Assembly: GCF_000165485.1 (NCBI RefSeq)
Contig: NC_014623.1
Location: 5,474,893 to 5,538,892 of the forward strand
Direction of reading: 5' to 3'
Origin: Stigmatella aurantiaca DW4/3-1
GTDB lineage: Bacteria; Myxococcota; Myxococcia; Myxococcales; Myxococcaceae
DNA: 64,000 bases
Within the stretch, counting starts at the first letter, position 1; each line of letters begins with the position of its first letter. Both the position numbers and the translations under genes were made by a program. The notes under the pieces are model-generated. The model saw only the letters and a list, made by a program, of their open reading frames with translations. It searched no databases and was not told the DNA's origin. Positions 1 through 64,000 of the stretch are shown here, piece by piece.

Positions 1-726
1 CCGGACAGCAACCTGGACCCCTTCGTGGTGCCACCTCCGGCCGTGGCGTACTTCGACAAGCTCAAGGAGAAGATGGCCTCGGAGCTGGAGTTCCTGCGGC
101 AGGAACGGCGGCTGCGCCAAGAACGGGCCCGCGGAGAGACCGAGCGGCGCGAGCGCGAGCGTCTGGCCGCCGAGGAGCAGCGCCGCCGCGTCGAGGCGCT
201 GGCCCGTCAGGTGACGGTGCGCACCGTGGAGAAGCGCAACTTCCTCGTGAACTTCGTCCCGTTCGGCGCGGGCCAGTTCCAGCAAGGCCGCAACAGCCTC
301 GGCATCGTCTTCGCCGCCACCGAGGGTGTGCTCGCGGTCACCAGCGTCATCGCCTACTTCGCCTACGAGGCCCTCTTCGAGACCTCCACCATCGAACTCG
401 ACGATGTGCTCACCGAGACAGGGCACGCGTCCATCACCGTGCGTTACATCCCCACCCGCCGCTCCGGCCAGGCGGATGGGTGGCGCCTGCTCAAGGTGGG
501 CTCGGCGGCCGGCTTCTACAGCATCTACGCGCTCGGCGTGGCGGACGCGCTCTACCACCACGAGGACCAGGTGACCCGCACCTCCATCGAGGAGCGGCCC
601 GAGCCCTCCCGGCCTGCCCCTCCCCCGCCCCAGGCCCCCTCAGAGCCGGAGCGGGGCACCTCGGCCCGCCTCCAGCTCTTTCCCACCTCCGGCGGGCTCG
701 GCGCCGGGCTCACCCTCACCTTCTAA
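1..726 (+). CDS. Membrane protein with N-terminal coiled coil, 5' end outside window
   Basis: The reading frame is open to the first base, so the true start lies upstream; a GTG at 25 is only the first start-like codon visible. The visible part has a strongly charged Arg/Glu stretch (about residues 20-75, likely coiled coil), then a hydrophobic region with the motif VPFGAGQFQQG and one or two membrane segments (IVFAATEGVLAVTSVIAYFA). A Pro-rich stretch precedes the end, which reads LGAGLTLTF. Function is unknown. The VPFGxGQ motif recurs in myxobacterial membrane proteins of unknown role (from memory). It is followed after 30 nt by the FHA activator gene and is probably co-transcribed with it. 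Confidence 0.75.
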   Translation, partial: PDSNLDPFVVPPPAVAYFDKLKEKMASELEFLRQERRLRQERARGETERRERERLAAEEQRRRVEALARQVTVRTVEKRNFLVNFVPFGAGQFQQGRNSLGIVFAATEGVLAVTSVIAYFAYEALFETSTIELDDVLTETGHASITVRYIPTRRSGQADGWRLLKVGSAAGFYSIYALGVADALYHHEDQVTRTSIEERPEPSRPAPPPPQAPSEPERGTSARLQLFPTSGGLGAGLTLTF

Positions 727-756
727 GCCCCAGGCATCCTCAGGAAGCGTCCCACC

Positions 757-2625
757 ATGGCCAGCCTCAGCGTTCGCACCCCTGACGGGAAGGTCCGCGC
801 GGTCTCCCTGCTCAAGCGCATCACCAGCATTGGACGGGGGCCGGACAACGACATCCCGCTCGACGATCCTTCCGTGCCCGACAGCGCCCTGCACGTGCTC
901 TTCGATGGCAGCCGCTACCAGGTGGGCAGCCTCGGGGCCGCGTTCCAGATCAACGGCAAGAAGCGCGACTCGCACGTGCTGGCCTCCCAGGACGTCATCC
1001 GCGTGGGCCAGACCGAGCTGACCTTCTCGCGCGACACCCCCGCCCCGCGCCCCACGCCCCCGCCCGCCATCACCGTGGAGGAGAACCCGGACTCGCACAC
1101 CGCCGAGCTGCCCGGCGTTCCCGGCCGCGAGCTGGCGATGCTGCGCCGGCTCACCACCTTCAGCGAGCGGCTGCTGGGCAGCTACGATCTGGACCGGATC
1201 CTCGAGAGCCTCATGGACGAGGCCATCGAGGTGACGCGCGCCGACAAGGGTTTCCTCATCCTGCTGGAGAGCAACGAGCCCCGGGTGAAGGTGGCCCGCA
1301 ACCTGTCCCGGGAGAACATCGAGGACGCGGTGGAGAAGTTGTCCGACTCGATCATCGCCAAGGTGGTGAAGGAGCAGAAGCCGCTCATCCTCGCCGATGC
1401 CATCGATGCCCCCGAGTTCAAGGCCAGCGAGTCGGTGGTGAACCTCAAGGTCCACTCCGTCATGTGCGTGCCCCTGATGCACAAGGCGAGCCTGTTTGGC
1501 CTCATCTACGTGGGCAATGACCGGCTGGTGAACCGCTTCGAGCCCAAGAGCCTGGACATGCTCACCATCTTCGCGGCGCAGGCCTCGCTCATCCTGCACA
1601 ACGCGCTGCTGGTCAACGAGCTGAAGCTGGACAACACCGAGCTGCGCAAGAAGCTGGAGGACCAGCGCTACGGCGACATCGTCGGGGCCTGCCAGGGCAT
1701 GAAGGAGGTGTACAAGCGCATCGACAAGATCGCCCTCACGGACATCTCCGTGCTCATCACCGGCGAGACGGGCACGGGCAAGGAGCTGATCGCCCGGGAG
1801 ATCCACCGCCACTCGCCGCGCGCCAAGGGCCCCTTCATCACCATCAACTGCGGCGCCATCCCGGAGAACCTCCTGGAGAGCGAGCTGTTCGGCCACGTGA
1901 AGGGCGCCTTCACCGGCGCGGTGGCCACCCGGCCCGGCAAGTTCCAGGCGGCCATCGGCGGCACGCTCTTTCTCGACGAGATCGGCGAGATGCCGTTGCA
2001 GCTCCAGGTGAAGCTCCTGCGCGCCTTGCAGGAGAAGGTCGTCTACAAGGTCGGCGACAACCGGGGCGAGCCCGTGGACATCCGCGTCGTGGCCGCGACG
2101 AACAAGGTCCTCGAGGAGGAGGTGAAGCGCAACACCTTCCGGGAGGACCTCTACTACCGGCTCAACGTCGTCACCTTGAAGCTGCCCCCGCTGCGCGAGC
2201 GTGGCGAGGACGTGCAGGTGCTGGGCCGGTTCTTCCTCCAGAAGTACGCCAAGGAGTTCAACTCCAAGGTCCGGGGCTTCACCCCGGCGGCCACCGTGGC
2301 CATGAAGAAGTACGCCTGGCCGGGCAACATCCGCGAGTTGGAGAACCGCATCAAGAAGGCCTCGGTGCTCGCCGACAAGCCCCTGCTGGGGGCCGATGAT
2401 CTGGACCTCAAGCCGGAGAACCTGGAGCCCATCATGCCCCTGCTCCAGGCCAAGGAAGAGTTCCAGAAGCGCTACATCAACGAGGTGCTGGCCCGGAACA
2501 ACGGCAACCGCACCAAGACGGCCAAGGATCTCGGCGTGGATCCGCGCACCATCTTCCGCCACCTGGAGAAGATGGAGGCCGAGAAGAGCGGCCGTCCCCT
2601 GCCCCCCGAAGAGGAAGAGTTCTGA
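757..2625 (+). CDS. FHA-GAF-AAA+ sigma-54-dependent transcriptional activator
   Basis: This 622-aa enhancer-binding protein has an N-terminal FHA domain (about 20-95, IGRGPDNDI) in place of a receiver. A GAF domain follows (about 135-290). The AAA+ sigma-54 module (about 308-540) has Walker A GETGTGKE near 335, the sigma-54 contact loop GAFTGA near 383 and FLDEIGEMP. A Fis-type helix-turn-helix closes the protein (NRTKTAKDLGVDPRTIFRHL). By family knowledge, FHA input means control by phospho-threonine binding, probably from a Ser/Thr kinase, and GAF may bind a small ligand. An AGGAAG ribosome site precedes ATG 757. The stop overlaps the next start (TGATG), so the lipoproteins downstream are translationally coupled to it. 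Confidence 0.95.
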   Translation: MASLSVRTPDGKVRAVSLLKRITSIGRGPDNDIPLDDPSVPDSALHVLFDGSRYQVGSLGAAFQINGKKRDSHVLASQDVIRVGQTELTFSRDTPAPRPTPPPAITVEENPDSHTAELPGVPGRELAMLRRLTTFSERLLGSYDLDRILESLMDEAIEVTRADKGFLILLESNEPRVKVARNLSRENIEDAVEKLSDSIIAKVVKEQKPLILADAIDAPEFKASESVVNLKVHSVMCVPLMHKASLFGLIYVGNDRLVNRFEPKSLDMLTIFAAQASLILHNALLVNELKLDNTELRKKLEDQRYGDIVGACQGMKEVYKRIDKIALTDISVLITGETGTGKELIAREIHRHSPRAKGPFITINCGAIPENLLESELFGHVKGAFTGAVATRPGKFQAAIGGTLFLDEIGEMPLQLQVKLLRALQEKVVYKVGDNRGEPVDIRVVAATNKVLEEEVKRNTFREDLYYRLNVVTLKLPPLRERGEDVQVLGRFFLQKYAKEFNSKVRGFTPAATVAMKKYAWPGNIRELENRIKKASVLADKPLLGADDLDLKPENLEPIMPLLQAKEEFQKRYINEVLARNNGNRTKTAKDLGVDPRTIFRHLEKMEAEKSGRPLPPEEEEF

Positions 2626-3164
2626 TGCGCTGGCTGACATGGATGGGGGCCGTGTGCGTGGCCAGTGGGTGCATGCTCCCCCAGGACGACATCTTCCTGG
2701 AGGAGCTGCCCGAGCGCCGCAACCGCCCTCCCCGCATCGTGGAGACGCAGGTGCAGCCCCCCGTGCGCATCATCCGGGACTTCGGCGCGGCGGGCCAATG
2801 CGAGCTGGAGTTCTCCGTCATCGTGGAGGACCCGGATGTGGACGATCGCATCTCGGTGAAGTGGTACCTCGACTACAACCCGCAGAACCCCATCGGTCCG
2901 TACCGCGAGACGGATCTCGCCCGGAATGGCCAGAGCCAGCGGGGCGAGCGCGCCACGTTGAACATCAACCTGCGGGCGGCCAACAGCCCCCTGCGGGAGC
3001 TGGGGACGCACCTGGTGGAGGCGCTGGTGACCGACTCCCGGCTGCTCGCGGGCCGCCAGCCGGAGTCCATTACCTATGAAGGCGATGGGGGCGTCATCGT
3101 CAACCCCGGCTTCGTGGTGACCTACTCGTGGTTCGTCACCACCGTGCAGGGAGATTGCACATGA
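2625..3164 (+). CDS. Small lipoprotein of unknown function
   Basis: The 179-aa product starts with a lipoprotein signal (MRWLTWMGAVCVASGC) whose lipobox ASGC predicts lipidation at Cys16. The mature part has no motif I recognise; it reads like a beta-rich exported domain (CELEFSVIVEDPDVDDRISVKWYL, in part). Its start overlaps the stop of the FHA activator and its own stop overlaps the next start (ATGA at 3161-3164). The three genes therefore form a coupled unit, and the lipoproteins are likely partners or outputs of the regulator. Function not assigned. Confidence 0.85.
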   Translation: MRWLTWMGAVCVASGCMLPQDDIFLEELPERRNRPPRIVETQVQPPVRIIRDFGAAGQCELEFSVIVEDPDVDDRISVKWYLDYNPQNPIGPYRETDLARNGQSQRGERATLNINLRAANSPLRELGTHLVEALVTDSRLLAGRQPESITYEGDGGVIVNPGFVVTYSWFVTTVQGDCT

Positions 3165-4774
3165 GACGCCTGCGCCCTGGCCTCCTGGGGCTCGCCCTGG
3201 CGAGCGCGTCCTGCGCGTACCTGCCGGACTCCCCCGAGGATGTTCAGCTTGTCTGCCGCAGGGATGCCGAGTGCGCCGAAGGACAGGTGTGCTTCGCGGA
3301 CGGCTGTGGCGACCCGGGCCAGAACATCGTCGTGGAGGTCAAACCCGATCCCGCCGCCGGGCTGCACGCGCAGGACTTCGCCGTGGAGAACCTGCGGCCC
3401 CAGCACCACCTGGAGCTGTTCGGCCCCGCCACCCTCCGCGGCCGGGTCCAGCGGCAACTGCCCCAGGATGGCTCGCCCACCACCGTGCCCTACCTGAGCC
3501 CCGTGTTCGTCCGGGCCACCGGCGAGAGCCGCCTCATTCCCGGGCTGACGCGCAGCTTCGAGGGAAACCTCGTCCCGGACACCGAGGGGTACACGCTCGC
3601 GGTGGGCTCCGGGAGCTACACCGTCACGCTGCTGACGAAGGACGCATCGATTCCCCCCCAGACCGCGGAGGGCGTGGGGGTGGAGCCCGGCTGGACCGTG
3701 CCGCTCGACTTCGTCCTGCCCTCCTCCGCGTCCCTCACGCGCCTGGCCGGCAAGGTGGTGGGCGAAGACAACCAGCCCGTGAACGAGGTGCTGGAGATCC
3801 AGGCGCTGGACGATGCGCTGAAGCCCCTGTCCCAGCGCGTCTCCGTCACGCGGGAGACGGGCGAGTTCCTGCTGTCGCTGCCCCCGGCGGCCGCCCGGCT
3901 CGATCACGTCCTCATCCAGGTGACGGCGCCCCGGGCTGGAGGGCTGTTTCCCCAGCGGGAGTTTTCCGTGGACCCGCGCCCGGGCGTCACCGCGCCGCTC
4001 GTCCTGGAGAACGCCGGGGCGGCCGTGGTGGTGAGCGGCCGGGTCGTGGACCGCGCGGGCCAGCCCGTGGCCGATGCCGGCGTGTACCTCCAGGGCAAGG
4101 TCCGGGGCGGTGGCCAGTTCCACAGCCTCACCGTGCGCACGCGGGCGGATGGCCGCTTCGAGCTCCAGTCCCTGCCGAGCCTTCCGGACACGCCCCTGAC
4201 CCTCTATGCGATTCCCCCCAGCGGCGCGGTTTCAGGCATCACCCGCCAGGCCACGCTGGTTCCCCCTGGGGGGCTCTCCTCGCAAGAGGTGGTCTGCCCC
4301 AACAAGGTCATCGTGCAAGGGGCGCTGCTGCGGCCCGAAGGAGGCCCCGCGGCAGGCGTGAAGGTGGTGGCCGATCCCGTGGGGGCTGTTCCCGGCTGGC
4401 CCCGGCCAGCCCAGGGCGCCGAGGTGAGCTCCGCCACCGATGAGGACGGGGTCTACAGCCTCCGGTTGGATCCGGGCGAGTACCGCTTCGACTTCATGCC
4501 GGGGGAGAACCTGCCGCGCGTCAGCCGCTTCGTGCCCGTGCTGGCCGCGGAGACCATGCAGGTGGAGCCCTTCACCCTCTCCAAGGGGCGCCGCGTCACC
4601 GGCCGGGTCACCCTGAGCGATCCGCAGCGCCAGATCCCCTCCCGGGTGGCGCCCTACGCCGACATCCAGTTCTTCCGCGTGGTGAACGTGGCCGGCAAGC
4701 CCACCGCGATCCGGTTGGCGCAAACGGTGGCCGACAGCGCGGGCGACTACACCGCTACCCTCCCCACACGTTGA
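3161..4774 (+). CDS. Lipoprotein with Cys-rich module and carboxypeptidase-regulatory-like domains
   Basis: The start at 3161 overlaps the previous stop and gives a clean lipoprotein signal (lipobox ASASC, Cys about 18). The 537-aa protein has a short Cys-rich segment (CRRDAECAEGQVCFADGCG), then several beta-sandwich repeats of the CarboxypepD_reg/SdrD-B type. The recurring pattern is G(R/K)VV-x-AxQPVxxAxVxxxG followed by DGxFxLxSLP (for example residues about 195-240, 290-345 and 430-470). Such domains are structural; in myxobacteria they occur in surface lipoproteins. No enzyme active site is seen. It probably sits in the outer membrane. A hairpin just past the stop is a likely terminator. 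Confidence 0.85.
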   Translation: MRRLRPGLLGLALASASCAYLPDSPEDVQLVCRRDAECAEGQVCFADGCGDPGQNIVVEVKPDPAAGLHAQDFAVENLRPQHHLELFGPATLRGRVQRQLPQDGSPTTVPYLSPVFVRATGESRLIPGLTRSFEGNLVPDTEGYTLAVGSGSYTVTLLTKDASIPPQTAEGVGVEPGWTVPLDFVLPSSASLTRLAGKVVGEDNQPVNEVLEIQALDDALKPLSQRVSVTRETGEFLLSLPPAAARLDHVLIQVTAPRAGGLFPQREFSVDPRPGVTAPLVLENAGAAVVVSGRVVDRAGQPVADAGVYLQGKVRGGGQFHSLTVRTRADGRFELQSLPSLPDTPLTLYAIPPSGAVSGITRQATLVPPGGLSSQEVVCPNKVIVQGALLRPEGGPAAGVKVVADPVGAVPGWPRPAQGAEVSSATDEDGVYSLRLDPGEYRFDFMPGENLPRVSRFVPVLAAETMQVEPFTLSKGRRVTGRVTLSDPQRQIPSRVAPYADIQFFRVVNVAGKPTAIRLAQTVADSAGDYTATLPTR

Positions 4775-4775
4775 A

Positions 4776-4816
4776 AAGCCCATCCCCCGGTACGCCAAGG
4801 ACCAGAGGACGGGCTT
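4776..4816. terminator. Probable bidirectional terminator
   Basis: AAGCCC-A-TCC and GGA-C-GGGCTT can pair over 9 bp with one mismatch around a loop of about 20 nt. It lies between two convergent genes (ends 4774 and 4839). There is no long T tract, so the call rests on position and stem. Confidence 0.5.
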
Positions 4817-4838
4817 GCGGGAGCAGAAGGCGGGTGGC

Positions 4839-5405
4839 TTAGCTCTTCGCGCGCGCGATCAGCTCGTTCATCGGCATGACCGGGTTGAGCGCCTGCCGGG
4901 CATGTTCCGCACCGCGCACGGGCAGCGACGCATCAATGAGGCCCGCTTGGAGCATGATCGACCCCATGTCCCAGTAGAGGTTCTCGGATTCGATCTTGTC
5001 CCCGTGCTGATCGAACTGGACGATGACCACCATGGCCAGCTCGATCCACCGGTTCGTCGGCGGTATCCCTGGCAGGATCCAATCCATCTGAATGGAGTGC
5101 GTAAACTTCAGCACGAACTCGTCCACGATCCGGTTCTGCCCCGCCGTGCGGGTGATGGGCTCGATGGCGATGTCCGGGGGGAGTTGGTTGAGGAAGTGCT
5201 TGGAGTAGAAAACCTTGAGGTCCTCTGCGTTCAAGGCCCCCACCATCAAGGGCACGATGTTCACGCGGGGCGTGTCCGTCATCGTCCCCATCGCTTCCTC
5301 CGTGCTCTTGGCCTTGAACTCGGAGCGCAGATGGTCATCCCAGTGACTCGCCATCTCATGCACGTTCAGCTGCTCCACGTCCGTCGACGCCAACAACTCA
5401 CTCAT
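4839..5405 (-). CDS. NTF2/SnoaL-like protein
   Basis: ATG 5405 is chosen over an upstream in-frame start at 5429 because AAAGGAG sits 7 nt before it. The 188-aa product looks like an alpha+beta-barrel NTF2/SnoaL domain. The segment HSIQMDWILPGIPPTNRWIE, the strand LAMVVIVQFD, and ESENLYWDMGSIMLQAGLID near the C-terminus match the pattern in SnoaL-like proteins and in NTF2-like partners of dienelactone hydrolases. That similarity is from memory. The substrate is unknown. It appears to be a single gene, bounded by hairpins on both sides. Confidence 0.8.
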   Translation of the reverse strand: MSELLASTDVEQLNVHEMASHWDDHLRSEFKAKSTEEAMGTMTDTPRVNIVPLMVGALNAEDLKVFYSKHFLNQLPPDIAIEPITRTAGQNRIVDEFVLKFTHSIQMDWILPGIPPTNRWIELAMVVIVQFDQHGDKIESENLYWDMGSIMLQAGLIDASLPVRGAEHARQALNPVMPMNELIARAKS

Positions 5406-5443
5406 GGGCGACTCCTTTCGTAAGACCACTGTATTGGCTTCGC

Positions 5444-5482
5444 GGGACCTGAGCCACGGTGCAGGCTGCGCCGTGAGGTCCC
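5444..5482. terminator. Long hairpin upstream of the NTF2-like gene
   Basis: GGGACCT (5444-5450) pairs with AGGTCCC (5476-5482), and CACGGTGC (5455-5462) with GCGCCGTG (5468-5475). The result is a 15-bp stem with a 4-nt bulge and a 5-nt loop. It lies between the 5655-6170 gene and the 4839-5405 gene, both on the minus strand. It may be a terminator for the first or a leader structure of the second. The rest of 5406-5654 shows no gene. Confidence 0.45.
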
Positions 5483-5654
5483 ATGGCTACGTTAACAGCG
5501 GCACGTGACACGCACGGAAAAGTGAGGGCGCATCCCCGCGTGAGATCCAACGGATCTGCACGATTGAAACCCGGGTCTACGATGGGCCTGGGGTCTGTCT
5601 TTACATCCCTGGGGTCCAACTCAACCCGCCCCATGCAAAGTCACACAGAAAAGC

Positions 5655-6170
5655 TCATGGAGGGCGATTTCCGCTCTTCTGGCGCGCGGCAGCGAAGGCG
5701 GACTGGAGCGCATCCACCGCCCCGCCCACCTCGTCGGCGTACTGCACGGCGTGGATGGTGTAGAGGTCTTGCACCTCCTCCATGCGGCGAAAGACGGTGC
5801 GCAGCTCGGAGCGATCTCGCGAGTGGAGGGCACAATGGCTCTCACGCTCGCGCAGCTTCTCCAGCCACCTCGTGCGCACGCGCATCCACTGTTGATCCAC
5901 ATCGCGGGGGGCGATCTCGGAGGCGCGCACCAGCTTCTCGCGCTCGGTCTCCAGTTCCGCCCACAGCCCTTGCGCGTCCTGGAGGCACTCGCTGTAGCTG
6001 AGCACCTGCTCCGCCGCGGGCAAGCGCTCGGGGGTCATCGACGCCACCGAGCGGCTGACGTTCACGATGAGCCACAGGCAGAAGACCGTGACCAGCACGA
6101 GGTAGCCCCCATAGGTGGCGGCGCGAAAGGGGCGGTACTTGGCGTCTTTCCGGGGGTCTGAGACGGACAC
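5655..6170 (-). CDS. Single-pass membrane protein, unknown function
   Basis: GTG-started 171-aa protein. After about 18 cytoplasmic residues comes one membrane helix (YGGYLVLVTVFCLWLIVNV). A mainly helical, charged domain follows, with two Cys (SECLQDAQ and ESHCALHS) and likely coiled-coil stretches such as LWAELETEREKLVRASE. No family recognised. Codon third positions are GC-rich throughout, supporting a real gene. It shares its direction with the TPR membrane protein 77 nt upstream, and both have the layout of a short N-tail, one helix and a helical extracytoplasmic part. Confidence 0.7.
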   Translation of the reverse strand: MSVSDPRKDAKYRPFRAATYGGYLVLVTVFCLWLIVNVSRSVASMTPERLPAAEQVLSYSECLQDAQGLWAELETEREKLVRASEIAPRDVDQQWMRVRTRWLEKLRERESHCALHSRDRSELRTVFRRMEEVQDLYTIHAVQYADEVGGAVDALQSAFAAARQKSGNRPP

Positions 6171-6247
6171 GGGGCCCAGGTCTTACGACCGAGGGCCCCG
6201 CGTGGCAACACCCATCCCGGCCTCACCGGGAGACAAGGTCGCCGGAG

Positions 6248-7255
6248 CTACTGTCCCGCGGGCTGCGCGGGGGCCGGCGCCGCGGGGGCCGGCGCCGCCG
6301 CCGCCGGGGGGGTGGGCACCGGGGCCGCCACCGCTGGGGCGGCCGGAGCCGCCGGGGCCGCATCAGGGCCCCCCAGCTGGCGCTTGGCCGAGTTCAGGCG
6401 CGCGCGCATCGCCCCCAGGTACTGGGTCGCCGGGTAGGTGGCGATGGCATCACGCACCGTGGCCAGCGCCTTCTCGGTCTGATTGGTCTCCTGGTAGGAC
6501 TGGGCCAGCAGCACCATGGCGTAGTCGCGCGTCTTGGAGCGCTTGTCCCCATCGACGAAGCGGGCCAGGAGCGGCACGGCCTGATCGTGCTTGCCGAGGT
6601 TGTTGTAGGCGGCGCCCAGGAAGAAGGACGCATCCAGCGCGTCCGCCTCGGAGGGGTTCATCGCCATGAAGCGCGCGAGATCCTCCACCGTGCCCTTCAT
6701 GTCGTTGCGGCGGAAGGCGGCCTTGCCACGCTCGAAGGCGGAGTCACCGATCTCCTTGCGCAGCAGGGCCGCGCGATCGTTGAGTGCCTGACGCTCCAGC
6801 CCCGACAGGCGCGTGGTGTCCAGCTTCACCAGCGCGTCGATGCCCTTGAGCCGCTCGTCTCCCGGCAGCGTCGTCATCAGCTTGTAGACCTCGGCCGCGG
6901 AGCGCTGAGCGCCCTGGTTGGCGGCCAGCTCCCCGCGCTGCTTGTCGAGCTCCGAGGTCAGGTCGGTCACCATCTTCTCGAGCCGCTCGCGCTCGGCGCC
7001 GGCCGTGGAAGTGCGCGCATTGCTGATGAGCAGCGCGCCGCCCGCGGCCAGAATGGCGAAGAGGGCGTAGGCCACCCCCGAGGAGATCCACTGCCGCTTC
7101 TGGAAATCCTCGTGGCGCTTGCCGACGGCCTTCACCTCGGCATGCAGGTTCTTCAGCAAGTTGTCGGTCTTGATGACGAGGTTGCGGGCCTCGATCACTT
7201 CCTTGCGGATCTCCGACAGTTCCTTGTCAACCTCTGGCTTTTGCTCGGATGCCAT
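6248..7255 (-). CDS. TPR-containing membrane protein with Ala/Pro-rich tail
   Basis: The start is placed at ATG 7255 (AGAAAG 6 nt upstream); ATG 7261 is possible. The roughly 335-aa product begins with a coiled coil ([20 protein letters not shown]), then a membrane helix ([19 protein letters not shown]). Helical TPR-like repeats follow (about 170-285; [60 protein letters not shown]). The final 40 residues are almost only Ala and Pro. The repeats are probably periplasmic protein-binding units. A role in a cell-envelope complex is inferred; the partner is unknown. Confidence 0.8.
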
Positions 7256-7370
7256 GGACATCTTTCTGGTGGGCCCGGATACGACTTCGACCGGCTCGCG
7301 CATCTTAAAAGTTCCCCCGACGGATCAATGAGTTTCCGGCAGCGGAACAGGGTTTGGAGAAAACTCATTT

Positions 7371-7412
7371 CCGGGCGCTTGCCCAGTGGCAGGCAACAGA
7401 GCAGGCGCCCGG
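7371..7412. terminator. Nested hairpin, probable terminator of the barrel gene
   Basis: CCGGGCGC (7371-7378) pairs with GCGCCCGG (7405-7412). Inside, TTGCC can pair with GGCAA. It lies just after the stop of the minus-strand gene 7420-8106 and before the TPR gene. Confidence 0.55.
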
Positions 7413-7419
7413 AGGTTGG

Positions 7420-8106
7420 CTAGAAGGCGGATCTCCCGGGCTGGGAGGGGCCCGGGGGGAATGTGTAGGTCACCCCCAGGGCGAACCAACTCCCCCCCGC
7501 ATTGAAGGTGCCGAACTTCCTGCCCTGGGACTCCACCGCGCCCCGGGCCAGCAGCCACCGGTACTCGGCGGTGAGGCCCCAGACGGGCGTCAAGCGCAGG
7601 GTCGCCCCCGCGGTGGCCCCCCAGGCCTGGGTGACCGTCTCCTTGGGCGACTGCCCCTCGAAGGCCGCGGAGGCCAGCAAGGGCCCCGCCAGGATCCCCG
7701 CGAATGGCACCAGCCCCTCGGGGCCCACGTCCAGGGCGCCCTGGAAGCGCACCCCCACCAGGGCCCCGTAGGCGGCCGTGGTCAGCCGGGGCTGGCCCGT
7801 GAGCTGCAACCGTTCCAGGGTGGCAAACAGGTCGATCCCCACCTCCACGAGGCCGGTGATGCCATACGCGAAGGAGGCCATCCCGATGGGACTGCCCCGG
7901 GAGCGCTGAGCGGGCGCCAGTCCCGCGTTCTCCGGCCGGGATTCGTAGCGGTCATAAAAGGTGTTGTTGGCCACGAGCCGCCACCCGCCCTGCACGGTGA
8001 TGCGGCCCACACCCTCGGTGGGGGGCAGCATGCCCTCCTCGGCGAAGGCGCACGGGGCCGCGAGGACGGCGGCGAGGGCCAGGCTGCTGCACATCCTCCC
8101 GCGCAT
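7420..8106 (-). CDS. Outer-membrane beta-barrel protein
   Basis: ATG 8106 gives a signal peptide (SSLALAAVLAAPCAFA) and a 228-aa product. The mature part is rich in amphipathic beta strands with alternating aromatic and small residues (AAYGALVGVRFQGALDV, GATAGATLRLTPVWGLTAEYRW) and ends in a strand, SWFALGVTYTF, close to the C-terminus. This is typical of small outer-membrane barrels; no enzymatic motif is seen. The frame stays open upstream to 8307, but the first 67 codons are better explained by an overlapping 51-aa gene in another frame, whose TGA overlaps this ATG (TGATG). Confidence 0.8.
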   Translation of the reverse strand: MRGRMCSSLALAAVLAAPCAFAEEGMLPPTEGVGRITVQGGWRLVANNTFYDRYESRPENAGLAPAQRSRGSPIGMASFAYGITGLVEVGIDLFATLERLQLTGQPRLTTAAYGALVGVRFQGALDVGPEGLVPFAGILAGPLLASAAFEGQSPKETVTQAWGATAGATLRLTPVWGLTAEYRWLLARGAVESQGRKFGTFNAGGSWFALGVTYTFPPGPSQPGRSAF

Positions 8107-8261
8107 CAGGGGCCCTTCCGGCGCAGCGCGATCTCGAGGAACGTGGTCCGCTGGCGGCGCACCGAGGCGAGCAGGCACCGCGCCACGCACAGTGCTCCGA
8201 ACTCCCGGAACACGATGTCGAGGTTGGCCAGCACGTCCCGGAGGGTGATCACGCCGCGCAT
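8106..8261 (-). CDS. Small 51-aa protein translationally coupled to the barrel gene
   Basis: ATG 8261 is preceded by GAGGATGGATGC, giving GAGG about 8 nt upstream. The ORF begins MRGVITLRDVLANLDIVFRE, is rich in Leu and Arg, and ends at TGA 8106-8108, overlapping the next gene's ATG. Nearly every codon ends in G or C, unlike the competing frame. A promoter-like sequence lies just upstream (8306-8333). The product is a helical, basic peptide with two Cys and no signal sequence. I do not recognise it. It may regulate or accompany the barrel protein, or serve as a leader ORF. Confidence 0.65.
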   Translation of the reverse strand: MRGVITLRDVLANLDIVFREFGALCVARCLLASVRRQRTTFLEIALRRKGP

Positions 8262-8305
8262 GCATCCATCCTCGTTTCCCCACCCACGCTACAGGGATGT
8301 GGCGC

Positions 8306-8333
8306 ACCGTAACAGCGACCCTTGGAGCGTCAA
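8306..8333 (-). promoter_or_regulatory. Candidate sigma-70-type promoter for the 51-aa/barrel operon
   Basis: On the minus strand TTGACG (8333-8328) and TACGGT (8311-8306) are 16 bp apart. The stop of mutL is 5 nt upstream, so this separates the small operon from mutL. Found by eye only. Confidence 0.4.
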
Positions 8334-8337
8334 TTTT

Positions 8338-10146
8338 TCAGCGGGCGCGCCGCTCCAGCTCCAGCAAGGGCATCTCCAGCACCACCACCGTGCCGTGGCG
8401 GCAGGTGGGATGGAAGTCCGCCGCGTCCAACTCCCCCAGCAGGGCGCGCAACTGGGCATCGGTGAGCTTGTCCGAGGCCGTCTGGGCGGCGTGGCAGGCC
8501 ATCACCCGGAGCGCCTCGGCCAGGCCCACCGCGTCGGGCGGAGTCCCCGCCGGGGGCAGCGCGTGGGAGAGGGCCTCCAGCAAGGCACGAGGGTCGGCGC
8601 CCTCCAGCCCCGGGGGAACCGCCTTGAGCGCGAAGCTCGTTCCCCCAAAAGGCTCCACATCGATGCCCAGCAACGCGAGCGACTCGCGCCCTCCCATCAG
8701 GGCCCGGGCCGCCGGCACCGGCAACTCCACCGTGGTGCCAAAGAGCGAGGGGGGCGGCGTCTTGCCCTCCTCCAACAGGCGGTGAAAGTCCATCAGCCGC
8801 ACACGCTCCAGGGCCGCGTGCGGATCCAGCACCACCAGCGTGCCGCCGGGGCCCTCGCAGACCTGGAAGCGCCCCCCCAGCACCCCCATGGGCCGCAGCG
8901 CCGCGAAGTAGCCCGGGGGCGGGGCCTCGTTGAGCTGGGGCAGCGCCTGCCCGAAGGCGGGGGCCCGGCCCATGGGCACCGGGGCCGCGGGCACCAGGGA
9001 CAAGGAGGCCGGCGCATCCGCCGCCGAGGGCAGCGGCAGCGGCGCACCCCAGGTGGCCTCCTGGGCCCGGGTGAGGAAGCGCTCCACGGCCTGGGCGTAG
9101 TGGGCGGCCTGGCGCCGGGGGTCTCCCCCCTCCGGCGGCGTGGGGCCGAGCCAGGGGGCTGCCCGGAGCGTGCGGACGATGGCGGCCAGCACCGCGTCGT
9201 ACACGCCGCGCGAGTCGGCGAAGCGCACCTCCATCTTCTGCGGGTGCACGTTCACATCCACCGCGTGGGGCTCCACGTCGATGAAGAGCACCACCAACGG
9301 CTGGCGCCCGGAAGGCAGGTATTCCTGGTAACCCCGCTGGATGGCGCCGATGAGGCCCCGGTCCCTCACATAGCGGTGGTTGACGAAGGTGTAGATGCCT
9401 CGCGCCGTGGGCAGGGTGTACTCGGGAGAGGCGATGTGGCCGGTGATGCTCAGCCCCAGCCGCCGCTCCTCCACCGAGAAGAGGTGGGGGTGCACGTCCG
9501 TGCCCAGCGCCGCGGCGATGCGCTCGGTGGGATCCTCCGGGCAGGCGGGGCTGGTGAACAGCGGCAGCCCCCCGTGCTCCACCAGGAAGGACACCTCCGG
9601 GTGCGCCAAGGCGATCCGGATGACGGCCTCCTCCACGTGCTTGAGCTCCGTCTCCCCCCGGCGCATGAACTTCAGCCGCGCGGGCGTGTTGTAGAAGAGG
9701 TCCTCCACCGTCATCACCGTGCCCACACGTGGGGGCGCCTCCTCGACGTGGAGCCCTGCCCCCCCCTCCACCGTCACCCGGGTGCCCACCTCCGCCTCGG
9801 GCTCGGCGGTGTGCAGCGTGAAGCGCGACACGGCGGCGATGGCCGGCAGCGCCTCGCCCCGGAAACCCTTGCTGACGAGGTTCTCCAGGTCGTCCAGCTC
9901 GCGCAGCTTGCTGGTGGCGTGACGCTCCAGGCACAGCACCGCGTCCTCGCGCCCCATGCCATGTCCGTCATCGGACACGACGATGCGCTGCAAGCCTCCC
10001 CCCTCCAGCGCCACCTGGACCGTGTGGGCCCCCGCATCGAGCGAGTTCTCCACCAGCTCCTTCACCACCGAGGCGGGGCGTTCCACCACCTCACCGGCGG
10101 CGATCTTGTTGATGAGGTCGTCTCGAAGTCGGGCGATGCGGGCCAT
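8338..10146 (-). CDS. mutL: DNA mismatch repair protein MutL
   Basis: The 602-aa protein carries the GHKL ATPase motifs of MutL: IAAGEVVERPASVVKELVEN with the ATP-site Asn/Glu, NSLDAGA, DDGHGMG, TSKLRELDDL and SKGFRGEAL. DVNVHPQKMEVRF appears at the end of the transducer domain. The C-terminal dimerisation domain follows a Pro/Ala linker (about 335-400) and includes ACHAAQTASDKL and CRHGT. By family knowledge, MutL couples MutS mismatch recognition to strand removal. ATG 10146 matches the usual MutL start; GTG 10188 and ATG 10176 are in frame. It is transcribed away from the SDR gene, across a 118-nt intergenic region. Confidence 0.95.
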   Translation of the reverse strand: MARIARLRDDLINKIAAGEVVERPASVVKELVENSLDAGAHTVQVALEGGGLQRIVVSDDGHGMGREDAVLCLERHATSKLRELDDLENLVSKGFRGEALPAIAAVSRFTLHTAEPEAEVGTRVTVEGGAGLHVEEAPPRVGTVMTVEDLFYNTPARLKFMRRGETELKHVEEAVIRIALAHPEVSFLVEHGGLPLFTSPACPEDPTERIAAALGTDVHPHLFSVEERRLGLSITGHIASPEYTLPTARGIYTFVNHRYVRDRGLIGAIQRGYQEYLPSGRQPLVVLFIDVEPHAVDVNVHPQKMEVRFADSRGVYDAVLAAIVRTLRAAPWLGPTPPEGGDPRRQAAHYAQAVERFLTRAQEATWGAPLPLPSAADAPASLSLVPAAPVPMGRAPAFGQALPQLNEAPPPGYFAALRPMGVLGGRFQVCEGPGGTLVVLDPHAALERVRLMDFHRLLEEGKTPPPSLFGTTVELPVPAARALMGGRESLALLGIDVEPFGGTSFALKAVPPGLEGADPRALLEALSHALPPAGTPPDAVGLAEALRVMACHAAQTASDKLTDAQLRALLGELDAADFHPTCRHGTVVVLEMPLLELERRAR

Positions 10147-10264
10147 GGTGCGATGGAGCCTCTCAGGGTAGGACATGGCTCGCAACACCCAGTGCGTTGG
10201 CCTCCTTTCTTTGCGGGAAAGGCTGACAATACGCCATGGGATGGGCTAACACATTCACCCCGGA

Positions 10265-11227
10265 ATGGATGCGACCCAGGCAGGAAAGAGGGGGCTGCGC
10301 GTCGCCGTCACCGGCGCCAGTGGGGACTTTGGCAAGCTGCTGCTGCCAAGGCTGGAAGCTGACTCCGCCGTGGAGAGCGTCCTCGTGCTGGATGTGGCCA
10401 ATCCAGGAGGCACCAAGGTGGAGTTCCACCGGGTGGACCTCACGCGTCACGACGCCGAGGGCGAGCTAACCGAGGCGCTGACCGACAACCCCGTGGACGC
10501 GCTCTACCACCTGGCGTTTCCCTTCGGGCCCGTGACCAACGGCTCGGTGGCCCACGAGCTGGAGGTGGCCGGCACCATCAACATCCTGGCCGCCGCGGGC
10601 CGCGTGCGGGTGTCCCGGCTCGTGGTGCCCTCGCTCACCGCGGTCTACGGGGCCCGGGGCCAGCACCCCGCCCTGCTGCGCGAGGAGGCCCCCTTGGTGG
10701 GGTGTCCCTTGAGCCGGTTCATCTCCGACAAGGTCGAGGTGGAGGGCCAGGTGCGCGCCTTCCGCGAGCGCTACCCCGCCACGCGCGTGCTCGTGCTGCG
10801 CTTCGCCCCCGTGCTGGGCCCCTCGGTGGACAACCCCGCCACGCGCATGCTCAAGCGCTCCGTGGTGCCGACCCTGATGGGGTTCGATCCGCTGTGGCAA
10901 GCGGTCCACGAGGACGATGCCGCGCGGGCGTTGCACCTGGCGCTCACGGCGGATGCCTCGGGCGAGTTCAACATCGTGGGCCAGGGGGTGTTGCCGCTCT
11001 CGGGCCTGGTTTGTCAGGCGGGGGCCCGGCCGCTGCCCGTGCCAGGCCCCCTGTTCCGCACGGCGCTGCACGTGCTGGATGCCGTGGGCGCCTCGGGATT
11101 GCCGATCGCCCTGCTCGACTACATTCATTACAGCTTGGTCGCGGACGGCGAGCGTGCCGAGACCGAGCTCAATTTCATTCCCATCCATCACGCCCGGGAT
11201 GCCGCCGCGGCGCTGAGGAGGAGCTGA
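10265..11227 (+). CDS. NAD-dependent epimerase/dehydratase (extended SDR)
   Basis: The 320-aa protein has the extended-SDR glycine motif VTGASGDFGK (about 15-24) in a Rossmann fold, then the acidic residue of LDVANPGG, DALYHLAFPFGP, and SLTAVYGARGQ where the active-site Tyr would be sought. In classical SDRs a YxxxK pair is catalytic; here the local motif is SRFISDKVEVE, so the Tyr position is uncertain. The C-terminal half would bind the substrate. Three nt separate it from the acyltransferase gene, so they are one transcript. A similar galE2-like/acyltransferase pair (Rv0501-Rv0502) exists in mycobacteria, which suggests a lipid-linked role. Confidence 0.85.
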   Translation: MDATQAGKRGLRVAVTGASGDFGKLLLPRLEADSAVESVLVLDVANPGGTKVEFHRVDLTRHDAEGELTEALTDNPVDALYHLAFPFGPVTNGSVAHELEVAGTINILAAAGRVRVSRLVVPSLTAVYGARGQHPALLREEAPLVGCPLSRFISDKVEVEGQVRAFRERYPATRVLVLRFAPVLGPSVDNPATRMLKRSVVPTLMGFDPLWQAVHEDDAARALHLALTADASGEFNIVGQGVLPLSGLVCQAGARPLPVPGPLFRTALHVLDAVGASGLPIALLDYIHYSLVADGERAETELNFIPIHHARDAAAALRRS

Positions 11228-11230
11228 GTC

Positions 11231-12976
11231 ATGGCCACCAAGGGTGTGCTCGGGAACGATCCGTTCCAGCGCGGAGCCGCGCGGCGTTCCACCGAGCCCC
11301 AATCCGCCTCCCCCGAGGCGCCGCCGAAGAAGGCCGCGCCCGCCCGGAGCAAGTCCAAGGCCCCGGGGGCGGCAAAGAAGGCCGCGAGCCCCAAGCCGCC
11401 CAAAGCCCCGCCGCCCAAGGCCGCGAAGCCGCCCAAGGCCGCGAAGCCGCCCAAGCCGGCGCGGACACCGGCCCCCGCGCCGGAGTTCCCCACTCACCTG
11501 AGAGAACCCGCCCCGGCCCAGACGACCCGCCGCCTTCCTCCCACACGAAAGCCGAAGGTGGCCGCTTCCCAGGACGACGCGGCCGCCCGGGCCGCCCGGG
11601 AGCATGACGTCGACGAGGTGATGGCCACCGCCATCGCCGTCGAGGCCACCCAGGCCGCCGCCGAGGCCGCCGCCGAGACCGCGGTCGCCACCTTGCTCAC
11701 GCTGGGGGCCCAGCAGGCCTCGGCGGGAAAGACGCTGGAGCCCAACTCGCTGGAAGCCGCATGGAACCGGGAACTGGCCACCGCCGTGGTCGCCGAGGCC
11801 GCGGAAGCCGCCGCGGAGGCGGTTCTGGGCGTGGCGCTCTCGGGCACGCCGCCGATCACGCCCGAGGACGAGCTGCCGGACAGCGTCGAGGCGTCCCTCG
11901 AGACCACCCCCGCGGTCAACGCCTCCCCGCCCGGAGATGAAGCGGAGGTGCCGAACCCCGACCACGACGAATTCCCACCCGCGCGAAAGGCGCCCCTGTC
12001 GCTGGTTCCCTCCCCGGGAGACACCGGGGCAGAGGACGTCAGGGCGTCTCAGGAACCCTCCGCCGAGCCGCACGAGGCCGGGCAGGAAACCGCCACGCCC
12101 CCTCCGGGCAGCATGCTCTCCCTGGCAAAGGAGATTGCCCTTCAGGCGCTGTCGAGCGCCTCGGTGAGCAAGGCGCTGGAGGCGGCGCACGGGGTGGTGA
12201 ATGCCCTGCGCGCGGGGCTGGGCACGGGGGGCAGTACCTCCCTGGACGAGTACGGACGGGACTCGGAGCTGGTCACGGGGCTCCAGCCCCTGATGGACTT
12301 TCTCTACGACCGCTACTGGCGCGTCACGTTGCAGAGCGTGGAGTGGATCCCCGCGGGGGGCGCCATCCTCGTGGCCAACCACTCGGGGGCCCTGCCCTTC
12401 GATGGGCTGGTGGCCACGCAGGCCATCCTCCGCGAGCGCCCCGAGCTGAGAGAGCCCCGGTGGCTGGTGGAAGATCAGGTCTTCCACGCGCCCGTGCTGG
12501 GAACGATCTTCAACCGCCTGGGGGCCGTGCGCGCCTGCCCCGAGAATGCCTTGCGGCTGCTGGACGAGCAGCGGCCGGTGCTGGTCTTCCCCGAGGGCTA
12601 CCAGGGCCTGAGCAAGCCCTTCGCCCAGCGCTATCAGCTCAAGCGCTTCGGACGCGGGGGCTTCGTGAAGCTGGCGCTGCGCACCGGGGCGCCCATCATC
12701 CCCGTGGCCATCGTCGGCTCCGAGGAGACCTCTCCCTTGCTGGGCCGCATCCCCGCGGGCTTCCTCGGCGTGCCCTACCTGCCGCTGACGGGGCCCGTGC
12801 CCCTGCCCGCCAAGTGGACGCTGCGCTTCGGCGAGCCCATCAGCATGGATGGCCTGAGCCAGGATGCCGCCCATGACTTGGCCGAGGTGCAGCGGCTGAC
12901 CGAGCGCACCCGCGAGGCCATCCAGAGCATGCTCCAGGCACTGCTGCGCGAGCGCCGGTCCGTCTTCGCGGGCTGA
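11231..12976 (+). CDS. Lysophospholipid acyltransferase (PlsC-like) with long low-complexity N-terminus
   Basis: Residues about 345-560 of 581 form a PlsC/LPLAT domain. The acyltransferase HX4D box is NHSGALPFD (about 382-390), followed by a conserved VFPEGYQGLSKPF block and later GAPIIPVAIVGSEE. The first 270 residues are unusual: a Lys/Ala/Pro-rich basic stretch (KAPPPKAAKPPKAAKPPK), then Ala/Glu-rich helices and acidic sequence. Such tails are disordered or DNA/membrane-binding in other proteins; here the role is unknown. Membrane phospholipid or glycolipid acylation is inferred from the family. It is co-transcribed with the SDR gene and followed by a terminator. Confidence 0.88.
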   Translation: MATKGVLGNDPFQRGAARRSTEPQSASPEAPPKKAAPARSKSKAPGAAKKAASPKPPKAPPPKAAKPPKAAKPPKPARTPAPAPEFPTHLREPAPAQTTRRLPPTRKPKVAASQDDAAARAAREHDVDEVMATAIAVEATQAAAEAAAETAVATLLTLGAQQASAGKTLEPNSLEAAWNRELATAVVAEAAEAAAEAVLGVALSGTPPITPEDELPDSVEASLETTPAVNASPPGDEAEVPNPDHDEFPPARKAPLSLVPSPGDTGAEDVRASQEPSAEPHEAGQETATPPPGSMLSLAKEIALQALSSASVSKALEAAHGVVNALRAGLGTGGSTSLDEYGRDSELVTGLQPLMDFLYDRYWRVTLQSVEWIPAGGAILVANHSGALPFDGLVATQAILRERPELREPRWLVEDQVFHAPVLGTIFNRLGAVRACPENALRLLDEQRPVLVFPEGYQGLSKPFAQRYQLKRFGRGGFVKLALRTGAPIIPVAIVGSEETSPLLGRIPAGFLGVPYLPLTGPVPLPAKWTLRFGEPISMDGLSQDAAHDLAEVQRLTERTREAIQSMLQALLRERRSVFAG

Positions 12977-12993
12977 GCGGCGCCCACCCACCC

Positions 12994-13020
12994 GGGGGAC
13001 GGTGTCTCGCACCGTCTCCC
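12994..13020. terminator. Bidirectional terminator
   Basis: GGGGGACGGTG (12994-13004) pairs with CACCGTCTCCC (13010-13020) over 11 bp including one G-T, with a 5-nt loop. It sits between the convergent acyltransferase and FHA-GGDEF genes. Confidence 0.7.
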
Positions 13021-13037
13021 GCGCACCCTGGGTCCGC

Positions 13038-13916
13038 TCAGCCGCAGACGCGGTTGCGGCCCGTGTTCTTCGCCTCGTAGAGCTTCTCGTCCGCGGCGCG
13101 CACCAGATCCGCGGGCTCGCGGTGCTCCGGTTGCAGCGTCGCCACGCCCAGCGAGATCGTCACCGGAATGGTGTGCTTGTCGAACACGAAGCGCGCCTGT
13201 TCCACCATCTGGCGCACCTTCTCCGCGAACAGCCAGGTGCCCTTGGCGTCGACCTCGGGCAGAAGAATGCCGAACTCCTCGCCCCCGTAGCGCGCGAAGA
13301 CATCTTCCCGCCGGATGTTCACGCGCACCGTCGAGGCCAGGTGCTTGAGCACGTAGTCCCCGGCCAGGTGTCCCCGCTTGTCGTTGATGTGCTTGAAGTG
13401 ATCGACGTCGAACATCACCAGCGACAGCACCCGCTCGTAGCGCCTGCTGCGGGAGACTTCCCGGTCGAGCTGCTCGTCGAAGTAACGCCGGTTGTGCACC
13501 TGCGTCAGCCCGTCCATCGTCGTCAGCCGGTAGATCTCATCGTGGTACGCCGCCTCGATGTTCCCACCCGCGATGAACTTGAAGATCGTCCGGCCGATCT
13601 TGACCAGGTCCCCGTTGCGCAGCTCTTGGGCGCTCTTCACCGCATCGTCATTGACAAACGTGCCGTTGGTGGAGCCCAGGTCCTGGATAAACACACCCTT
13701 GACCGTGTTGGTGATGCACGCGTGGTTGCGGCTGACCGACTCTTGATCCAGCGAGATGTCCGACTTGGACGAACGGCCGATCAGGATCTCGCTGCGCGAC
13801 AAGTCGTACTTGCGCCCCAGATCCAAGCCATAGATGACGACGAGCGCCGCGTCCAAATTGACTGGACGATCGGAGATCTTCGAGATGAGCGTGACGACGG
13901 TCTCTCTCTGCGCCAT
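13038..13916 (-). CDS. FHA-GGDEF diguanylate cyclase
   Basis: The 292-aa cytoplasmic protein has an FHA domain (about 25-115; [32 protein letters not shown]) joined to a GGDEF domain (about 125-290). The catalytic motif is GGEEF in [13 protein letters not shown], and a product-inhibition I-site RxxD (RRED) lies exactly five residues before it. It is therefore predicted to be an active, feedback-inhibited c-di-GMP synthase. FHA input implies control by phospho-threonine proteins, linking Ser/Thr kinases to c-di-GMP. The start codon ATG 13916 has a weak ribosome site. It appears to be monocistronic. Confidence 0.93.
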
Positions 13917-13987
13917 ACCCGCTCAAGATTATCATCTCGAATTCCGAGAAAGCCAGCCGCCCGCCCTTCTGGCCCGCGTCATGCCGT

Positions 13988-14013
13988 CATCCTTTGGAAA
14001 GATTCAAAGGATG
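13988..14013 (-). terminator. Hairpin overlapping the lipoprotein stop codon
   Basis: CATCCTTTG (13988-13996) and CAAAGGATG (14005-14013) are perfect 9-bp arms with an 8-nt loop. The TGA of the 14004-16613 gene falls at the edge of the loop, so the structure forms in the 3' end of that mRNA. It is probably a terminator, though no T tract follows. Confidence 0.5.
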
Positions 14014-16613
14014 TGAATCCGGCGCGTGTAGGTCACGGACGGACGCAAGGGTTCTCCGCTGGGATCCACCAATGTGGCGGTGAGGGAGACGTCCCTCCCC
14101 GAGCAGTCCGGGGGCAGGGGAAGCTCCACCTCGCCGAGGCCCTGCGAAGCCGCCCTCTCGCCCCTCACCGTCATGCCCTCACACCCCATGCCTCCCAGGA
14201 ACGAGAGCTGAACAAAACCCTCGCCCTCCGGGGCAGTGCCCAACCGGAACCCCGTGGTCCGGACGCGGACGGTGGAGGCGCGTGGGAGGATCAGCCCTTC
14301 CTGGTCCGGGGTGAGCCAGGCGAGCTCCGGGCGGCGATAGTCGAGCACGGCGAAGGCCCGCGTGAACTCGTCCAGGCGGGCCAGGGACGCCGTCCGTCCA
14401 TCCGCCAACAGGGCCAGGCTCAACCGCTTGCCATCCGAAGCGCGCACCGCGAGCGCCTGCACCCACAGCAGGGCGCGCGTTCCGGTGTGGTCGCCGAAGA
14501 AGGTCCGGTCCTCGAAGGGGGCCGGCGGCACGGGCAAGCGCACGGAGGGGGTCTCGCTCGACGGCTCGTACAGCACCGTCCAGTGGCGGCCGAACCGGTT
14601 GGTGAAGCGGACCCGCAGCAGCGTCCCCACGCGTCCCGCGCTGTTGGTGAACCAGAACTGGCGGCCCTCGAGTCCTCCAGCGGGCTCCGCCTCGAAGTTG
14701 TAGCGGGCCCCCTCGGGGATGGGCAGGAAGCCACTGGAGAAGGAAAGCGGCGCGCTGCCCTTGGGATCGAACATGAGCGCGGGGAGCGGCTCCACCAGGG
14801 CGCTCAAGGCCTCTCCCGCCGAGTCCCCCAGGGCGGCCGCGTGGGTGCTGGCGAGGACGACCACCTGATAGGGATTGCCCTCCAGCCCATGGTGCGCCGG
14901 GGCCATGCGGACACCGACGAGCCCTGGCGCAGACAGTCCAGACTGAAGGTCCGTGTTCGGATCCGACGGGGCCACGTTCACCGCGAGCCCCAAGCCCAGC
15001 GGCACCCGTCCCCTGCCCGGCACGTCCACCGTCCCCAGCACGAAGGCATTCTTCAGGAAGGCCCCCCGGTACTTCGGGAGCGAGGGAACACGGACGGCGA
15101 ACGGAAAGCCCAGCGGCATCTGCAAGGCTTGCTGATCCACCGGGGTGTAGTGCCGCGTGTCGTGGAAATCCGGCGTGCCCTCGTTGGCTCCAGGGACTGG
15201 CTGGAGCCGGAACCGCACGTCCCGGACGACGGAGGAGTGAAAGTGGCGCAGCAGCGGGATGCCCTGGGCGAGCAGTTGGCTGGTGTCTTGTGAGGCGCCG
15301 AAGAGATCCGGGGGCAATTCGGCGGTGGGCATGTCGCCCGACAGCGCCCACGCCGTGCGCATCCCGCATCGGATGGAGAACGGCGCCAGGCCCGCTCGGG
15401 TGGCCGCCACGGGATCCTCCGCGCAGCCGCCTTCCAAGCCCGGCGCCGTGTACTCCGCCGAGGCCTGCGTGGATGGCGCCGTCAGGGAGAAGTTCGTGGG
15501 CAGGTTCAACTGCCGCGCATGCCCTCCCAGCTCGAACATCACCTCCCGAGAGGGGCCCAGGCGCTGCTCGCTCCCCCCCTCCATCCCCCACCCTGGCTGG
15601 GACAGCCCGGTAAAGCCGATGTGGAGGTTCTGGCCCACCGGCCTGTTCTGGAACACCCCCCGGACGCCGCCGTGCACCTCCAGCGGGTTGCGCCGCAGGG
15701 GCAACACCACCTCTCCCGATCCCGCTTCCACGTCGTGGTTCGCCAGCGTGAGGTAACCGTACTCCGCATGAAAGGCGGTGAGGCTCACCACGCCCGAGGC
15801 GGACACGAGCGCCACCCCCTCCCCGTCCGTCACGCCACTGTGGGTGAGGATCCCCTCCTCGCTGGACACCCCCACCCGGACGTCCGGGATCGGCCTGCCG
15901 GTCAGCTCGTCCGTCACCACCACGCGCACGCGGTGGGCCGCGATGGGGGCCTCCAGGACGGTGAGGTGGGCCTCGCAGAAGGCCTCGCCTACCCGGACTG
16001 CGATCCGCTCCACGGAGCGCTCCGGAGACACCACCGTGAAGAGCGCCTGGGTCCCCTGGCCACCGCCGCTCACCGCCTCGCTCGTGGCGCTCCACGAGAT
16101 GCCCTCGGCCGGCACCAGGGGCTCCCCCTGCGCACCGCTCACCGCCACGCTGAAGCGCACCTGCGTTCCCTGCCGGCCGATGGCGAACGCGGGGGTGATC
16201 TGGCAGGTGGCCGCCCCGGCCGCCAGAGGCGGGGCCACGCACCGTCCATCCCGGCACACCGCGGCCCCACAGACGGCATCCACCGAGCACAGCGACACCA
16301 CGCATTTGCCCTGATCACACTGGCAGCCCAGCGGATTGCGGTCGCAGTCTCCCAGCGCGAACTGCCCCCGGCGGGCCGCGCCGCAGTCCGCCTGGGTCCG
16401 GCAGGAGGCCTCACACCGCGAGGTCACGGGGTTGCAAAAGAAGATCGCCGGATCCGGGCACTCCTCATCCACGGTACAGGCCCCCTGTGGGGCCGAGTCG
16501 CCTGCTCCCCCTCCTGGGAAGAACGCCTCGGAGTCCTTCGCGGCACACCCCGCCCACGCCAGGCACACGCCTAGCAGGCCCAGCAGCCATGGCGCTCGGG
16601 TGTGTGCATTCAT
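14004..16613 (-). CDS. Large Cys-rich lipoprotein with Ig-like/transthyretin-like domains
   Basis: The start at ATG 16613 is supported by GGGAG 7 nt upstream and by a lipoprotein signal ending LAWAGC. The 869-aa product begins with a disulfide-rich module (CTVDEECPDPAIFFC, CRTQADCGAARRG, CSVDAVCGAAVC). Two beta-sandwich domains follow; the second (RVVVTDELTGRPIPDVRVGV, TDGEGVALVSASG) is of the carboxypeptidase-regulatory type. The remaining roughly 600 residues are beta-rich without a motif I recognise. It is likely a surface-exposed outer-membrane lipoprotein. It resembles in style the 3161-4774 lipoprotein (EB-module-like start plus beta sandwiches), but they are not obviously close paralogues. 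Function unknown. Confidence 0.85.
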   Translation of the reverse strand: MNAHTRAPWLLGLLGVCLAWAGCAAKDSEAFFPGGGAGDSAPQGACTVDEECPDPAIFFCNPVTSRCEASCRTQADCGAARRGQFALGDCDRNPLGCQCDQGKCVVSLCSVDAVCGAAVCRDGRCVAPPLAAGAATCQITPAFAIGRQGTQVRFSVAVSGAQGEPLVPAEGISWSATSEAVSGGGQGTQALFTVVSPERSVERIAVRVGEAFCEAHLTVLEAPIAAHRVRVVVTDELTGRPIPDVRVGVSSEEGILTHSGVTDGEGVALVSASGVVSLTAFHAEYGYLTLANHDVEAGSGEVVLPLRRNPLEVHGGVRGVFQNRPVGQNLHIGFTGLSQPGWGMEGGSEQRLGPSREVMFELGGHARQLNLPTNFSLTAPSTQASAEYTAPGLEGGCAEDPVAATRAGLAPFSIRCGMRTAWALSGDMPTAELPPDLFGASQDTSQLLAQGIPLLRHFHSSVVRDVRFRLQPVPGANEGTPDFHDTRHYTPVDQQALQMPLGFPFAVRVPSLPKYRGAFLKNAFVLGTVDVPGRGRVPLGLGLAVNVAPSDPNTDLQSGLSAPGLVGVRMAPAHHGLEGNPYQVVVLASTHAAALGDSAGEALSALVEPLPALMFDPKGSAPLSFSSGFLPIPEGARYNFEAEPAGGLEGRQFWFTNSAGRVGTLLRVRFTNRFGRHWTVLYEPSSETPSVRLPVPPAPFEDRTFFGDHTGTRALLWVQALAVRASDGKRLSLALLADGRTASLARLDEFTRAFAVLDYRRPELAWLTPDQEGLILPRASTVRVRTTGFRLGTAPEGEGFVQLSFLGGMGCEGMTVRGERAASQGLGEVELPLPPDCSGRDVSLTATLVDPSGEPLRPSVTYTRRIHIL

Positions 16614-16724
16614 CAGGGGCTCCCATTCCCGGAAAGGGCCCCTGAACCTTACAGGCAGGCGAACCGCTCCGCGACTCGGCCTGTCATTGGCTTTCCCGCC
16701 GCGCCAGCCGATGATTCGCCCGTC

Positions 16725-17021
16725 ATGTCCCGCCACCCCCCCCAAGCCCTGGAGGTCCTGCTCCCCCGCCTCCTGGCCCGTCTCGCCGAGGAGTCCGGCA
16801 AGGGCCTGTCCCTGATGCCCGTCTGGGCCGCGGCCGTCGGCCCCCAGATCGCCAAGCACACCTCGCCCTACGTCCTTCAAGGCGGCACGCTGGTGGTCAC
16901 CGTGGAGAGCGCCGAGTGGGCCCAGACGCTGACGCTGGAGCAAGGCTCCGTGTGCGCGCGGCTCAACGAGCGGCTGGGGCCCGGACGGGTCACGGCCCTG
17001 TCCTTCCGGTTGGGAGGATGA
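16725..17021 (+). CDS. DciA-like DUF721 protein
   Basis: 98-aa protein starting at ATG 16725. It matches the DUF721/DciA core: a helix (LEVLLPRLLARLAEESG), LMPVWAAAVGPQIAKHTSPY (the conserved W...VG..ia.ht.p pattern), and a strand pair around GGTLVVTVESAEWAQTL. By family knowledge, DciA is the ancestral loader or operator of the replicative helicase DnaB; many DUF721 proteins are annotated only by similarity. The stop overlaps the CAP gene start (ATGA 17018-17021), which is an unexpected partner. Confidence 0.85.
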   Translation: MSRHPPQALEVLLPRLLARLAEESGKGLSLMPVWAAAVGPQIAKHTSPYVLQGGTLVVTVESAEWAQTLTLEQGSVCARLNERLGPGRVTALSFRLGG

Positions 17022-18526
17022 TGTTCGCCCTGGCGCTGACCGCCCTCGTCGCGGCCACCCCCCTGTCCCCGGAGGCCCTGGAGCAGCAGGCATCCCTCCA
17101 CGTGGCGCGCGAGTTCGAGCGCGTGGGGCGCCGCCTGCCCGCGAAGGATCCCGCGCTGACCGAGGCCGCCCGGAGGCTGGCCCGGGAGGCCCTGGGCCCC
17201 CAGTTGCCCACCGGCGCGCCGGACCTGCACGCGCTCACGCTGGCCGTCAGCGACGCGGGCAGCGCCGACCCGAGCCCCCGCACGCTCGTCATTCGCGCCT
17301 GGGCCCACGCGCACGTCCTCGAGACCTTCCTGGCGCGCCAGGACTTCAGCGCGGAGCCCGCGACCCATTTCGGCGTGGGCGTGGCCACGGCCGGTGAGCG
17401 CGCCGCCCTCATCCTGCTGCTCACCGAGCGCAAGGCGGAGTTGCAGCGCTTCCCGCGCGCCTTCCCCCGCCCGGGGGTCTCCCAGATGTTGTGCGGGACG
17501 CTGATGCCGTCCCTGGACACGGCGGAGCTCTACGTCACCCTGCCCGATGGCAACGTGGAGCGCCTGGCCATGGCGCGGCAGCAAGGCCCGGCCTTCTGTG
17601 CCCAGCTCGCGTTTGCGCAGAACGGGGGCTACACCGTGGAGGTGCTGGGCCGTGGGGCCAAGGGGCCCGAGGTCGTTGCGCTCTTCCTGGTGGATGTGGG
17701 GGGACCCCAGCAGCGCGACAGCGCCGAGCCGGTGGAAGAGCCCACCACCCTGTCCGAGGCGCGGCAACTGCTCCTGGCGCGCATCAACCACCTGCGCCGG
17801 GCCCATCGCCTCAACCCGCTGACGCCCGACAGCGCCCTGGAAGGCGTGGCCCAGGCCTACAGCGAGCGCATGGCCCGGGAGGGGTTCTTCGCCCACGTGG
17901 CACCCGATGGCTCGGACCTGCGCTCGCGCGTGGACGCCGCGGGGCCCGCCTACCGCAGCTCCGGGGAGAACCTGGGCATGGCCCCCGGGCCCCTGGCTGC
18001 GCACTTCGGCATCGAGCACAGCCCGGGCCATCGCAAGAACCTGCTCGCGGCCTTGTTCACGCACGTGGGCATCGGGGTGGCTTTCCAGACGGTGGACGGC
18101 CGTCCCCAGGCCATCGTCACCGAGGTGTTCTCCAACGCGGTGCTCCCCACCACGGCCGACCCGCTCGGTGAGGCGTACAAGGCCATCGACGCCAAGCGCA
18201 AGGAGTCCAAGCTGCCACCCCTCGAACGCAACGAGGCGCTGGAGCGCATCGCCCTGGACCACGTGCGCCGGGCCCTTCAGCGGGACACGCCCAAGACCAC
18301 CCTGCCCGGCTCATCGCTGCACGAGCGCGTCTTCCAGGCCCTGCCGGACGTGGGCACCGCGGCAGCGGATTTCTACGTGGCGGAGGAGCCCACCGCCCTG
18401 TCCGAGTCCAAGAACCTCCTGGAGGCCCGCAACAGACAGGTGGGTGTGGGCCTCCTCCGCGGAGACTCGAAGACTTTTGGCAAAGACCGCTACTGGCTCG
18501 TGGTCATCTACACCGCACCCCGATGA
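17018..18526 (+). CDS. Exported CAP/SCP-domain protein with a second, degenerate CAP-like unit
   Basis: 502 aa from ATG 17018 (GGGAGG just upstream). A short N-terminal hydrophobic stretch (MFALALTALVAATPLS) suggests export. Residues about 245-370 form a CAP domain: ARINHLRRAHRLNPL, YSERMAREGFFAHVAPDG, SSGENLG and EHSPGHRKNLL, containing the usual His/Glu cavity residues. A second related stretch (about 385-500; EAYKAIDAKRKESKLPPLER, LERIALDHVRRAL) looks like a diverged copy lacking the HxN/GENL motifs. CAP proteins are secreted with varied roles. The N-terminal half is unrecognised. It is translationally coupled to the DciA-like gene. Confidence 0.88.
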   Translation: MMFALALTALVAATPLSPEALEQQASLHVAREFERVGRRLPAKDPALTEAARRLAREALGPQLPTGAPDLHALTLAVSDAGSADPSPRTLVIRAWAHAHVLETFLARQDFSAEPATHFGVGVATAGERAALILLLTERKAELQRFPRAFPRPGVSQMLCGTLMPSLDTAELYVTLPDGNVERLAMARQQGPAFCAQLAFAQNGGYTVEVLGRGAKGPEVVALFLVDVGGPQQRDSAEPVEEPTTLSEARQLLLARINHLRRAHRLNPLTPDSALEGVAQAYSERMAREGFFAHVAPDGSDLRSRVDAAGPAYRSSGENLGMAPGPLAAHFGIEHSPGHRKNLLAALFTHVGIGVAFQTVDGRPQAIVTEVFSNAVLPTTADPLGEAYKAIDAKRKESKLPPLERNEALERIALDHVRRALQRDTPKTTLPGSSLHERVFQALPDVGTAAADFYVAEEPTALSESKNLLEARNRQVGVGLLRGDSKTFGKDRYWLVVIYTAPR

Positions 18527-18565
18527 ACCTTGCCCCGGTGAGCCCTTCCACCGTGGGCCTGGCCG

Positions 18566-18799
18566 TCAAATGGGACGGCGCTGCGTGGCGTAAGCCTCGA
18601 TCCCCATCTGGGGCGGCGCCACGTTCTGGTAGAGCGGGCACTTCATACAAGAGAACGACTGCCAACCGCGACGCACCGCCTCATCGAGGCAGTTGTCGTA
18701 GTGATGACAGTTGAGGTTGCGATGCGATTCGACACCTGCTCGCTTCGGGCCAGCCTCAGGATTGATGGTCTGCGACAGATCGGACGGACACGGCTTCAT
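18566..18799 (-). CDS. Small Cys-rich protein (77 aa)
   Basis: ATG 18799 follows GGGAGG at a 9-nt spacing, good support for such a short gene. The protein has a compact Cys cluster in HRNLNCHHYDNCLDEAVRRG followed by SFSCMKCPLY, giving C-x5-C and C-x2-C that could bind zinc. Similar NCxHYDxCLD...W..FxCxxC proteins occur in other deltaproteobacteria by memory; none has a firm function. It runs against the CAP gene, ends 40 nt from its stop, and is the only gene on that strand locally. Confidence 0.7.
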   Translation of the reverse strand: MKPCPSDLSQTINPEAGPKRAGVESHRNLNCHHYDNCLDEAVRRGWQSFSCMKCPLYQNVAPPQMGIEAYATQRRPI

Positions 18800-19040
18800 G
18801 AACGGAGCCCTCCCAGGTCAGCGTTTTCCCCCCGTGCGCATCTGGACCAACGACACACAACTCCCCAAACCCGCCCCTTGCGCAAAGTGACGCAACGGGC
18901 CAGGACCTCTTGGGCGCGCCGCGATTTAGGACTTGTTGGGGCGGCTGTCAAACCACCCCCCCCGCAGGGCCCCCCGGGGAATGTCTTCCAGCGGGCTCCC
19001 GTTGGGAGGCCGCGGGGGTACGACCGGTGAGGCACATGTG

Positions 19041-21176
19041 ATGAAGTGGAGCAGTTTGGTGGCGGGGTTGGTCTCGAGCGTGGCACTGGCCCAGTCTCCG
19101 GAGACCTTGGAGGCCGCGCGGCTCCACAAGCCGGAGGCCCAGGTGCTCCTCCAGGCCGAGCTCAAGGCCTGTGAGGCCTCCGCGTGCCCTCAGGCCGGGC
19201 GCATGGCGCTGCTGGCGGCGACCCTGGCCCTCTCCGAGGGGCAAGCGGCCGAGGCCCGGCGGCTGCTGGAGGCCCACCCCGCGCCCCCGCTGCTGGAAGC
19301 CTTTCATGCTTATTACCGCGGACAGGCGTTGTTCTACTCGGGCGAGCCCGCCCAGGCGGCCCAGGCCTTCGCGCTGGCCGTGAAGAAGGCGCCTCCTTCC
19401 CTGGCTCCCCGTGCCAAGGCCCGCCTGGCAGAGGCCCTGCTGAAGGCGGGCAAGACGGCCCAGGCGGCCCCGGTGCTGGAGCTCGCCGCGACGCAGACAC
19501 CCTCCGCGGAGCTGCTCTACCAGCGCGCCCTGGTGCGCGGTGCCAAAGGGGCCTCCGAGGGGGCCCGCGCCGACCTGCGCGCGGTGGCCCTGCGCTACCC
19601 CACCCATCCCTATGCGGACGAGGCCCTCACGCAACTGGAGCTGCTCAACCCCCCCGCCTGGTTGACCCTCGATGAGCACATGCGCCGGGCCCGCACGCTG
19701 CTCGACAGCGGCCAGGCCTCGCGGGCGTTGGCGGAGCTGGAGAAGGCCACGGTCCACCGCCCCGCGGAGACCCCCTTGGAGCGCGCGCGGCTGGCGCTCG
19801 CCCGTGCCCAGGTGCTGTTCGCCCTGTCGCGCACGGAGGAGGCCGAGAAGGCGCTCGCCGAGGCCCGGAAGGGGCCTCCAGCGGCCGCCGCCGAAGCGGA
19901 GTTGCTGGTCGCGCGCCGGGCGCTGCGCGCCAACAAGAACGACCAGGCCCGGGAGCTGATGGCGGCCCTGGACCGTGCCTTTCCCCAGGAGGCCGCGGGC
20001 GAAGAGGGGGGCTTCTTCGCGGGGTGGTTGGATTTGCAGGCGGGACGCTTCGCGGAGGCGGTGAAGGCCTTTTCCCTCTACGAGCAGCGCTACCCGCGCT
20101 CCCGGCGGCGCGACGAGGGGCTGTGGTTTCGCGCCCTGGCCCTGCTGCGCCTGGAACGGTATGCCGAGGCGCGCGAGGCCCTGGGCCAGCTGGTCTCCGG
20201 CGCGCCCAAGAGCAACCTCGTGCCGCAGGCGCGCTACTGGATCGCCCGAAGCCAGGAGCTGGGCGGGGCCTCCGCGGCCCTCACCGTGCCCGCCTACGAG
20301 GCGGTCGTCACCACCGCGCCCGCCTCCTTCTATGCGCTGCTGGCCTCCGAGCGCCTGAGGGCCCTGGGCCGCGCGCTGCCCGCGGCCTTTCCCTCACCGC
20401 CCCGACCGCTCATCGTCCCCCGGCCCCCCGAGCTGGAACTCGCGGTGGCCCTCGGCGAGGCGGGGCTCTTCGCGGACGCGGCCGAGGAAGTGGAGTCGCG
20501 GGTGTCACGCATCCGCTCCGCGGAGCAGGCCCTGCCCTTCGCGCACGCGCTCTTGCAGATGGGCGAGTACGGCCATGCCCACGCCGTCGCCGCGCGGTAC
20601 CTGTGGGGACGGGCCTTCGGCGCCCGGTCTCCGGACGCCCTGGCCGCCTTCTATCCGCGCGCCTTCGCCTCGGCGGTGGAGGCAGCGGCCACCCGCCACG
20701 AGGTGGAGCCCTACCTGGTCTGGGCCATCATGCGCAGGGAGAGCACCTTCCGGCCGGATGTGGCCAGCGCCGCGGATGCGCGGGGGTTGATGCAGCTCAT
20801 CCCCCCCACAGGCATCGCCATCGCCGAGCGGCTGGCCGAGCCTCCGCCCAACCCGGCGGACCTCTTCGCGCCCGATCTCAACATCCGTTACGGCGCCTGG
20901 TACCTCTCCCAGCTCATGAAGCGCTTCGCGCACCCGGTGCTCGCCGCGGCGGCCTACAACGCGGGCCCCAAGGCGGCGCTCAAGTGGGCCCAGGAGAAGG
21001 GCACGCTGCCCCTGGATCTCTTCATCGAGGAGATCCCCTTCCGCGAGACCCGCGGCTACGTGAAGCAGGTGGTGGCGGACCTGTACCTGTACCGCTCCTT
21101 CTACGGCCAGGGCGCGCCGCTGCCCCCGCTGGCCATGACGGTGCCCGCCCCCGCGGTGGAGGGCGTCGGCTTCTGA
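19041..21176 (+). CDS. Soluble lytic murein transglycosylase (Slt70-like)
   Basis: 711 aa from ATG 19041, giving the signal peptide MKWSSLVAGLVSSVALAQ. Residues about 25-480 are helical TPR-like repeats forming the Slt superhelix (EALLKAGKTAQAAPVLELAA and similar). The C-terminal SLT domain (about 540-680) has the catalytic Glu in IMRRESTFRPD (near 567), ARGLMQLIPPTG and AAAYNAGP, all diagnostic of family 1 lytic transglycosylases. It cleaves peptidoglycan with 1,6-anhydro product, in the periplasm. Upstream, 18800-19040 holds no other gene. The stop is 12 nt from the convergent cmk gene. Confidence 0.93.
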   Translation: MKWSSLVAGLVSSVALAQSPETLEAARLHKPEAQVLLQAELKACEASACPQAGRMALLAATLALSEGQAAEARRLLEAHPAPPLLEAFHAYYRGQALFYSGEPAQAAQAFALAVKKAPPSLAPRAKARLAEALLKAGKTAQAAPVLELAATQTPSAELLYQRALVRGAKGASEGARADLRAVALRYPTHPYADEALTQLELLNPPAWLTLDEHMRRARTLLDSGQASRALAELEKATVHRPAETPLERARLALARAQVLFALSRTEEAEKALAEARKGPPAAAAEAELLVARRALRANKNDQARELMAALDRAFPQEAAGEEGGFFAGWLDLQAGRFAEAVKAFSLYEQRYPRSRRRDEGLWFRALALLRLERYAEAREALGQLVSGAPKSNLVPQARYWIARSQELGGASAALTVPAYEAVVTTAPASFYALLASERLRALGRALPAAFPSPPRPLIVPRPPELELAVALGEAGLFADAAEEVESRVSRIRSAEQALPFAHALLQMGEYGHAHAVAARYLWGRAFGARSPDALAAFYPRAFASAVEAAATRHEVEPYLVWAIMRRESTFRPDVASAADARGLMQLIPPTGIAIAERLAEPPPNPADLFAPDLNIRYGAWYLSQLMKRFAHPVLAAAAYNAGPKAALKWAQEKGTLPLDLFIEEIPFRETRGYVKQVVADLYLYRSFYGQGAPLPPLAMTVPAPAVEGVGF

Positions 21177-21188
21177 GCAGAGCCTGGC

Positions 21189-21881
21189 TCAGCCGCGCTG
21201 GGCCAGCCGCCGCTGGATCTCATGCTCCAGCTGGTGCACCACCTCGGACAGGGGCAGGACGCTGGAGTCCACGCGCACGGCGTCCTCGGCGGCCTTGAGC
21301 GGCGCCACGGCCCGGGTCGAGTCGTCCCGGTCCCGCTGGGTCTGGTCCGCGAGCACCTCGTCCAGGCTGCGCTCGACGCCCTTCTGGAACAGCTCCTCGT
21401 AGCGGCGCCGGGCGCGGATCTCGGATGAGGCTTCCAGGAAGAACTTGGCGTCCGCGTCCGGGAACACCACGGTGCCAATGTCCCGGCCCTCCAGGATGGC
21501 CCCCTTCTCGGCCTCCAGCGCCAACCGGCGCTGGAGCGCGAGCAGCCCGGTGCGCACCACCGGGCGGCTGGAGACCTGAGAGGCGCGCATGGAGATCTCC
21601 GGCGCGCGGATCTCCGAGGAGACGTTCTGGCCATCCAGGAAGACGTGATTCTCCTCGCCCACCACCTGGAAGTGGATGTGGATGCGCCCCAGCAGCGCGT
21701 CCAGCTGGGCGTCGTCATCGAAGGCAATGCCCTCACGCTGGGCCATCAGCGCCACGCAGCGGTAGATGGCCCCCGTGTCCACCAGCGCGAAGCCGAGCCT
21801 GCGGGCCAGCAGCTTGGAGACCGTGGACTTGCCGGCGCCCGCCGGGCCGTCGATGGCGACAATGAAGGGCCGAGAGCTCAC
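21189..21881 (-). CDS. cmk: Cytidylate kinase
   Basis: 230 aa, normal length for the family. P-loop IDGPAGAGKSTVSKLLARRL (residues about 10-29), VDTGAIYRCVAL, and the NMP-binding region DGQNVSSEIRAPEISMRAS with LEGRDIGTVVFPDAD are all characteristic of Cmk, which phosphorylates CMP/dCMP. It lies 15 nt downstream of accA in the same direction and is probably co-transcribed with it. The gene is essential in many bacteria. Confidence 0.96.
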   Translation of the reverse strand: MSSRPFIVAIDGPAGAGKSTVSKLLARRLGFALVDTGAIYRCVALMAQREGIAFDDDAQLDALLGRIHIHFQVVGEENHVFLDGQNVSSEIRAPEISMRASQVSSRPVVRTGLLALQRRLALEAEKGAILEGRDIGTVVFPDADAKFFLEASSEIRARRRYEELFQKGVERSLDEVLADQTQRDRDDSTRAVAPLKAAEDAVRVDSSVLPLSEVVHQLEHEIQRRLAQRG

Positions 21882-21896
21882 GCGCGCGGGCCCTCT

Positions 21897-22865
21897 CTAA
21901 TGACCGGAGAAGACGCCGAGGGCGCGAAACTTGTCGTACCGGTCCTTCACCAGTTCCTCCGGCGACAGCTCCGACAGCTCCGACAGGTGCTTGCGCAGCA
22001 CCTTGCCCAGCCCCTCGGCCGCCTTGACCGGATCGCGGTGCGCGCCGCCCGCGGGCTCGGCGATCACCTCGTCGATGATCTTCATGCCCAGCAAGTCCTT
22101 GGCGGTGAGCTTCAGGGCATCGGCGGCCTTGCTCGCCTGGGCGGAGTCCCGGAAGAGGATGGAGGCACAGCCCTCGGGGGTGATGACCGAGTAGACGCTG
22201 TTCTGCATCATCAACACGCGGTTGCCCACGCCGATGGCCAGCGCCCCCCCCGAGCCGCCCTCGCCGATGACGGTGGAGAGGATGGGGACCTTGAGCCGGC
22301 TCATCACCTCCAGGTTGACGGCGATGGCCTCCGCCTGGCCGCGCTCCTCGGCGCCCATGCCCGGGTAGGCCCCCGGCGTGTCCACGAAGGTGAGGATGGG
22401 CTTCTCCAGCCGCTCGGCCAGCTCCATCAACCGCAGCGCCTTGCGGTAGCCTTCCGGGCGCGGCATGCCGAAGTTGCGCGCCATGTTCTCCTTGGTGCTG
22501 CGCCCCTTCTGATGGCCAATCAACATCACGGGCTTGCCGTCCAGCCGCGCGAAGCCTCCGACGATGGACGAGTCCTCGCCAAAGCGGCGGTCCCCACACA
22601 GCTCGAAGAAGTCGGTGAAGAGGTACTGCACGTAGTCCAGGAAGTAGGGCCGCGCGCTGTGGCGGGACAGCTGCACCACTTGCCAGCGGGACAAATCACT
22701 GAAGATCTCTGTCTGGAGCTTCTTGGCCTTCTTCTCCAGGCGCGAAATCTCCGAGGAGAAATCCACCGAGCCGCTCTCGGAGAGCACCTTGAGCTCCTCG
22801 ATTTTCTTTTCCAGCTCAATCAGGGGGCGTTCGAAGTCGAGCGCGTAACCAGTACCGGTCGCCAT
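21897..22865 (-). CDS. accA: Acetyl-CoA carboxylase carboxyltransferase subunit alpha
   Basis: 322 aa, as in E. coli AccA (319). Diagnostic stretches are FERPLIELEKKIEELK, DRRFGEDSSIVGGFARLDG, GHQKGRSTKENMARNFGMP, FVDTPGAYPGMGAEERGQAE, IGEGGSGGALAIGVGNRVLM and YSVITPEGCASILFRD. The product transfers CO2 from carboxybiotin to acetyl-CoA with AccD, the first step of fatty-acid synthesis. No accD is nearby. A 110-nt intergenic region separates it from a divergent TPR gene. Confidence 0.97.
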   Translation of the reverse strand: MATGTGYALDFERPLIELEKKIEELKVLSESGSVDFSSEISRLEKKAKKLQTEIFSDLSRWQVVQLSRHSARPYFLDYVQYLFTDFFELCGDRRFGEDSSIVGGFARLDGKPVMLIGHQKGRSTKENMARNFGMPRPEGYRKALRLMELAERLEKPILTFVDTPGAYPGMGAEERGQAEAIAVNLEVMSRLKVPILSTVIGEGGSGGALAIGVGNRVLMMQNSVYSVITPEGCASILFRDSAQASKAADALKLTAKDLLGMKIIDEVIAEPAGGAHRDPVKAAEGLGKVLRKHLSELSELSPEELVKDRYDKFRALGVFSGH

Positions 22866-22975
22866 GGCGCCGACCTAGCACCTGCCCCCAGGAACTTTCA
22901 ACGCGCAAGCCGCTTCGCGCCCGGCGTTACGCGCTGCGTAGTAAATGTGCCAGGGGTTCCCCCGTCCGGAGAGAG

Positions 22976-23674
22976 ATGATGCGCCGATGGTCCTTGCTGC
23001 TCGTACTTCTGGTTGCCTCCCCGGTCCTCGGCCAGCCTGCCAAGGCCCGGGGGCTCAACACCGAGGGCTTCCGCCTGTACCAGGAGGGCCGGTACGCCGA
23101 GGCCCTGGAACGGTTCCGGGCCGCCACCCAGGCCAACCCCCGCTATGCCCTGGCCCACTACAACGTGGCCGCCACGCTCGGGGTGCTGCGCAAGCAGAAG
23201 AAGGTCTGCGAGTACGAGGCCTACCCAGCCACCATCCTCGAGCACCTGCGCCTCGCCGTCGAGTTGGACCCCAAACGCCTGAAGCGTGCCCAGGAGGATG
23301 CGGATCTGGATCCCATCCGCCCCACCGTGGGGTGGCAGAAGCTGCTGGGGCGCTCCCCCACGCGCCCCGAGGACGTGCCCCTCATCCTCCAGGCCGTGGA
23401 CTGGTATGGCCCGGGCGTGGGCGTCTACGGAACGCTCGTGCGCCTGGACTTCCAGGAGCAAGGGAAGTTGGTGTTGAAAAGAAAGAAAGTCTCGGACGAG
23501 GGGCTGACCGAGGAGAAGCCCCTCGCCGGCACCTACACGGTGAAGGGGAACACGGTGGAGGTGACGTTGCCAGGGCATGACAAGCCCCTCACCGGTTCGC
23601 TCACGCCCACGGGACTCCTGACGCTCCAGGAGCTGGGCCCCCTGTCCGATGCTCCTTCCGAGTGCGAGGCCTAG
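22976..23674 (+). CDS. Exported TPR protein
   Basis: 232 aa with a signal peptide (LLLVLLVASPVLG, cleavage near QP). ATG 22976 and ATG 22979 are adjacent; GGAGAGAG precedes them. Residues about 25-110 form TPR repeats (NTEGFRLYQEGRYAEALERF, PRYALAHYNVAATLGVL). The rest is a small beta domain (GVYGTLVRLDFQEQGKLVL, GTYTVKGNTVEVTLPG) of a type seen in lipocalin-like or META-like stress proteins; this likeness is weak. Probably periplasmic. Its stop overlaps by 4 nt the stop of the opposing 73-aa gene. Confidence 0.8.
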   Translation: MMRRWSLLLVLLVASPVLGQPAKARGLNTEGFRLYQEGRYAEALERFRAATQANPRYALAHYNVAATLGVLRKQKKVCEYEAYPATILEHLRLAVELDPKRLKRAQEDADLDPIRPTVGWQKLLGRSPTRPEDVPLILQAVDWYGPGVGVYGTLVRLDFQEQGKLVLKRKKVSDEGLTEEKPLAGTYTVKGNTVEVTLPGHDKPLTGSLTPTGLLTLQELGPLSDAPSECEA

Positions 23675-23892
23675 GGTTCTTCGACGGAGGCGCTCTCCGC
23701 TTCGCGGGTACAGGAATCCTCCGCCCCCTCCTGCTGGCCCGTCCACGTGGTGTGGCCTCCCGCGAAACCCTCCAGGGGCCGCGGGCCCTGCCGTGCGTCC
23801 ACGTCCTGATCCTTGAGTTCCTGTTCCCTGAGCCGTTGCCGCTCCTGCTCCCGCTCCCGCTGGTGCAACTTCTCGATGGGATCCATCGCCAT
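23671..23892 (-). CDS. Small hydrophilic protein (73 aa)
   Basis: ATG 23892 has GGGAGG 7 nt upstream, which decides this start over ATG 23931. The protein is very charged (MDPIEKLHQREREQERQRLR and on), then Gly/Thr and Glu-rich, without hydrophobic core residues, so it is likely disordered or a short coiled coil. I do not recognise a family. It is convergent with the TPR gene, with overlapping stop codons. The ribosome site and position support a real gene, but composition alone would not. Confidence 0.55.
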   Translation of the reverse strand: MAMDPIEKLHQREREQERQRLREQELKDQDVDARQGPRPLEGFAGGHTTWTGQQEGAEDSCTREAESASVEEP

Positions 23893-23990
23893 CTGGCACC
23901 TCCCTCCAGAAGAAGGTGCAGACGGTTTCACCGAGCGTCAGCAGATGACCGGGGCTTGCCTGCCAGGCGGCAGGGCGGACATCCCGTGGA

Positions 23991-25946
23991 TCAAGCGGCC
24001 TTGATCTTCACGGGCGCCGACAGGGCATACCAGGCGGTGCGGAAGGCCTTCAGCTCCCGGAGGCCCGCGGGGTGGCGGCCCAGGGCGGGCGCCATGGTGA
24101 CGGGCAGGCCGATCTTCTTCTCGATGGCCTTGGCGGCGTTCAGCTCCAACTTGCGGCGGTTCTCGCACTTGGGGCAGGTGGACTTGGGGCCCACGCGGTT
24201 GACGAGCACCCGCTCCACCTGAAGCTTCTTCTCCTTGAGGTACTCCACCAACCGCTCGGTGCGCGAGGCCGCGAGATCCTCACCCCGGGTGACGACCACG
24301 AAGCGGGACTCGTTGGGCGAGGCCAGCGCCTCCTCGAAGCGCTTCACGTGCTTGAGCAGCGCGGCCACATCGTCGGCCAGCTCTCCCAACCCCTTCGCGC
24401 GGTACTTGGACAGCACGCCGTGCAGCGCGCTCAGCCAGGCCTTCGCCGTATCGGCCAGCTCCACCACGCGCATGGCGGTGACCATGGGCGCCGGGTCCAC
24501 GACGATGCGCTTGAAGCGCTCCTGCACCAGCGCGTCCGTGAGGCAGCTCAGCGCCGCCAGCTCGTCGATGCCCGGGGGCGCGCACTCCAGCAGGTTGCGC
24601 AGCGCGGCCAGATCCGGCGGCACGTCATTGCCCGACTTGGGCGCCCCCTCGAAGGCCTTCTCCGCCTTCTCCTTGAGGCGCTTGCGCAGGGCATTGAACC
24701 AGCCGGCCACGTCCAGCTCGCGGGCGTAGAGGCCCTTGGTGCCCTTGACCTGCGTCTCGGTGTCCGTGAGTCGGCTCTGGAGCACGTCGGAGAGCGAGTG
24801 CGCCGGATCCGTGGAGATGAGGAGCACGGGCCCCTCTTTCTCGGTCAGCGTCACCGCGGCGGCGGCGGCGCAGGAGCTCTTGCCCACCCCGCCCTGCCCG
24901 ACGAAGAAGATGAGGCGCGTGGGCGGCAGCGGCGGCGCGGCGATGGGCGGCATGGACGGGGCGCGCACCAGCGCGGGCGGCCCCTCGGCCGCGGAGAACT
25001 CCAGCGGCTTGGTCTCCTTGCCGCCCGTCCACTCCTTGGAGAACTCCTTGAGCCCATCCAGCCCCCGGGGGGCCAGCTCGCGCTTGGCCACCAGGTGCAC
25101 CGGGACGTTCTTGTCCAACGCCTGGAACTTGCGCACGTGGGGGGCCTGCAAGCCTCGGCGGCCGTGACACGCCGGACATCCGTCCTTGGCCTCCACCTGG
25201 TTGACGAGGATCTCCGTCACCGGAATGCCCCGCTCGCGCAGCTGCGCGAACAGCATGCGCGTCTGTGCCTCGGGCACCGGCTCGGCCAGCGCCACGAGGT
25301 GGAAGGCGCTCCGGGTGCCATCCTTGAGCAGCGCCAGCAGCCGCTCCGCGCGGGCGCCCGTCTCCTCGAGGAAGCCTGCCTCCACCACCGGCTCCTTCTT
25401 GCTCTTGGAGCCCGAGGCGGGCTTCTCCGCGCCGGTCTTCACGATGCCCAGGAACTTGCGCAGCCCCTGCGGCAAATCGAACAGGCGCAGCGTGTGGCTG
25501 GTGGGCGAGGCATCCACGACGATGCGGTCGAACTCCTTGTCCTCCAGGAGCGTTTGAAGGTGAAAGAGCCCTACCAGCTCCTCCAGCCCAGGCACCGCCT
25601 GGGCGAAGATCTTCCCAAGGTCCTCCTCGGACAGGTGGGTGCCCTTGCCCGCCGCCTTCTCCAGCGCGGGGATGTACTTGGCGGCAAACGGCTTGAGCAG
25701 CGCCGCGGGCTCCAGTTCCGCCGCGTACAGCCCGCCCTCGCCCTTGCCCGGCACCAGCTTGGTGGGCTTGGCGGGCAGCTTCTTCTTCACCAGATCGGAG
25801 AGCGAGCGCGTGGCGTCCAGAGAGACCAGCAGCACCTTCTCCTTGGGCGCATCCTCCGAGAGCATCAACGCATAGGATGCCGCGAGCGTGGTTTTTCCAA
25901 CCCCGCCCTTACCGCCGAAGAAGTGGAGAACTCGCGCATCACTCAT
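23991..25946 (-). CDS. Tandem ArsA/Get3-type ATPase
   Basis: 651 aa with two ArsA-like domains. The first P-loop is FFGGKGGVGKTTLAASYA (residues 9-26), the second FFVGQGGVGKSSCAAAAA (near 350). Switch motifs are LDATRSLSDLV and STDPAHSLSDVL, where the second is canonical and the first has Ala-Thr for Pro-Ala. Each half ends in a CxxC (CPACHGRRG near 259; CPKCENRRK near 589), in the position of the Get3 zinc motif. By family, roles are arsenite export or tail-anchored protein targeting. No arsB/arsC is near, so a Get3-like or cell-envelope targeting role is possible. In myxobacteria related ATPases occur as pairs; here they are fused. Confidence 0.9.
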   Translation of the reverse strand: MSDARVLHFFGGKGGVGKTTLAASYALMLSEDAPKEKVLLVSLDATRSLSDLVKKKLPAKPTKLVPGKGEGGLYAAELEPAALLKPFAAKYIPALEKAAGKGTHLSEEDLGKIFAQAVPGLEELVGLFHLQTLLEDKEFDRIVVDASPTSHTLRLFDLPQGLRKFLGIVKTGAEKPASGSKSKKEPVVEAGFLEETGARAERLLALLKDGTRSAFHLVALAEPVPEAQTRMLFAQLRERGIPVTEILVNQVEAKDGCPACHGRRGLQAPHVRKFQALDKNVPVHLVAKRELAPRGLDGLKEFSKEWTGGKETKPLEFSAAEGPPALVRAPSMPPIAAPPLPPTRLIFFVGQGGVGKSSCAAAAAVTLTEKEGPVLLISTDPAHSLSDVLQSRLTDTETQVKGTKGLYARELDVAGWFNALRKRLKEKAEKAFEGAPKSGNDVPPDLAALRNLLECAPPGIDELAALSCLTDALVQERFKRIVVDPAPMVTAMRVVELADTAKAWLSALHGVLSKYRAKGLGELADDVAALLKHVKRFEEALASPNESRFVVVTRGEDLAASRTERLVEYLKEKKLQVERVLVNRVGPKSTCPKCENRRKLELNAAKAIEKKIGLPVTMAPALGRHPAGLRELKAFRTAWYALSAPVKIKAA

Positions 25947-26183
25947 TGCGTCGTGGCCTTCCTTGACGCGCCCCCTCGTCGGTCCTTCGGATCCGTTTAC
26001 TCGTAGACAGCCGCGAAGAAGGCGGAGAAGTCCCCGGTCAGGTGCTGACCCGTACGGGAACCTCGTATGTGGGAGAGCTTAAGGATCCCCCGTCCAGAGG
26101 GTAAAAGTCAAGAAGTGACGCGGGGTTTGCTGGCCGGGTGCCCCCCTGGAAGCCCTCCGTTGGAGGGGCCCAAGGGCGCGAAA

Positions 26184-26207
26184 TCCGGGCTGGAATTCCA
26201 ACCCGGA
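26184..26207 (-). terminator. Terminator of the NtrC-type regulator gene
   Basis: TCCGGG-C-TGGAA and TTCCA-A-CCCGGA form 12-nt arms; on the minus-strand RNA the odd position is a U-G pair, so the stem is fully paired. It starts 3 nt after the stop codon and is followed by TTT. The rest of 25947-26183 shows no gene and holds the leader of the ArsA gene. Confidence 0.7.
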
Positions 26208-26210
26208 GGG

Positions 26211-27647
<1,437 letters not shown>

Positions 27648-27719
27648 GTGAAAACCTCCCTACTGCTCTGTGAGTCACGAAGAGAAAGAAAAACGTCAGG
27701 ACGCGGCCAAGCCTTCCGC

Positions 27720-28397
27720 TCAGGCCCGCTTGAAGGCCAGGCGGCAGAGGCCCGCCCGGATGTGAAACCCGATGCCCAGTTGCGCACAGCGCAACTCCAG
27801 CGCCGCCACCGTGTCCAGCGACTGCTCCGGGGCGTCGCCCGCCGGATCCGTTACCTCGAGCAACACCAGCCCGTCCTCGGCCCGGACCGTGACATGGACC
27901 TCTCCGCCCGCCTCCGAGCGGCCGAATGCCCGCAGCAGCGTCTGGATCAGGAAGAAGCTCAGCTCCCCGGCATCCGGAAGCACCACGCGCAGGTCAGGCT
28001 CAATGGCGGTCTGGACCTTGATGCGGCGCCGGCGGCTCTCGTGGGCCAGCACGTCCATCGAGCGCCGGGTGACTTCGGACAGAGACGCCTCTCCGGCCGC
28101 GCCGCCCCGGAAGACGATGAAGTCGGAGAACTGACGAAGGATGCCATCCACGCGCTGGATCTGATCGCGCATGGCCTTGAGGTTCTTCTCCTGAGAGGGG
28201 GGCACCTGCCCCGTCTCGCCCTTGAGCTTCTCGGAGAGAACCTCGAGGTTGATGGACAGGGCATTGAGCGGATTGCGCACGTCGTGCAGGAGGCTGTCCA
28301 TCAGGGTGGGCACCGCGCTGTAACGCGCGGCTCCAACCACCTGATCCGAGCCTTCCTGGACTGCAGGCACACTGGTCACAGCTGTGGAGATAACCAA
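27720..28397 (-). CDS. Degenerate sensor histidine kinase
   Basis: The 225-aa protein has a recognisable H-box, LLHDVRNPLNALSINLEVL, with His38 followed by a dimerisation helix pair. The ATPase part is badly eroded: where the N-box should be, the sequence reads FLIQTLLRAFGRS without the Asn, and the G1/G2 boxes are absent (VTDPAGDAPEQS, ALELRCAQLGIGF). It has no membrane segment or sensor domain. The start is TTG 28397, set by GAGGAG upstream. It may act as a phosphotransfer or scaffold partner rather than an ATP-using kinase for the adjacent NtrC regulator. This is an inference from missing motifs. Confidence 0.75.
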   Translation of the reverse strand: MVISTAVTSVPAVQEGSDQVVGAARYSAVPTLMDSLLHDVRNPLNALSINLEVLSEKLKGETGQVPPSQEKNLKAMRDQIQRVDGILRQFSDFIVFRGGAAGEASLSEVTRRSMDVLAHESRRRRIKVQTAIEPDLRVVLPDAGELSFFLIQTLLRAFGRSEAGGEVHVTVRAEDGLVLLEVTDPAGDAPEQSLDTVAALELRCAQLGIGFHIRAGLCRLAFKRA

Positions 28398-28450
28398 CGG
28401 AAACTCCTCAGAAAATACAGCCTACCCACCGCCCCATCTACCCGGGCGAG

Positions 28451-28479
28451 GATTTAGGGAGCACAGATGTAAACGGCAA
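28451..28479 (-). promoter_or_regulatory. Candidate sigma-70-type promoter of the degenerate-kinase operon
   Basis: TTGCCG (28479-28474) and TAAATC (28456-28451) are 17 bp apart on the minus strand, ahead of TTG 28397. Both boxes are imperfect. Confidence 0.3.
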
Positions 28480-28542
28480 CCCCGGGTCGGTAATTCTTGC
28501 CGAAACCCGCAAATTCCCCTGTTAAAACGACGGATTGCGCGA

Positions 28543-28578
28543 CCCTGGGAGTGTCCAGGGCAGGACATCCCGCGCGGG
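28543..28578 (-). terminator. Hairpins downstream of the dCMP deaminase gene
   Basis: CCCTGG/CCAGGG (28543-28560, 6-nt loop) and the palindrome CCCGCGCGGG (28569-28578) lie just past the deaminase stop at 28581. Likely termination signals; short stems. Confidence 0.4.
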
Positions 28579-28580
28579 GA

Positions 28581-29030
28581 CTACCGCGTCTCGGGCGGGC
28601 GAGCAGCCTCACCCAGGCCGGTCAGCTCCAGTCCGAGCCGGGCGGCGTACTCGAAGATGCGGGGATCACGGTAGAACTCGCCGAACACGATGCGCACACA
28701 GCCACTGTTGGCGATCAGCTTGAAGCAGGGCCAACACGGGCTGGCGGTGGTGTAGATGGTGGCCCCGTCGATGCTCACCCCGTTCTTGGCCGCCTGGATG
28801 ATGGCGTTGGCCTCGGCGTGAACGGTGGCCACGCAGTGGCCGTTCTCCATCATGTGGCCCACGTCGTCACAGTGGGGCAGCCCCCGGATGGAGCCGTTGT
28901 AGCCGGTGGACAGGATGGTCCGGTCCCTCACGAGCAAGGCCCCCACGTGCTTGCGGTCACAGGTGGCGCGCGAAGCCACCTGCCGCGCGATGTCCATGAA
29001 GTACTGGTCCCAGGAGCTCCGCTCGGCCAT
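28581..29030 (-). CDS. dCMP/cytidine deaminase family protein
   Basis: 149 aa from ATG 29030. It holds the zinc-dependent deaminase signature HAEANAIIQAAKNG (His and catalytic Glu) and PCWPC, the paired zinc Cys. GALLVRDRTILSTGYNGSIRGLPHCDDVGH is typical of deoxycytidylate deaminase (ComEB type). It would convert dCMP to dUMP for thymidylate synthesis. The frame is open upstream to 29333, but that part is a shadow of the protease gene. It lies 49 nt from the end of the protease gene, in the same direction. Confidence 0.9.
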   Translation of the reverse strand: MAERSSWDQYFMDIARQVASRATCDRKHVGALLVRDRTILSTGYNGSIRGLPHCDDVGHMMENGHCVATVHAEANAIIQAAKNGVSIDGATIYTTASPCWPCFKLIANSGCVRIVFGEFYRDPRIFEYAARLGLELTGLGEAARPPETR

Positions 29031-29079
29031 GGCCCCGGTGTAGCCCGGCGGGTCCGCCCGTCCACTTCCTGGCCGACGC

Positions 29080-29958
29080 CTACCGCTGCGCGGTCTGTCC
29101 GGAGCTTCCCTCCAGGGAGCGCGAGAGCAGGCGGCCAAACCCCTTGGCCTCCAGGAACCCACGCACCTTCGAGGTGGGCGCGGCGAACGTCTCGCCCGGC
29201 ATCGGCACATCGAAGCTGTAGTCCTTGTCGGCCACCGCGAAGCCCACCTTCGCCGTCCGATAGCCCTCGACGATCGCCAGCAACTTGCCCGTCTCCAGGC
29301 TGAAGATGCCGCCCCCGGAGGCCCCGTAGCCAATGGGCGCGTCCGTCTTCACCATTCGCGGTTCGCGGCTCTCGGGGTCCCACTCCACCTGCGACAGCAT
29401 GCCGCCGGACAGGGACAGGGACTTGCCGAAGGGGCACGCGGCCACCACCACGTCCTCGCCCAGCTCCAGCTCCTCATCCTCCGCCAGCTCCGCGCGGGAC
29501 AGCTCCACCCCCGGCACGCGCAGCAGCGCCAGGTCCATCTCCGGCACCTTCCCCGTGGCCACCACCTCCACCGGGAACTCGGTGACCTCCGCCCGGTTCT
29601 CCTGGGTGATGACCATCCGCGGAGCCTTCAGGCCGTCCATGTCCACCGCGTGCGCGTTGGTGATGACGTAGCTGAAGCGCCCCTCTTCCGTGTGCTCGGT
29701 GCCAATCACCACCCCCGAGGCACTCCGCCGGGCCTTCCCGCCCTCGCTCACCACCAGCCGCACGTTGTGCGGGACGATCTGCCGCACCACCTGCTTGCGC
29801 GTGGGACGCGCCTCCTGGACCGCCACCACCCGCTGAATCTCCGGCGCGACCGGGGCAGGGCGCACCTCCGCCGCGGCAGGAGGCTGGGAGGGCCCCGCGC
29901 TGGCGCAGGACAGGAGGGTGAACAGGGCGGGCGCCCCGAGGAGGAACCGGTTCATCAA
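29080..29958 (-). CDS. Trypsin-like serine protease, putative lipoprotein
   Basis: 292 aa with signal and lipobox (LFTLLSCAS). A trypsin-like fold is clear: His in VITNAHAV, Asp in VPEMDLALLRVP and Ser in GYGASGGGIF (GxSGG). The Pro-rich linker after Cys18 would tether the protease to a membrane. No PDZ domain follows, unlike DegP. Likely a periplasmic or surface quality-control or processing protease; the substrate is unknown. ATG 29958 and ATG 29955 are both possible. Confidence 0.88.
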   Translation of the reverse strand: MMNRFLLGAPALFTLLSCASAGPSQPPAAAEVRPAPVAPEIQRVVAVQEARPTRKQVVRQIVPHNVRLVVSEGGKARRSASGVVIGTEHTEEGRFSYVITNAHAVDMDGLKAPRMVITQENRAEVTEFPVEVVATGKVPEMDLALLRVPGVELSRAELAEDEELELGEDVVVAACPFGKSLSLSGGMLSQVEWDPESREPRMVKTDAPIGYGASGGGIFSLETGKLLAIVEGYRTAKVGFAVADKDYSFDVPMPGETFAAPTSKVRGFLEAKGFGRLLSRSLEGSSGQTAQR

Positions 29959-30075
29959 CGCTCCGGGAAGGGAGGGGACGGAGAAACAGCGAACTACCTT
30001 GCAAGAGCGAATCTTCCTGCGATGTGACCGCCCGCGAAAGCAGACGGCCAGGCATCCCTCCCCTGCCCTCCTGCC

Positions 30076-32328
30076 TCAGCCGTAGCGCTTCTTCATCAAG
30101 AACAGGATGGCGTCCTTGGCGCAGTGCTCGCAGTAGCCGTACCGGTCCACCATGGTCTTGAGCGTGCTCTCCACTTGGGACTGCTCGCGCTGGGAGAGCG
30201 CGCCGCGCTCCTCGGAGAGGTACTTGAGGATGTTCTCCTTGTTCTTGCGCAGCACCCGCTTGCGCTCCTCGAAGTAGTGGTCCCTCAGGCGCTTGAACAT
30301 GTCGGGGAAGATGCGCGGGTAGTCCATCTGCGCCTCCGGGTTGTCCAGCCGGTGCGCGCCGATGCTGGAGATGAGGCCCCGGCGGTACTCTCCGGGGTCC
30401 TCACCCTTGGGCATGATGATCGCCTCCATCTCCGCCATCCGGCCCTCGTCCGGCCGATCCATCTCCCCGGTGACGCGGTTGCGCATCTTCTCGCCCCGTA
30501 CCCAGTGGCTCACGTGCTGGAGGTAGCGCTCCACCAGCTCGCGGTACTGGTCCTCGGAGACCAGGCCCATGGAGTCGCGCACCTCCGAGTCCACCCGGTT
30601 CAGGTACTCCCCTTCCACCGCCCGGACGAACTCCGCATGGTCGTGGTAGTGGTCCACCACCTCCTGCTGGAGGAACTCGTAGACGCTCTTGTCCTGGCAG
30701 ATGGCCTCGAGCTCCTCGAGCACCGCCAGGGCGTTGAGGCACTTGTAGTCCGGGCTCTGCGCGGCGTTGAACAGCGCCGTTTTGATCTCCCGCGCGCTGG
30801 CCCCCGAGCGGCCCTCGTAGTTGGGGTACGTGTCCGACTCCTCGTAGAGCTCGGTGCGCAGCCGCTTCAGCTCCTTGATGTTGGCCAGGCTCAGCCGGTG
30901 GGGCGCCTTGCCCTCCGCGTACAGGTGCATCTTCTCCAGCGGGGTGACGTGATCGACCAGCTCCTTCACGTCGGCGGCGTAGCGCTCGGGGATGGGCTTC
31001 TTGAGCCGGGTGAGCACCGCCCACATGGCGGCCACCTCGGTGGCATGCGGCGCCACGTGCTTGCCCACCGAGGTGGAGGTGATCTGCGCGTCGTAGATCT
31101 CCTGCTCCAGCTTGTAGTGGCGCAGGTAGGGCACCCGCACCAGCTCGATGCGCCCCTTGAAGGACGCGAAGTCCGGCAGCTCCTTGAAGGCGCCCAGGTG
31201 CTTCTCGTTGGCGGAGGCGATCAGCACCTCGTCCAGCTGGAGCACGAACGGCTCCAGCGGCACCTGCGACGTTTCACTGAAGCCCAGCAGGTACTTGAAG
31301 GCCTCCAGCGGCCGCTTGAGCAGGTCCGAGTACTCGATCATGCCGCGGTTGGCGTGCACCAGCGGGCCATGCGGCTCGAAGAGCACCACGCCGTGCAGCG
31401 CCGGGGGCAGGTTGAGCTGGGTCCGGTCCGCGGTGATCTGCTGGACGATGGCGTCCACGCTCATCTGCGGCTCCACCGTCACCGTGCCCTCCTGGTAGCG
31501 GCGCGAGACGTAGAAGCGCTCGATCTGCACGTGGCGCAGCACCTTGAGGTAGTCGCCCGCGTACGCGTTGAGCAGCGCGGTGAAGATGCGCCGGCACTTG
31601 TGGCACATCTCTCCGTCGCGAATGTAATTGGAGAGGATGAAGTCCCCCGAGGCCCCATCCCCGCTGCCCAGCCCCTTCTTCTTCAGCGCCGCCTCCAGCA
31701 TCTTGCGGCGCTCGACGGGCGGGACGACGAACAGGGGGTGATCCCTCAACTCACACGGCATCCGGACGTCGATGGACTCCGCCTCCAGGTGCGCGAAGGT
31801 CGTCGTCAGGTCCGTTTCCGGGGTGGGCCCGCGCTCCCCAAAGCCAATGGAGCCCTTGATGAGCTTCTCCGAGGGGAACACCCAGCCCAGCCGGTACAGC
31901 GCGCCGTACGGCTGGTTGGAGTAGTCCTCCATGCCCGCCTTGAGCGCGTTGACGAAGGTGGACTTGGCGCTGCCGTTGGGGCCGTGCAGGAGGATGAGCT
32001 TGTTGATGCGGCCGGTGCGGACAAAGTTGCCCAACAGCCGGTAGAGGGCGTTCTGCACCTCTTCCTGGCCGGCCACCCGCCCATCCCGGTCGATGCCCGG
32101 CACATTGAAGACCTTGAAGCGCCGGATGGTGCCCGTGGGGTGTGGCACCTGCTCGGTGCCATAGTGGTCCATCACGTCGCGCAGGTACTGGGCCGCGTTC
32201 CGGGCCTGAGCGCGAGGATCGTTGAAGAAGAGCGAGACGTACTCCTCGAAGGACAGGATGGACCTGTTCTTGATGAAGTCGGCGGACACCTGGGCCCCGA
32301 TGTCCTGCAGGTAGCGCTTGGCTTCCAC
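30076..32328 (-). CDS. prkA: PrkA-family serine protein kinase
   Basis: GTG 32328 is set by AGGAG 7 nt upstream. The 750-aa protein begins as PrkA/YeaG does (ILSFEEYVSLFFNDP), then has an AAA+ P-loop HGPNGSAKSTFVNALKAGM (about 113-131) and, around 410-440, DEVLIASANEKHLGAFK. The C-terminal part includes the PrkA kinase-like domain (EEYREL-type helices, YFEERKRVLRKNKENILKYL). The family is usually about 640 aa, so this member carries about 100 extra residues, in part a Cys-containing insertion (MCHKCRR) near 240. In Bacillus PrkA is needed in sporulation; in enteric bacteria YeaG is a starvation kinase. Confidence 0.93.
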   Translation of the reverse strand: MEAKRYLQDIGAQVSADFIKNRSILSFEEYVSLFFNDPRAQARNAAQYLRDVMDHYGTEQVPHPTGTIRRFKVFNVPGIDRDGRVAGQEEVQNALYRLLGNFVRTGRINKLILLHGPNGSAKSTFVNALKAGMEDYSNQPYGALYRLGWVFPSEKLIKGSIGFGERGPTPETDLTTTFAHLEAESIDVRMPCELRDHPLFVVPPVERRKMLEAALKKKGLGSGDGASGDFILSNYIRDGEMCHKCRRIFTALLNAYAGDYLKVLRHVQIERFYVSRRYQEGTVTVEPQMSVDAIVQQITADRTQLNLPPALHGVVLFEPHGPLVHANRGMIEYSDLLKRPLEAFKYLLGFSETSQVPLEPFVLQLDEVLIASANEKHLGAFKELPDFASFKGRIELVRVPYLRHYKLEQEIYDAQITSTSVGKHVAPHATEVAAMWAVLTRLKKPIPERYAADVKELVDHVTPLEKMHLYAEGKAPHRLSLANIKELKRLRTELYEESDTYPNYEGRSGASAREIKTALFNAAQSPDYKCLNALAVLEELEAICQDKSVYEFLQQEVVDHYHDHAEFVRAVEGEYLNRVDSEVRDSMGLVSEDQYRELVERYLQHVSHWVRGEKMRNRVTGEMDRPDEGRMAEMEAIIMPKGEDPGEYRRGLISSIGAHRLDNPEAQMDYPRIFPDMFKRLRDHYFEERKRVLRKNKENILKYLSEERGALSQREQSQVESTLKTMVDRYGYCEHCAKDAILFLMKKRYG

Positions 32329-32677
32329 GTCAGCTCTCCTCTGTGGTGTAGGTCAGTGCCGGAGCCACCCCAACCTCGGGCCGCTCCCGTCATTCCGGTG
32401 AAGGAAAGCACCTTTTCTCCCGGCCCGGGGGAAGTCCAGGGCCCCCCGCGCGCATCTGTTGGGGGGCGCGCTCTCTGCCCGCCTCCCCTCCAACCATGGA
32501 ACAAGGGGGGCCCCAGAGTGTGGGCCAGTGTCTGGAAGCCCCTTCCTCCCATGGCTCGCGGTCGGCTATGACGGGACGGATCGCCCCGGTCCGCTTCCTG
32601 GATGCTTACTCGCGGACGCATTCCTGGTGAAATAGCGTCCGCAGGCCCTTCCGGCCCAGCCTTGGAGTCCACGCACG
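32329..32677. other. 349-nt divergent intergenic region between prkA and the Hsp70 gene
   Basis: No ORF with good codon use is seen. It holds ribosome sites for both genes (AGGAG for prkA; TTGGAG for the Hsp70 gene) and GC-rich runs (CCCCCCGCGCGC near 32444 and GGGGGGCGCGC near 32461) that could pair. A weak sigma-54-like match near 32464 was considered and not called. Promoters for both genes must lie here. Confidence 0.6.
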
Positions 32678-34201
32678 ATGCAAAAGAAGGAGCCCATCAT
32701 CGGCATCGACCTTGGCACGACGAACTCGTGTGCGGCGTATGTCGACGAGAGCGGGAACGTGAAGCTCATCCCCTACAAGGGCGGCGACTACACCATCCCC
32801 TCCATCTTCGCCATCGATGACAAGGGCAACGAGCTGATCGGCTTCGAGGCCAAGCGCCAGTGGCAGCTCAACCCGCGCAACACCATCTATGGCGCCAAGC
32901 GCCTGGTGGGCCGCGGCTACAAGAGCGACATCGTCGACACGATGAAGAAGGTCGTGGCGTACTCGATGCGCCCCGGCAAGAAGAACGACGTCGTCCTGGA
33001 TGTGGGCAAGAAGGAGTTCACCCTCCAGGAGGTCAGCGCGAAGATCCTCAACAAGATCCGCGACGTGGCCGCCAACCACCTGAAGGTTCCCGTGCGGCGC
33101 GCGGTGGTGACGGTGCCCGCGTACTTCAACGACCGCCAGCGCCAGTCGGTGAAGGACGCCGGCAAGCTCATCGACCTGGAGGTGGTGCGCATCATCAACG
33201 AGCCGACCGCCGCGGCGCTCGCCTATGGCGTGGGCAAGGGGCTCAAGGAGAAGGTCGTCGTCTACGATCTGGGCGGCGGCACCTTCGACGTGTCGATCAT
33301 CGAGATCCGCGACCGCGTGTTCGAGGTGAAGTCCACCGGCGGCGACATCTTCCTGGGCGGCATCGACTTCGACAACGCCATCATCCACCACGTCCTGAAG
33401 GACTTCGCGTCGAAGACGGGCATCGATCTCGCCACGGACCCGGTGGCCATGCAGCGCATCAAGGACCTGGCCGAGCGCACGAAGATCGATCTGTCGGCGC
33501 GCGAGGAGGTGCCCTTCAACATCCCCTTCATCACCATGACGTCCCAGGGCCAGCCCCTGAACATCGAGATGAAGTTCACGCGCCGGATGCTGGAGCAGCT
33601 CACCAACCAGCACATCGACCGCTCGCTCCAGATCGTCGCGCGCGTGCTGGTGGACTCAGGCCTGTCCACCAAGGACATTGACCAGGTGATGCTGGTGGGC
33701 GGCCAGACGCGCATGCCCATCGTGCAGGACCGGCTGACGAAGTTCTTCGGCAAGCCGCCCAGCAAGGGCGTGCATCCGGACGAGGCGGTGGCCATTGGGG
33801 CGGCGCTCTACGCGAACTCGCTGGAGGACAACAGCAACCTGCGCATCCAGCTCCTGGACGTGATTCCGATGGCCATCGGCCTGGAGAAGGCGGGCGGCGC
33901 GTTCCACACGGTGTTCCCACGCAACGCGGCCATCCCCAACGCCAAGCAGCTCTTGGCCACCACGAGCATGGACAACCAGACGGAGCTGGCCATGCGCATC
34001 TTCCAGGGCGACCACGAGATGGTGGCCCAGAACGACATGCTCGGAGAGTTCACCTTCTCGGGCATCCGCGCGGACAAGGCGGGCCGGGTCCAGGTGGAGA
34101 TCACCTTCGATGTGAGCGTGGAGGGCATCCTCACCATGCGCGCCAGGGATCCGGCCACGGGCCGCGAGATGCGGACCACGGTCCGCGTCAGCCAGTCCTG
34201 A
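32678..34201 (+). CDS. Hsp70 (DnaK-like) chaperone lacking the C-terminal lid
   Basis: 507 aa. The nucleotide-binding domain is intact: IGIDLGTTNSCAAY (about 8-21), AVVTVPAYFNDRQRQSVKDAG, INEPTAAALAYG, YDLGGGTFDVSI and VGGQTRMPIV. The substrate-binding part is short and ends at TVRVSQS, so most of the helical lid of the usual 610-640-aa DnaK is missing. There is no dnaJ or grpE next to it. Myxobacteria have several such Hsp70 paralogues, some known to affect social motility (SglK, StkA); identity with these is not shown. It is divergent from prkA. Confidence 0.93.
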   Translation: MQKKEPIIGIDLGTTNSCAAYVDESGNVKLIPYKGGDYTIPSIFAIDDKGNELIGFEAKRQWQLNPRNTIYGAKRLVGRGYKSDIVDTMKKVVAYSMRPGKKNDVVLDVGKKEFTLQEVSAKILNKIRDVAANHLKVPVRRAVVTVPAYFNDRQRQSVKDAGKLIDLEVVRIINEPTAAALAYGVGKGLKEKVVVYDLGGGTFDVSIIEIRDRVFEVKSTGGDIFLGGIDFDNAIIHHVLKDFASKTGIDLATDPVAMQRIKDLAERTKIDLSAREEVPFNIPFITMTSQGQPLNIEMKFTRRMLEQLTNQHIDRSLQIVARVLVDSGLSTKDIDQVMLVGGQTRMPIVQDRLTKFFGKPPSKGVHPDEAVAIGAALYANSLEDNSNLRIQLLDVIPMAIGLEKAGGAFHTVFPRNAAIPNAKQLLATTSMDNQTELAMRIFQGDHEMVAQNDMLGEFTFSGIRADKAGRVQVEITFDVSVEGILTMRARDPATGREMRTTVRVSQS

Positions 34202-34216
34202 CCCCAGACACACGAA

Positions 34217-34241
34217 GACCCCACTCCAAAGGAGCGGGGTC
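34217..34241. terminator. Bidirectional terminator between hsp70-like gene and clpX
   Basis: GACCCC-A-CTCC / GGAG-C-GGGGTC: a 10-bp stem with one mismatch and a 3-nt AAA loop. It lies between the convergent stops at 34201 and 34272. Confidence 0.7.
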
Positions 34242-34271
34242 CGTGGCACCGCGAACCGCCCGGGAAGAAGA

Positions 34272-35552
<1,281 letters not shown>

Positions 35553-35572
35553 TGCTGCCTCCGAGTTCGCCG

Positions 35573-35592
35573 GGCTCCGATTGTTCGGAGCC
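35573..35592 (-). promoter_or_regulatory. Perfect hairpin in the clpX leader
   Basis: GGCTCCGA and TCGGAGCC form 8-bp arms around a 4-nt loop, ending 20 nt before the clpX GTG. It could be an operator, an mRNA structure, or a terminator of the 35750 gene. The remainder of 35593-35749 holds the promoter region (TATATT-like on the minus strand near 35655) and two copies of CCCGCTCGAC; no gene is seen. Confidence 0.45.
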
Positions 35593-35749
35593 TACATCAC
35601 CGCCCACACCCGCTCGACAGGCTGCCCACGTCTCGAACAACCGGTCTCGACAAAATATAGGCTCCCGCTCGACGCGCAGGAAGCCCATCGAGGCCCCCCG
35701 TCGTCATGCCTACATACTCCGGATGGGCTCAGCGTTCGATAACAGTCGC

Positions 35750-36382
35750 TCAGGCGTTCGTCACGCCCGCCGCGAGCTCCTCCATGTCCTCCGCCAACGC
35801 GGAGGCCCGCTCGGCAATAGCGGAGGGCACCCGCCGGCAGCCCGACAGCTCACTGGCGAGCTTGCGCGTCATTTGGGCCAGCTTGCGCACCTGGAGGCTC
35901 TCGGGAGGCGGCTCGGGAGGCGGCTTGGGGAAGCGCTCGGTGAACTCGCGCTTGAGTTCGGTGGCCGGCTTCTCCTCGTTCCAGATGCTGTCCCGGAGTG
36001 AACGGTACTCGGAGGGCGACAATTGGCCCCGGTCGGCCGCGTCCGCCAACACTTCCACCACCTCGAAGGGAGGGGCCTTCTGGGGGAACTCCTGCTCCTC
36101 GAGCGCCTCGGGGGGCTCATGCTTCGCCAGGAAGCTGAAGGAGCGCGTCAGCTTCAGGGCCGTCTGCTTCTTGATGTGCAGCTCCTTGAGGCAGTAGGCC
36201 TCGAAGGAGGGGTACCCCCACTGCTCGTACTGCGCCTCGTCCCGGACCTGGACGAGCAGCTTGCCCAGCTCGGCCCAGGTGGACTTGAACCGCTTGGCCG
36301 CCAGCAGCACGGTGTGTCGGAATGTACCCGGTGGGACGGAGTGGGCCTTCTTCTGGATGTCGGTTTCCGCTGCGGAGAGCAT
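35750..36382 (-). CDS. Conserved-type protein, unknown function
   Basis: 210 aa, soluble, no signal. The N-terminal half is helical (FKSTWAELGKLLVQVRDEAQ, YEQWGYPSFEAYCLKELHIK, KQTALKLTRSFSFLAKHEPP); this looks like a helix-turn-helix or protein-binding bundle seen in phage- and myxobacteria-type hypothetical proteins, but I cannot name it. A Pro/Glu linker (PKPPPEPPPE) leads to a short C-terminal helical part. GC3 is high, supporting a real gene. It is followed (45 nt) by the GYF protein gene upstream on the same strand. Confidence 0.75.
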   Translation of the reverse strand: MLSAAETDIQKKAHSVPPGTFRHTVLLAAKRFKSTWAELGKLLVQVRDEAQYEQWGYPSFEAYCLKELHIKKQTALKLTRSFSFLAKHEPPEALEEQEFPQKAPPFEVVEVLADAADRGQLSPSEYRSLRDSIWNEEKPATELKREFTERFPKPPPEPPPESLQVRKLAQMTRKLASELSGCRRVPSAIAERASALAEDMEELAAGVTNA

Positions 36383-36427
36383 GCAGCGGGTATCGCTCAG
36401 GCCCCGGGACCGGGCAAAAAACCGTCC

Positions 36428-37339
36428 CTACCCCTTCTTGCCGACTGTGAACGAGAGGCCCACGGAGGCCAGCGAACCCTTGTAGGGCTTGAAGGGCCAA
36501 CGCTGCAGCTCGCCGAGGAGGCATTTGTGCAGTGCGCCATCCTTGAGCTGGGGGTGATCCACCCAGAGCTTGTTCACGCGGCCGTCGTTGCCGATGACGA
36601 ACTCGATGGGGACCTTGGCGGCGAAGCCGGGCCGTCGCTCGGCCTCTTCCTTGAAGCACCGGAAGAGCGTGCGCTGGTTGGTGGCGACCACCTTGTTGAT
36701 GGCGCCCTGGTCGAAGGAAATGCCCATGTCCAGCCCGTCCGGCTCGGTCGAGACGCTGCCCGGGCGGGGTTTCTTGGGCGGCGCCGCCGCGGCCGCCGAG
36801 GCGACCGCCGCGGGCTTGGCCGGGCTGGACCCGGGCGCCTTGTCGGGAGTGCGGCCGGGAGCGCCCTGGGTCGGATAGGCGATGAGGTCCTCGTCCTCGC
36901 TCGGCGCCTGGGCCAGGGTGATGGTGGGCATCTCCACGGAGATGTCCGCGTACTCGTCCTCGCCATCCCCGGGACCATGCACCGCGAACTGGCGCCCGGC
37001 CCAGACCGCCAACCCCACCAGGACCAGCGTCACCACGCCCAAGCCGCTGCCGAGCAGGGTCCGCTTGCGGCGCTTGCGCTCGTTCACCAGGCGCATCTCC
37101 GCGTCCACGCGCATCTTCGCCGCGGCGCGCGCCACGTGGACCCGGAAGCCCTCCATGCCGTCGAGTCGCTGGAAGTCGCGCACGCCCGGCGGCGCCACCA
37201 GGGTGTCCCCGGTCAACTCCCCCGTGTACAGCTTCTCCACGAGCTGCTGTCCAGAGAGTGGCCCCAGGACGAGATCGCCCTGACGGAATAGCCACTGCTC
37301 TTCACTCAGCCCCGCCTCAAGCTCATGTCCGGCCGCCAT
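36428..37339 (-). CDS. GYF_2 (DUF4339)-AgmX/PglI-type protein
   Basis: 303 aa from ATG 37339. The N-terminus is a GYF_2 domain (EQWLFRQGDLVLGPLSGQQ), typical of DUF4339. A basic region and a membrane helix follow (GVVTLVLVGLAVWAGRQF), then a Pro/Ala-rich linker. The C-terminus is the AgmX/PglI domain (ATNQRTLFRCFKEEA, PIEFVIGNDGRVNKLWVDHP, CLLGELQRWPF), also TonB-C-like. In Myxococcus proteins of this kind are associated with gliding motility and the Glt/Agl envelope machinery; this is family knowledge, and the role here is not shown. It is divergent from truA, which starts 67 nt away. Confidence 0.85.
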   Translation of the reverse strand: MAAGHELEAGLSEEQWLFRQGDLVLGPLSGQQLVEKLYTGELTGDTLVAPPGVRDFQRLDGMEGFRVHVARAAAKMRVDAEMRLVNERKRRKRTLLGSGLGVVTLVLVGLAVWAGRQFAVHGPGDGEDEYADISVEMPTITLAQAPSEDEDLIAYPTQGAPGRTPDKAPGSSPAKPAAVASAAAAAPPKKPRPGSVSTEPDGLDMGISFDQGAINKVVATNQRTLFRCFKEEAERRPGFAAKVPIEFVIGNDGRVNKLWVDHPQLKDGALHKCLLGELQRWPFKPYKGSLASVGLSFTVGKKG

Positions 37340-37406
37340 GCAGCACGCAGTATCCTTGTCCCTTCGTGCCACCGCAACGCTGTCCCTCTGCTCCGGCGGG
37401 TTCGTC

Positions 37407-38249
37407 TTGAAGCGACTTTCCACCACACTGTGGCTCTGGTACCGGGGCGGAGGCTTCCATGGCTTCCAGCGCCAGCCCGAGGGCCCCACCGTGCAATCGA
37501 CCCTGGAGGCGGTGCTTCGCTCGACGGGCGTGCCCGCGACGGTGATGCCCGCGGGGCGCACCGACCGGGGCGTCCATGCCCGGATGCAGGTGGTGAGCCT
37601 CCGGCTGGAGGCGGGAGACACCCCGGAGGCCCTCGCCGCCCGGCTCCCCGCGCTGCTCCCGCCGGACCTGGGCGTGTGTGCCGTCCGCAGGCCCCCCCCC
37701 TCCTTCCATGCCCAGTGGAGCGCGGCGGGAAAGACGTACTGCTACCGGGTGCAGTTGGGGGGCCGGGTCTCGGAGACCTGGCGGCCCTATGTGCTGGAGG
37801 CCGCCGAAGAGCCCCGGTTGGCGCAGCGCGCCATCGCCCCCGAGCGCCTGGCGGAGCTGCTCCAAGGCGCCGTGGGCCAGCGGGACTTCTGGGCGTTTCA
37901 CGCGAGCTCCAGCCCCCGCAAGCCGCGGACGCTGGAATCCGCCACGGTGCACGAGTTGGAGGGAGGGTTGTTCGAGATCCAGCTGCGCGGGGACTCGTTC
38001 GCACGCTACCAGGTGCGCTACCTCGTGGGCTCCGCGCTGCTCACCGCCGCCGGGCAACTCCCCGAGGCGCAGTGGCGGGCCGCGCTGGAGTCGGCGGAAG
38101 CCATCCCGGGGCTCCGGGCCGCCGCAGCGGGGCTGATCCTCTGGGAGGTCCGCTATCCGCCGGGTGTGGACCCCTTCCCCCCCACCGAGCGAAATGCTCC
38201 CGCCGGACTGCCACGAGAACCGCCCTTCGTGGACGCGTCCGGCCGCTAA
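37407..38249 (+). CDS. truA: tRNA pseudouridine synthase A family protein
   Basis: The family start aligns with TTG 37407 (KRLSTTLWLWYRGGGFHGFQ after Met); ATG 37338 is in frame but overlaps the divergent gene. About 280 aa. The catalytic Asp is in GRTDRGVHARMQV (canonical GRTDAGVHA). Other TruA signatures are HAQWSAAGKTYCYRV, DFWAFHASSSPRKPRTL and VGSALLTAAGQL. The N-terminal YRGGGFHGFQ replaces the usual YDGTxxxGWQ, so this is a divergent TruA and may be a paralogue. It would modify tRNA anticodon-arm uridines. A weak ribosome site leaves the start uncertain. Confidence 0.88.
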   Translation: MKRLSTTLWLWYRGGGFHGFQRQPEGPTVQSTLEAVLRSTGVPATVMPAGRTDRGVHARMQVVSLRLEAGDTPEALAARLPALLPPDLGVCAVRRPPPSFHAQWSAAGKTYCYRVQLGGRVSETWRPYVLEAAEEPRLAQRAIAPERLAELLQGAVGQRDFWAFHASSSPRKPRTLESATVHELEGGLFEIQLRGDSFARYQVRYLVGSALLTAAGQLPEAQWRAALESAEAIPGLRAAAAGLILWEVRYPPGVDPFPPTERNAPAGLPREPPFVDASGR

Positions 38250-38256
38250 GGCCTGC

Positions 38257-38421
38257 TCAGTCGACGACGCGATCCTCGTACTTCGACAGCAGGTCCGAGA
38301 TCGCCTCCCGGAGGTACTCGCTCTGACGGATTCGCGTGGCGCGGGACAGGTCCTTCAATGAGTCCAGCTTCTCGCGGGAGAGACGGAAGACCACCGAGGT
38401 GAGGCGAGGCGTGTTGTCCAT
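38257..38421 (-). CDS. Ribbon-helix-helix protein (54 aa)
   Basis: ATG 38421 has a perfect GGAGG 9 nt upstream. The 54-aa sequence begins MDNTPRLTSVVFRLSREKLD, has the ribbon strand SVVFRLS, then the two helices (KLDSLKDLSRATRI, SEYLREAISDLLSKYED). This is the CopG/Arc/MetJ-like RHH pattern with Arg/Ser before the second helix. Such proteins bind DNA as dimers and often repress their own genes or act as antitoxins. No toxin lies beside it. The stop is 7 nt from the convergent truA stop. Confidence 0.85.
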   Translation of the reverse strand: MDNTPRLTSVVFRLSREKLDSLKDLSRATRIRQSEYLREAISDLLSKYEDRVVD

Positions 38422-38481
38422 GTGTGCAACCTCCTACAGGTGCGCACAACATCTCACAGGGCCTTCGGATCACAAGAAAAC

Positions 38482-38988
38482 TCACCGGCGGCTGATCGGA
38501 AAATGCCACTGCAAGCCGGTGGATGCCTCGGCATCCCAACGCAGGCCTGATCCGAATCCGAGCGAGAACCCGAAGCCTCCATATAAGGAGAGCTGATCCG
38601 ACAGCGTGTGGCGCGCGCCGAACCCTAGGCGAGGCCCTGCCCAGGTCCCAGAAAACAGCCTCAGGGTGGCGCCAAGATCCACGAAGGACTGCCAGTCCTC
38701 ATCGCCGAAGAAGCTGCGGTAGCCCCCGAGCAGCACGCCCTCCTCGCCGGAGGGGCCCAGCACGCCTCGGGTCAGCAGGAACACCTCGTTCCGGTCGTCG
38801 CCCACCGTGAAGCTGGCGCCGAGTTCCAACACACCGGTCACGCCCGTCACGCCCCGCCGCGAGCGGATCACGTCGCTGTAGCCCAGCCCCACACCCCCGA
38901 GCAGGCTCACCTCCTGGTGGGATTCGTAGTACTGGCCTTGGGCCCGCGGCGCCGCGAGCAGCAGGCCCAGCAGCAGCAACCCCCTCAC
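38482..38988 (-). CDS. Outer-membrane beta-barrel protein (small)
   Basis: 168 aa from GTG 38988, 7 nt after the larE stop, so translated from the same mRNA. A signal peptide (RGLLLLGLLLAAPRAQG) is followed by beta strands with Gly/aromatic alternation (SLLGGVGLGYSDVIR, VLELGASFTVGDD, YGGFGFSLGFGSG) and the terminal strand STGLQWHFPI. These features fit an 8-stranded outer-membrane barrel of the OmpA/OprF-like size class. Function unknown; pairing with larE is unusual. Confidence 0.8.
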   Translation of the reverse strand: MRGLLLLGLLLAAPRAQGQYYESHQEVSLLGGVGLGYSDVIRSRRGVTGVTGVLELGASFTVGDDRNEVFLLTRGVLGPSGEEGVLLGGYRSFFGDEDWQSFVDLGATLRLFSGTWAGPRLGFGARHTLSDQLSLYGGFGFSLGFGSGLRWDAEASTGLQWHFPISRR

Positions 38989-38995
38989 GGGGCGC

Positions 38996-39877
38996 TCAGC
39001 TCACCACGGGGAGCGGATAGCCCTGCGCGGGCTTGCCCACCCCCGCGGCCTCGTTCATGCGGCCCGAGCGGAACGGCTCGAGATCCAGCGCCACGAACTG
39101 GAAGCCCAGGGCCTTGAGCGCGCGGTTGATCTCCAGCCGCACGTCCCCGGACAGGAACCGGCCATACTCCTCCTCCGCCAACTCGAGCCGCGCCACCTGC
39201 TCGTGGTAGCGCACGCGGAACTGGCGAAAGCCCATCCGGCGCAGCTCGGACTCCGCGCGGGCGATCTGGAACAGGCGCTCGCGCGTCACCGACGTCCCAT
39301 ACGGAATGCGCGAGGCCAGGCAGGCCATCTGCGGCTTGTCCCAGGTGGGCAACCCCAGGTGGTGGCTCCACGCACGGATCTCCTCCTTGGTCAGCCCCGC
39401 CTGGGCCAGGGGTGACTGAACGCGGTGCTCCTGAGCGGCCTTGTGCCCCGGGCGGTGATCCTTGAAGTCGTCCGCGTTGAAGCCGTCGAGCACCACCGCG
39501 TAGCCCAACGCCTGACGCCGGGCCTCACACAAGTCGTACAGCTCCGTCTTGCAAAAGTAGCAGCGGTTGGTGGGGTTGGCGGCGTACTGGGGATTGGCCA
39601 GTTCGTTGCTCGTCAGCACCTCGTGGCGGGCACCAAAGCGGGCCGCCAGCTCCCGCGCCTCCTGCTCCTCCTCGGGGGCCACCGACGCCGAGAGCGCCGT
39701 CACCGCCAGCGCCCGCTCGCCCAGCTCCTCGACGGCGACCTTCAGCACGAACGTGGAGTCCACCCCTCCGGAGAAGGCGACCAGCGCCGTGCCATGGGCC
39801 CGGATCGCCGCGCGCATGGCCTCCAGCTTGGGACGGGAGGAGTCGCACAGGGCCTGGATCCGTTCGGGGCTCAGCAT
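38996..39877 (-). CDS. larE: ATP-dependent sacrificial sulfur transferase LarE
   Basis: 293 aa. PP-loop ATPase motif VAFSGGVDSTFVLKVA (about 33-48), NRCYFCKTELYDLC (about 103-116), PQMACLASRIPYGTSV (Cys about 184) and YHEQVARLELAEEE match LarE. By family knowledge LarE sulfurates the nickel-pincer precursor, donating its own cysteine sulfur; the Cys in ACLASR lies at the site reported for the sacrificial Cys in Lactobacillus LarE (from memory, alignment not run). larA, larB and larC are not in the window, so this could be a distant sulfur-insertion enzyme. AGGAG 7 nt upstream of ATG 39877. Confidence 0.93.
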   Translation of the reverse strand: MLSPERIQALCDSSRPKLEAMRAAIRAHGTALVAFSGGVDSTFVLKVAVEELGERALAVTALSASVAPEEEQEARELAARFGARHEVLTSNELANPQYAANPTNRCYFCKTELYDLCEARRQALGYAVVLDGFNADDFKDHRPGHKAAQEHRVQSPLAQAGLTKEEIRAWSHHLGLPTWDKPQMACLASRIPYGTSVTRERLFQIARAESELRRMGFRQFRVRYHEQVARLELAEEEYGRFLSGDVRLEINRALKALGFQFVALDLEPFRSGRMNEAAGVGKPAQGYPLPVVS

Positions 39878-39896
39878 GGCGATCTCCTATAAGGAA

Positions 39897-39931
39897 AGGG
39901 CCCTCGATTGCACGCGCAACCCGAGGGCCCT
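39897..39931 (-). terminator. Terminator of the cysC-like gene, overlapping the larE leader
   Basis: AGGGCCCTCG (39897-39906) pairs with CGAGGGCCCT (39922-39931), with inner TTGC/GCAA. On the minus strand it is followed by TTTCCTT. It ends 20 nt before the larE ATG, so it may also attenuate larE. Confidence 0.6.
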
Positions 39932-39976
39932 CCCATCTTCTGTCCGCCCCTGCTCACGGGCGGAAGGGTGTGGCGG

Positions 39977-40687
39977 CTACTTGCGCTTCGCGCCCTTCTT
40001 GGCGCTCGTGGGCTTGGCCACGCGGGCCGCGCGGGTGGCCGGCCGGGACTTGGTGCCCTTGCCTGGCTTGTCGGCCTTCGGCTCCACGCGCCGCGCCTTC
40101 TTGGGCTGGGGGTTGGCCTTCATCTTCTTGCCGGTGATGATCTTCAGCTCCTCGGAGGTCATGTAGCCGAGGTCCAGCAGGGCCTGGAAGATCTTCGCGG
40201 CGCCATCCTCCACGCTCTCGGTGTCCGAGTGAATCGTCACCTCGGGAGAAGTGGGCGGCTCGTACGGCTCGGTGATGCCGATGAAGTTGGGGATCTCCCC
40301 GCTCAGGGCCTTCTTGTACTTGCCCGTGGAGTCGCGCTCGATCAGCGTCTCGGTGGGACAGTCCACGTAGACCTCGACATAGCGGCCGATGATCCGGCGG
40401 TTCTCCTCGCGGACGCTCTTGTAGGGGCTCACGCAGGGCACGAGCACCGCGACGTTGTTGCGCGCCAGCAGCTGGGCCACATACCCCACCCGGCGAACGA
40501 TGGTGGAGCGCTCCTCCTTGCTGTCGCCCAGCCCCTGCCAGAGGTCCTGGCCAATCTCACCCTCATCCAGGGTCTCCACCTGGCGGCCAACCTGACGCAG
40601 CCGTGCGGCAATGTAGGCGGCGATGGTGCTCTTCCCGGTGCCATGCATGCCGGTCAGCCAAAGCGTGAAACCAGTGGTGCTGGGCAT
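39977..40687 (-). CDS. cysC: Adenylylsulfate kinase-like protein with Lys/Ala-rich tail
   Basis: 236 aa from ATG 40687. P-loop LTGMHGTGKSTIAAYIAARL (about 11-30) with GMHGTGKST for the usual GLSGSGKST; VSPYKSVREENRRII, YVDCPTETLIERDSTGKYKK and FIGITEPYEPP match CysC. However, the APS-binding LDGDNVRxxL block reads LDEGEIGQDL, so the usual Asp/Arg contacts are altered and the substrate may differ. The last about 55 residues are basic and low-complexity (KKARRVEPKADKPGKGTKSR), like histone-H1-type tails. No sulfate-assimilation genes are near. A strong promoter lies upstream. Confidence 0.8.
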   Translation of the reverse strand: MPSTTGFTLWLTGMHGTGKSTIAAYIAARLRQVGRQVETLDEGEIGQDLWQGLGDSKEERSTIVRRVGYVAQLLARNNVAVLVPCVSPYKSVREENRRIIGRYVEVYVDCPTETLIERDSTGKYKKALSGEIPNFIGITEPYEPPTSPEVTIHSDTESVEDGAAKIFQALLDLGYMTSEELKIITGKKMKANPQPKKARRVEPKADKPGKGTKSRPATRAARVAKPTSAKKGAKRK

Positions 40688-40758
40688 AGAGTGCTCACTC
40701 CCTGCGCGCGAAGCGAAGTCTCGCTCCATCTGTGCGCGGCGGATCAAAAGACGCGCGC

Positions 40759-40788
40759 GTTATAGACGAAAACCCGGGGGTTTGACAA
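40759..40788 (-). promoter_or_regulatory. Strong sigma-70-type promoter of the cysC-like gene
   Basis: TTGTCA (40788-40783) and TATAAC (40764-40759) on the minus strand are 18 bp apart; each box has one mismatch to the E. coli consensus. The start codon is about 65 nt downstream of the predicted start of transcription. Confidence 0.6.
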
Positions 40789-40811
40789 TCGGTGCCCACC
40801 TTTCCGCAGGT

Positions 40812-40842
40812 GGGGGAAGCAAGCAGCCAAGTGCTTGCCCCC
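40812..40842. terminator. Hairpin after the JAMM gene
   Basis: GGGG plus GCAAGCA (40812-40825) pair with TGCTTGC plus CCCC (40832-40842), with a 2-nt bulge. A second stem CCCACC/GGTGGG lies next to it near 40795. They lie between the JAMM stop and the cysC promoter and probably end the E1 operon. Confidence 0.55.
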
Positions 40843-40866
40843 ATTGGGTTTTTCGTCACATTCCTT

Positions 40867-41328
40867 TTACAGCGGAACCCCCCGATCCTGAAATTCTCCC
40901 CCCCGCCACCAATAAAGCCGGGCCGCCTCGGCCCGCCCCCGCGCCACATTCACTACAAGGTAAGAAGTTTCCGGTAGCAGTGGGATTCCGTCCGGAGCGG
41001 CTGCCTGGCGGTCCTCGGCCGACAGCAAGGCCACCCCGTCGGTGTGAGAGTGAAACACACATGCAATCTGCTCATTCCGGGCATCGGCCTCGAGGTTCAG
41101 CGCCAGCCACTCCCGGGGGTCGAACAGGAACGCGGTGCGGGCGGAGCGGGGAAACCGCCCGGGCTCCCGCGTGTGGTAACGATCATAGGCGTTGAGGAGG
41201 CACCGGACGCGCCATGCTCCCCCCGGGCCCGCGCGGAGGAGCACCCCACAGCCCTCCAGGGGGTAGCAGGCCTCCAGGTGCCGGAGCACTTCCGATAAGT
41301 CCTCGGGCAGCTCGCCGCTCACCGGCAT
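40867..41328 (-). CDS. JAMM/MPN+ metalloprotease (Mov34/JAB type)
   Basis: 153 aa. The full JAMM zinc motif is present: Glu25 in PLEGCGVLLR, then His93-Ser-His95-x7-Ser103-x2-Asp106 (VFHSHTDGVALLSAED). This is the active form of the domain; the family cleaves isopeptide or peptide bonds after ubiquitin-fold C-termini (for example Mec+, which releases cysteine from CysO). ATG 41328 overlaps the end of the pseudo-E1 gene by 10 nt, and the gene is the last of the four-gene unit. Its likely substrate is the neighbouring MoaD-like protein, or that protein linked to cysteine or a target. Confidence 0.93.
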   Translation of the reverse strand: MPVSGELPEDLSEVLRHLEACYPLEGCGVLLRAGPGGAWRVRCLLNAYDRYHTREPGRFPRSARTAFLFDPREWLALNLEADARNEQIACVFHSHTDGVALLSAEDRQAAAPDGIPLLPETSYLVVNVARGRAEAARLYWWRGGEFQDRGVPL

Positions 41329-41867
41329 TTCGCACAGCGCCGCAGGGCCATGTCCTCCACCTGGCCAGGAGCCGTGCACCACCGGCCGCCCAGCGCCGGC
41401 CCCTGTCCGAGCCGCAGCCGCTGAAAGAGCAAGGCCCCGAGCGCTCCCAGCGCAATCCCCAGCACCCCCGTGGGCGGAGGCCCCAGCGTTCGGACCGTCT
41501 CCCCGAAGCACCACACGCACCCAGCGCTTCCACGGAACACCACCCCGCCCCGCTCGCCGCCTCCCCCGAGCGCCACCCAGGGCGCCGCGCCTCCCCAGGC
41601 GGCGGGCAGCTCGGCGAGCCGACCCTCGGCCTCTGTCCCCAGGGCGTCCGGGTTGACCTCCGGCAGCACCCGCGCAAGCACCTCAGCCCCGGGAGCCCCC
41701 ACGTCCCCCGCGCCGACCAGGAACCCGGGGGCCGCGGGACCCAACCTCGTTTCCGAGGCCAGGAGGGGGGTGCCCCCCGAGGCCAGGTAGGCGGCGGCCG
41801 TGAGCCCGGCAGGCCCGGAGGCTTCCAGCCGCGCAGAGCGGCAGAGCGGATCGTCCCTCCGGGCCAC
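41319..41867 (-). CDS. Pseudo-E1: degenerate ThiF-like protein
   Basis: 182 aa from GTG 41867 (GGAGG upstream inside moaD-like gene). I align it by eye with the neighbouring E1. ARLEASGPAGLTAAAYLA matches ARVLVVGVGGLGCPASLA; GAPGAEVLARVLPEVNPDAL matches the helix carrying the ATP-site Lys; WVALGGGG matches VIDATGG. CVWC (117-120) and CAKC (178-181) keep the zinc pairs, and GPPPTGVLGIALGALGALLF matches GPLAGWVGTVQAMLALERL. The nucleotide Gly-rich motif (now SGPAGL), Arg, Lys61 and Asp102 equivalents are lost, so it should not adenylate. It is positioned as a partner subunit or scaffold for the E1. Confidence 0.75.
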   Translation of the reverse strand: MARRDDPLCRSARLEASGPAGLTAAAYLASGGTPLLASETRLGPAAPGFLVGAGDVGAPGAEVLARVLPEVNPDALGTEAEGRLAELPAAWGGAAPWVALGGGGERGGVVFRGSAGCVWCFGETVRTLGPPPTGVLGIALGALGALLFQRLRLGQGPALGGRWCTAPGQVEDMALRRCAKCR

Positions 41868-41871
41868 CGCC

Positions 41872-42144
41872 CTACCCTCCGGCCATGGCGGAGATGAGGG
41901 TGAGCCGGTCCGAGTCCTTCACGGGCGTCTCCAGATCCTGGAGGCCGCGGATGTCCTCGTCATTGTGGAAGATGTTCACGTAGCGGCGCAGGGCACCCTT
42001 GCCGTCGAGCAGCCGGGAACCAATCCCCGGAAAGCGCTTCTCCAGATCGCGCAACACCTCTCCCACGGTCGCCCCTTGGGCCTGCACCTCGCCCTTGTTC
42101 CGGGTGAAGCCCCTCAGGGGCGTAGGGATGTGGACCTTCGCCAT
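41872..42144 (-). CDS. MoaD/ThiS-like ubiquitin-fold sulfur carrier
   Basis: 90 aa from ATG 42144 (GGGAG upstream), beginning MAKVHIPTPLRGFTRNKGEV, with VGEVLRDLEKRFPGIGSRLL, VNIFHNDEDIRGLQDLETPV and DRLTLISAMAGG. It is a beta-grasp protein of the MoaD/ThiS/CysO type and ends exactly in Gly-Gly, so no processing is needed before activation. The family is adenylated at the C-terminal Gly by E1-like enzymes, then thiocarboxylated or conjugated. TGA of the E1 gene is 2 nt before this ATG, and its own TAG is 4 nt before the pseudo-E1 GTG. Molybdopterin genes are not near. Confidence 0.93.
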   Translation of the reverse strand: MAKVHIPTPLRGFTRNKGEVQAQGATVGEVLRDLEKRFPGIGSRLLDGKGALRRYVNIFHNDEDIRGLQDLETPVKDSDRLTLISAMAGG

Positions 42145-42146
42145 GC

Positions 42147-42860
42147 TCAGCTCCCGTACGCGGTGAGCCCCGGCACTCGGCCTGGGGCACAGCTTGGACA
42201 GTCCGGCTCGCGGTGCACGCGCACCGTCCGCCCCTCGATCACCTCTCCATCGAAAACATGCAACAAGGCCTCGCCCCGCGCGAGACGGGCCTCCCCCGTG
42301 AGCCGCTCCAGCGCCAGCATGGCCTGCACTGTGCCCACCCACCCCGCCAGCGGGCCCAGCCTGCCCTCCCGCTCCCCCGGGGAGGCTGGGTTGGGCGAAG
42401 AGGGCGTCCGCTGCCAACAGCGCAGGCACGGTCCTTCCGGATCCACGCGCAGGGCCTGCCCCCGCATGCGCTGCACGCTCCCATGTACCAAGGGCACGCC
42501 CGTGAGCACCGCCACGTCCGACAGGAAGAACGAAGTGGCCGTGCCCCCGGTGGCATCGATGACCAGCTCGTGCGCGCGAAAGAGCGCCTCGGCGTTGTCC
42601 GCGTTCACCCGTTCGGGGATCGCCTCGGTGCTCAGGCCCGGAAAGGCCCGCGTCAGCCCTTCGGCGGCGGACTCGGCCTTCCACCGGCCCGCGTCCGGCG
42701 TGCGGTGCCAGGGCTGATGGGCGAGGTGGGCGGCGTCCACCCGGGCTGGATCCACCAACGTCAGGTGCCCTACCCCCGCGTGCGCCAGCGCGAGCGACGC
42801 CGGGCATCCCAGGCCGCCCACCCCCACGACCAGCACACGCGCCTCCCGGAGGTGGCTCAC
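42147..42860 (-). CDS. ThiF/MoeB-type E1 activating enzyme
   Basis: 237 aa from GTG 42860 (GGAGG 8 nt upstream, which decides the start; the upstream part of the open frame is a shadow). The Rossmann-like nucleotide site is ARVLVVGVGGLGCPASLALA (7-26), acidic LVD37, Lys61 in GRWKAESA, and VIDATGG with Asp102. Zinc pairs CLRC (145-148) and CPSC (221-224) close the fold. The Arg that usually precedes Q in NLxRQ appears as HQPWHR. It should adenylate the C-terminal Gly of the adjacent MoaD-like protein. First gene of the four-gene unit. Confidence 0.92.
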   Translation of the reverse strand: MSHLREARVLVVGVGGLGCPASLALAHAGVGHLTLVDPARVDAAHLAHQPWHRTPDAGRWKAESAAEGLTRAFPGLSTEAIPERVNADNAEALFRAHELVIDATGGTATSFFLSDVAVLTGVPLVHGSVQRMRGQALRVDPEGPCLRCWQRTPSSPNPASPGEREGRLGPLAGWVGTVQAMLALERLTGEARLARGEALLHVFDGEVIEGRTVRVHREPDCPSCAPGRVPGLTAYGS

Positions 42861-42985
42861 GTGACACTCCTCCCATTCAAATGCTGCCCCACCCGGAGCC
42901 GTCCGAATATCCTGCCGCACCGCGACGTCCCGAACCTGCTTCCCACTCCCACCCTCCAGCCCCTTGGGCTCACCTGACTGGACAT

Positions 42986-43387
42986 ATGAAAAAGCTGACT
43001 GGCGTGCTCGCCCTTTCGCTCTCCCTCTTCGCCGGCTGCCGCAGCGCGGGCGATTCCTCGGTCCGCCCGGATGCATCCGCCCCCGCGCAGACGGGCACGT
43101 CCCAGGACGCCCTTGCGGGCGATGCGGGCATCGCCCCCGCCCCCTCGGAACCCGCCGCCCTGTCCGAGGCGGAGCGTCAGGCGAAGGAAGCCTGCCTGGA
43201 CCAGTGGTTGAAGGCCCGGAAGCTCGACCCCTACGGCAACGACGAGGGCACCATGTACATGGGGGGCACACCGCTGTTCAACGAAGCCACGGGGGAGACG
43301 AAGGACCGGCTGGAGTACGTCTACCAGAAGCAGCCCGAGTCCAAGAAAGCCTGCCTCGAAGCAGGCGCGGCCCCCCAGGGGAAGTAA
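42986..43387 (+). CDS. Lipoprotein of unknown function
   Basis: 133 aa from ATG 42986. The signal MKKLTGVLALSLSLFAGC has a clean lipobox. The mature chain starts with a low-complexity Ser/Ala/Pro stretch (about 20-65), then a short helical part with two Cys (KEACLDQWLKARKLDPYGND and QPESKKACLEAGA). No family is recognised. It diverges from the E1 operon across a 125-nt gap. The 90-nt gap after it contains GC-rich, partly pairable sequence (CGCCCTC with GAGGGGGCG) that could be a terminator. Confidence 0.75.
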   Translation: MKKLTGVLALSLSLFAGCRSAGDSSVRPDASAPAQTGTSQDALAGDAGIAPAPSEPAALSEAERQAKEACLDQWLKARKLDPYGNDEGTMYMGGTPLFNEATGETKDRLEYVYQKQPESKKACLEAGAAPQGK

Positions 43388-43477
43388 GCAGGCACCGGGC
43401 GCCCTCTCGTTCAAGGAGGGGGCGAACATCGAGCCCGGGATTTCCGGTGGCCCGGCTGCTCCCTTAAGCTCTCCTCC

Positions 43478-44764
43478 GTGACGGACACCGGCCTCGCCCG
43501 AGACGAGGAAAAACCCTCCAACGATCTGCGCGCGCGGGTGCGCGCGGTGCTGGAGCGGCGCAATCTCACGGACACCATCTCCGCCGAGCAGGCCTCCGCC
43601 TCGTGGGAGCAGGACCGTTTCGTGGCCCGGGCCCGGGCCCTGTTCTACGCGCGGATGATGTTCCTGACGCTGGGCCTGCTCATCTTGGCCGTGCCCGAGT
43701 GGTCTGGGTACTTCGGGCTCACGGGCCCGCTGGCATTCGGCGGCTACTTCACGATGCTGCTCTACAGCGTCGCCAACTTCCTGGTCATCGATCACCCCAA
43801 GGCAGGCCGCTGGGTGACGTACTTCACGCTCTGCTTCGACCTCATCATCATGGTCGTGCTGATCGTCAAGCCGCAGGTCGGCGGTGGCCTCCAGAGCCCG
43901 CTCCTGGCCACGCAGCTGCTGTTCACCACCCTCTTCGCCATCCTCTATCCCAAGCCGCTGGCCATCCTGCCGCCGCTGTTGGCCCTGCCCATCACCACCC
44001 GGCTGGACCTGCTGCTCAACCGCTCCGTCACGGCCATCGAGCTGCTGACGCTGCTGTGGTACTCGGGCCTCAACTTCATCATCGTCTACGTGGTGGTGTA
44101 CCTGAACGAGCGGGAAGCCGCCGCGCACCGCGAGGTGGTGGAGCTCCAGGGAGATCTCAAGGAACTGGCCATCGTGGAGGAGCGCAACCGGCTGGCGCGG
44201 GAGATCCACGATGGGCTGGGCGCCTCGCTCTCGTCGATGATCATCCAGTCCGAGTACATCCTGAGCCTGGCGAAGGATGGCTCGCTGCGCGCCGAGATCG
44301 GCGAGCTGAAGGCCACCGCCGAGGAGTCCATCGAGGAGCTGCGCCGCAACCTGCGGATGATGCGCGAGGACTTCGAGCTGACCCAGGGCCTGGAGGACTA
44401 CGTGAAGACGTTCCGGGAGCGGACGCAGCTGGACATCCGCTTCGAGCGCTCGGGCCTGCCCCGAAAGCTGTCTCCGGACGCCCAGCTGGCCCTCTTCCGC
44501 ATCCTCCAGGAAGGCCTGTCCAACACCGCCAAGCACGCCCAGGCCCAGGTGGTGAACGTGAAGCTCGACTTCACGGAGGACCGGGTGCACCTGACGGTGC
44601 GCGACGACGGCAAGGGCTTCGATCCGAAGAAGACGCCGCGGGGCCACTACGGCCTGCTGAACATGCGCGAGCGGGCCATGAAGCTCGGAGGCGAGGTCAT
44701 CGTGGACTCGTCCCCCGGGGCAGGCGTGCTCGTCTCCTTTTCCATTCCCTGCAACGCAGAGTGA
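43478..44764 (+). CDS. Membrane sensor histidine kinase (NarL-partner type)
   Basis: 428 aa from GTG 43478, start uncertain (weak ribosome site). After a soluble N-terminus come about six membrane helices (about 55-210; MFLTLGLLILAVPEW, FTMLLYSVANFLVI, YFTLCFDLIIMVVLI, LLFTTLFAILYP, FIIVYVVVYLN). The HisKA_3 motif is ERNRLAREIHDGLGASLSSM with the phospho-His near 243, and an HATPase carries EGLSNTAKHAQ and VRDDGKGFD. This is the NarX/DesK class. The membrane bundle is likely the sensor. The stop is 15 nt from the response regulator GTG, forming a cognate pair. Confidence 0.93.
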   Translation: MTDTGLARDEEKPSNDLRARVRAVLERRNLTDTISAEQASASWEQDRFVARARALFYARMMFLTLGLLILAVPEWSGYFGLTGPLAFGGYFTMLLYSVANFLVIDHPKAGRWVTYFTLCFDLIIMVVLIVKPQVGGGLQSPLLATQLLFTTLFAILYPKPLAILPPLLALPITTRLDLLLNRSVTAIELLTLLWYSGLNFIIVYVVVYLNEREAAAHREVVELQGDLKELAIVEERNRLAREIHDGLGASLSSMIIQSEYILSLAKDGSLRAEIGELKATAEESIEELRRNLRMMREDFELTQGLEDYVKTFRERTQLDIRFERSGLPRKLSPDAQLALFRILQEGLSNTAKHAQAQVVNVKLDFTEDRVHLTVRDDGKGFDPKKTPRGHYGLLNMRERAMKLGGEVIVDSSPGAGVLVSFSIPCNAE

Positions 44765-44779
44765 TTGACCGGAGTTTCC

Positions 44780-45544
44780 GTGGACGCCCCTCCGATTTCG
44801 GCCCCCGCCCCCATCCGGGTCTTCGTGGTCGAGGACCAGACCAAGATCCTCAAGAACCAACTTCGCCTGCTGGAGGGCCATCCGGACATCGAGATCATCG
44901 GCACCGCGCTGTCCGGTGAAGCCGCGCTCGAGGAGGTGTCCAAGACGGTCCCGGACGTCATCCTCCTGGACCTGGGGCTGCCGCGCATGAGCGGCATCGA
45001 CGTGACGCGGGAGGTGAAGGCCACCCACCCCAAGGTGGAGATCCTCATCTTCACGATCTTCGACGAGGAGGACAAAGTCCTCGAGGCCGTGAAGGCGGGC
45101 GCCTCCGGCTACCTGCTCAAGGGCGCGCCGGTGGACAAAATCATCGAGGCCATCAAGGAGGTCCGGGCCGGAGGGACGGTGATTCAACCGAACCTGGCCC
45201 GCAGGCTGCTGCGCCACTTCCGCGTGGATCCAGACAGTGGCCCGGTTCCCACCGAGCCGAAGCCCGCCGCCCCTGAAACCGGGCCCGCCGCCTCTGCTGG
45301 GCCAGTGCCCTCTGGCGAGGACACTCCCGATGCGGACGCGCTGCTCAAGCCGCTGTCGGACCGGGAGCGGGAGATCCTCCAGCTCATCGCCAAGGGCGTC
45401 TCCAACAGCGAAGCCGCGCGGCTGCTCAACCTGAGCAAGGCCACCATCCGCACGCACCTGGAGCACATCTACCGCAAGCTCGAGGTGACCAACCGCGTGG
45501 AGGCCGTGACCGAGGGCATCCGCAAGGGCCTCATCTCCGTCTAA
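44780..45544 (+). CDS. NarL/FixJ-family response regulator
   Basis: 254 aa from GTG 44780, chosen because GGAG lies 5 nt upstream; TTG 44765 is in frame. Receiver: VFVVEDQ, Asp64 in VILLDLGLPRMSG, Thr in IFTIFDEED, and Lys in GYLLKGAP. A Pro/Ala linker (about 150-175) joins a LuxR-type helix-turn-helix: LSDREREILQLIAKGVSNSE, LLNLSKATIRTHLEHIYRKL. Activated by the upstream kinase; it binds DNA as a dimer. Targets are unknown. The linker is longer than in most NarL proteins. Confidence 0.95.
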   Translation: MDAPPISAPAPIRVFVVEDQTKILKNQLRLLEGHPDIEIIGTALSGEAALEEVSKTVPDVILLDLGLPRMSGIDVTREVKATHPKVEILIFTIFDEEDKVLEAVKAGASGYLLKGAPVDKIIEAIKEVRAGGTVIQPNLARRLLRHFRVDPDSGPVPTEPKPAAPETGPAASAGPVPSGEDTPDADALLKPLSDREREILQLIAKGVSNSEAARLLNLSKATIRTHLEHIYRKLEVTNRVEAVTEGIRKGLISV

Positions 45545-45634
45545 GCGCTCGGCCATCGAGGATGAACCCCCTTTCCACTCTGTCAGCCCCAGGTGGTGAG
45601 ATGGCCCTGCCTGAAACAAGGAGGGGGGACGGAG

Positions 45635-46885
45635 ATGGAATGGGTGGGGCTCGTCGGGCGAGTGGAGCAAGACCTGGAGCGGGTGATTTCACAAGGCCTG
45701 CTGCCCCAGGACGGCTTTCTTCCCTCGGAAAACACTCTGGCCAAGCACTACGGCCTCTCACGCAGCACCGTCCGGGAAGCACTGAAGCGCCTGGCCGCCA
45801 GAGCGTTGATTGAGCAGCACCCAGGCCGCCGCAGCCGAGCCCTCCCCTTGGAGGGGGCAGTGACCCTGGAGAACCTGGGAGTGGTGCTGGAGGGCCCGGG
45901 CGCCGCTCAACCGGAAAGACGGAAGCTGCTGGAGGGTTTTCTGGCCCTCAAGCGAGAGACGGCAGTGGAACTGCTGGCGGCGTGTTGCCAGCAGGCTTCT
46001 GCCAGGGACTTGGACACGCTGGCAGGCCTGTGCTTCGAGTTGGCGGAGGCGGCCCGCTGGGGCGAACACCCCGAGAGGTGGGCGGAGCTGGAGTTCGCGT
46101 TGCTGAGGCAGGCGGCCCGCGCGGTGGACCGTCCCGGACAGGCGCTGCTGCTGCAGTCGCTGGAGCGCTCGTACCGAGGAATGGCCCGGTGGCTGGTGCC
46201 GCACCTGAATGCGCAGGCCACTCGGCAGTGGGCACTCTGTGCGCTGCACGCCCTGGCAGCCAAGGACGCGCAGCCCCTGCGCCGGGAACTGCCCGCCTTG
46301 CTCCAGGCGAGCGATGCGCACCTGCTCGCAGGCCTCCCACCCCTGCAGGAACCAAGGGGGTCGTCAATGCCTCCACTCTGCGCAGACACAGCCCCCTCTC
46401 ACCCCACCCCGGAGCATGAGGACGCCACGGCGAGGGTGTCGGAGGCGAATCGTCCCAACCAGTCTGCTTGTCCTACAGGTTTGAGCCAACGGCCGCCCAC
46501 GGGGGGCCCCTCACCCGAGGCGCCCTCCTTTGATTCACGCACCCCTCCGGTAGACGGAGCGCCCGGCACGGATGTGCCTCAGGGCCAGGAAGCGTCGCGA
46601 AGGGTTCCGCCTGGCCACCAGGAGCGACCGTCCCAGGCTCTGGTTGGCTTTGGCTCTGGCTCTGGGGGTGGGCTCCTGGGCAGAGAGGGTGGACACCTCC
46701 TGGATGGAACGGCGGAGGATGAACAAGGTGGAGCGTGCACGGTTGGGCAAGCGGGGGCCGTGACCGGCCATCGAGAGCCTGAAGAGGAGCAGGGTGAAAC
46801 GGGTGCTACTGGCGTGCGAGGTCGATCTTCTACCTGGTCCGGGAGCTTAGGCGCGCTCCCCCCGTCTGATTTTGGAACTTCCTGA
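45635..46885 (+). CDS. GntR-type winged-helix regulator with aberrant C-terminal tail
   Basis: ATG 45635 follows GGAG and a GGAGGGG run. Residues about 1-75 are a GntR wHTH (FLPSENTLAKHYGLSRSTVR, EALKRLAARALIEQHPGRRS). Up to about 235 is a helical FadR/FCD-like ligand domain (RRKLLEGFLALKRETAVELL, QLLLQSLERSYRGMARWL-like). From there to residue 416 the chain is low complexity (Pro, Gly, Ser, Glu), with GC3 falling below the window norm. In the 46572-46763 part another frame has far better codon use, so a frameshift or decayed fusion is likely. The N-terminal 240 residues are credible as a regulator; the tail is not. It could control the fru operon downstream (inference). Confidence 0.65.
   Translation: MEWVGLVGRVEQDLERVISQGLLPQDGFLPSENTLAKHYGLSRSTVREALKRLAARALIEQHPGRRSRALPLEGAVTLENLGVVLEGPGAAQPERRKLLEGFLALKRETAVELLAACCQQASARDLDTLAGLCFELAEAARWGEHPERWAELEFALLRQAARAVDRPGQALLLQSLERSYRGMARWLVPHLNAQATRQWALCALHALAAKDAQPLRRELPALLQASDAHLLAGLPPLQEPRGSSMPPLCADTAPSHPTPEHEDATARVSEANRPNQSACPTGLSQRPPTGGPSPEAPSFDSRTPPVDGAPGTDVPQGQEASRRVPPGHQERPSQALVGFGSGSGGGLLGREGGHLLDGTAEDEQGGACTVGQAGAVTGHREPEEEQGETGATGVRGRSSTWSGSLGALPPSDFGTS
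46572..46763 (+). pseudogene. Out-of-phase remnant of a membrane-anchored (kinase-like) protein tail
   Basis: In this frame, offset from the GntR frame, most codons end in G or C. The segment reads as a basic part, a membrane helix (RLWLALALALGVGSWAERV), then MERRRMNKVERARL. The tail of myxobacterial Ser/Thr protein kinases has this helix-plus-basic pattern, by memory. It has no start of its own beyond ATG 46572 and is cut by TGA 46761-46763. Read as debris of an ORF that was fused to or followed the GntR domain. Confidence 0.4.
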
Positions 46886-46960
46886 ATCGAACGTTTCTGC
46901 TTCGAGCTTGCAATAGTGCCACGCTCCCTCTGGCCGCCATCTACAGGGAGAACGCACCCG

Positions 46961-49816
46961 ATGCTCACGCTGAATCAGGACGATGTCCGGCTGGGCTGCC
47001 ACGCCACGGACTGGCGCGAGGCTTTGGCGCAAGCCGCCCAGGCCTTGACCGACGCCCACCGCGTGTCAGCGGAGTACCGCGAGGGACTCCTGGCCCGCGA
47101 GGCCCAGTCCTCCACCTATCTCGGCAACGGCATCGCCATCCCCCATGGCACCCCAGAGAGCCGACGCTACGTGCGCTCCACGGGCGTGCGCGTGCTCCAG
47201 TACCCCGAGGGGCTCACCTGGCACGACGGTCACCGGGTCAACCTGCTGGTGACGATCGCCGCCCAGTCGGACGAACACCTCGACATCCTGCGGCAGCTCA
47301 CCCACGTGCTGGAACGCGAGGGTGTCGCCGAGGCGCTGGCCCGGGCCACCCGCGCCGAGGAGGTCATCGCACTCCTGTCACGCGTACCCGTGACGGCGAA
47401 GCTCGACGCGGAAACCCTCTGCCTGGGCCTCCCGGTCCGAGACCGGCTGGAGCTGGCGCTGTTCGCCGCAGCGAGACTGCGCCACGCGGGATGCGTGGAC
47501 GCGGGCTTCGTGGCGGCCATCGCCAGCCAGCCGCCCCTCGCCCTGGGCCAAGGGCTCTGGCTCGTGCATGGCACCTCGGGCGTCCAGTCCCCAGGCCTGG
47601 CCCTGGCGACGCCAGAGCGCCGCCTCCAGGATGACGCGGGAGACGTGGCCGGGGTCTTCTGTCTGGCGGCCCAAGGCGATGCGCACCGCTCCCTGCTCGA
47701 ACGCCTCGATGGACTGCTCGCGCGGGGCGATGGGGCGCAGCTCGCCGGTCTGCCCGCAGAGCAGATCCTTGCCCGATTGGCGGGGGAGTCCGCCCAAGCG
47801 GAAACCGCCCGGGTGCGCCTGCTCAACGCGCACGGCCTTCACGCAAGGCCCGCCCGGGAGCTGGTGCAGGTGGCCCGGGCCCAGCCCCTCCCGGTCCGTG
47901 TCCGCCTCCTGGAAGGCAGCAGCGAGGCGGTCTCCGCCACCAGTCTGACCAAGGTCATCGGCCTCGGCGCCCGGCGGGGCCAGACGCTCGTGTTCTCCGC
48001 CGAGGGCGATGGGGCTGCCCAGGCCGTCTCGGCGCTGGCGGAGGCGGTGCGCAACGGGCTCGGGGAGCCGGTGCTGCCCATCCGCGAAACACCAGAGGAA
48101 ACCCTCCCCCGCGCCGCCCCCCCGGCGCCCATCGTCCCTCCCGGGGCCGATGAGCTGCTGACGGCGATTCCCGCTTCGCCCGGCATTGCGATTGCCCCTG
48201 CCTACGTGCTGAGGCTCCCCACGTTCCAGTACCCGGAGCGGGCCGCGGATGCCGCGCGGGAGCGCCAACGGCTCGAACGCGCGCTGCACGGGGGCCATGA
48301 GCAGCTCCAAGCGTTGGTAAAGCGCACGGCCGGGGGGGAGGTTGCGCAGATCCTCTCGATTCATGCGGAAATGCTGGAGGATCCCGCGCTCCGGGAGGCG
48401 GCCTTCGAAGCCATCGCAGAGGGCCTGTCGGCAGAGGCCGGCTGGTGGCGAGCGATCGACACCGCGGCCCGGGCCCAGGAAGCCCTCGCGGACCGGCTGC
48501 TGGCCGAGCGGGCCGCGGATCTCCGGGACGTGGGCCGCCGCGTGCTGGGACTGCTCTGTGGCGTCGAGGTGCCCACCCCCCCGGAGCAGCCCTACATCCT
48601 GGTGGCCGATGACGTGGGCCCTTCCGATGTCGCCCGGCTGGACACGGCGAAGGTCCGGGGCCTCGTCACGGCCCGGGGCGGCGCCACGTCCCACAGCGCG
48701 ATCCTCGCCCGCGCGCTCGGCATCGCGGCCGTCGTGGGCGCGGGCGAGCGCGTGCTCGCCCTGAACACCGGCGCGGAGCTGATCGTCGATGGGGAGAACG
48801 GTCGCATCATCACCACCCCCTCCCCGGAGCGCCGCCAGCGCAGCGAGCGCCGACTCCAGGAACAGCAGGAGCTTCAGCGCGCGGCCCATGGCCAACGCCA
48901 TGAAGAGGCCCGGACCCGCGATGGCCACCGGGTCGAGGTGGGCGCGAACCTCGGCGACACGGCGCATGCGGCGGATGCCGTCGAGCGTGGCGCCGAGGGC
49001 ATCGGCCTGCTGCGCACCGAGTTCGTGTTCATGGCGCACCCCCAGATGCCGGACCTGGCGACGCAGGTCGCCGAGTACGGCGAGGCCTTCGACGCCCTGG
49101 GGGGACGCCCCCTGGTGGCGCGCACCCTCGATGTGGGCGGCGACAAGCCGCTCGCATACTGGCCCATGCCCCGGGAGGACAACCCCTTCCTCGGCGTCCG
49201 CGGCATTCGCCTCACGTTGACCCGCCCGGAGGTGCTCGAAACACAGTTGCGCGCGCTGCTGACCGCCGCGGGGACCCGCCCCGTGCGCATCATGTTCCCG
49301 ATGATCAAGGACATCGAGGAGTTCCGGGCGGGCAAAGCCCTCTTCGACCGGGTCCAGCCCGAGGTAAAGGCCACCGATGTGCAGCTCGGGGTCATGATCG
49401 AAGTGCCTTCCTGTGCGCTGCTGGCCCCCACGCTGGCCAAGGAGGCCGACTTCTTCTCCATCGGCACCAACGATCTCACCCAGTACACGCTCGCGATCGA
49501 CCGCGGCCACCCGATCCTGTCCGCGCAGTCCGATGCGCTCCACCCCTCCGTGCTGCGGTTGATCCAGTTGACGGTCGAAGCGGCCCATGCCGAGGGCCGC
49601 TGGGTGGGCGTCTGTGGCGAACTCGGCTCCGATCCGCTGGCCATCCCGGTGCTGGTGGGCCTGGGGGTGGACGAGCTGTCGGTCAGCAGCCGCAGCGTGC
49701 CCATGGTGAAGGCCCGGATTCGCGGACTGACCCTGACACAGGCCCGGGAGCTGGCCGGGCTGGCGCTGCGCCAATCCACCGCCGCCGGGGTGCGCGAAGC
49801 CCTGGAGGCTGTCTGA
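46961..49816 (+). CDS. fruB: Fructose PTS phosphotransferase EIIA-HPr-EI fusion
   Basis: 951 aa. EIIA-Fru: the active His62 in GNGIAIPHGTPE. A middle linker or degenerate domain (about 150-280) follows. HPr: LLNAHGLHARPARELVQ with His near 293. Enzyme I: ITARGGATSHSAILARALGI with His near 578, and the PEP-binding C-terminal motifs EGIGLLRTEFVF, PRVFMFPMI-like RIMFPMIKD and CGELGSDPLAIPVL. The fusion carries phosphate from PEP to FruA without the housekeeping EI/HPr. Start ATG 46961. Its stop overlaps the FruK start (TGATG). Complete motifs throughout. Confidence 0.95.
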   Translation: MLTLNQDDVRLGCHATDWREALAQAAQALTDAHRVSAEYREGLLAREAQSSTYLGNGIAIPHGTPESRRYVRSTGVRVLQYPEGLTWHDGHRVNLLVTIAAQSDEHLDILRQLTHVLEREGVAEALARATRAEEVIALLSRVPVTAKLDAETLCLGLPVRDRLELALFAAARLRHAGCVDAGFVAAIASQPPLALGQGLWLVHGTSGVQSPGLALATPERRLQDDAGDVAGVFCLAAQGDAHRSLLERLDGLLARGDGAQLAGLPAEQILARLAGESAQAETARVRLLNAHGLHARPARELVQVARAQPLPVRVRLLEGSSEAVSATSLTKVIGLGARRGQTLVFSAEGDGAAQAVSALAEAVRNGLGEPVLPIRETPEETLPRAAPPAPIVPPGADELLTAIPASPGIAIAPAYVLRLPTFQYPERAADAARERQRLERALHGGHEQLQALVKRTAGGEVAQILSIHAEMLEDPALREAAFEAIAEGLSAEAGWWRAIDTAARAQEALADRLLAERAADLRDVGRRVLGLLCGVEVPTPPEQPYILVADDVGPSDVARLDTAKVRGLVTARGGATSHSAILARALGIAAVVGAGERVLALNTGAELIVDGENGRIITTPSPERRQRSERRLQEQQELQRAAHGQRHEEARTRDGHRVEVGANLGDTAHAADAVERGAEGIGLLRTEFVFMAHPQMPDLATQVAEYGEAFDALGGRPLVARTLDVGGDKPLAYWPMPREDNPFLGVRGIRLTLTRPEVLETQLRALLTAAGTRPVRIMFPMIKDIEEFRAGKALFDRVQPEVKATDVQLGVMIEVPSCALLAPTLAKEADFFSIGTNDLTQYTLAIDRGHPILSAQSDALHPSVLRLIQLTVEAAHAEGRWVGVCGELGSDPLAIPVLVGLGVDELSVSSRSVPMVKARIRGLTLTQARELAGLALRQSTAAGVREALEAV

Positions 49817-50769
49817 TGGCGCGCATCCTGACACTGACCCTGAACCCCGCCCTGGATCTCGCGATCCGCCTGGGGGCGCTCCAGCTTGGCGAGGTCAACC
49901 GCACCGAGAGCACCCGGCTCGACGCCGCGGGCAAGGGCATCAACGTGGCGCGCGTCCTCGCGAAGCTCGGGCACGAGGTCACCGTCTCGGGCCTGCTCGG
50001 CGCGGACAACGAGCAGGCGTTCGTGAAGGCCTTCTCCGAGTGCGGAATGAGGGATGCCTTCATCCGGGTGCCAGGAGAGACGCGCATCAACGCGAAGGTC
50101 TCCGAGGCAGGAGGGCGCGTCACGGACCTGAATGGGCCGGGCCTGCGAATCCCCGGACACGCGCTGGAGGCGCTGAATGCCCGGGTGGGAACCCTCCTCT
50201 CCGGACAGGAGGCGGTGGTCATCTCCGGCAGCCTGCCGCCCAACGTCACACCGGCCCAGCTCGCGAGCCTCATCACGGCAATCCGGGAGCGCGGCGTCTC
50301 CGTCTGGCTCGACACCAGCGGTCCCGCACTGACCTCCGGTCTGGCCGCGCGGCCCACGGGCATCAAACCCAATGAGAACGAGCTTGCGGGGTGGGCGGGC
50401 CAGCCGCTCGAGACCCCCGAAGCGCGCCTCCAGGCGGCGCTGCGGCTCAACGCCGAGGGCATCGAAGACGTGCTGGTCTCCGCGGGCTCCGAGGGGGTGC
50501 TCTGGGCCCAGCGCGGCAGTGCCCTGGAAGCCACCCCGCCCCGGGTCGCCGTGCTCAGCACCGTCGGCGCGGGGGATACGCTGCTCGCGGGCACGCTGCA
50601 TGGCCTCCTGTCGGGCTGGCCCAGAGAACGCACCCTGCGCTTCGCGACGGCCCTGGCCGCCGAATCCGTGCGCCACGTGGGCGTCGGCGATCCCAAGGCC
50701 GCGGATTTCGACTCACTCCAAACCCAAACCCTTGTCCGGAACCCAAGCAACGGGGAGATGCACGGATGA
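49816..50769 (+). CDS. fruK: 1-phosphofructokinase
   Basis: 317 aa PfkB-family kinase. Markers are TLTLNPALDLAI, DAAGKGINVARVLAKLGHEV, SGSLPPNVTPAQ, GIKPNENELAGWAG, and the catalytic GAGDTLLAGTLHGLLSG with the Asp base. It phosphorylates fructose-1-phosphate, the product of FruA import, to the 1,6-bisphosphate. It is translationally coupled at both ends (TGATG upstream, ATGA downstream), so it is made in step with the transport proteins. Confidence 0.97.
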   Translation: MARILTLTLNPALDLAIRLGALQLGEVNRTESTRLDAAGKGINVARVLAKLGHEVTVSGLLGADNEQAFVKAFSECGMRDAFIRVPGETRINAKVSEAGGRVTDLNGPGLRIPGHALEALNARVGTLLSGQEAVVISGSLPPNVTPAQLASLITAIRERGVSVWLDTSGPALTSGLAARPTGIKPNENELAGWAGQPLETPEARLQAALRLNAEGIEDVLVSAGSEGVLWAQRGSALEATPPRVAVLSTVGAGDTLLAGTLHGLLSGWPRERTLRFATALAAESVRHVGVGDPKAADFDSLQTQTLVRNPSNGEMHG

Positions 50770-52565
50770 ACATCCTCATCATCACGGCCTGCCCCAGCGG
50801 TGTGGCCACGACCTTCCTGGCGGCCCGGGCCTTGGAGCGCGCCGCCCAACGGCGCGGTTGGACACCTTGGGTGGAAATGCACAGCCAGCTCCAGCCACTC
50901 GCGCTCACCGATCCGGCGAAGGTGGGCGCCACGGACCTCATCATCGCCGCGGTGAGCACGGACGTCGATCTCGCGCGGTTCACCGGCAAGCGCGTCTACC
51001 AAGGGCCGATCTCCCAGGCGCTCCCCGATCCCGAGGCCTTTCTGGCCCGCGCCGAGCGTGAGGCGAAGACGCTCGCCGTGTCTTCCAGCGAAAGCCGCCC
51101 CGCCACCGCTCCGGCCCCCAAGGCCTCGGCTGCCTCCAGAAAGAAGATCGTGGCCGTGACCGCCTGCCCGACAGGCGTCGCCCACACCTTCATGGCGGCC
51201 GAGGCCCTCACCCAGGCCGCAGGCGGGTTGGGCCATCCCATCCGGGTGGAGACCCAGGGCTCGGTGGGCGCGCAGAACAAGCTGACGCCGGAGGAGATTC
51301 AGGAGGCCGAGGTTGTCATCCTGGCCTGCGACATCGAGGTCGACCAGTCGCGGTTCGCGGGCAAGCGCGTCTGGCGGACCTCCACGGGCGCCGCGCTGAA
51401 GAAATCGAACCAGACGATTCAAGAAGCGCTGGACCAAGCGCAGCCGCTGGGAGGCGAGGCAAGCCGTCCCTCGGCCCAGGCAGCCAGCGCGGGCAAGGGG
51501 GGCGCCAGTGGCAAACGCGGCCCCTACCGGCATCTGCTGACCGGCGTGTCGTTCATGCTGCCGATGGTCGTCGCCGGAGGCCTGTTGATCGCGCTGTCGT
51601 TCGTGTTCGGCATTGATGCCTTCAAGCAGGAAGGCACCCTGGCGGCGGCGCTCATGCGGATCGGCGGAGGAACGGCCTTCAAGCTGATGGTGCCGCTGCT
51701 CGCGGGCTACATCGCATATTCGATCGCCGACCGGCCCGGCATCGCACCCGGGATGATCGGCGGCTATCTGGCCAGCGATCTGGGAGCGGGCTTCCTGGGT
51801 GGAATCGCCGCCGGCTTTCTCGCCGGCTACACGGCGCAGGCGATGAGCCGGTACATCAAGCTCCCCCGCAGCGTGGAGGCGCTAAAGCCCATCCTGCTCA
51901 TTCCCCTGGGCGCGGGGCTGCTCACCGGCCTGGTCATGATCTACGTCATCGGCGCGCCGGTGGCCGCGGTCATGTCGGCGATGACCACGTTCCTCACCAA
52001 CATGGGCTCCGGCAATGCCGTCCTGTTGGGCATGCTGCTCGGCGCGATGATGTGCTTCGATCTGGGCGGGCCGGTCAACAAGGCGGCCTACACCTTCGGG
52101 GTCGGATTGCTGTCGGCGGGAGGGCCCGGCGCCTACGGTCCCATGGCCGCGATCATGGCCTCTGGGATGGTGCCCCCGCTGGGCATCGGGCTCGCGAGCC
52201 TTCTGGCCCGCGCCAAGTTCTCGGAGCCCGAACGCGAGGCGGGAAAGGCCTCCCTGGCGCTGGGCCTGTGCTTCATCTCCGAGGGGGCGATTCCCTTCAT
52301 GGCCAAGGATCCGCTGCGCGTCATTCCGATCTGCATGATCGGCGGCGCCATCACCGGGGCGCTGTCGATGTACTTCAGCGTGCAGCTGATGGCCCCGCAC
52401 GGGGGCCTGTTCGTGCTGCTGATCCCCAACGCGGTCAACCACGTGCTGCTCTACCTGCTCTCGATCCTCGTGGGCTCGCTGATGGTCTGCTTCGGTTACG
52501 CCTTCATCAAGCCTGGCCAGACCGAGATGCCCGGCACCCTCTCGAGCGAGGGCGGCGCCCGGTAG
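50766..52565 (+). CDS. fruA: Fructose PTS EIIB'-EIIB-EIIC transporter
   Basis: 599 aa. EIIB' (1-105; ITACPSGVATTFLAARALER, Cys9), a Pro/Ala linker, EIIB (about 127-220; VTACPTGVAHTFMAAEALTQ, active Cys about 133), then EIIC (about 245-590) with GVSFMLPMVVAGGLLIALSF, GGPVNKAAYTFGVGLL and ISEGAIPF. The EIIC is a membrane bundle that binds and translocates fructose; EIIB phosphorylates it at C1. The EIIB' Cys suggests a usable phosphorylation site, though in E. coli FruA it serves mainly a contact role. Operon order fruB-fruK-fruA is as in E. coli. Confidence 0.97.
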   Translation: MNILIITACPSGVATTFLAARALERAAQRRGWTPWVEMHSQLQPLALTDPAKVGATDLIIAAVSTDVDLARFTGKRVYQGPISQALPDPEAFLARAEREAKTLAVSSSESRPATAPAPKASAASRKKIVAVTACPTGVAHTFMAAEALTQAAGGLGHPIRVETQGSVGAQNKLTPEEIQEAEVVILACDIEVDQSRFAGKRVWRTSTGAALKKSNQTIQEALDQAQPLGGEASRPSAQAASAGKGGASGKRGPYRHLLTGVSFMLPMVVAGGLLIALSFVFGIDAFKQEGTLAAALMRIGGGTAFKLMVPLLAGYIAYSIADRPGIAPGMIGGYLASDLGAGFLGGIAAGFLAGYTAQAMSRYIKLPRSVEALKPILLIPLGAGLLTGLVMIYVIGAPVAAVMSAMTTFLTNMGSGNAVLLGMLLGAMMCFDLGGPVNKAAYTFGVGLLSAGGPGAYGPMAAIMASGMVPPLGIGLASLLARAKFSEPEREAGKASLALGLCFISEGAIPFMAKDPLRVIPICMIGGAITGALSMYFSVQLMAPHGGLFVLLIPNAVNHVLLYLLSILVGSLMVCFGYAFIKPGQTEMPGTLSSEGGAR

Positions 52566-52587
52566 GCACGCCGCCCCTCCCGGAGAA

Positions 52588-52612
52588 GAAGCCCCGCGAA
52601 GCACGGGGCTTC
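52588..52612. terminator. Terminator of the fru operon
   Basis: GAAGCCCCG (52588-52596) pairs with CGGGGCTTC (52604-52612) perfectly around a 7-nt loop. It lies between the convergent fruA (stop 52565) and the amidase gene (stop 52637) and can serve both. Confidence 0.8.
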
Positions 52613-52636
52613 CTCCTCCAGACACCTTCCGGCCGG

Positions 52637-54262
52637 TCAGCGGACGCGGATGGCGTCGGCGACGACGACGAAGCCTTCGGCGGCCCAGCGGCTGACCTGC
52701 ACCGTGTTCCACCCAGCCGAGAAGTTCCAGGTGCCCAGCGCGTTCCACTGGCTGCCATTCACCTGCTGGTTCACCTTCACCGAGGCCAGCTGCGTGCCCG
52801 CGGCGTTGGAGATGATGAAGGGCGCCGCCGTGGAGCGGTTGGTTCCCGCGACCCAGTAGGCGTCGATCGTCCGGGAACCCGCCGCGGACAGGTAGAACGA
52901 GAAGGTCACCGTGTCGGAGATCGCCTGGGTCGAGGCGTAGTGGTAGTTGGAGCCGTAGTAGCCCGGCGAGGAGGACGAGGCGATCCAACCCGAGGAGCCA
53001 GTGAACTTGGCCACCGCCGTGTTGTTGTTGGCGTTGTCGGAGTCCACGGTGATGGTGGCCGGGGTCTCACCGCCGCCGCCGCCGTCGCCGCACTCGGCCT
53101 TGACCTTGCTGATGTAGCTCGACCACGGCCAGTTGGGACCCGGATCCGTGCGGTTGTTCGGCTGGAGCCGGCCGTGCGCCACGATGTGGTAGCTGTCCCG
53201 GGTGATCCCCTGCCCCTTCGAGATGTCGCACGAGAGCTTGGCCGAGGCGGTGATCTGCCCGGCGGGGAAGCTCGTCTGGCTGGCGAAGCCGCCGTGCTCG
53301 ATGCCCACCGAGAAGTGGTTCACCGAGGTGCCGTTCAGGCCGCAGTCCGCGTTGCCGTTGAGGCTGCAGCTGTAGGAGGCCGCCACGTGCCAGGCGCGGT
53401 TCGCCTCGGTCACGAGCTGGGTAATCTCGCTGCCGCTTTCGTTCACCACGTAGTGGGCGGAGGCGCCCGCGGACGAGTTCGTCAGCCAGCTCCAGCAGCC
53501 CGAGTAGGCGCCCTCACACGTGTGGATGACGATCATCGAGACGTTCGTGCCCGAGGGGCGCGCGTTGTAGTTGGGCGACGGCCGCCAGATGGCGGGCCCG
53601 TAGTCCGCCGACTGGGCGCGCAGCGCGGGCAGCGCGAACTTCGCCTGCACCTCGGTGGGCATGATGGAGGCGGTCACCGTGCCCTCGGCGCTCTCGGCCA
53701 CCACGCCTTGGCGCAGGGTGGCGAACACCTCGTTGTGCACGTACTCGGCCTGCGCGTCCGTGTGGGTGATGCCGCTGAGGCGCACCACCGCCGGCGCCCA
53801 GCTGCCCAGGTCCGCCCGGTCCACCTTCAGCGCCTCGGCCTCGGCCGACAGCAGCGCCGCGCCCGCGCGGAGGTTGGCCAGCACGTCCGTGCGCGCCTGC
53901 TCCGTGGAGACGCCCGCCAGGGCCGCGCCGCGCTCCAGCCGCTCGCCCCGCAGCGCCATCACGCCGAAGGCAGGGGCCATCCCCTCGAACTCCGATTCGC
54001 CGCGCACCATCTGCCAGCGCGTCTCGGTGAAGGCGATGGACTTGAGCAGATCCGCCGGCACGTTGAACTCGCGGGCGGCCTTCTCGAACAGCGGATCCAG
54101 CCCGCCCGGGGCGCCGCGGTCGGCAGCCTCGCGGGCCGCCTCGGCGAGGGTGCTGCTGGAGGGGCTCTGCGCGCTCTCCGGGCCCTCCGGGGTCTGGGGG
54201 CCACAGGCAGCCAGGGCCAAGGCGACGGCGGCCGCCGCGAGCGGGTTGCGCATCGAATCCAT
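52637..54262 (-). CDS. Three-module peptidoglycan hydrolase: SLT-like, Amidase_2, golvesin-type C-domain
   Basis: 541 aa from ATG 54262 (GGAG 5 nt upstream). Signal with lipobox LALAACGPQ, so likely a lipoprotein. Residues about 50-135 resemble a lytic transglycosylase core: FNVPADLLKSIAFTETRWQM (Glu) and APAFGVMALRG, in place of GLMQL. Residues about 200-385 are N-acetylmuramoyl-L-alanine amidase (Amidase_2): MIVIHTCEGAYS, HFSVGIEHGG, HIVAHGRLQPNNRTDPGPNW with zinc His and Asp. After a Gly linker, 405-541 is a golvesin/Xly-like domain (TRAYYGSNYHYAST-like, YWVAGTNRSTAAPF, ADAIRVR end). Cell-wall cleavage; two modules together suggest predation or growth. Confidence 0.9.
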   Translation of the reverse strand: MDSMRNPLAAAAVALALAACGPQTPEGPESAQSPSSSTLAEAAREAADRGAPGGLDPLFEKAAREFNVPADLLKSIAFTETRWQMVRGESEFEGMAPAFGVMALRGERLERGAALAGVSTEQARTDVLANLRAGAALLSAEAEALKVDRADLGSWAPAVVRLSGITHTDAQAEYVHNEVFATLRQGVVAESAEGTVTASIMPTEVQAKFALPALRAQSADYGPAIWRPSPNYNARPSGTNVSMIVIHTCEGAYSGCWSWLTNSSAGASAHYVVNESGSEITQLVTEANRAWHVAASYSCSLNGNADCGLNGTSVNHFSVGIEHGGFASQTSFPAGQITASAKLSCDISKGQGITRDSYHIVAHGRLQPNNRTDPGPNWPWSSYISKVKAECGDGGGGGETPATITVDSDNANNNTAVAKFTGSSGWIASSSSPGYYGSNYHYASTQAISDTVTFSFYLSAAGSRTIDAYWVAGTNRSTAAPFIISNAAGTQLASVKVNQQVNGSQWNALGTWNFSAGWNTVQVSRWAAEGFVVVADAIRVR

Positions 54263-54339
54263 GAACACTCCTTCAATGAGGTGGATGAGGACTTCAGCGG
54301 CTCCGCCCTCGATCTCGAGGGAGCCGGCGGCGTCCATTG

Positions 54340-54355
54340 AGCACACCCTGTGCCA
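54340..54355 (-). promoter_or_regulatory. Candidate sigma-54 promoter of the amidase gene
   Basis: On the minus strand: TGGCACAGGGTGTGCT, GG and GC 10 nt apart, against consensus TGGCACG-N4-TTGCW (mismatches only at the final G of the -24 box and the first T of the -12 box). Predicted transcription start near 54329, 67 nt before the ATG. Confidence 0.55.
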
Positions 54356-54384
54356 GCCCCCTTCCCCTCTGGGGCGTGCACGCC

Positions 54385-54408
54385 GGGTGGAGCATCCATG
54401 CTCCACCC
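54385..54408. promoter_or_regulatory. Perfect 24-bp palindrome upstream of the amidase promoter
   Basis: GGGTGGAGCAT and ATGCTCCACCC are perfect 11-bp arms with a CC spacer. Centred about 67 bp upstream of the predicted transcription start, where a sigma-54 activator would bind. No other gene uses the interval; the rest of 54263-54603 has no ORF with good codon use. Confidence 0.5.
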
Positions 54409-54532
54409 CCTTCTGCCCGGCGGCCCCGCACACGGCCCCCCTTCTTGCGCAACCCCTCAGAATTCAAGAAGGAAGGGGCCCGCTCCCGCCTCCGCATGGG
54501 GCTGGGTCTTCCGCTGGAAGGCAGATGTCCCG

Positions 54533-54553
54533 ATTGTCCAATTTTTGGACAAT
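54533..54553. promoter_or_regulatory. AT-rich perfect inverted repeat
   Basis: ATTGTCCAA and TTGGACAAT are perfect 9-bp arms with a TTT spacer, 51 nt after the tesB stop. It could be an operator, or a hairpin ending tesB. AT-rich against the surrounding sequence. Confidence 0.45.
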
Positions 54554-54603
54554 TTCCAGGCTCACCCTGCTTTCGGGCATGAAGGGAAAGGTGCGCTCAC
54601 GCG

Positions 54604-55476
54604 TCAGGCAGGGGGCGCCTCGCGCAGGCGCATCAACCCCTCCTGGCACACGGAGGCCACCAGGCGGCCGTCCTGGGTGAAGATGCGCCCCATCGAGAGG
54701 CCGCGGGCATTGTCCGCCCAGGGGCTTTCCATGGTGTAGAGCAGCCAGTCGCTCATGCGCAGCTCTCCGTGGATCCACAGGGCATGGTCCAGGCTGGCCA
54801 ACTGGAGCCTCGGGTTGAGGAGGCTCGTCCCGTGGGGGTGGAGCACGGTGCCCAGCAGGTTGAAGTCGGAGGCATAGGCCAGCAGGTACCGGTGAACCTG
54901 GGGATCGTCCGGCAGGGCCCCATCGGCGCGGAACCACACGGACTTGTTGGGCTCGCGGGGCTGGGGCGAGAACGGATCCACATAGGCGACAGGCCGCATC
55001 TCGATGGGCTTGTCACAGAGGAACTTGTCGCGCATGCGCTCGGGGATGAGGTGCGCCTGGCGGCGCAACTGCGCCACGTCCGTGGGGAGGTTCTCGGGCC
55101 CTGGCACCTCGGGCATCTTCACCTGGTGGGACAGGCCTGGCTCCACCGCCTGGAAGGACGCCATCATGGTGAAGATGGGCTGCCCCTTCTGGATGGCCAC
55201 CACGCGCCGGGTGGTGAAGCTGCCGCCATCCCGCACCCGGTCCACCGTGTAGACCACCGGCATGCTGGCATCACCCGGGCGCAGGAAATAGCCATGGAGC
55301 GAGTGCACATGGCGCTCGGGGCTCACCGTCTGACTGGCGGCGGACAGGGACTGGCCGAGCACCTGGCCACCGAACAGTTGCCGGAAGCCGAGATCCTGAC
55401 TGGGTCCCCGGAACAGGTTCTCCTCAATGGGCTCCAGCTTGAGGAGCGCCAGCAAATCCTCCAAAACACGGCTCAT
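54604..55476 (-). CDS. tesB: Acyl-CoA thioesterase II
   Basis: 290 aa, matching TesB size and its two hot-dog domains. LFRGPSQDLGFRQLFGGQVLGQ and VHSLHGYFLRPGDASMPVVY belong to the first, and DGGSFTTRRVVAIQKGQPIF the strand pair. In the second, DHALWIHGEL and the final half including QLASLDHALW carry the catalytic Asp region. It hydrolyses medium and long acyl-CoA to free acid and CoA. The gene begins 15 nt after the end of the CBM-like lipoprotein gene and is probably in its operon. The start site has a weak ribosome site. Confidence 0.93.
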   Translation of the reverse strand: MSRVLEDLLALLKLEPIEENLFRGPSQDLGFRQLFGGQVLGQSLSAASQTVSPERHVHSLHGYFLRPGDASMPVVYTVDRVRDGGSFTTRRVVAIQKGQPIFTMMASFQAVEPGLSHQVKMPEVPGPENLPTDVAQLRRQAHLIPERMRDKFLCDKPIEMRPVAYVDPFSPQPREPNKSVWFRADGALPDDPQVHRYLLAYASDFNLLGTVLHPHGTSLLNPRLQLASLDHALWIHGELRMSDWLLYTMESPWADNARGLSMGRIFTQDGRLVASVCQEGLMRLREAPPA

Positions 55477-55491
55477 TCGGTGCGTCCCAGC

Positions 55492-56487
55492 TCATGGTTG
55501 CACGCGAACCACTATCACGTCGTCCACCTGGACGGAGCCCTCACTGAACAGGGACACCATCACCCCCATGGGCTGGTCCTGGAAGGGCTCTTCGATGGTG
55601 ACCTCCCCGGTGACGTGCCCCCACTCGGTCGTCACCGGCACGGGCAGGCACGGCCCATCCCAGGGCTCTTCGTTCACCTGGAGGCACATGCCGACCGCCT
55701 CGCCCCCCAGGGCACCGCGGACGCGCACCTCGAGACGGTACACCTCTCCAGACCGCACCGGCTCCGGCAACATCTGCTTCACGGAGGAGCCCCCCCCGCC
55801 AGTCCCCATGCGCAACACCAGGCCGGCATAGCCCGAGCCGCGCGCCTCGGCAGAGGTGTCTGCCTGGCCGTCCGAGCCCGACCAGAAGTTCCACATCCCC
55901 AGCCCGCTCTCGAAGGAGCCGTTGGACACCAGGTTCCCCGAGGCCTTGTCGGCCTCGCCCCGCTCCACCTCCGCGGGCGCGAAGGACACATCGTCCACAT
56001 GCACGGTGGCATTGTCCGTGGTGACACTGAGCAGGGCCGTGGTGTTGTCACTGGCCTCCGGCAGGAACACGAGCCGCTCCACCGTCTGCCACTGCGACCC
56101 GGTCTCCACCTCGAACCCCTGGCCGTGAAAGCTGATGCTGACGCGCTCGCCTCCCTTCGCCCCCCGGAGTCGCGCACGGAGGTGGTAGGTCTGCTTCGCC
56201 GTGTGCGGCGGCGTCTCCTGCCCCACCATGGAGCCCCAACCCCCCGTGCCCTTGAAGAGCGCCAGGCCCAGGGCGCCCACATCGGCGGACGTGGACAGCA
56301 CTTGGGCGGTTCCCCCTTCCGAATCCGTGACCGCCCACCATCCCGAGAGCTTGGACTCGAAAGAACCGTTGACCAGCTGATTGTCTCCGACCTTCGGGGC
56401 GTGGGGCTCGCCGCATCCGGTGGCCAGCACCAGCGCCAGCGCCCCCAGCCATGACCAAGTCCGCCAATGGATCGAGCGATGGATCAC
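55492..56487 (-). CDS. Lipoprotein with two CBM-like (jelly-roll) domains
   Basis: Start GTG 56487 (GGGAGG 9 nt upstream) is preferred to GTG 56514, whose ribosome site would overlap it. The signal ends LVLATGC (lipobox). Two repeats follow, each opening with NLVSNGSFESGLGMW or NQLVNGSFESKLSGWW and closing with NATVHVDDVSFAP or SVQVDDVIVVRV: this is the CBM4/9 or galactose-binding-like jelly-roll pattern. It likely binds polysaccharide at the cell surface. No catalytic module. It lies between a small secreted protein and tesB, in one direction. Confidence 0.85.
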   Translation of the reverse strand: MIHRSIHWRTWSWLGALALVLATGCGEPHAPKVGDNQLVNGSFESKLSGWWAVTDSEGGTAQVLSTSADVGALGLALFKGTGGWGSMVGQETPPHTAKQTYHLRARLRGAKGGERVSISFHGQGFEVETGSQWQTVERLVFLPEASDNTTALLSVTTDNATVHVDDVSFAPAEVERGEADKASGNLVSNGSFESGLGMWNFWSGSDGQADTSAEARGSGYAGLVLRMGTGGGGSSVKQMLPEPVRSGEVYRLEVRVRGALGGEAVGMCLQVNEEPWDGPCLPVPVTTEWGHVTGEVTIEEPFQDQPMGVMVSLFSEGSVQVDDVIVVRVQP

Positions 56488-56517
56488 GGCACGGTGCCTC
56501 CCGGTATTCAACACTCC

Positions 56518-56895
56518 TTACTGACTATAGGTGACGGCATTGGTTGCCAAGATGGGAATCGCCAGGGCCGACGGATGAGACATGACCGACGAAGAGTTGG
56601 TCCACAACCACGTGCCCCGCGCATAGGGCACGCTGACCACATACGAGCACTCGTTGGTTTGCGCACACGTCTTGGTTCCAGCGCGATCCTGCCGCGGGCC
56701 ATCCACCGAGGCGTTGATGGTGATGGCATTCACCACAGCATCACACGTGGTATTGAAGTGGAAATACATCAAGCCCGTTCCAAGCCCGAACGTGGGACCC
56801 TCCGCGGTGGCCTGACAGGTGGCGACAGCAGAGCCTGAAACATCCGCCGTGACGAGACGAAGTGAAGCCAAACCCATGAGCAACAACCCCGTCAT
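56518..56895 (-). CDS. Small secreted protein, unknown function
   Basis: 125 aa from ATG 56895 (GAGGGAG upstream). A short signal peptide (MTGLLLMGLASLRLVTA) precedes a beta-rich Thr/Asn/Ser domain with four Cys (VATCQAT, NTTCDAV, TKTCAQT, ECSYVV), so disulfides are likely. First gene of a run with the CBM-like lipoprotein. I do not recognise a family. The composition fits a surface or exported adhesive-type protein. Confidence 0.75.
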   Translation of the reverse strand: MTGLLLMGLASLRLVTADVSGSAVATCQATAEGPTFGLGTGLMYFHFNTTCDAVVNAITINASVDGPRQDRAGTKTCAQTNECSYVVSVPYARGTWLWTNSSSVMSHPSALAIPILATNAVTYSQ

Positions 56896-57107
56896 GATTG
56901 ATCTCCCTCGCGGAGCAGAAGCGCGCGCAGCGCTTTCGCGTCTGAAGAGATCATCACTGATATTTTTGAGTTCCTGCTTTCACTTAAGCGCCAAACTTCA
57001 CGAGTTGTTCTGATTGTTTATGAAATCAGTGAAACTCAGAGACCGCTGTTGAAAGCCGTACACAGTGAGCCCGCCATTTTGCGCGGGCACCGGATGCGTG
57101 GTTTGGG
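56896..57107. other. AT-rich divergent promoter region
   Basis: About 70 nt near 56945-57035 are clearly more AT-rich than the window. TCACTGAT (near 56953) and ATCAGTGA (near 57028) form an 8-bp inverted pair, with CTGATT...AATCAG nested near 57010-57030. GCCCGC/GCGGGC (57069-57088) can form a hairpin. The promoters of the secreted-protein operon and of the kinase gene must lie here, but I could not place a clear one. Confidence 0.45.
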
Positions 57108-58606
57108 GTGTTTCACCGCCATCCGTCCCCGCGACGCCCATTCGACGCCTCCGTGAAACTCGCACGAAAGATCACCATCGCCCTCACCTTGCTGGCCATC
57201 GCCGTCATGACGGTGCTGGAGACGCTGGAGGTGCGCCGGGAGCTGGAGCGCTCCGCGATCGACATGCAGCACGACCACCGGCTGCTGGGGCACACCCTGG
57301 CGGGATCCATCGCCCGGGCCTGGCAGGAGGAAGGCGAAGCGGAGGCGCTCACGCTGCTGGATCAGGCCAACCGCTTCCAGGCCCAGGTGTACCTGCGGTG
57401 GGTCTGGCTGGATGGCGCGCAGGGCCACTCCGCCCCGGCGCTCCCCGCTTCGCTGCTGCGCACGCTGCGCGGGGGGCAAGACGGCTCGATGGTGGATGAC
57501 ACCAGCGCGGGGGCCGGGGTGCTCCGCTCCTATACGCCCGTGTTCATCAACACCCACCTGGGAGCCATCGAGATCTCCGAATCGCTCAGCGAGGAGCACC
57601 AGCACGTGCGCAACACGGTGCAGAACGCGGCCATCGCCACCTGCGCCATCGCCGTGGCCTTCCTGCTGGCGGCCATGGCGATGGGGCGCAGGCTCGTGGG
57701 CAGGCCCGTCAATCAACTGGTGGAGCTGGCCCACCGCATCGGCGAGGGGCGCCTGGAGGAGCGCGTCCACCTGCGCCAGAACGACGAGTTGCAAACGCTG
57801 GCCACGGCGATGAACCGCATGGCGGAACTGCTGCTGACCGCCCGGGAGAAGATCGCCCTGGAGACGGCGGCCCACCTGGCCACGCTCGAGCACCTGCGTC
57901 ACGCGGACCGGCTCACCACCGTGGGCAAGCTGGCCTCGGGCGTGGCGCACGAGATGGGCACCCCGCTCAACGTCGTGCTCGGCCGGTCGAAGATGATCTC
58001 CTCGGGCGAGGTGGTGGGCGACGAGGTGACCGAGTGCGCGCAGATCATCTCCCAGCAAGCCCTGCACATGACGCGCATCATCCGCCAGTTGCTGGACTTC
58101 GCGCGCCGCCGGGCTCCCCGCCGGGCCCCGGAGAACATCGCCCAACTGGTCACCCACACCCTGACCCTGCTCCGGCCCCTGGCCACCAAGCGCGGCGCCA
58201 CCCTCGTCTCCGAGGTGCCGGACTCCCTCATCTTGGAGGTGGACAGCGGCCAGCTCCAGCAGGTCCTCACCAACCTGGTGATGAACGGCATCCACGCCAT
58301 GAAGCGCCCCGGCACGCTGCGCGTCCGCGCCGGGCCCACCCGCGCGGCCCCCCCCACGGAGACGGGCGGCCAAGAGACAGAGTGGATCCGGCTGGACGTG
58401 GAGGACGAGGGCGAGGGCATCCGCCCCGAGGACCTCCCCCACATCTTTGATCCGTTTTTCACCACCAAGGATGTGGGCGAGGGCACCGGCTTGGGGCTGT
58501 CTGTCTCCCACGGGCTCGTTCAGGACCATGGTGGCTGGATTGCCGTGCGCAGCGAACCCGGACGTGGCAGTTGCTTCTCTGTCTACCTTCCTCCCGGAGG
58601 CCCTTG

Positions 58607-58607
<1 letters not shown>
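57108..58607 (+). CDS. Membrane sensor histidine kinase (NtrB-type catalytic core)
   Basis: 499 aa from GTG 57108; GTG 57153 is also in frame and fits the first membrane helix (ITIALTLLAIAVMTVL) better. A periplasmic loop (about 40-170), a second helix (ATCAIAVAFLLAAMAMG) and a HAMP follow. The HisKA motif is GVAHEMGTPLNVVLGRSKMI with the phospho-His near 280. The HATPase has NLVMNGIHAMKRPG, VEDEGEGI and GTGLGLSVSHGLVQDHGG, complete. The stop overlaps the response regulator start (TGATG), defining a cognate pair. Confidence 0.93.
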
Positions 58608-59977
<1,370 letters not shown>

Positions 59978-59979
59978 CT

Positions 59980-59995
59980 TGGCATGCGAAGTGCT
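59980..59995 (+). promoter_or_regulatory. Candidate sigma-54 promoter of the single-domain receiver gene
   Basis: TGGCATGCGAAGTGCT, with GG and GC 10 nt apart, differs from TGGCACG-N4-TTGCW only at one base of each box. Predicted transcription start near 60006, 50 nt before ATG 60056. It lies 3 nt after the NtrC gene's stop codon. Confidence 0.55.
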
Positions 59996-60055
59996 TTCCC
60001 TCTCTGGACACAAGGCCACCCGGATTGTTCGAATCTGGGGCCACCGGGGGAAACC

Positions 60056-60496
60056 ATGAAGCACTCGCACACCAGGGCCCAAGAGACGCCAGCCACCCTG
60101 CCGCAGGCGGACGCGCCCCGTCTCCTGTTGGCGGAAGATGACTCGGAGATGCGGTGCATGCTGTCCCGGGCCCTGCGGCGCTCGGGCTTTCACGTCACCG
60201 AGCTCCGGGATGGCCGCGAGACCGTGAGCCTCTTGTCCCACTGCGCCACCCAGACCCCCGAGCAGATGCCCCACCTGCTCATCAGCGATGTGCGGATGCC
60301 GGGCTGTACGGGGCTGGAGGTGCTGGCCCACCTGCGGCGCTCCCACTCGTGCCTCCCCGTCATCCTCATCACCAGCTTTGGCGATGAGGAGACCCATGAG
60401 GAGGCCCGGCGGCTCGGTGCGGCTCAGGTGATCGACAAGCCGTTCGATCTGGACGAGCTCTGCGCCGCCGCCTGGACGCTGGTGCCTGCGTCCTGA
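60056..60496 (+). CDS. Single-domain response regulator
   Basis: 146 aa from ATG 60056 (GGGGGAAACC upstream). A short tail, then a full receiver: LLLAEDDSEMR (acidic pair), Asp78 in LISDVRMPGCTG, Thr in LITSFGDEE and Lys in VIDKPFDLDEL. There is no output domain, so it acts by protein contact or as a phosphate sink. Position right after an NtrC-type activator and a candidate sigma-54 promoter suggests feedback within the same pathway. A hairpin with T tract ends the gene. Confidence 0.93.
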   Translation: MKHSHTRAQETPATLPQADAPRLLLAEDDSEMRCMLSRALRRSGFHVTELRDGRETVSLLSHCATQTPEQMPHLLISDVRMPGCTGLEVLAHLRRSHSCLPVILITSFGDEETHEEARRLGAAQVIDKPFDLDELCAAAWTLVPAS

Positions 60497-60499
60497 GGT

Positions 60500-60523
60500 C
60501 CCCGCCCGGCGCACCGGGTGGGG
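60500..60523 (+). terminator. Rho-independent terminator
   Basis: CCCCGCCCGG (60500-60509) pairs with CCGGGTGGGG (60514-60523), a 10-bp stem with one G-T and a 4-nt loop, followed by CATTTT. It lies after the receiver gene, before the convergent dab-type operon. Confidence 0.75.
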
Positions 60524-60547
60524 CATTTTGGGACAACCCGCTACTTT

Positions 60548-61612
60548 TTAAACGAAGAGCGCGGGGGCAATGCCTCCCAGAATGACGAGCACCGTCACCG
60601 CCGTGAGCAGCGCCACGCGCCAGCGGCGCGAGGGGGCACTCGAGGGAAGGTCCCGGAGCTCTGGCCGCGTGGGCCCACAGAAGAGGCTCGCGTAGACCCG
60701 GTAGAACACGATGCCGTTGAGCCCCGTGGCGAACAGGAACCCGATCGTCGCCGCGGTGGAGTGCTCCAGCAGCGCGTGGAACAGCAGATCCTCGGCGAAG
60801 AAAGCCAGCCCACCGGGAAGACCGACGAACAGCCACCCCATGGCGATGAAGAGGCGGTGGAGGTCCGGCGCGACGTCCGCCAGCCCGTTGTCCGAGGCGA
60901 GCTGATCGACGCCATAGGTGTCCTTGAGCAGCCCGGCGATGGTCAGCAGCACGAAGCTGCCGGCCACGGTGGCGATGAGCAGGACGCGGGCCGACTCCCA
61001 GCCCATGTGTCCGGCGAAGGCCCCCGCCATCAGCAAGCAGGACTGCGAGAAGGTGATGGCCGAGAGCGCCCGCGCGGGCTCCCGCCGCACCAGCCCAAGG
61101 CCGGACTGCAACAGCGCGCTCGCCACGAAGAGGACCATCACCCCGGAGCCCAGGGAGCCCTTGAGCGACGTGGGGTTCTCCACCACGAAGCGGTGCAGCC
61201 AGGCGACTCCTGGCTGGCAGAGCAGCAGCAACAAGAACTCCTGCCACTGAAGCCGCCGACGCAAGTCCTCCATCCACAGGTGGAATGGCAGGAGCCCTCC
61301 CGCGACGGCGGCCCCCAGCGCCGCGAGCGGCTGCGCCGGGGTGTTCCACGCCGCCAGCACCGTGGTGAGCAGGCCGACCACCATGGGCAGGACCGGAATC
61401 CGGGCGGAGCGCCCCGGCCTGGCCACACTGGCACGCACGCACAGCCAGACGAAGAAGGCCACCCAGGCCACGAGAAACAGCGGGCGCGTCGGGGCCACCC
61501 AGATGCCTACCGCCGCGGCGGCGCCCACCAGCAAGGACCACCGTCCCGTGGCGCGCACCGAGACCGGTGGGGCGATCACACCTTCATCGAGATTCAGAAA
61601 TGCTTCGGCCAT
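60548..61612 (-). CDS. Antiporter-like (NuoL/NuoM-type) subunit, third gene of dab operon
   Basis: 354 aa, about ten membrane helices, no signal. GGLLPFHLWMEDLRRRL near 105-120 fits the LPxHxW of proton-pumping subunits, and ALSAITFSQSCLLMAGAFAG and GLPGGLAFFAEDLLFHALLE match later blocks. The conserved pore Lys/Glu are not clearly placed. It is shorter than NuoM (about 500) and lacks the first helices. It overlaps DabB by one base (TGATG). It may complement DabB as a second, divergent channel subunit. Such a third gene is not part of the described two-subunit DAB complex. Confidence 0.8.
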   Translation of the reverse strand: MAEAFLNLDEGVIAPPVSVRATGRWSLLVGAAAAVGIWVAPTRPLFLVAWVAFFVWLCVRASVARPGRSARIPVLPMVVGLLTTVLAAWNTPAQPLAALGAAVAGGLLPFHLWMEDLRRRLQWQEFLLLLLCQPGVAWLHRFVVENPTSLKGSLGSGVMVLFVASALLQSGLGLVRREPARALSAITFSQSCLLMAGAFAGHMGWESARVLLIATVAGSFVLLTIAGLLKDTYGVDQLASDNGLADVAPDLHRLFIAMGWLFVGLPGGLAFFAEDLLFHALLEHSTAATIGFLFATGLNGIVFYRVYASLFCGPTRPELRDLPSSAPSRRWRVALLTAVTVLVILGGIAPALFV

Positions 61613-62910
61613 CAGCTCTTCCGCTGCGCCGGGGTGCTCCCGAGCAAACGGTCCTCAAGGGTGGCAATCCGCGAAAAGAAGCCCAGGAAAGGCCGCGCGA
61701 TGAAGCTCCACTGGAAGCTGTCCAGCCAGAAGAGCCGCGAGGCGGCCAGGTACAGCGATTGCCGGACCCCCACCGGCAACAGGCGCTCCCAGTTCGAACG
61801 CCGCCGCAGGCGGACATCCGTCCCCACGAGCGGGTTGTCCTGAAAGTCCTGAATGAGCGAAGAGGAGCGCAGGAACTGCCACGTCCTCAGTCCAGCATGC
61901 GCGCACAGGTGAACCAGGGCGAGCGTGTGCCACCCGAGGCTGATCTCCACGTACAGCAGGCCGAGCTGCGCCATCGTCGCATACGCCAACGAGGTCTTCG
62001 CGTCGGGGCGCGTGTGCCCCACGAGCGTGGCGAAGATCGCCGTCAAGAGGCCCACCCCCGCCATCGCCACGCGCACCCCGGGGTGCGCCATCCACAGCGC
62101 GCTCGTGCGCAACAGCAGCAGCGGCCCCAGGTGGACGGAGAGCGCGCCATAGAAGATGGCGCTCGAGGAGGCCGGGCCCTCCATGGCGCGGTGGAGCCAC
62201 GGCGACATGGGCAGCTGGGCGGACTTGGCCAGCGTGGCGAACAGCAGCACCAGCGCCACCCCCGCCGCCGTGGGCACCGCCGCGTTCTCCGCGAAGTGGG
62301 AGAACGTTGGGCTGGGCAGCGCGTGGTGGATCCACATCGCCGCGCCGAGCAGCCCCAGATCGCACACGCGGTAGTAGATGAGGGCGCGCAGGCTGTTCTG
62401 GTAGCTGCGCGGGTTGCGCCGGAAGAAGGCGATCAGCATCACCGACGACACCCCCACCAGCTCCCAGCCCAGGTAGAGCACATCGATGTTCCCCGCCAGC
62501 GTCACCGTCGTGAGGGCGAAGGCCAGCAACGTCACCAGGAACCAGTAGCGCTGCGAGCCAGGCTCCCGGTGGAACGACGGCCGGGAGAAGCGCACGATGA
62601 CCGGGTAGATGAGGGCCACGAGGGCCAGGTACGTGACCGACAACCGGTCGATGAGCAGCACCACCCGCCACTCGTAGCCATGCGTCACGAGCAGCGGCGG
62701 CGTTCCCACCTCCACCAGCCGGGCGGGCTCCCGGAGAAACAGGAGCACCAGGCCAACGGTGGCGATGAGCAACCCCATGGCGTGGGCCACGGCGAGCCGT
62801 TGGGTGAGCCGCTCCGGAAGCCGGCGCCCGGACAGTTGGGCAAGCCCCAGCACCGCGGGAATCAGCAGCGCCCAGGCAAAGGTGAGCAGGGAGACAATCT
62901 GGAGGTTCAC
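61612..62910 (-). CDS. dabB: DabB-type proton-channel subunit (NuoL-like)
   Basis: 432 aa from GTG 62910, set by overlap with the dabA stop (GTGA). About 13 membrane helices. Motifs are WRVVLLIDRLSVTYLALVAL (E/R region), SFHREPGSQRYWFL, GWELVGVSSVMLIAFFRRNP (as in NuoL GWEGVGLCSYLLI), FATLAKSAQLPMSPWLHRAM (key Lys and LPMxxWL) and KTSLAYATMAQLGLLYVE. DabB pairs with DabA to accumulate inorganic carbon using ion gradient energy. In a heterotroph it would support carboxylation reactions or growth at low CO2. Confidence 0.9.
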   Translation of the reverse strand: MNLQIVSLLTFAWALLIPAVLGLAQLSGRRLPERLTQRLAVAHAMGLLIATVGLVLLFLREPARLVEVGTPPLLVTHGYEWRVVLLIDRLSVTYLALVALIYPVIVRFSRPSFHREPGSQRYWFLVTLLAFALTTVTLAGNIDVLYLGWELVGVSSVMLIAFFRRNPRSYQNSLRALIYYRVCDLGLLGAAMWIHHALPSPTFSHFAENAAVPTAAGVALVLLFATLAKSAQLPMSPWLHRAMEGPASSSAIFYGALSVHLGPLLLLRTSALWMAHPGVRVAMAGVGLLTAIFATLVGHTRPDAKTSLAYATMAQLGLLYVEISLGWHTLALVHLCAHAGLRTWQFLRSSSLIQDFQDNPLVGTDVRLRRRSNWERLLPVGVRQSLYLAASRLFWLDSFQWSFIARPFLGFFSRIATLEDRLLGSTPAQRKS

Positions 62911-64000
62911 GCGTACACCTCGGCCGGCCGGTCGTGACGAAGGTCGAGGATGGGAGGCAGGGCCGTGGACTTCGCCTCCCGAAATTCCCGCCACAGCTCG
63001 CGCCAGGGCACGAAGTTCTTTCCGTCCCAGAGTTCGAGGGCGCGGGTGGATGGATCGACCCGCCCCAGCCGCATCCACTGGCCTTGCACCATGCGGCGCA
63101 TGCGCGGATGGGTTTCGATCAGGTTCCGCAGATCCTTCTCGGCCGCCTCGACGAGCACGAGGATGCGCATGGGCTCATGCAGCTCGACCATCTGCCGGGC
63201 CAGACCGATGCGCAGGTCACTCTTGGAGCCGGTGAGTACGCCCAAGAGCGACACGACGTTCAGCGGCAGCTTGGAGCCCGCGCCGAACCCCTCGTTGTCC
63301 ACGCGCGAGAAGTAGTAGTCCATGGCGATGTTCACCGCCACGGGGACCGTGCCGAGGATGGCCGACCGCATCTGCGCCCCGCCCTGATCCTGCGTCGGAT
63401 CATAGGACACGAGGAACGAGCGGCGATCGAGGAACCGCTGTGCCGTCAGCTCCCGCCGGCCGACAATGCAGGCCGCGACGCGGTTGTGGCCGTACTCGGG
63501 CCGCGGCTGGGAGAGATCGTGCCCGCGGTCGAGCACGTGCTGCGCCGCCGCCTCCGCCCCCGCCCGGGGGCCCTGGCCGAAGCGCTGGCAGCGCTCCACG
63601 GCGTTCATTCGGCAGGCGCGCCCCATCCGCGCCTCCAGCTCCGCCACGTCCGCCAAGCGCTCCGCCGGGAGCCGGTCCCGGTCGAGCACCTCGACGGCGT
63701 CCAGGCTGGTGTCGTGGTAGCAGGGCACGAAGAGCGTGGTGGCCGGAATCTGCAACCCCCGCGCGGCCAGCCGCTCGCGGACCTCGGGGCGGTTGGCCAT
63801 CAGCGCGAACGCCCGGGCATTGGGCTCGCCCGGGTTGCCCGAGCACGCACCACAGCCATACGCCTGGCGGAACGGGTTGTTCGTGTTCGTCGAGCCATGG
63901 GCCACCACCGCCACCACCGGGGCGAACGCGCGCGTCAGACCAATCGTCCGCAGGGCGCCCTCGACGATGTTGGCCTGCTCATCCAGCGAGTAGCCACCTT
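62907..64000 (-). CDS. dabA: DabA (DUF2309) inorganic-carbon uptake subunit, 5' end outside window
   Basis: The reading frame is open to the window edge (363 residues visible). The visible part includes GGYSLDEQANIVEGALRTIG and HGSTNTNNPFRQAYGCGACS, holding the zinc-site His and Cys (equivalent to the second half of the beta-carbonic-anhydrase-like site); the other ligands lie upstream outside the window. Later features are CIVGRRELTAQRFLDRRSFL, YDPTQDQGGAQMRSAI and IAMDYYFSRVDNEGFGAGSK. Known DabA binds zinc and interconverts CO2 and bicarbonate together with DabB. The stop overlaps dabB (GTGA), so they are made together. Confidence 0.93.
   Translation of the reverse strand, partial: GGYSLDEQANIVEGALRTIGLTRAFAPVVAVVAHGSTNTNNPFRQAYGCGACSGNPGEPNARAFALMANRPEVRERLAARGLQIPATTLFVPCYHDTSLDAVEVLDRDRLPAERLADVAELEARMGRACRMNAVERCQRFGQGPRAGAEAAAQHVLDRGHDLSQPRPEYGHNRVAACIVGRRELTAQRFLDRRSFLVSYDPTQDQGGAQMRSAILGTVPVAVNIAMDYYFSRVDNEGFGAGSKLPLNVVSLLGVLTGSKSDLRIGLARQMVELHEPMRILVLVEAAEKDLRNLIETHPRMRRMVQGQWMRLGRVDPSTRALELWDGKNFVPWRELWREFREAKSTALPPILDLRHDRPAEVYA

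Follow-up and report, generated by a model that had tools for sequence, protein, structure and literature searches.

A proposed split-E1 sulfur-carrier operon with a probably inactive activation half in Stigmatella aurantiaca DW4/3-1

The operon described here lies in a 64,000-nucleotide stretch of the Stigmatella aurantiaca DW4/3-1 genome, referred to below as the window. It is best explained as a sulfur-carrier operon of a known class with an E1 enzyme that is split between two proteins, the activation half of which is dead in the window; we put the probability of this reading at roughly two in three. In the ancestral system, a catalytic E1 chain lacking its N-terminal arm would form a pair with a pseudo-E1 in which the arm is retained, and together they would adenylate the carrier at its C-terminal Gly-Gly. 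Sulfur would then be passed on by TusA, in loci that have it, or by another donor to form the carrier thiocarboxylate, and its acceptor would be the CysM-type synthase in operons that encode one and another enzyme elsewhere. The JAMM protease would cleave the resulting adduct and thereby free the carrier, and in some lineages it would trim carrier precursors as well. In the window the activation half would be broken, with residues from the ATP/Mg site of the E1, the arm of the pseudo-E1 and the TusA of the genome all lost.

The following features make up the locus, listed in the order of transcription:

42147..42860, minus strand: E1-derived protein of 237 aa (PF00899, E 1.4e-46), arm-less, adenylation site degraded, zinc CxxC pairs present
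42144..42147, minus strand: E1/carrier junction, the site of the TusA gene in 67 of 126 profiled loci, empty in the window and in the sister species G077
41872..42144, minus strand: ThiS/MoaD-like ubiquitin-like carrier of 90 aa with the C-terminus AMAGG (PF02597, E 1.1e-13)
41319..41867, minus strand: pseudo-E1 remnant, N-terminal RYSRQ arm gone by in-frame deletion
about 40867..41328, minus strand: JAMM/Mec-like metalloprotease (PF14464, E 7.2e-16), Glu and HxH-x7-SxxD intact
39977..40747, minus strand: APS-kinase-like gene of the CysC family (PF01583, E 1.5e-44; TIGR00455 above cut-off)
38996..39877, minus strand: LarE, ATP-dependent sacrificial sulfur transferase (TIGR00268, 316 bits, cut-off 150)

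E1 and carrier are separated by 2 nt and carrier and pseudo-E1 by 4 nt, while pseudo-E1 and JAMM overlap by about 10 nt. An earlier first-pass annotation, made from the DNA letters without database searches, had described four genes in one direction that overlap or lie within 4 nt of each other, a MoaD-like protein ending exactly in Gly-Gly and an intact JAMM, all of which agrees with these features. The carrier was detected in 113 of the 145 genomes of the order by six-frame search, and we profiled 126 carrier loci with family-built models (L001-L050 and L125-L204, minus the repeats L003, L004, L033 and L035), a set that omits 12 carrier matches with E values of 1.7e-13 or weaker. Operon partners were present in 104 of the 126 loci; the other 22 consisted of the carrier alone or the carrier with ThiG only and formed no operon. 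The typical gene order in the family of the window is E1, TusA, carrier, pseudo-E1, JAMM, APS-kinase-like gene and LarE. A lack of joint conservation, which the annotation had named as grounds for abandoning its reading, was not what we found: the four genes are co-conserved in most relatives, and their losses are patterned.

The operon E1 was compared with relatives from 46 of the 81 other arm-less loci in an alignment of 48 rows that includes the window, with MoeB numbering fixed by a PDB alignment of a relative's E1. The positions of MoeB N70, R73 and D130 are conserved in 46 of the 48 aligned E1s and differ only in the window and G077, and the C187 position is kept in 45 rows, differing in the window, G077 and L178. 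At the Asn70, Arg73, Cys187 and Asp130 positions the window E1 carries His, His, Gly and Gly, respectively. The K86 position is kept in the window E1 and is Arg in G077. Arg73, Lys86 and Asp130 of MoeB are given as active-site counterparts of UBA1 residues in the available text of PMC12355090, and D130 is a predicted Mg ligand in that of PMC13139853. Of the features expected in an active MoeB/ThiF-type E1, the window protein thus lacks Arg73 and Asp130 and has GxGGLG and the zinc CxxC pairs. These retained features are nearly invariant throughout the alignment (two G and three of the four zinc Cys positions in 48 of 48 rows, the fourth Cys in 47 of 48), and the Asp102 singled out by the first-pass annotation corresponds to the MoeB Asp127 position, which is likewise retained in 48 of 48 rows, degraded ones included. 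Because the N70, R73, D130 and C187 positions are lost, we infer from its active-site residues that the window E1 is inactive, contrary to its earlier description as an active E1. We rejected its identification as an ordinary MoeB of the moa pathway, because the protein lacks the arm and is degraded and because the genome encodes a separate rhodanese-MoeB as well as a MoaE at other sites.

The annotation had gone on to see a complete activate-and-release set in the active E1, the carrier and the JAMM. That such a set works in the window genome is highly improbable: GxGGLG, the K86 position and the zinc pairs are retained, but the four active-site positions are replaced, the arm of the pseudo-E1 is deleted and the genome has no TusA. 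A motif reading can, as a caution, display a complete E1-carrier-JAMM set even though the E1 active site is lost.

Searches of Pfam, NCBIfam and PADLOC with the third frame of the window gave no match at an E value of 1 or lower. A profile built from 38 members of its family, the window's included, matched ThiF/MoeB entries of the PDB at 2e-18 to 2e-19; across the PDB, matches to ThiF, MoeB and Uba4 fell at about 2e-15 to 2e-19, with SAE1 next at about 6e-6. Profile-profile comparison with the E1 gave a moderate result (probability 94.2 over 69 columns), the PDB sequence and fold searches being stronger. The model of a full-length pseudo-E1 from a relative (L007, mean pLDDT 93.1) matched both ThiF and MoeB at Z 18.6 (rmsd 3.0 and 2.8; 199 and 200 aligned residues), followed by SAE1 at Z 18.2 (rmsd 2.8, 193 aligned), a tie with ThiF/MoeB by the rule of the tool, and APPBP1 at Z 17.4 (rmsd 2.8, 189 aligned). 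In eukaryotic E1 pairs, SAE1 and APPBP1 make up the inactive partner. These results place the third frame in an E1-like family, the fold being predicted on copies from relatives, in agreement with its earlier naming as a pseudo-E1.

Across the order, the arm is distributed reciprocally between E1 and pseudo-E1. In 82 loci the E1 lacks the N-terminal MoeB arm that bears the arginine finger, and in 80 of these, counted among related genomes and not as independent trials (which holds for the losses below alike), an arm motif lies at most 250 nt after the carrier gene, the two exceptions being the window and G077. The motif scan spanned 800 nt before the E1 to 900 nt after the carrier and gave no other occurrence in the 80 loci; the arm of L037 and L166 and the pseudo-E1 of L039 were identified by eye and a looser motif scan. 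The combination of an arm-less catalytic chain with an armed inactive chain that defines a heterodimeric E1 is accordingly found in 80 of the 82 loci and is missing from the window and G077. The pseudo-E1 is missing from all ten armed-E1 loci of the order, and neither pseudo-E1 nor operon TusA occurs in any of the ten E1-less loci whose sequence reaches 4.9 kb or further upstream. Two more loci show a pseudo-E1 and no E1, but there the contig edge leaves just 87 and 137 nt upstream of the carrier. Outside the order, one of 19 loci has a pseudo-E1 (L261, armed, with an arm-less E1), none of the five armed-E1 loci has one, and the arm-less-E1 loci L262 and L263 contain neither pseudo-E1 nor arm motif. 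Arm donation by the pseudo-E1 looks common and not universal, because of these last two loci.

Within the family, the most conserved pseudo-E1 positions include the arm (R10, R13, Q14, G21, G24 and Q25) and three cysteines, C139, C142 and C200, which are invariant in the 38 sequences of alignment A1, the window's included, an alignment that excludes L037, L140, L158 and the f2 set, whose copies are short. The R13 position aligns with MoeB Arg14, and MoeB Arg14 and ThiF Arg11, the arginine finger, are described in the available text of PMC13139853 as acting from the neighboring subunit. In other lineages the pseudo-E1 is far shorter, about 88-123 aa for L140, L037 and six of eight aligned f2 copies, with the arm retained; the aligned f2 copies have no common Cys position. 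A model of one 122-residue copy (mean pLDDT 88.4) had Uba4, ThiF and MoeB as top matches, at E 1.5e-4 to 5e-4. The window species and G077 lost the arm through different deletions, both of them in frame.

These patterns also bear on the alternative that the E1 uses the pseudo-E1 as a structural or specificity subunit, for stability or the docking of carrier or TusA, with its arm kept for dimerization and not for catalysis. The same part of PMC13139853 reports the arginine finger of MoeB and ThiF to be non-essential, the three cysteines are invariant in A1, and even the arm-less remnant of the window is still at a dN/dS of 0.15, which all fit such a subunit. Short pseudo-E1s, however, keep the arm and drop much else, the f2 copies do without a common Cys, and no pseudo-E1 accompanies an armed E1, so that we regard a purely structural subunit as the strongest of the competing explanations and still as unlikely. 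If the arm is indeed donated, the natural size variants of the pseudo-E1 would allow the debated role of the arginine finger to be tested directly.

TusA shares the fate of the two E1-like proteins. It lies between E1 and carrier in 67 of the 126 loci (for example L007, 77 aa, and L045, 90 aa, with PF01206 matches at 1.9e-18 and 2.3e-14), and no TusA was found in the operons of the window and G077 or, with every candidate scored, anywhere in the window genome. A TusA match was missing from 15 of the 145 genomes, in a table for which some large genomes had only part of their candidates scored: ten genomes of the window's family plus G091, G124, G004, G138 and G140. The ten are the genomes in which the module is lost or decayed (G000, which is the window genome, G077, G078 and G079; G045, G047 and G048; G073, G074 and G075), and full rescoring of all their candidates again gave no match in any of them. 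Every genome with one of the 67 operon-TusA loci has two or more TusA matches. A conserved stretch with RidA, DsbA-like and ABC genes is the site of the second TusA in the seven intact genomes examined; from this stretch it is missing, with its neighbors present, in six of six loss genomes (G000, G077, G078, G045, G048 and G074), and it is present in three of three intact ones (G080, G043 and G076). Neither E1 nor pseudo-E1 lies beside the carrier in the sister species G078 and G079. In a tree of three operon-adjacent proteins from 23 genomes the losses within the window's family fall in three genera: four genomes form a clade within the genus of the window, three more form a second clade, and G045, G047 and G048 account for one or two events. 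Joint loss or decay of E1, pseudo-E1 and TusA has occurred in three or more lineages of this family, with carrier and JAMM retained. These natural losses offer a way to find the role of a carrier that is left without an E1 of its own. LarE and the APS-kinase-like gene were considered as part of the lost module and rejected, since all eight loci of the window's family that have no E1 keep both.

The co-loss has counter-cases. G139, from another family, has carrier and JAMM and no operon E1, yet two TusA, whereas G091 and G004 have E1 and pseudo-E1 in genomes in which no TusA was matched. G139, together with CysM-bearing genera of the window's own family, complicates the split-E1 reading. A more far-reaching version of it would see in these operons an independently evolved bacterial heterodimeric E1, with the arginine-finger arm gone from the catalytic chain and supplied by a dedicated pseudo-E1 that was miniaturized step by step, to as little as about 90-120 aa, a TusA-fed carrier in many lineages and a module that is lost as a unit with the distant second TusA, the window being midway through this loss; we consider this version to be evenly poised between right and wrong.

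Between the window and G077 the dN/dS was 0.07 for the carrier, 0.24 for JAMM, 0.06 for LarE and 0.12 for the APS-kinase-like gene. The E1 reached 0.45, compared to 0.13-0.24 in intact pairs, with relatively more amino-acid changes than in each of four intact pairs (p 3e-4, 4e-4, 0.004 and 0.08), and the pseudo-E1 remnant, over its C-terminal 109 codons, 0.15 compared to 0.11-0.28. The E1 frame of the window is open and its dN is still lower than dS (Fisher 1e-4). Open frames alone are little proof of function, since 528 of 5000 runs of a simple neutral simulation ended with both E1 frames free of stops. The activation enzymes of the window look dead with their frames nonetheless held, perhaps through coupling to the JAMM start or by a residual structural role, and E1 and remnant may still do something, because dN stays below dS in the E1 and the remnant is at 0.15. 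One form this could take is a new non-catalytic complex of E1 and pseudo-E1, for example a chaperone of the carrier, in place of mere relics. Frames open in two species, in-frame deletions, dN/dS below 1 and the kept zinc cysteines are in line with such a complex, but the elevated amino-acid changes of the E1, the sister species G078 and G079 with neither gene beside the carrier and the overlap with the JAMM start, which could by itself hold the pseudo-E1 frame open, make it improbable, more so than a structural role in the ancestral enzyme.

Carrier and JAMM are under purifying selection, and the carrier is therefore probably charged in trans. By analogy to mycobacteria, where MoeZR charges CysO according to the available text of PMC3227635, the enzyme doing so would probably be the rhodanese-MoeB of the window genome (G000 C1:7421718; rhodanese 8.4e-19, ThiF 4.9e-84). 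In G074, which has carrier and JAMM and no operon E1, the best ThiF match reached 202.6 bits, compared to 283-295 bits in the other genomes asked of the window's family, and the proposed trans activator may be missing there.

Sulfur-related genes also lie beside the operon. An APS-kinase-like gene lies beside the carrier in 81 of the 126 loci, many of its homologues aligning only from residue 21, and LarE in 53 of the 126, a count biased low by the many loci too short to show it. The first-pass annotation had stated that no molybdopterin, thiamine, CysM/CysK or E2-like gene lies alongside; the window operon is indeed free of a CysM-type gene, but the sulfur-related APS-kinase-like gene and LarE do adjoin it. 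Since a LarC-family match (PF01969) was present in 13 of 13 genomes asked, LarE may serve a nickel cofactor. The operon of 24 of the 126 loci includes a CysM-type synthase, in other families of the order as well as in six other genera of the window's family (G084, G085, G088, G089, G091 and G128). The JAMM motif was found in 90 of 90 scanned JAMM hits, the window's included. Because the carrier extends past Gly-Gly in 18 of 104 loci, from single residues up to fusions with pseudo-E1, E1 or JAMM, the protease may also mature carrier precursors in some lineages. The annotation's proposal of sulfur transfer reversed by JAMM fits the ancestral system, as reflected in the TusA, CysM-type synthase, kinase and LarE that relatives carry in varying combination; what fails in the window is the completeness of the set.

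Protein modification had been suggested as well, that is, a carrier acting as a ubiquitin-like protein tag with JAMM as its deconjugase and sulfur in a secondary role. The carrier scored 54.7 bits against the SAMP1 model (cut-off 60), and JAMM was a weak desampylase match at 30.6 bits (cut-off 130). The neighbors in relatives are, however, TusA, a CysM-type synthase, an APS-kinase-like gene and LarE, and none of the four window proteins, which were the proteins searched, matched a stand-alone E2 family; we hold a protein tag to be quite improbable, somewhat more so than a non-catalytic complex. A defense system of the CBASS/Bil type with E1, E2 and JAMM was rejected, there being no E2 or CD-NTase partner among the four window proteins; the matches to defense models came from E1-E2 models through the window E1 and from a chance-level hit of the carrier (E 0.028).

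The operon class itself is already known. Sulfur operons of ThiS/MoaD, JAB and E1 are rows 4b-4e of Table 1 in Iyer et al. 2006 (PMC1779556), and in the available text rows 4c and 4e resemble the operons described here in combining a carrier, JAB and a rhodanese-less E1 with SirA/TusA and adenylylsulfate kinase (4e) or with cysteine synthase (4c). No second, arm-bearing pseudo-E1 is described for these rows in that text, and the terms 'Myxococcus' and 'PP-loop' are absent from the main text of the paper. The window has the ThiS/MoaD-like protein, JAB and E1 in one operon and lacks the SirA/TusA or cysteine synthase, and is read as a degraded copy of the 4e/4c class. What was not found described is the split E1 in such operons, in a literature search of titles and abstract openings with thin coverage of subscription journals.

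The mycobacterial CysO-CysM-Mec system with MoeZR (available text of PMC3227635) shares the GG-ending carrier, the JAMM, the CysM-type synthase of many relatives and an E1 that can act from elsewhere, and differs in that the relatives have their own E1 pair, often with TusA, in the operon. The first-pass annotation had separated the window from this cassette, which is true of the window itself but not of its relatives, whose same operon includes a CysM-type gene. A dedicated CysM is absent from the window genome, where the best match has 35 percent identity (35-38 percent in each of 12 genomes asked of its family), compared to 65 percent among operon copies (the G017 copy against those of G039 and G005). 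The window JAMM, with its intact motif, may release cysteine from the carrier as Mec does.

E. coli MoeB and ThiF resemble the E1 of relatives in fold and catalytic residues and the pseudo-E1 in the sequence of the arm. In these homodimers each subunit has both arm and active site, whereas here the two are divided between two proteins. A comparable division is found in SAE1/SAE2, APPBP1/UBA3 and yeast Tcd1/Tcd2, each with one inactive and one catalytic half, and in Tcd1/Tcd2 the arginine finger comes from the inactive half (available text of PMC12355090 and PMC13139853). Unlike these eukaryotic pairs, the operon proteins are far smaller, act on a bacterial carrier and include a pseudo-half reduced to about 88-123 aa in some lineages. 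If the heterodimer is real, bacteria would have a counterpart of the E1 pairs that serve SUMO and NEDD8 in eukaryotes.

The carrier, a ThiS/MoaD-like protein ending in Gly-Gly in the window, is extended at several of the profiled loci. At L045 and L178 it runs on past the Gly-Gly into the pseudo-E1 and at L162 into the E1, while the tail is longer at L040 and L193, ending before the JAMM gene or reaching into it; at further loci only 1-3 residues follow the Gly-Gly.

The operon is flanked in the window by the following genes:

39977-40747, APS-kinase-like gene (PRK00889 score 203.8, below the cut-off of 244)
42881-43387, lipoprotein-like gene, divergent
43478-45544, histidine kinase gene

The position of the lipoprotein-like and histidine kinase genes beside the operon is kept in many relatives. 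A response regulator gene comes next after the histidine kinase gene in the window. The APS-kinase-like protein carries a DEGE motif at the position where APS kinases have DGD, and its substrate may differ from theirs.

The window's own genome encodes a second carrier at another locus:

contig C1, 8498000-8512000 (7193-7465 within the locus), second carrier, 66 percent identical

It is adjoined by a HAD hydrolase gene and by one whose product is homologous to ThiG (PF05690, 2.9e-57), with no E1 seen near it. A carrier with ThiG is also present in the sister-species genomes G078 and G079. By appearance this locus is a thio-biosynthetic cluster relying on an E1 encoded elsewhere.

The complete myxobacterial operon is present in BNCN01000004.1, titled Comamonas sp. 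KCTC 72670, and this contig is exactly as long as one in G107, a genome of the window's family; the title therefore seems to be a mislabel. Elsewhere in the window's own genome (contig C1, 2965000-2978000), a gene of nucleotidyltransferase type is grouped with a match to the ThiF family and a JAMM-like gene; this gene group presumably resembles type II CBASS.
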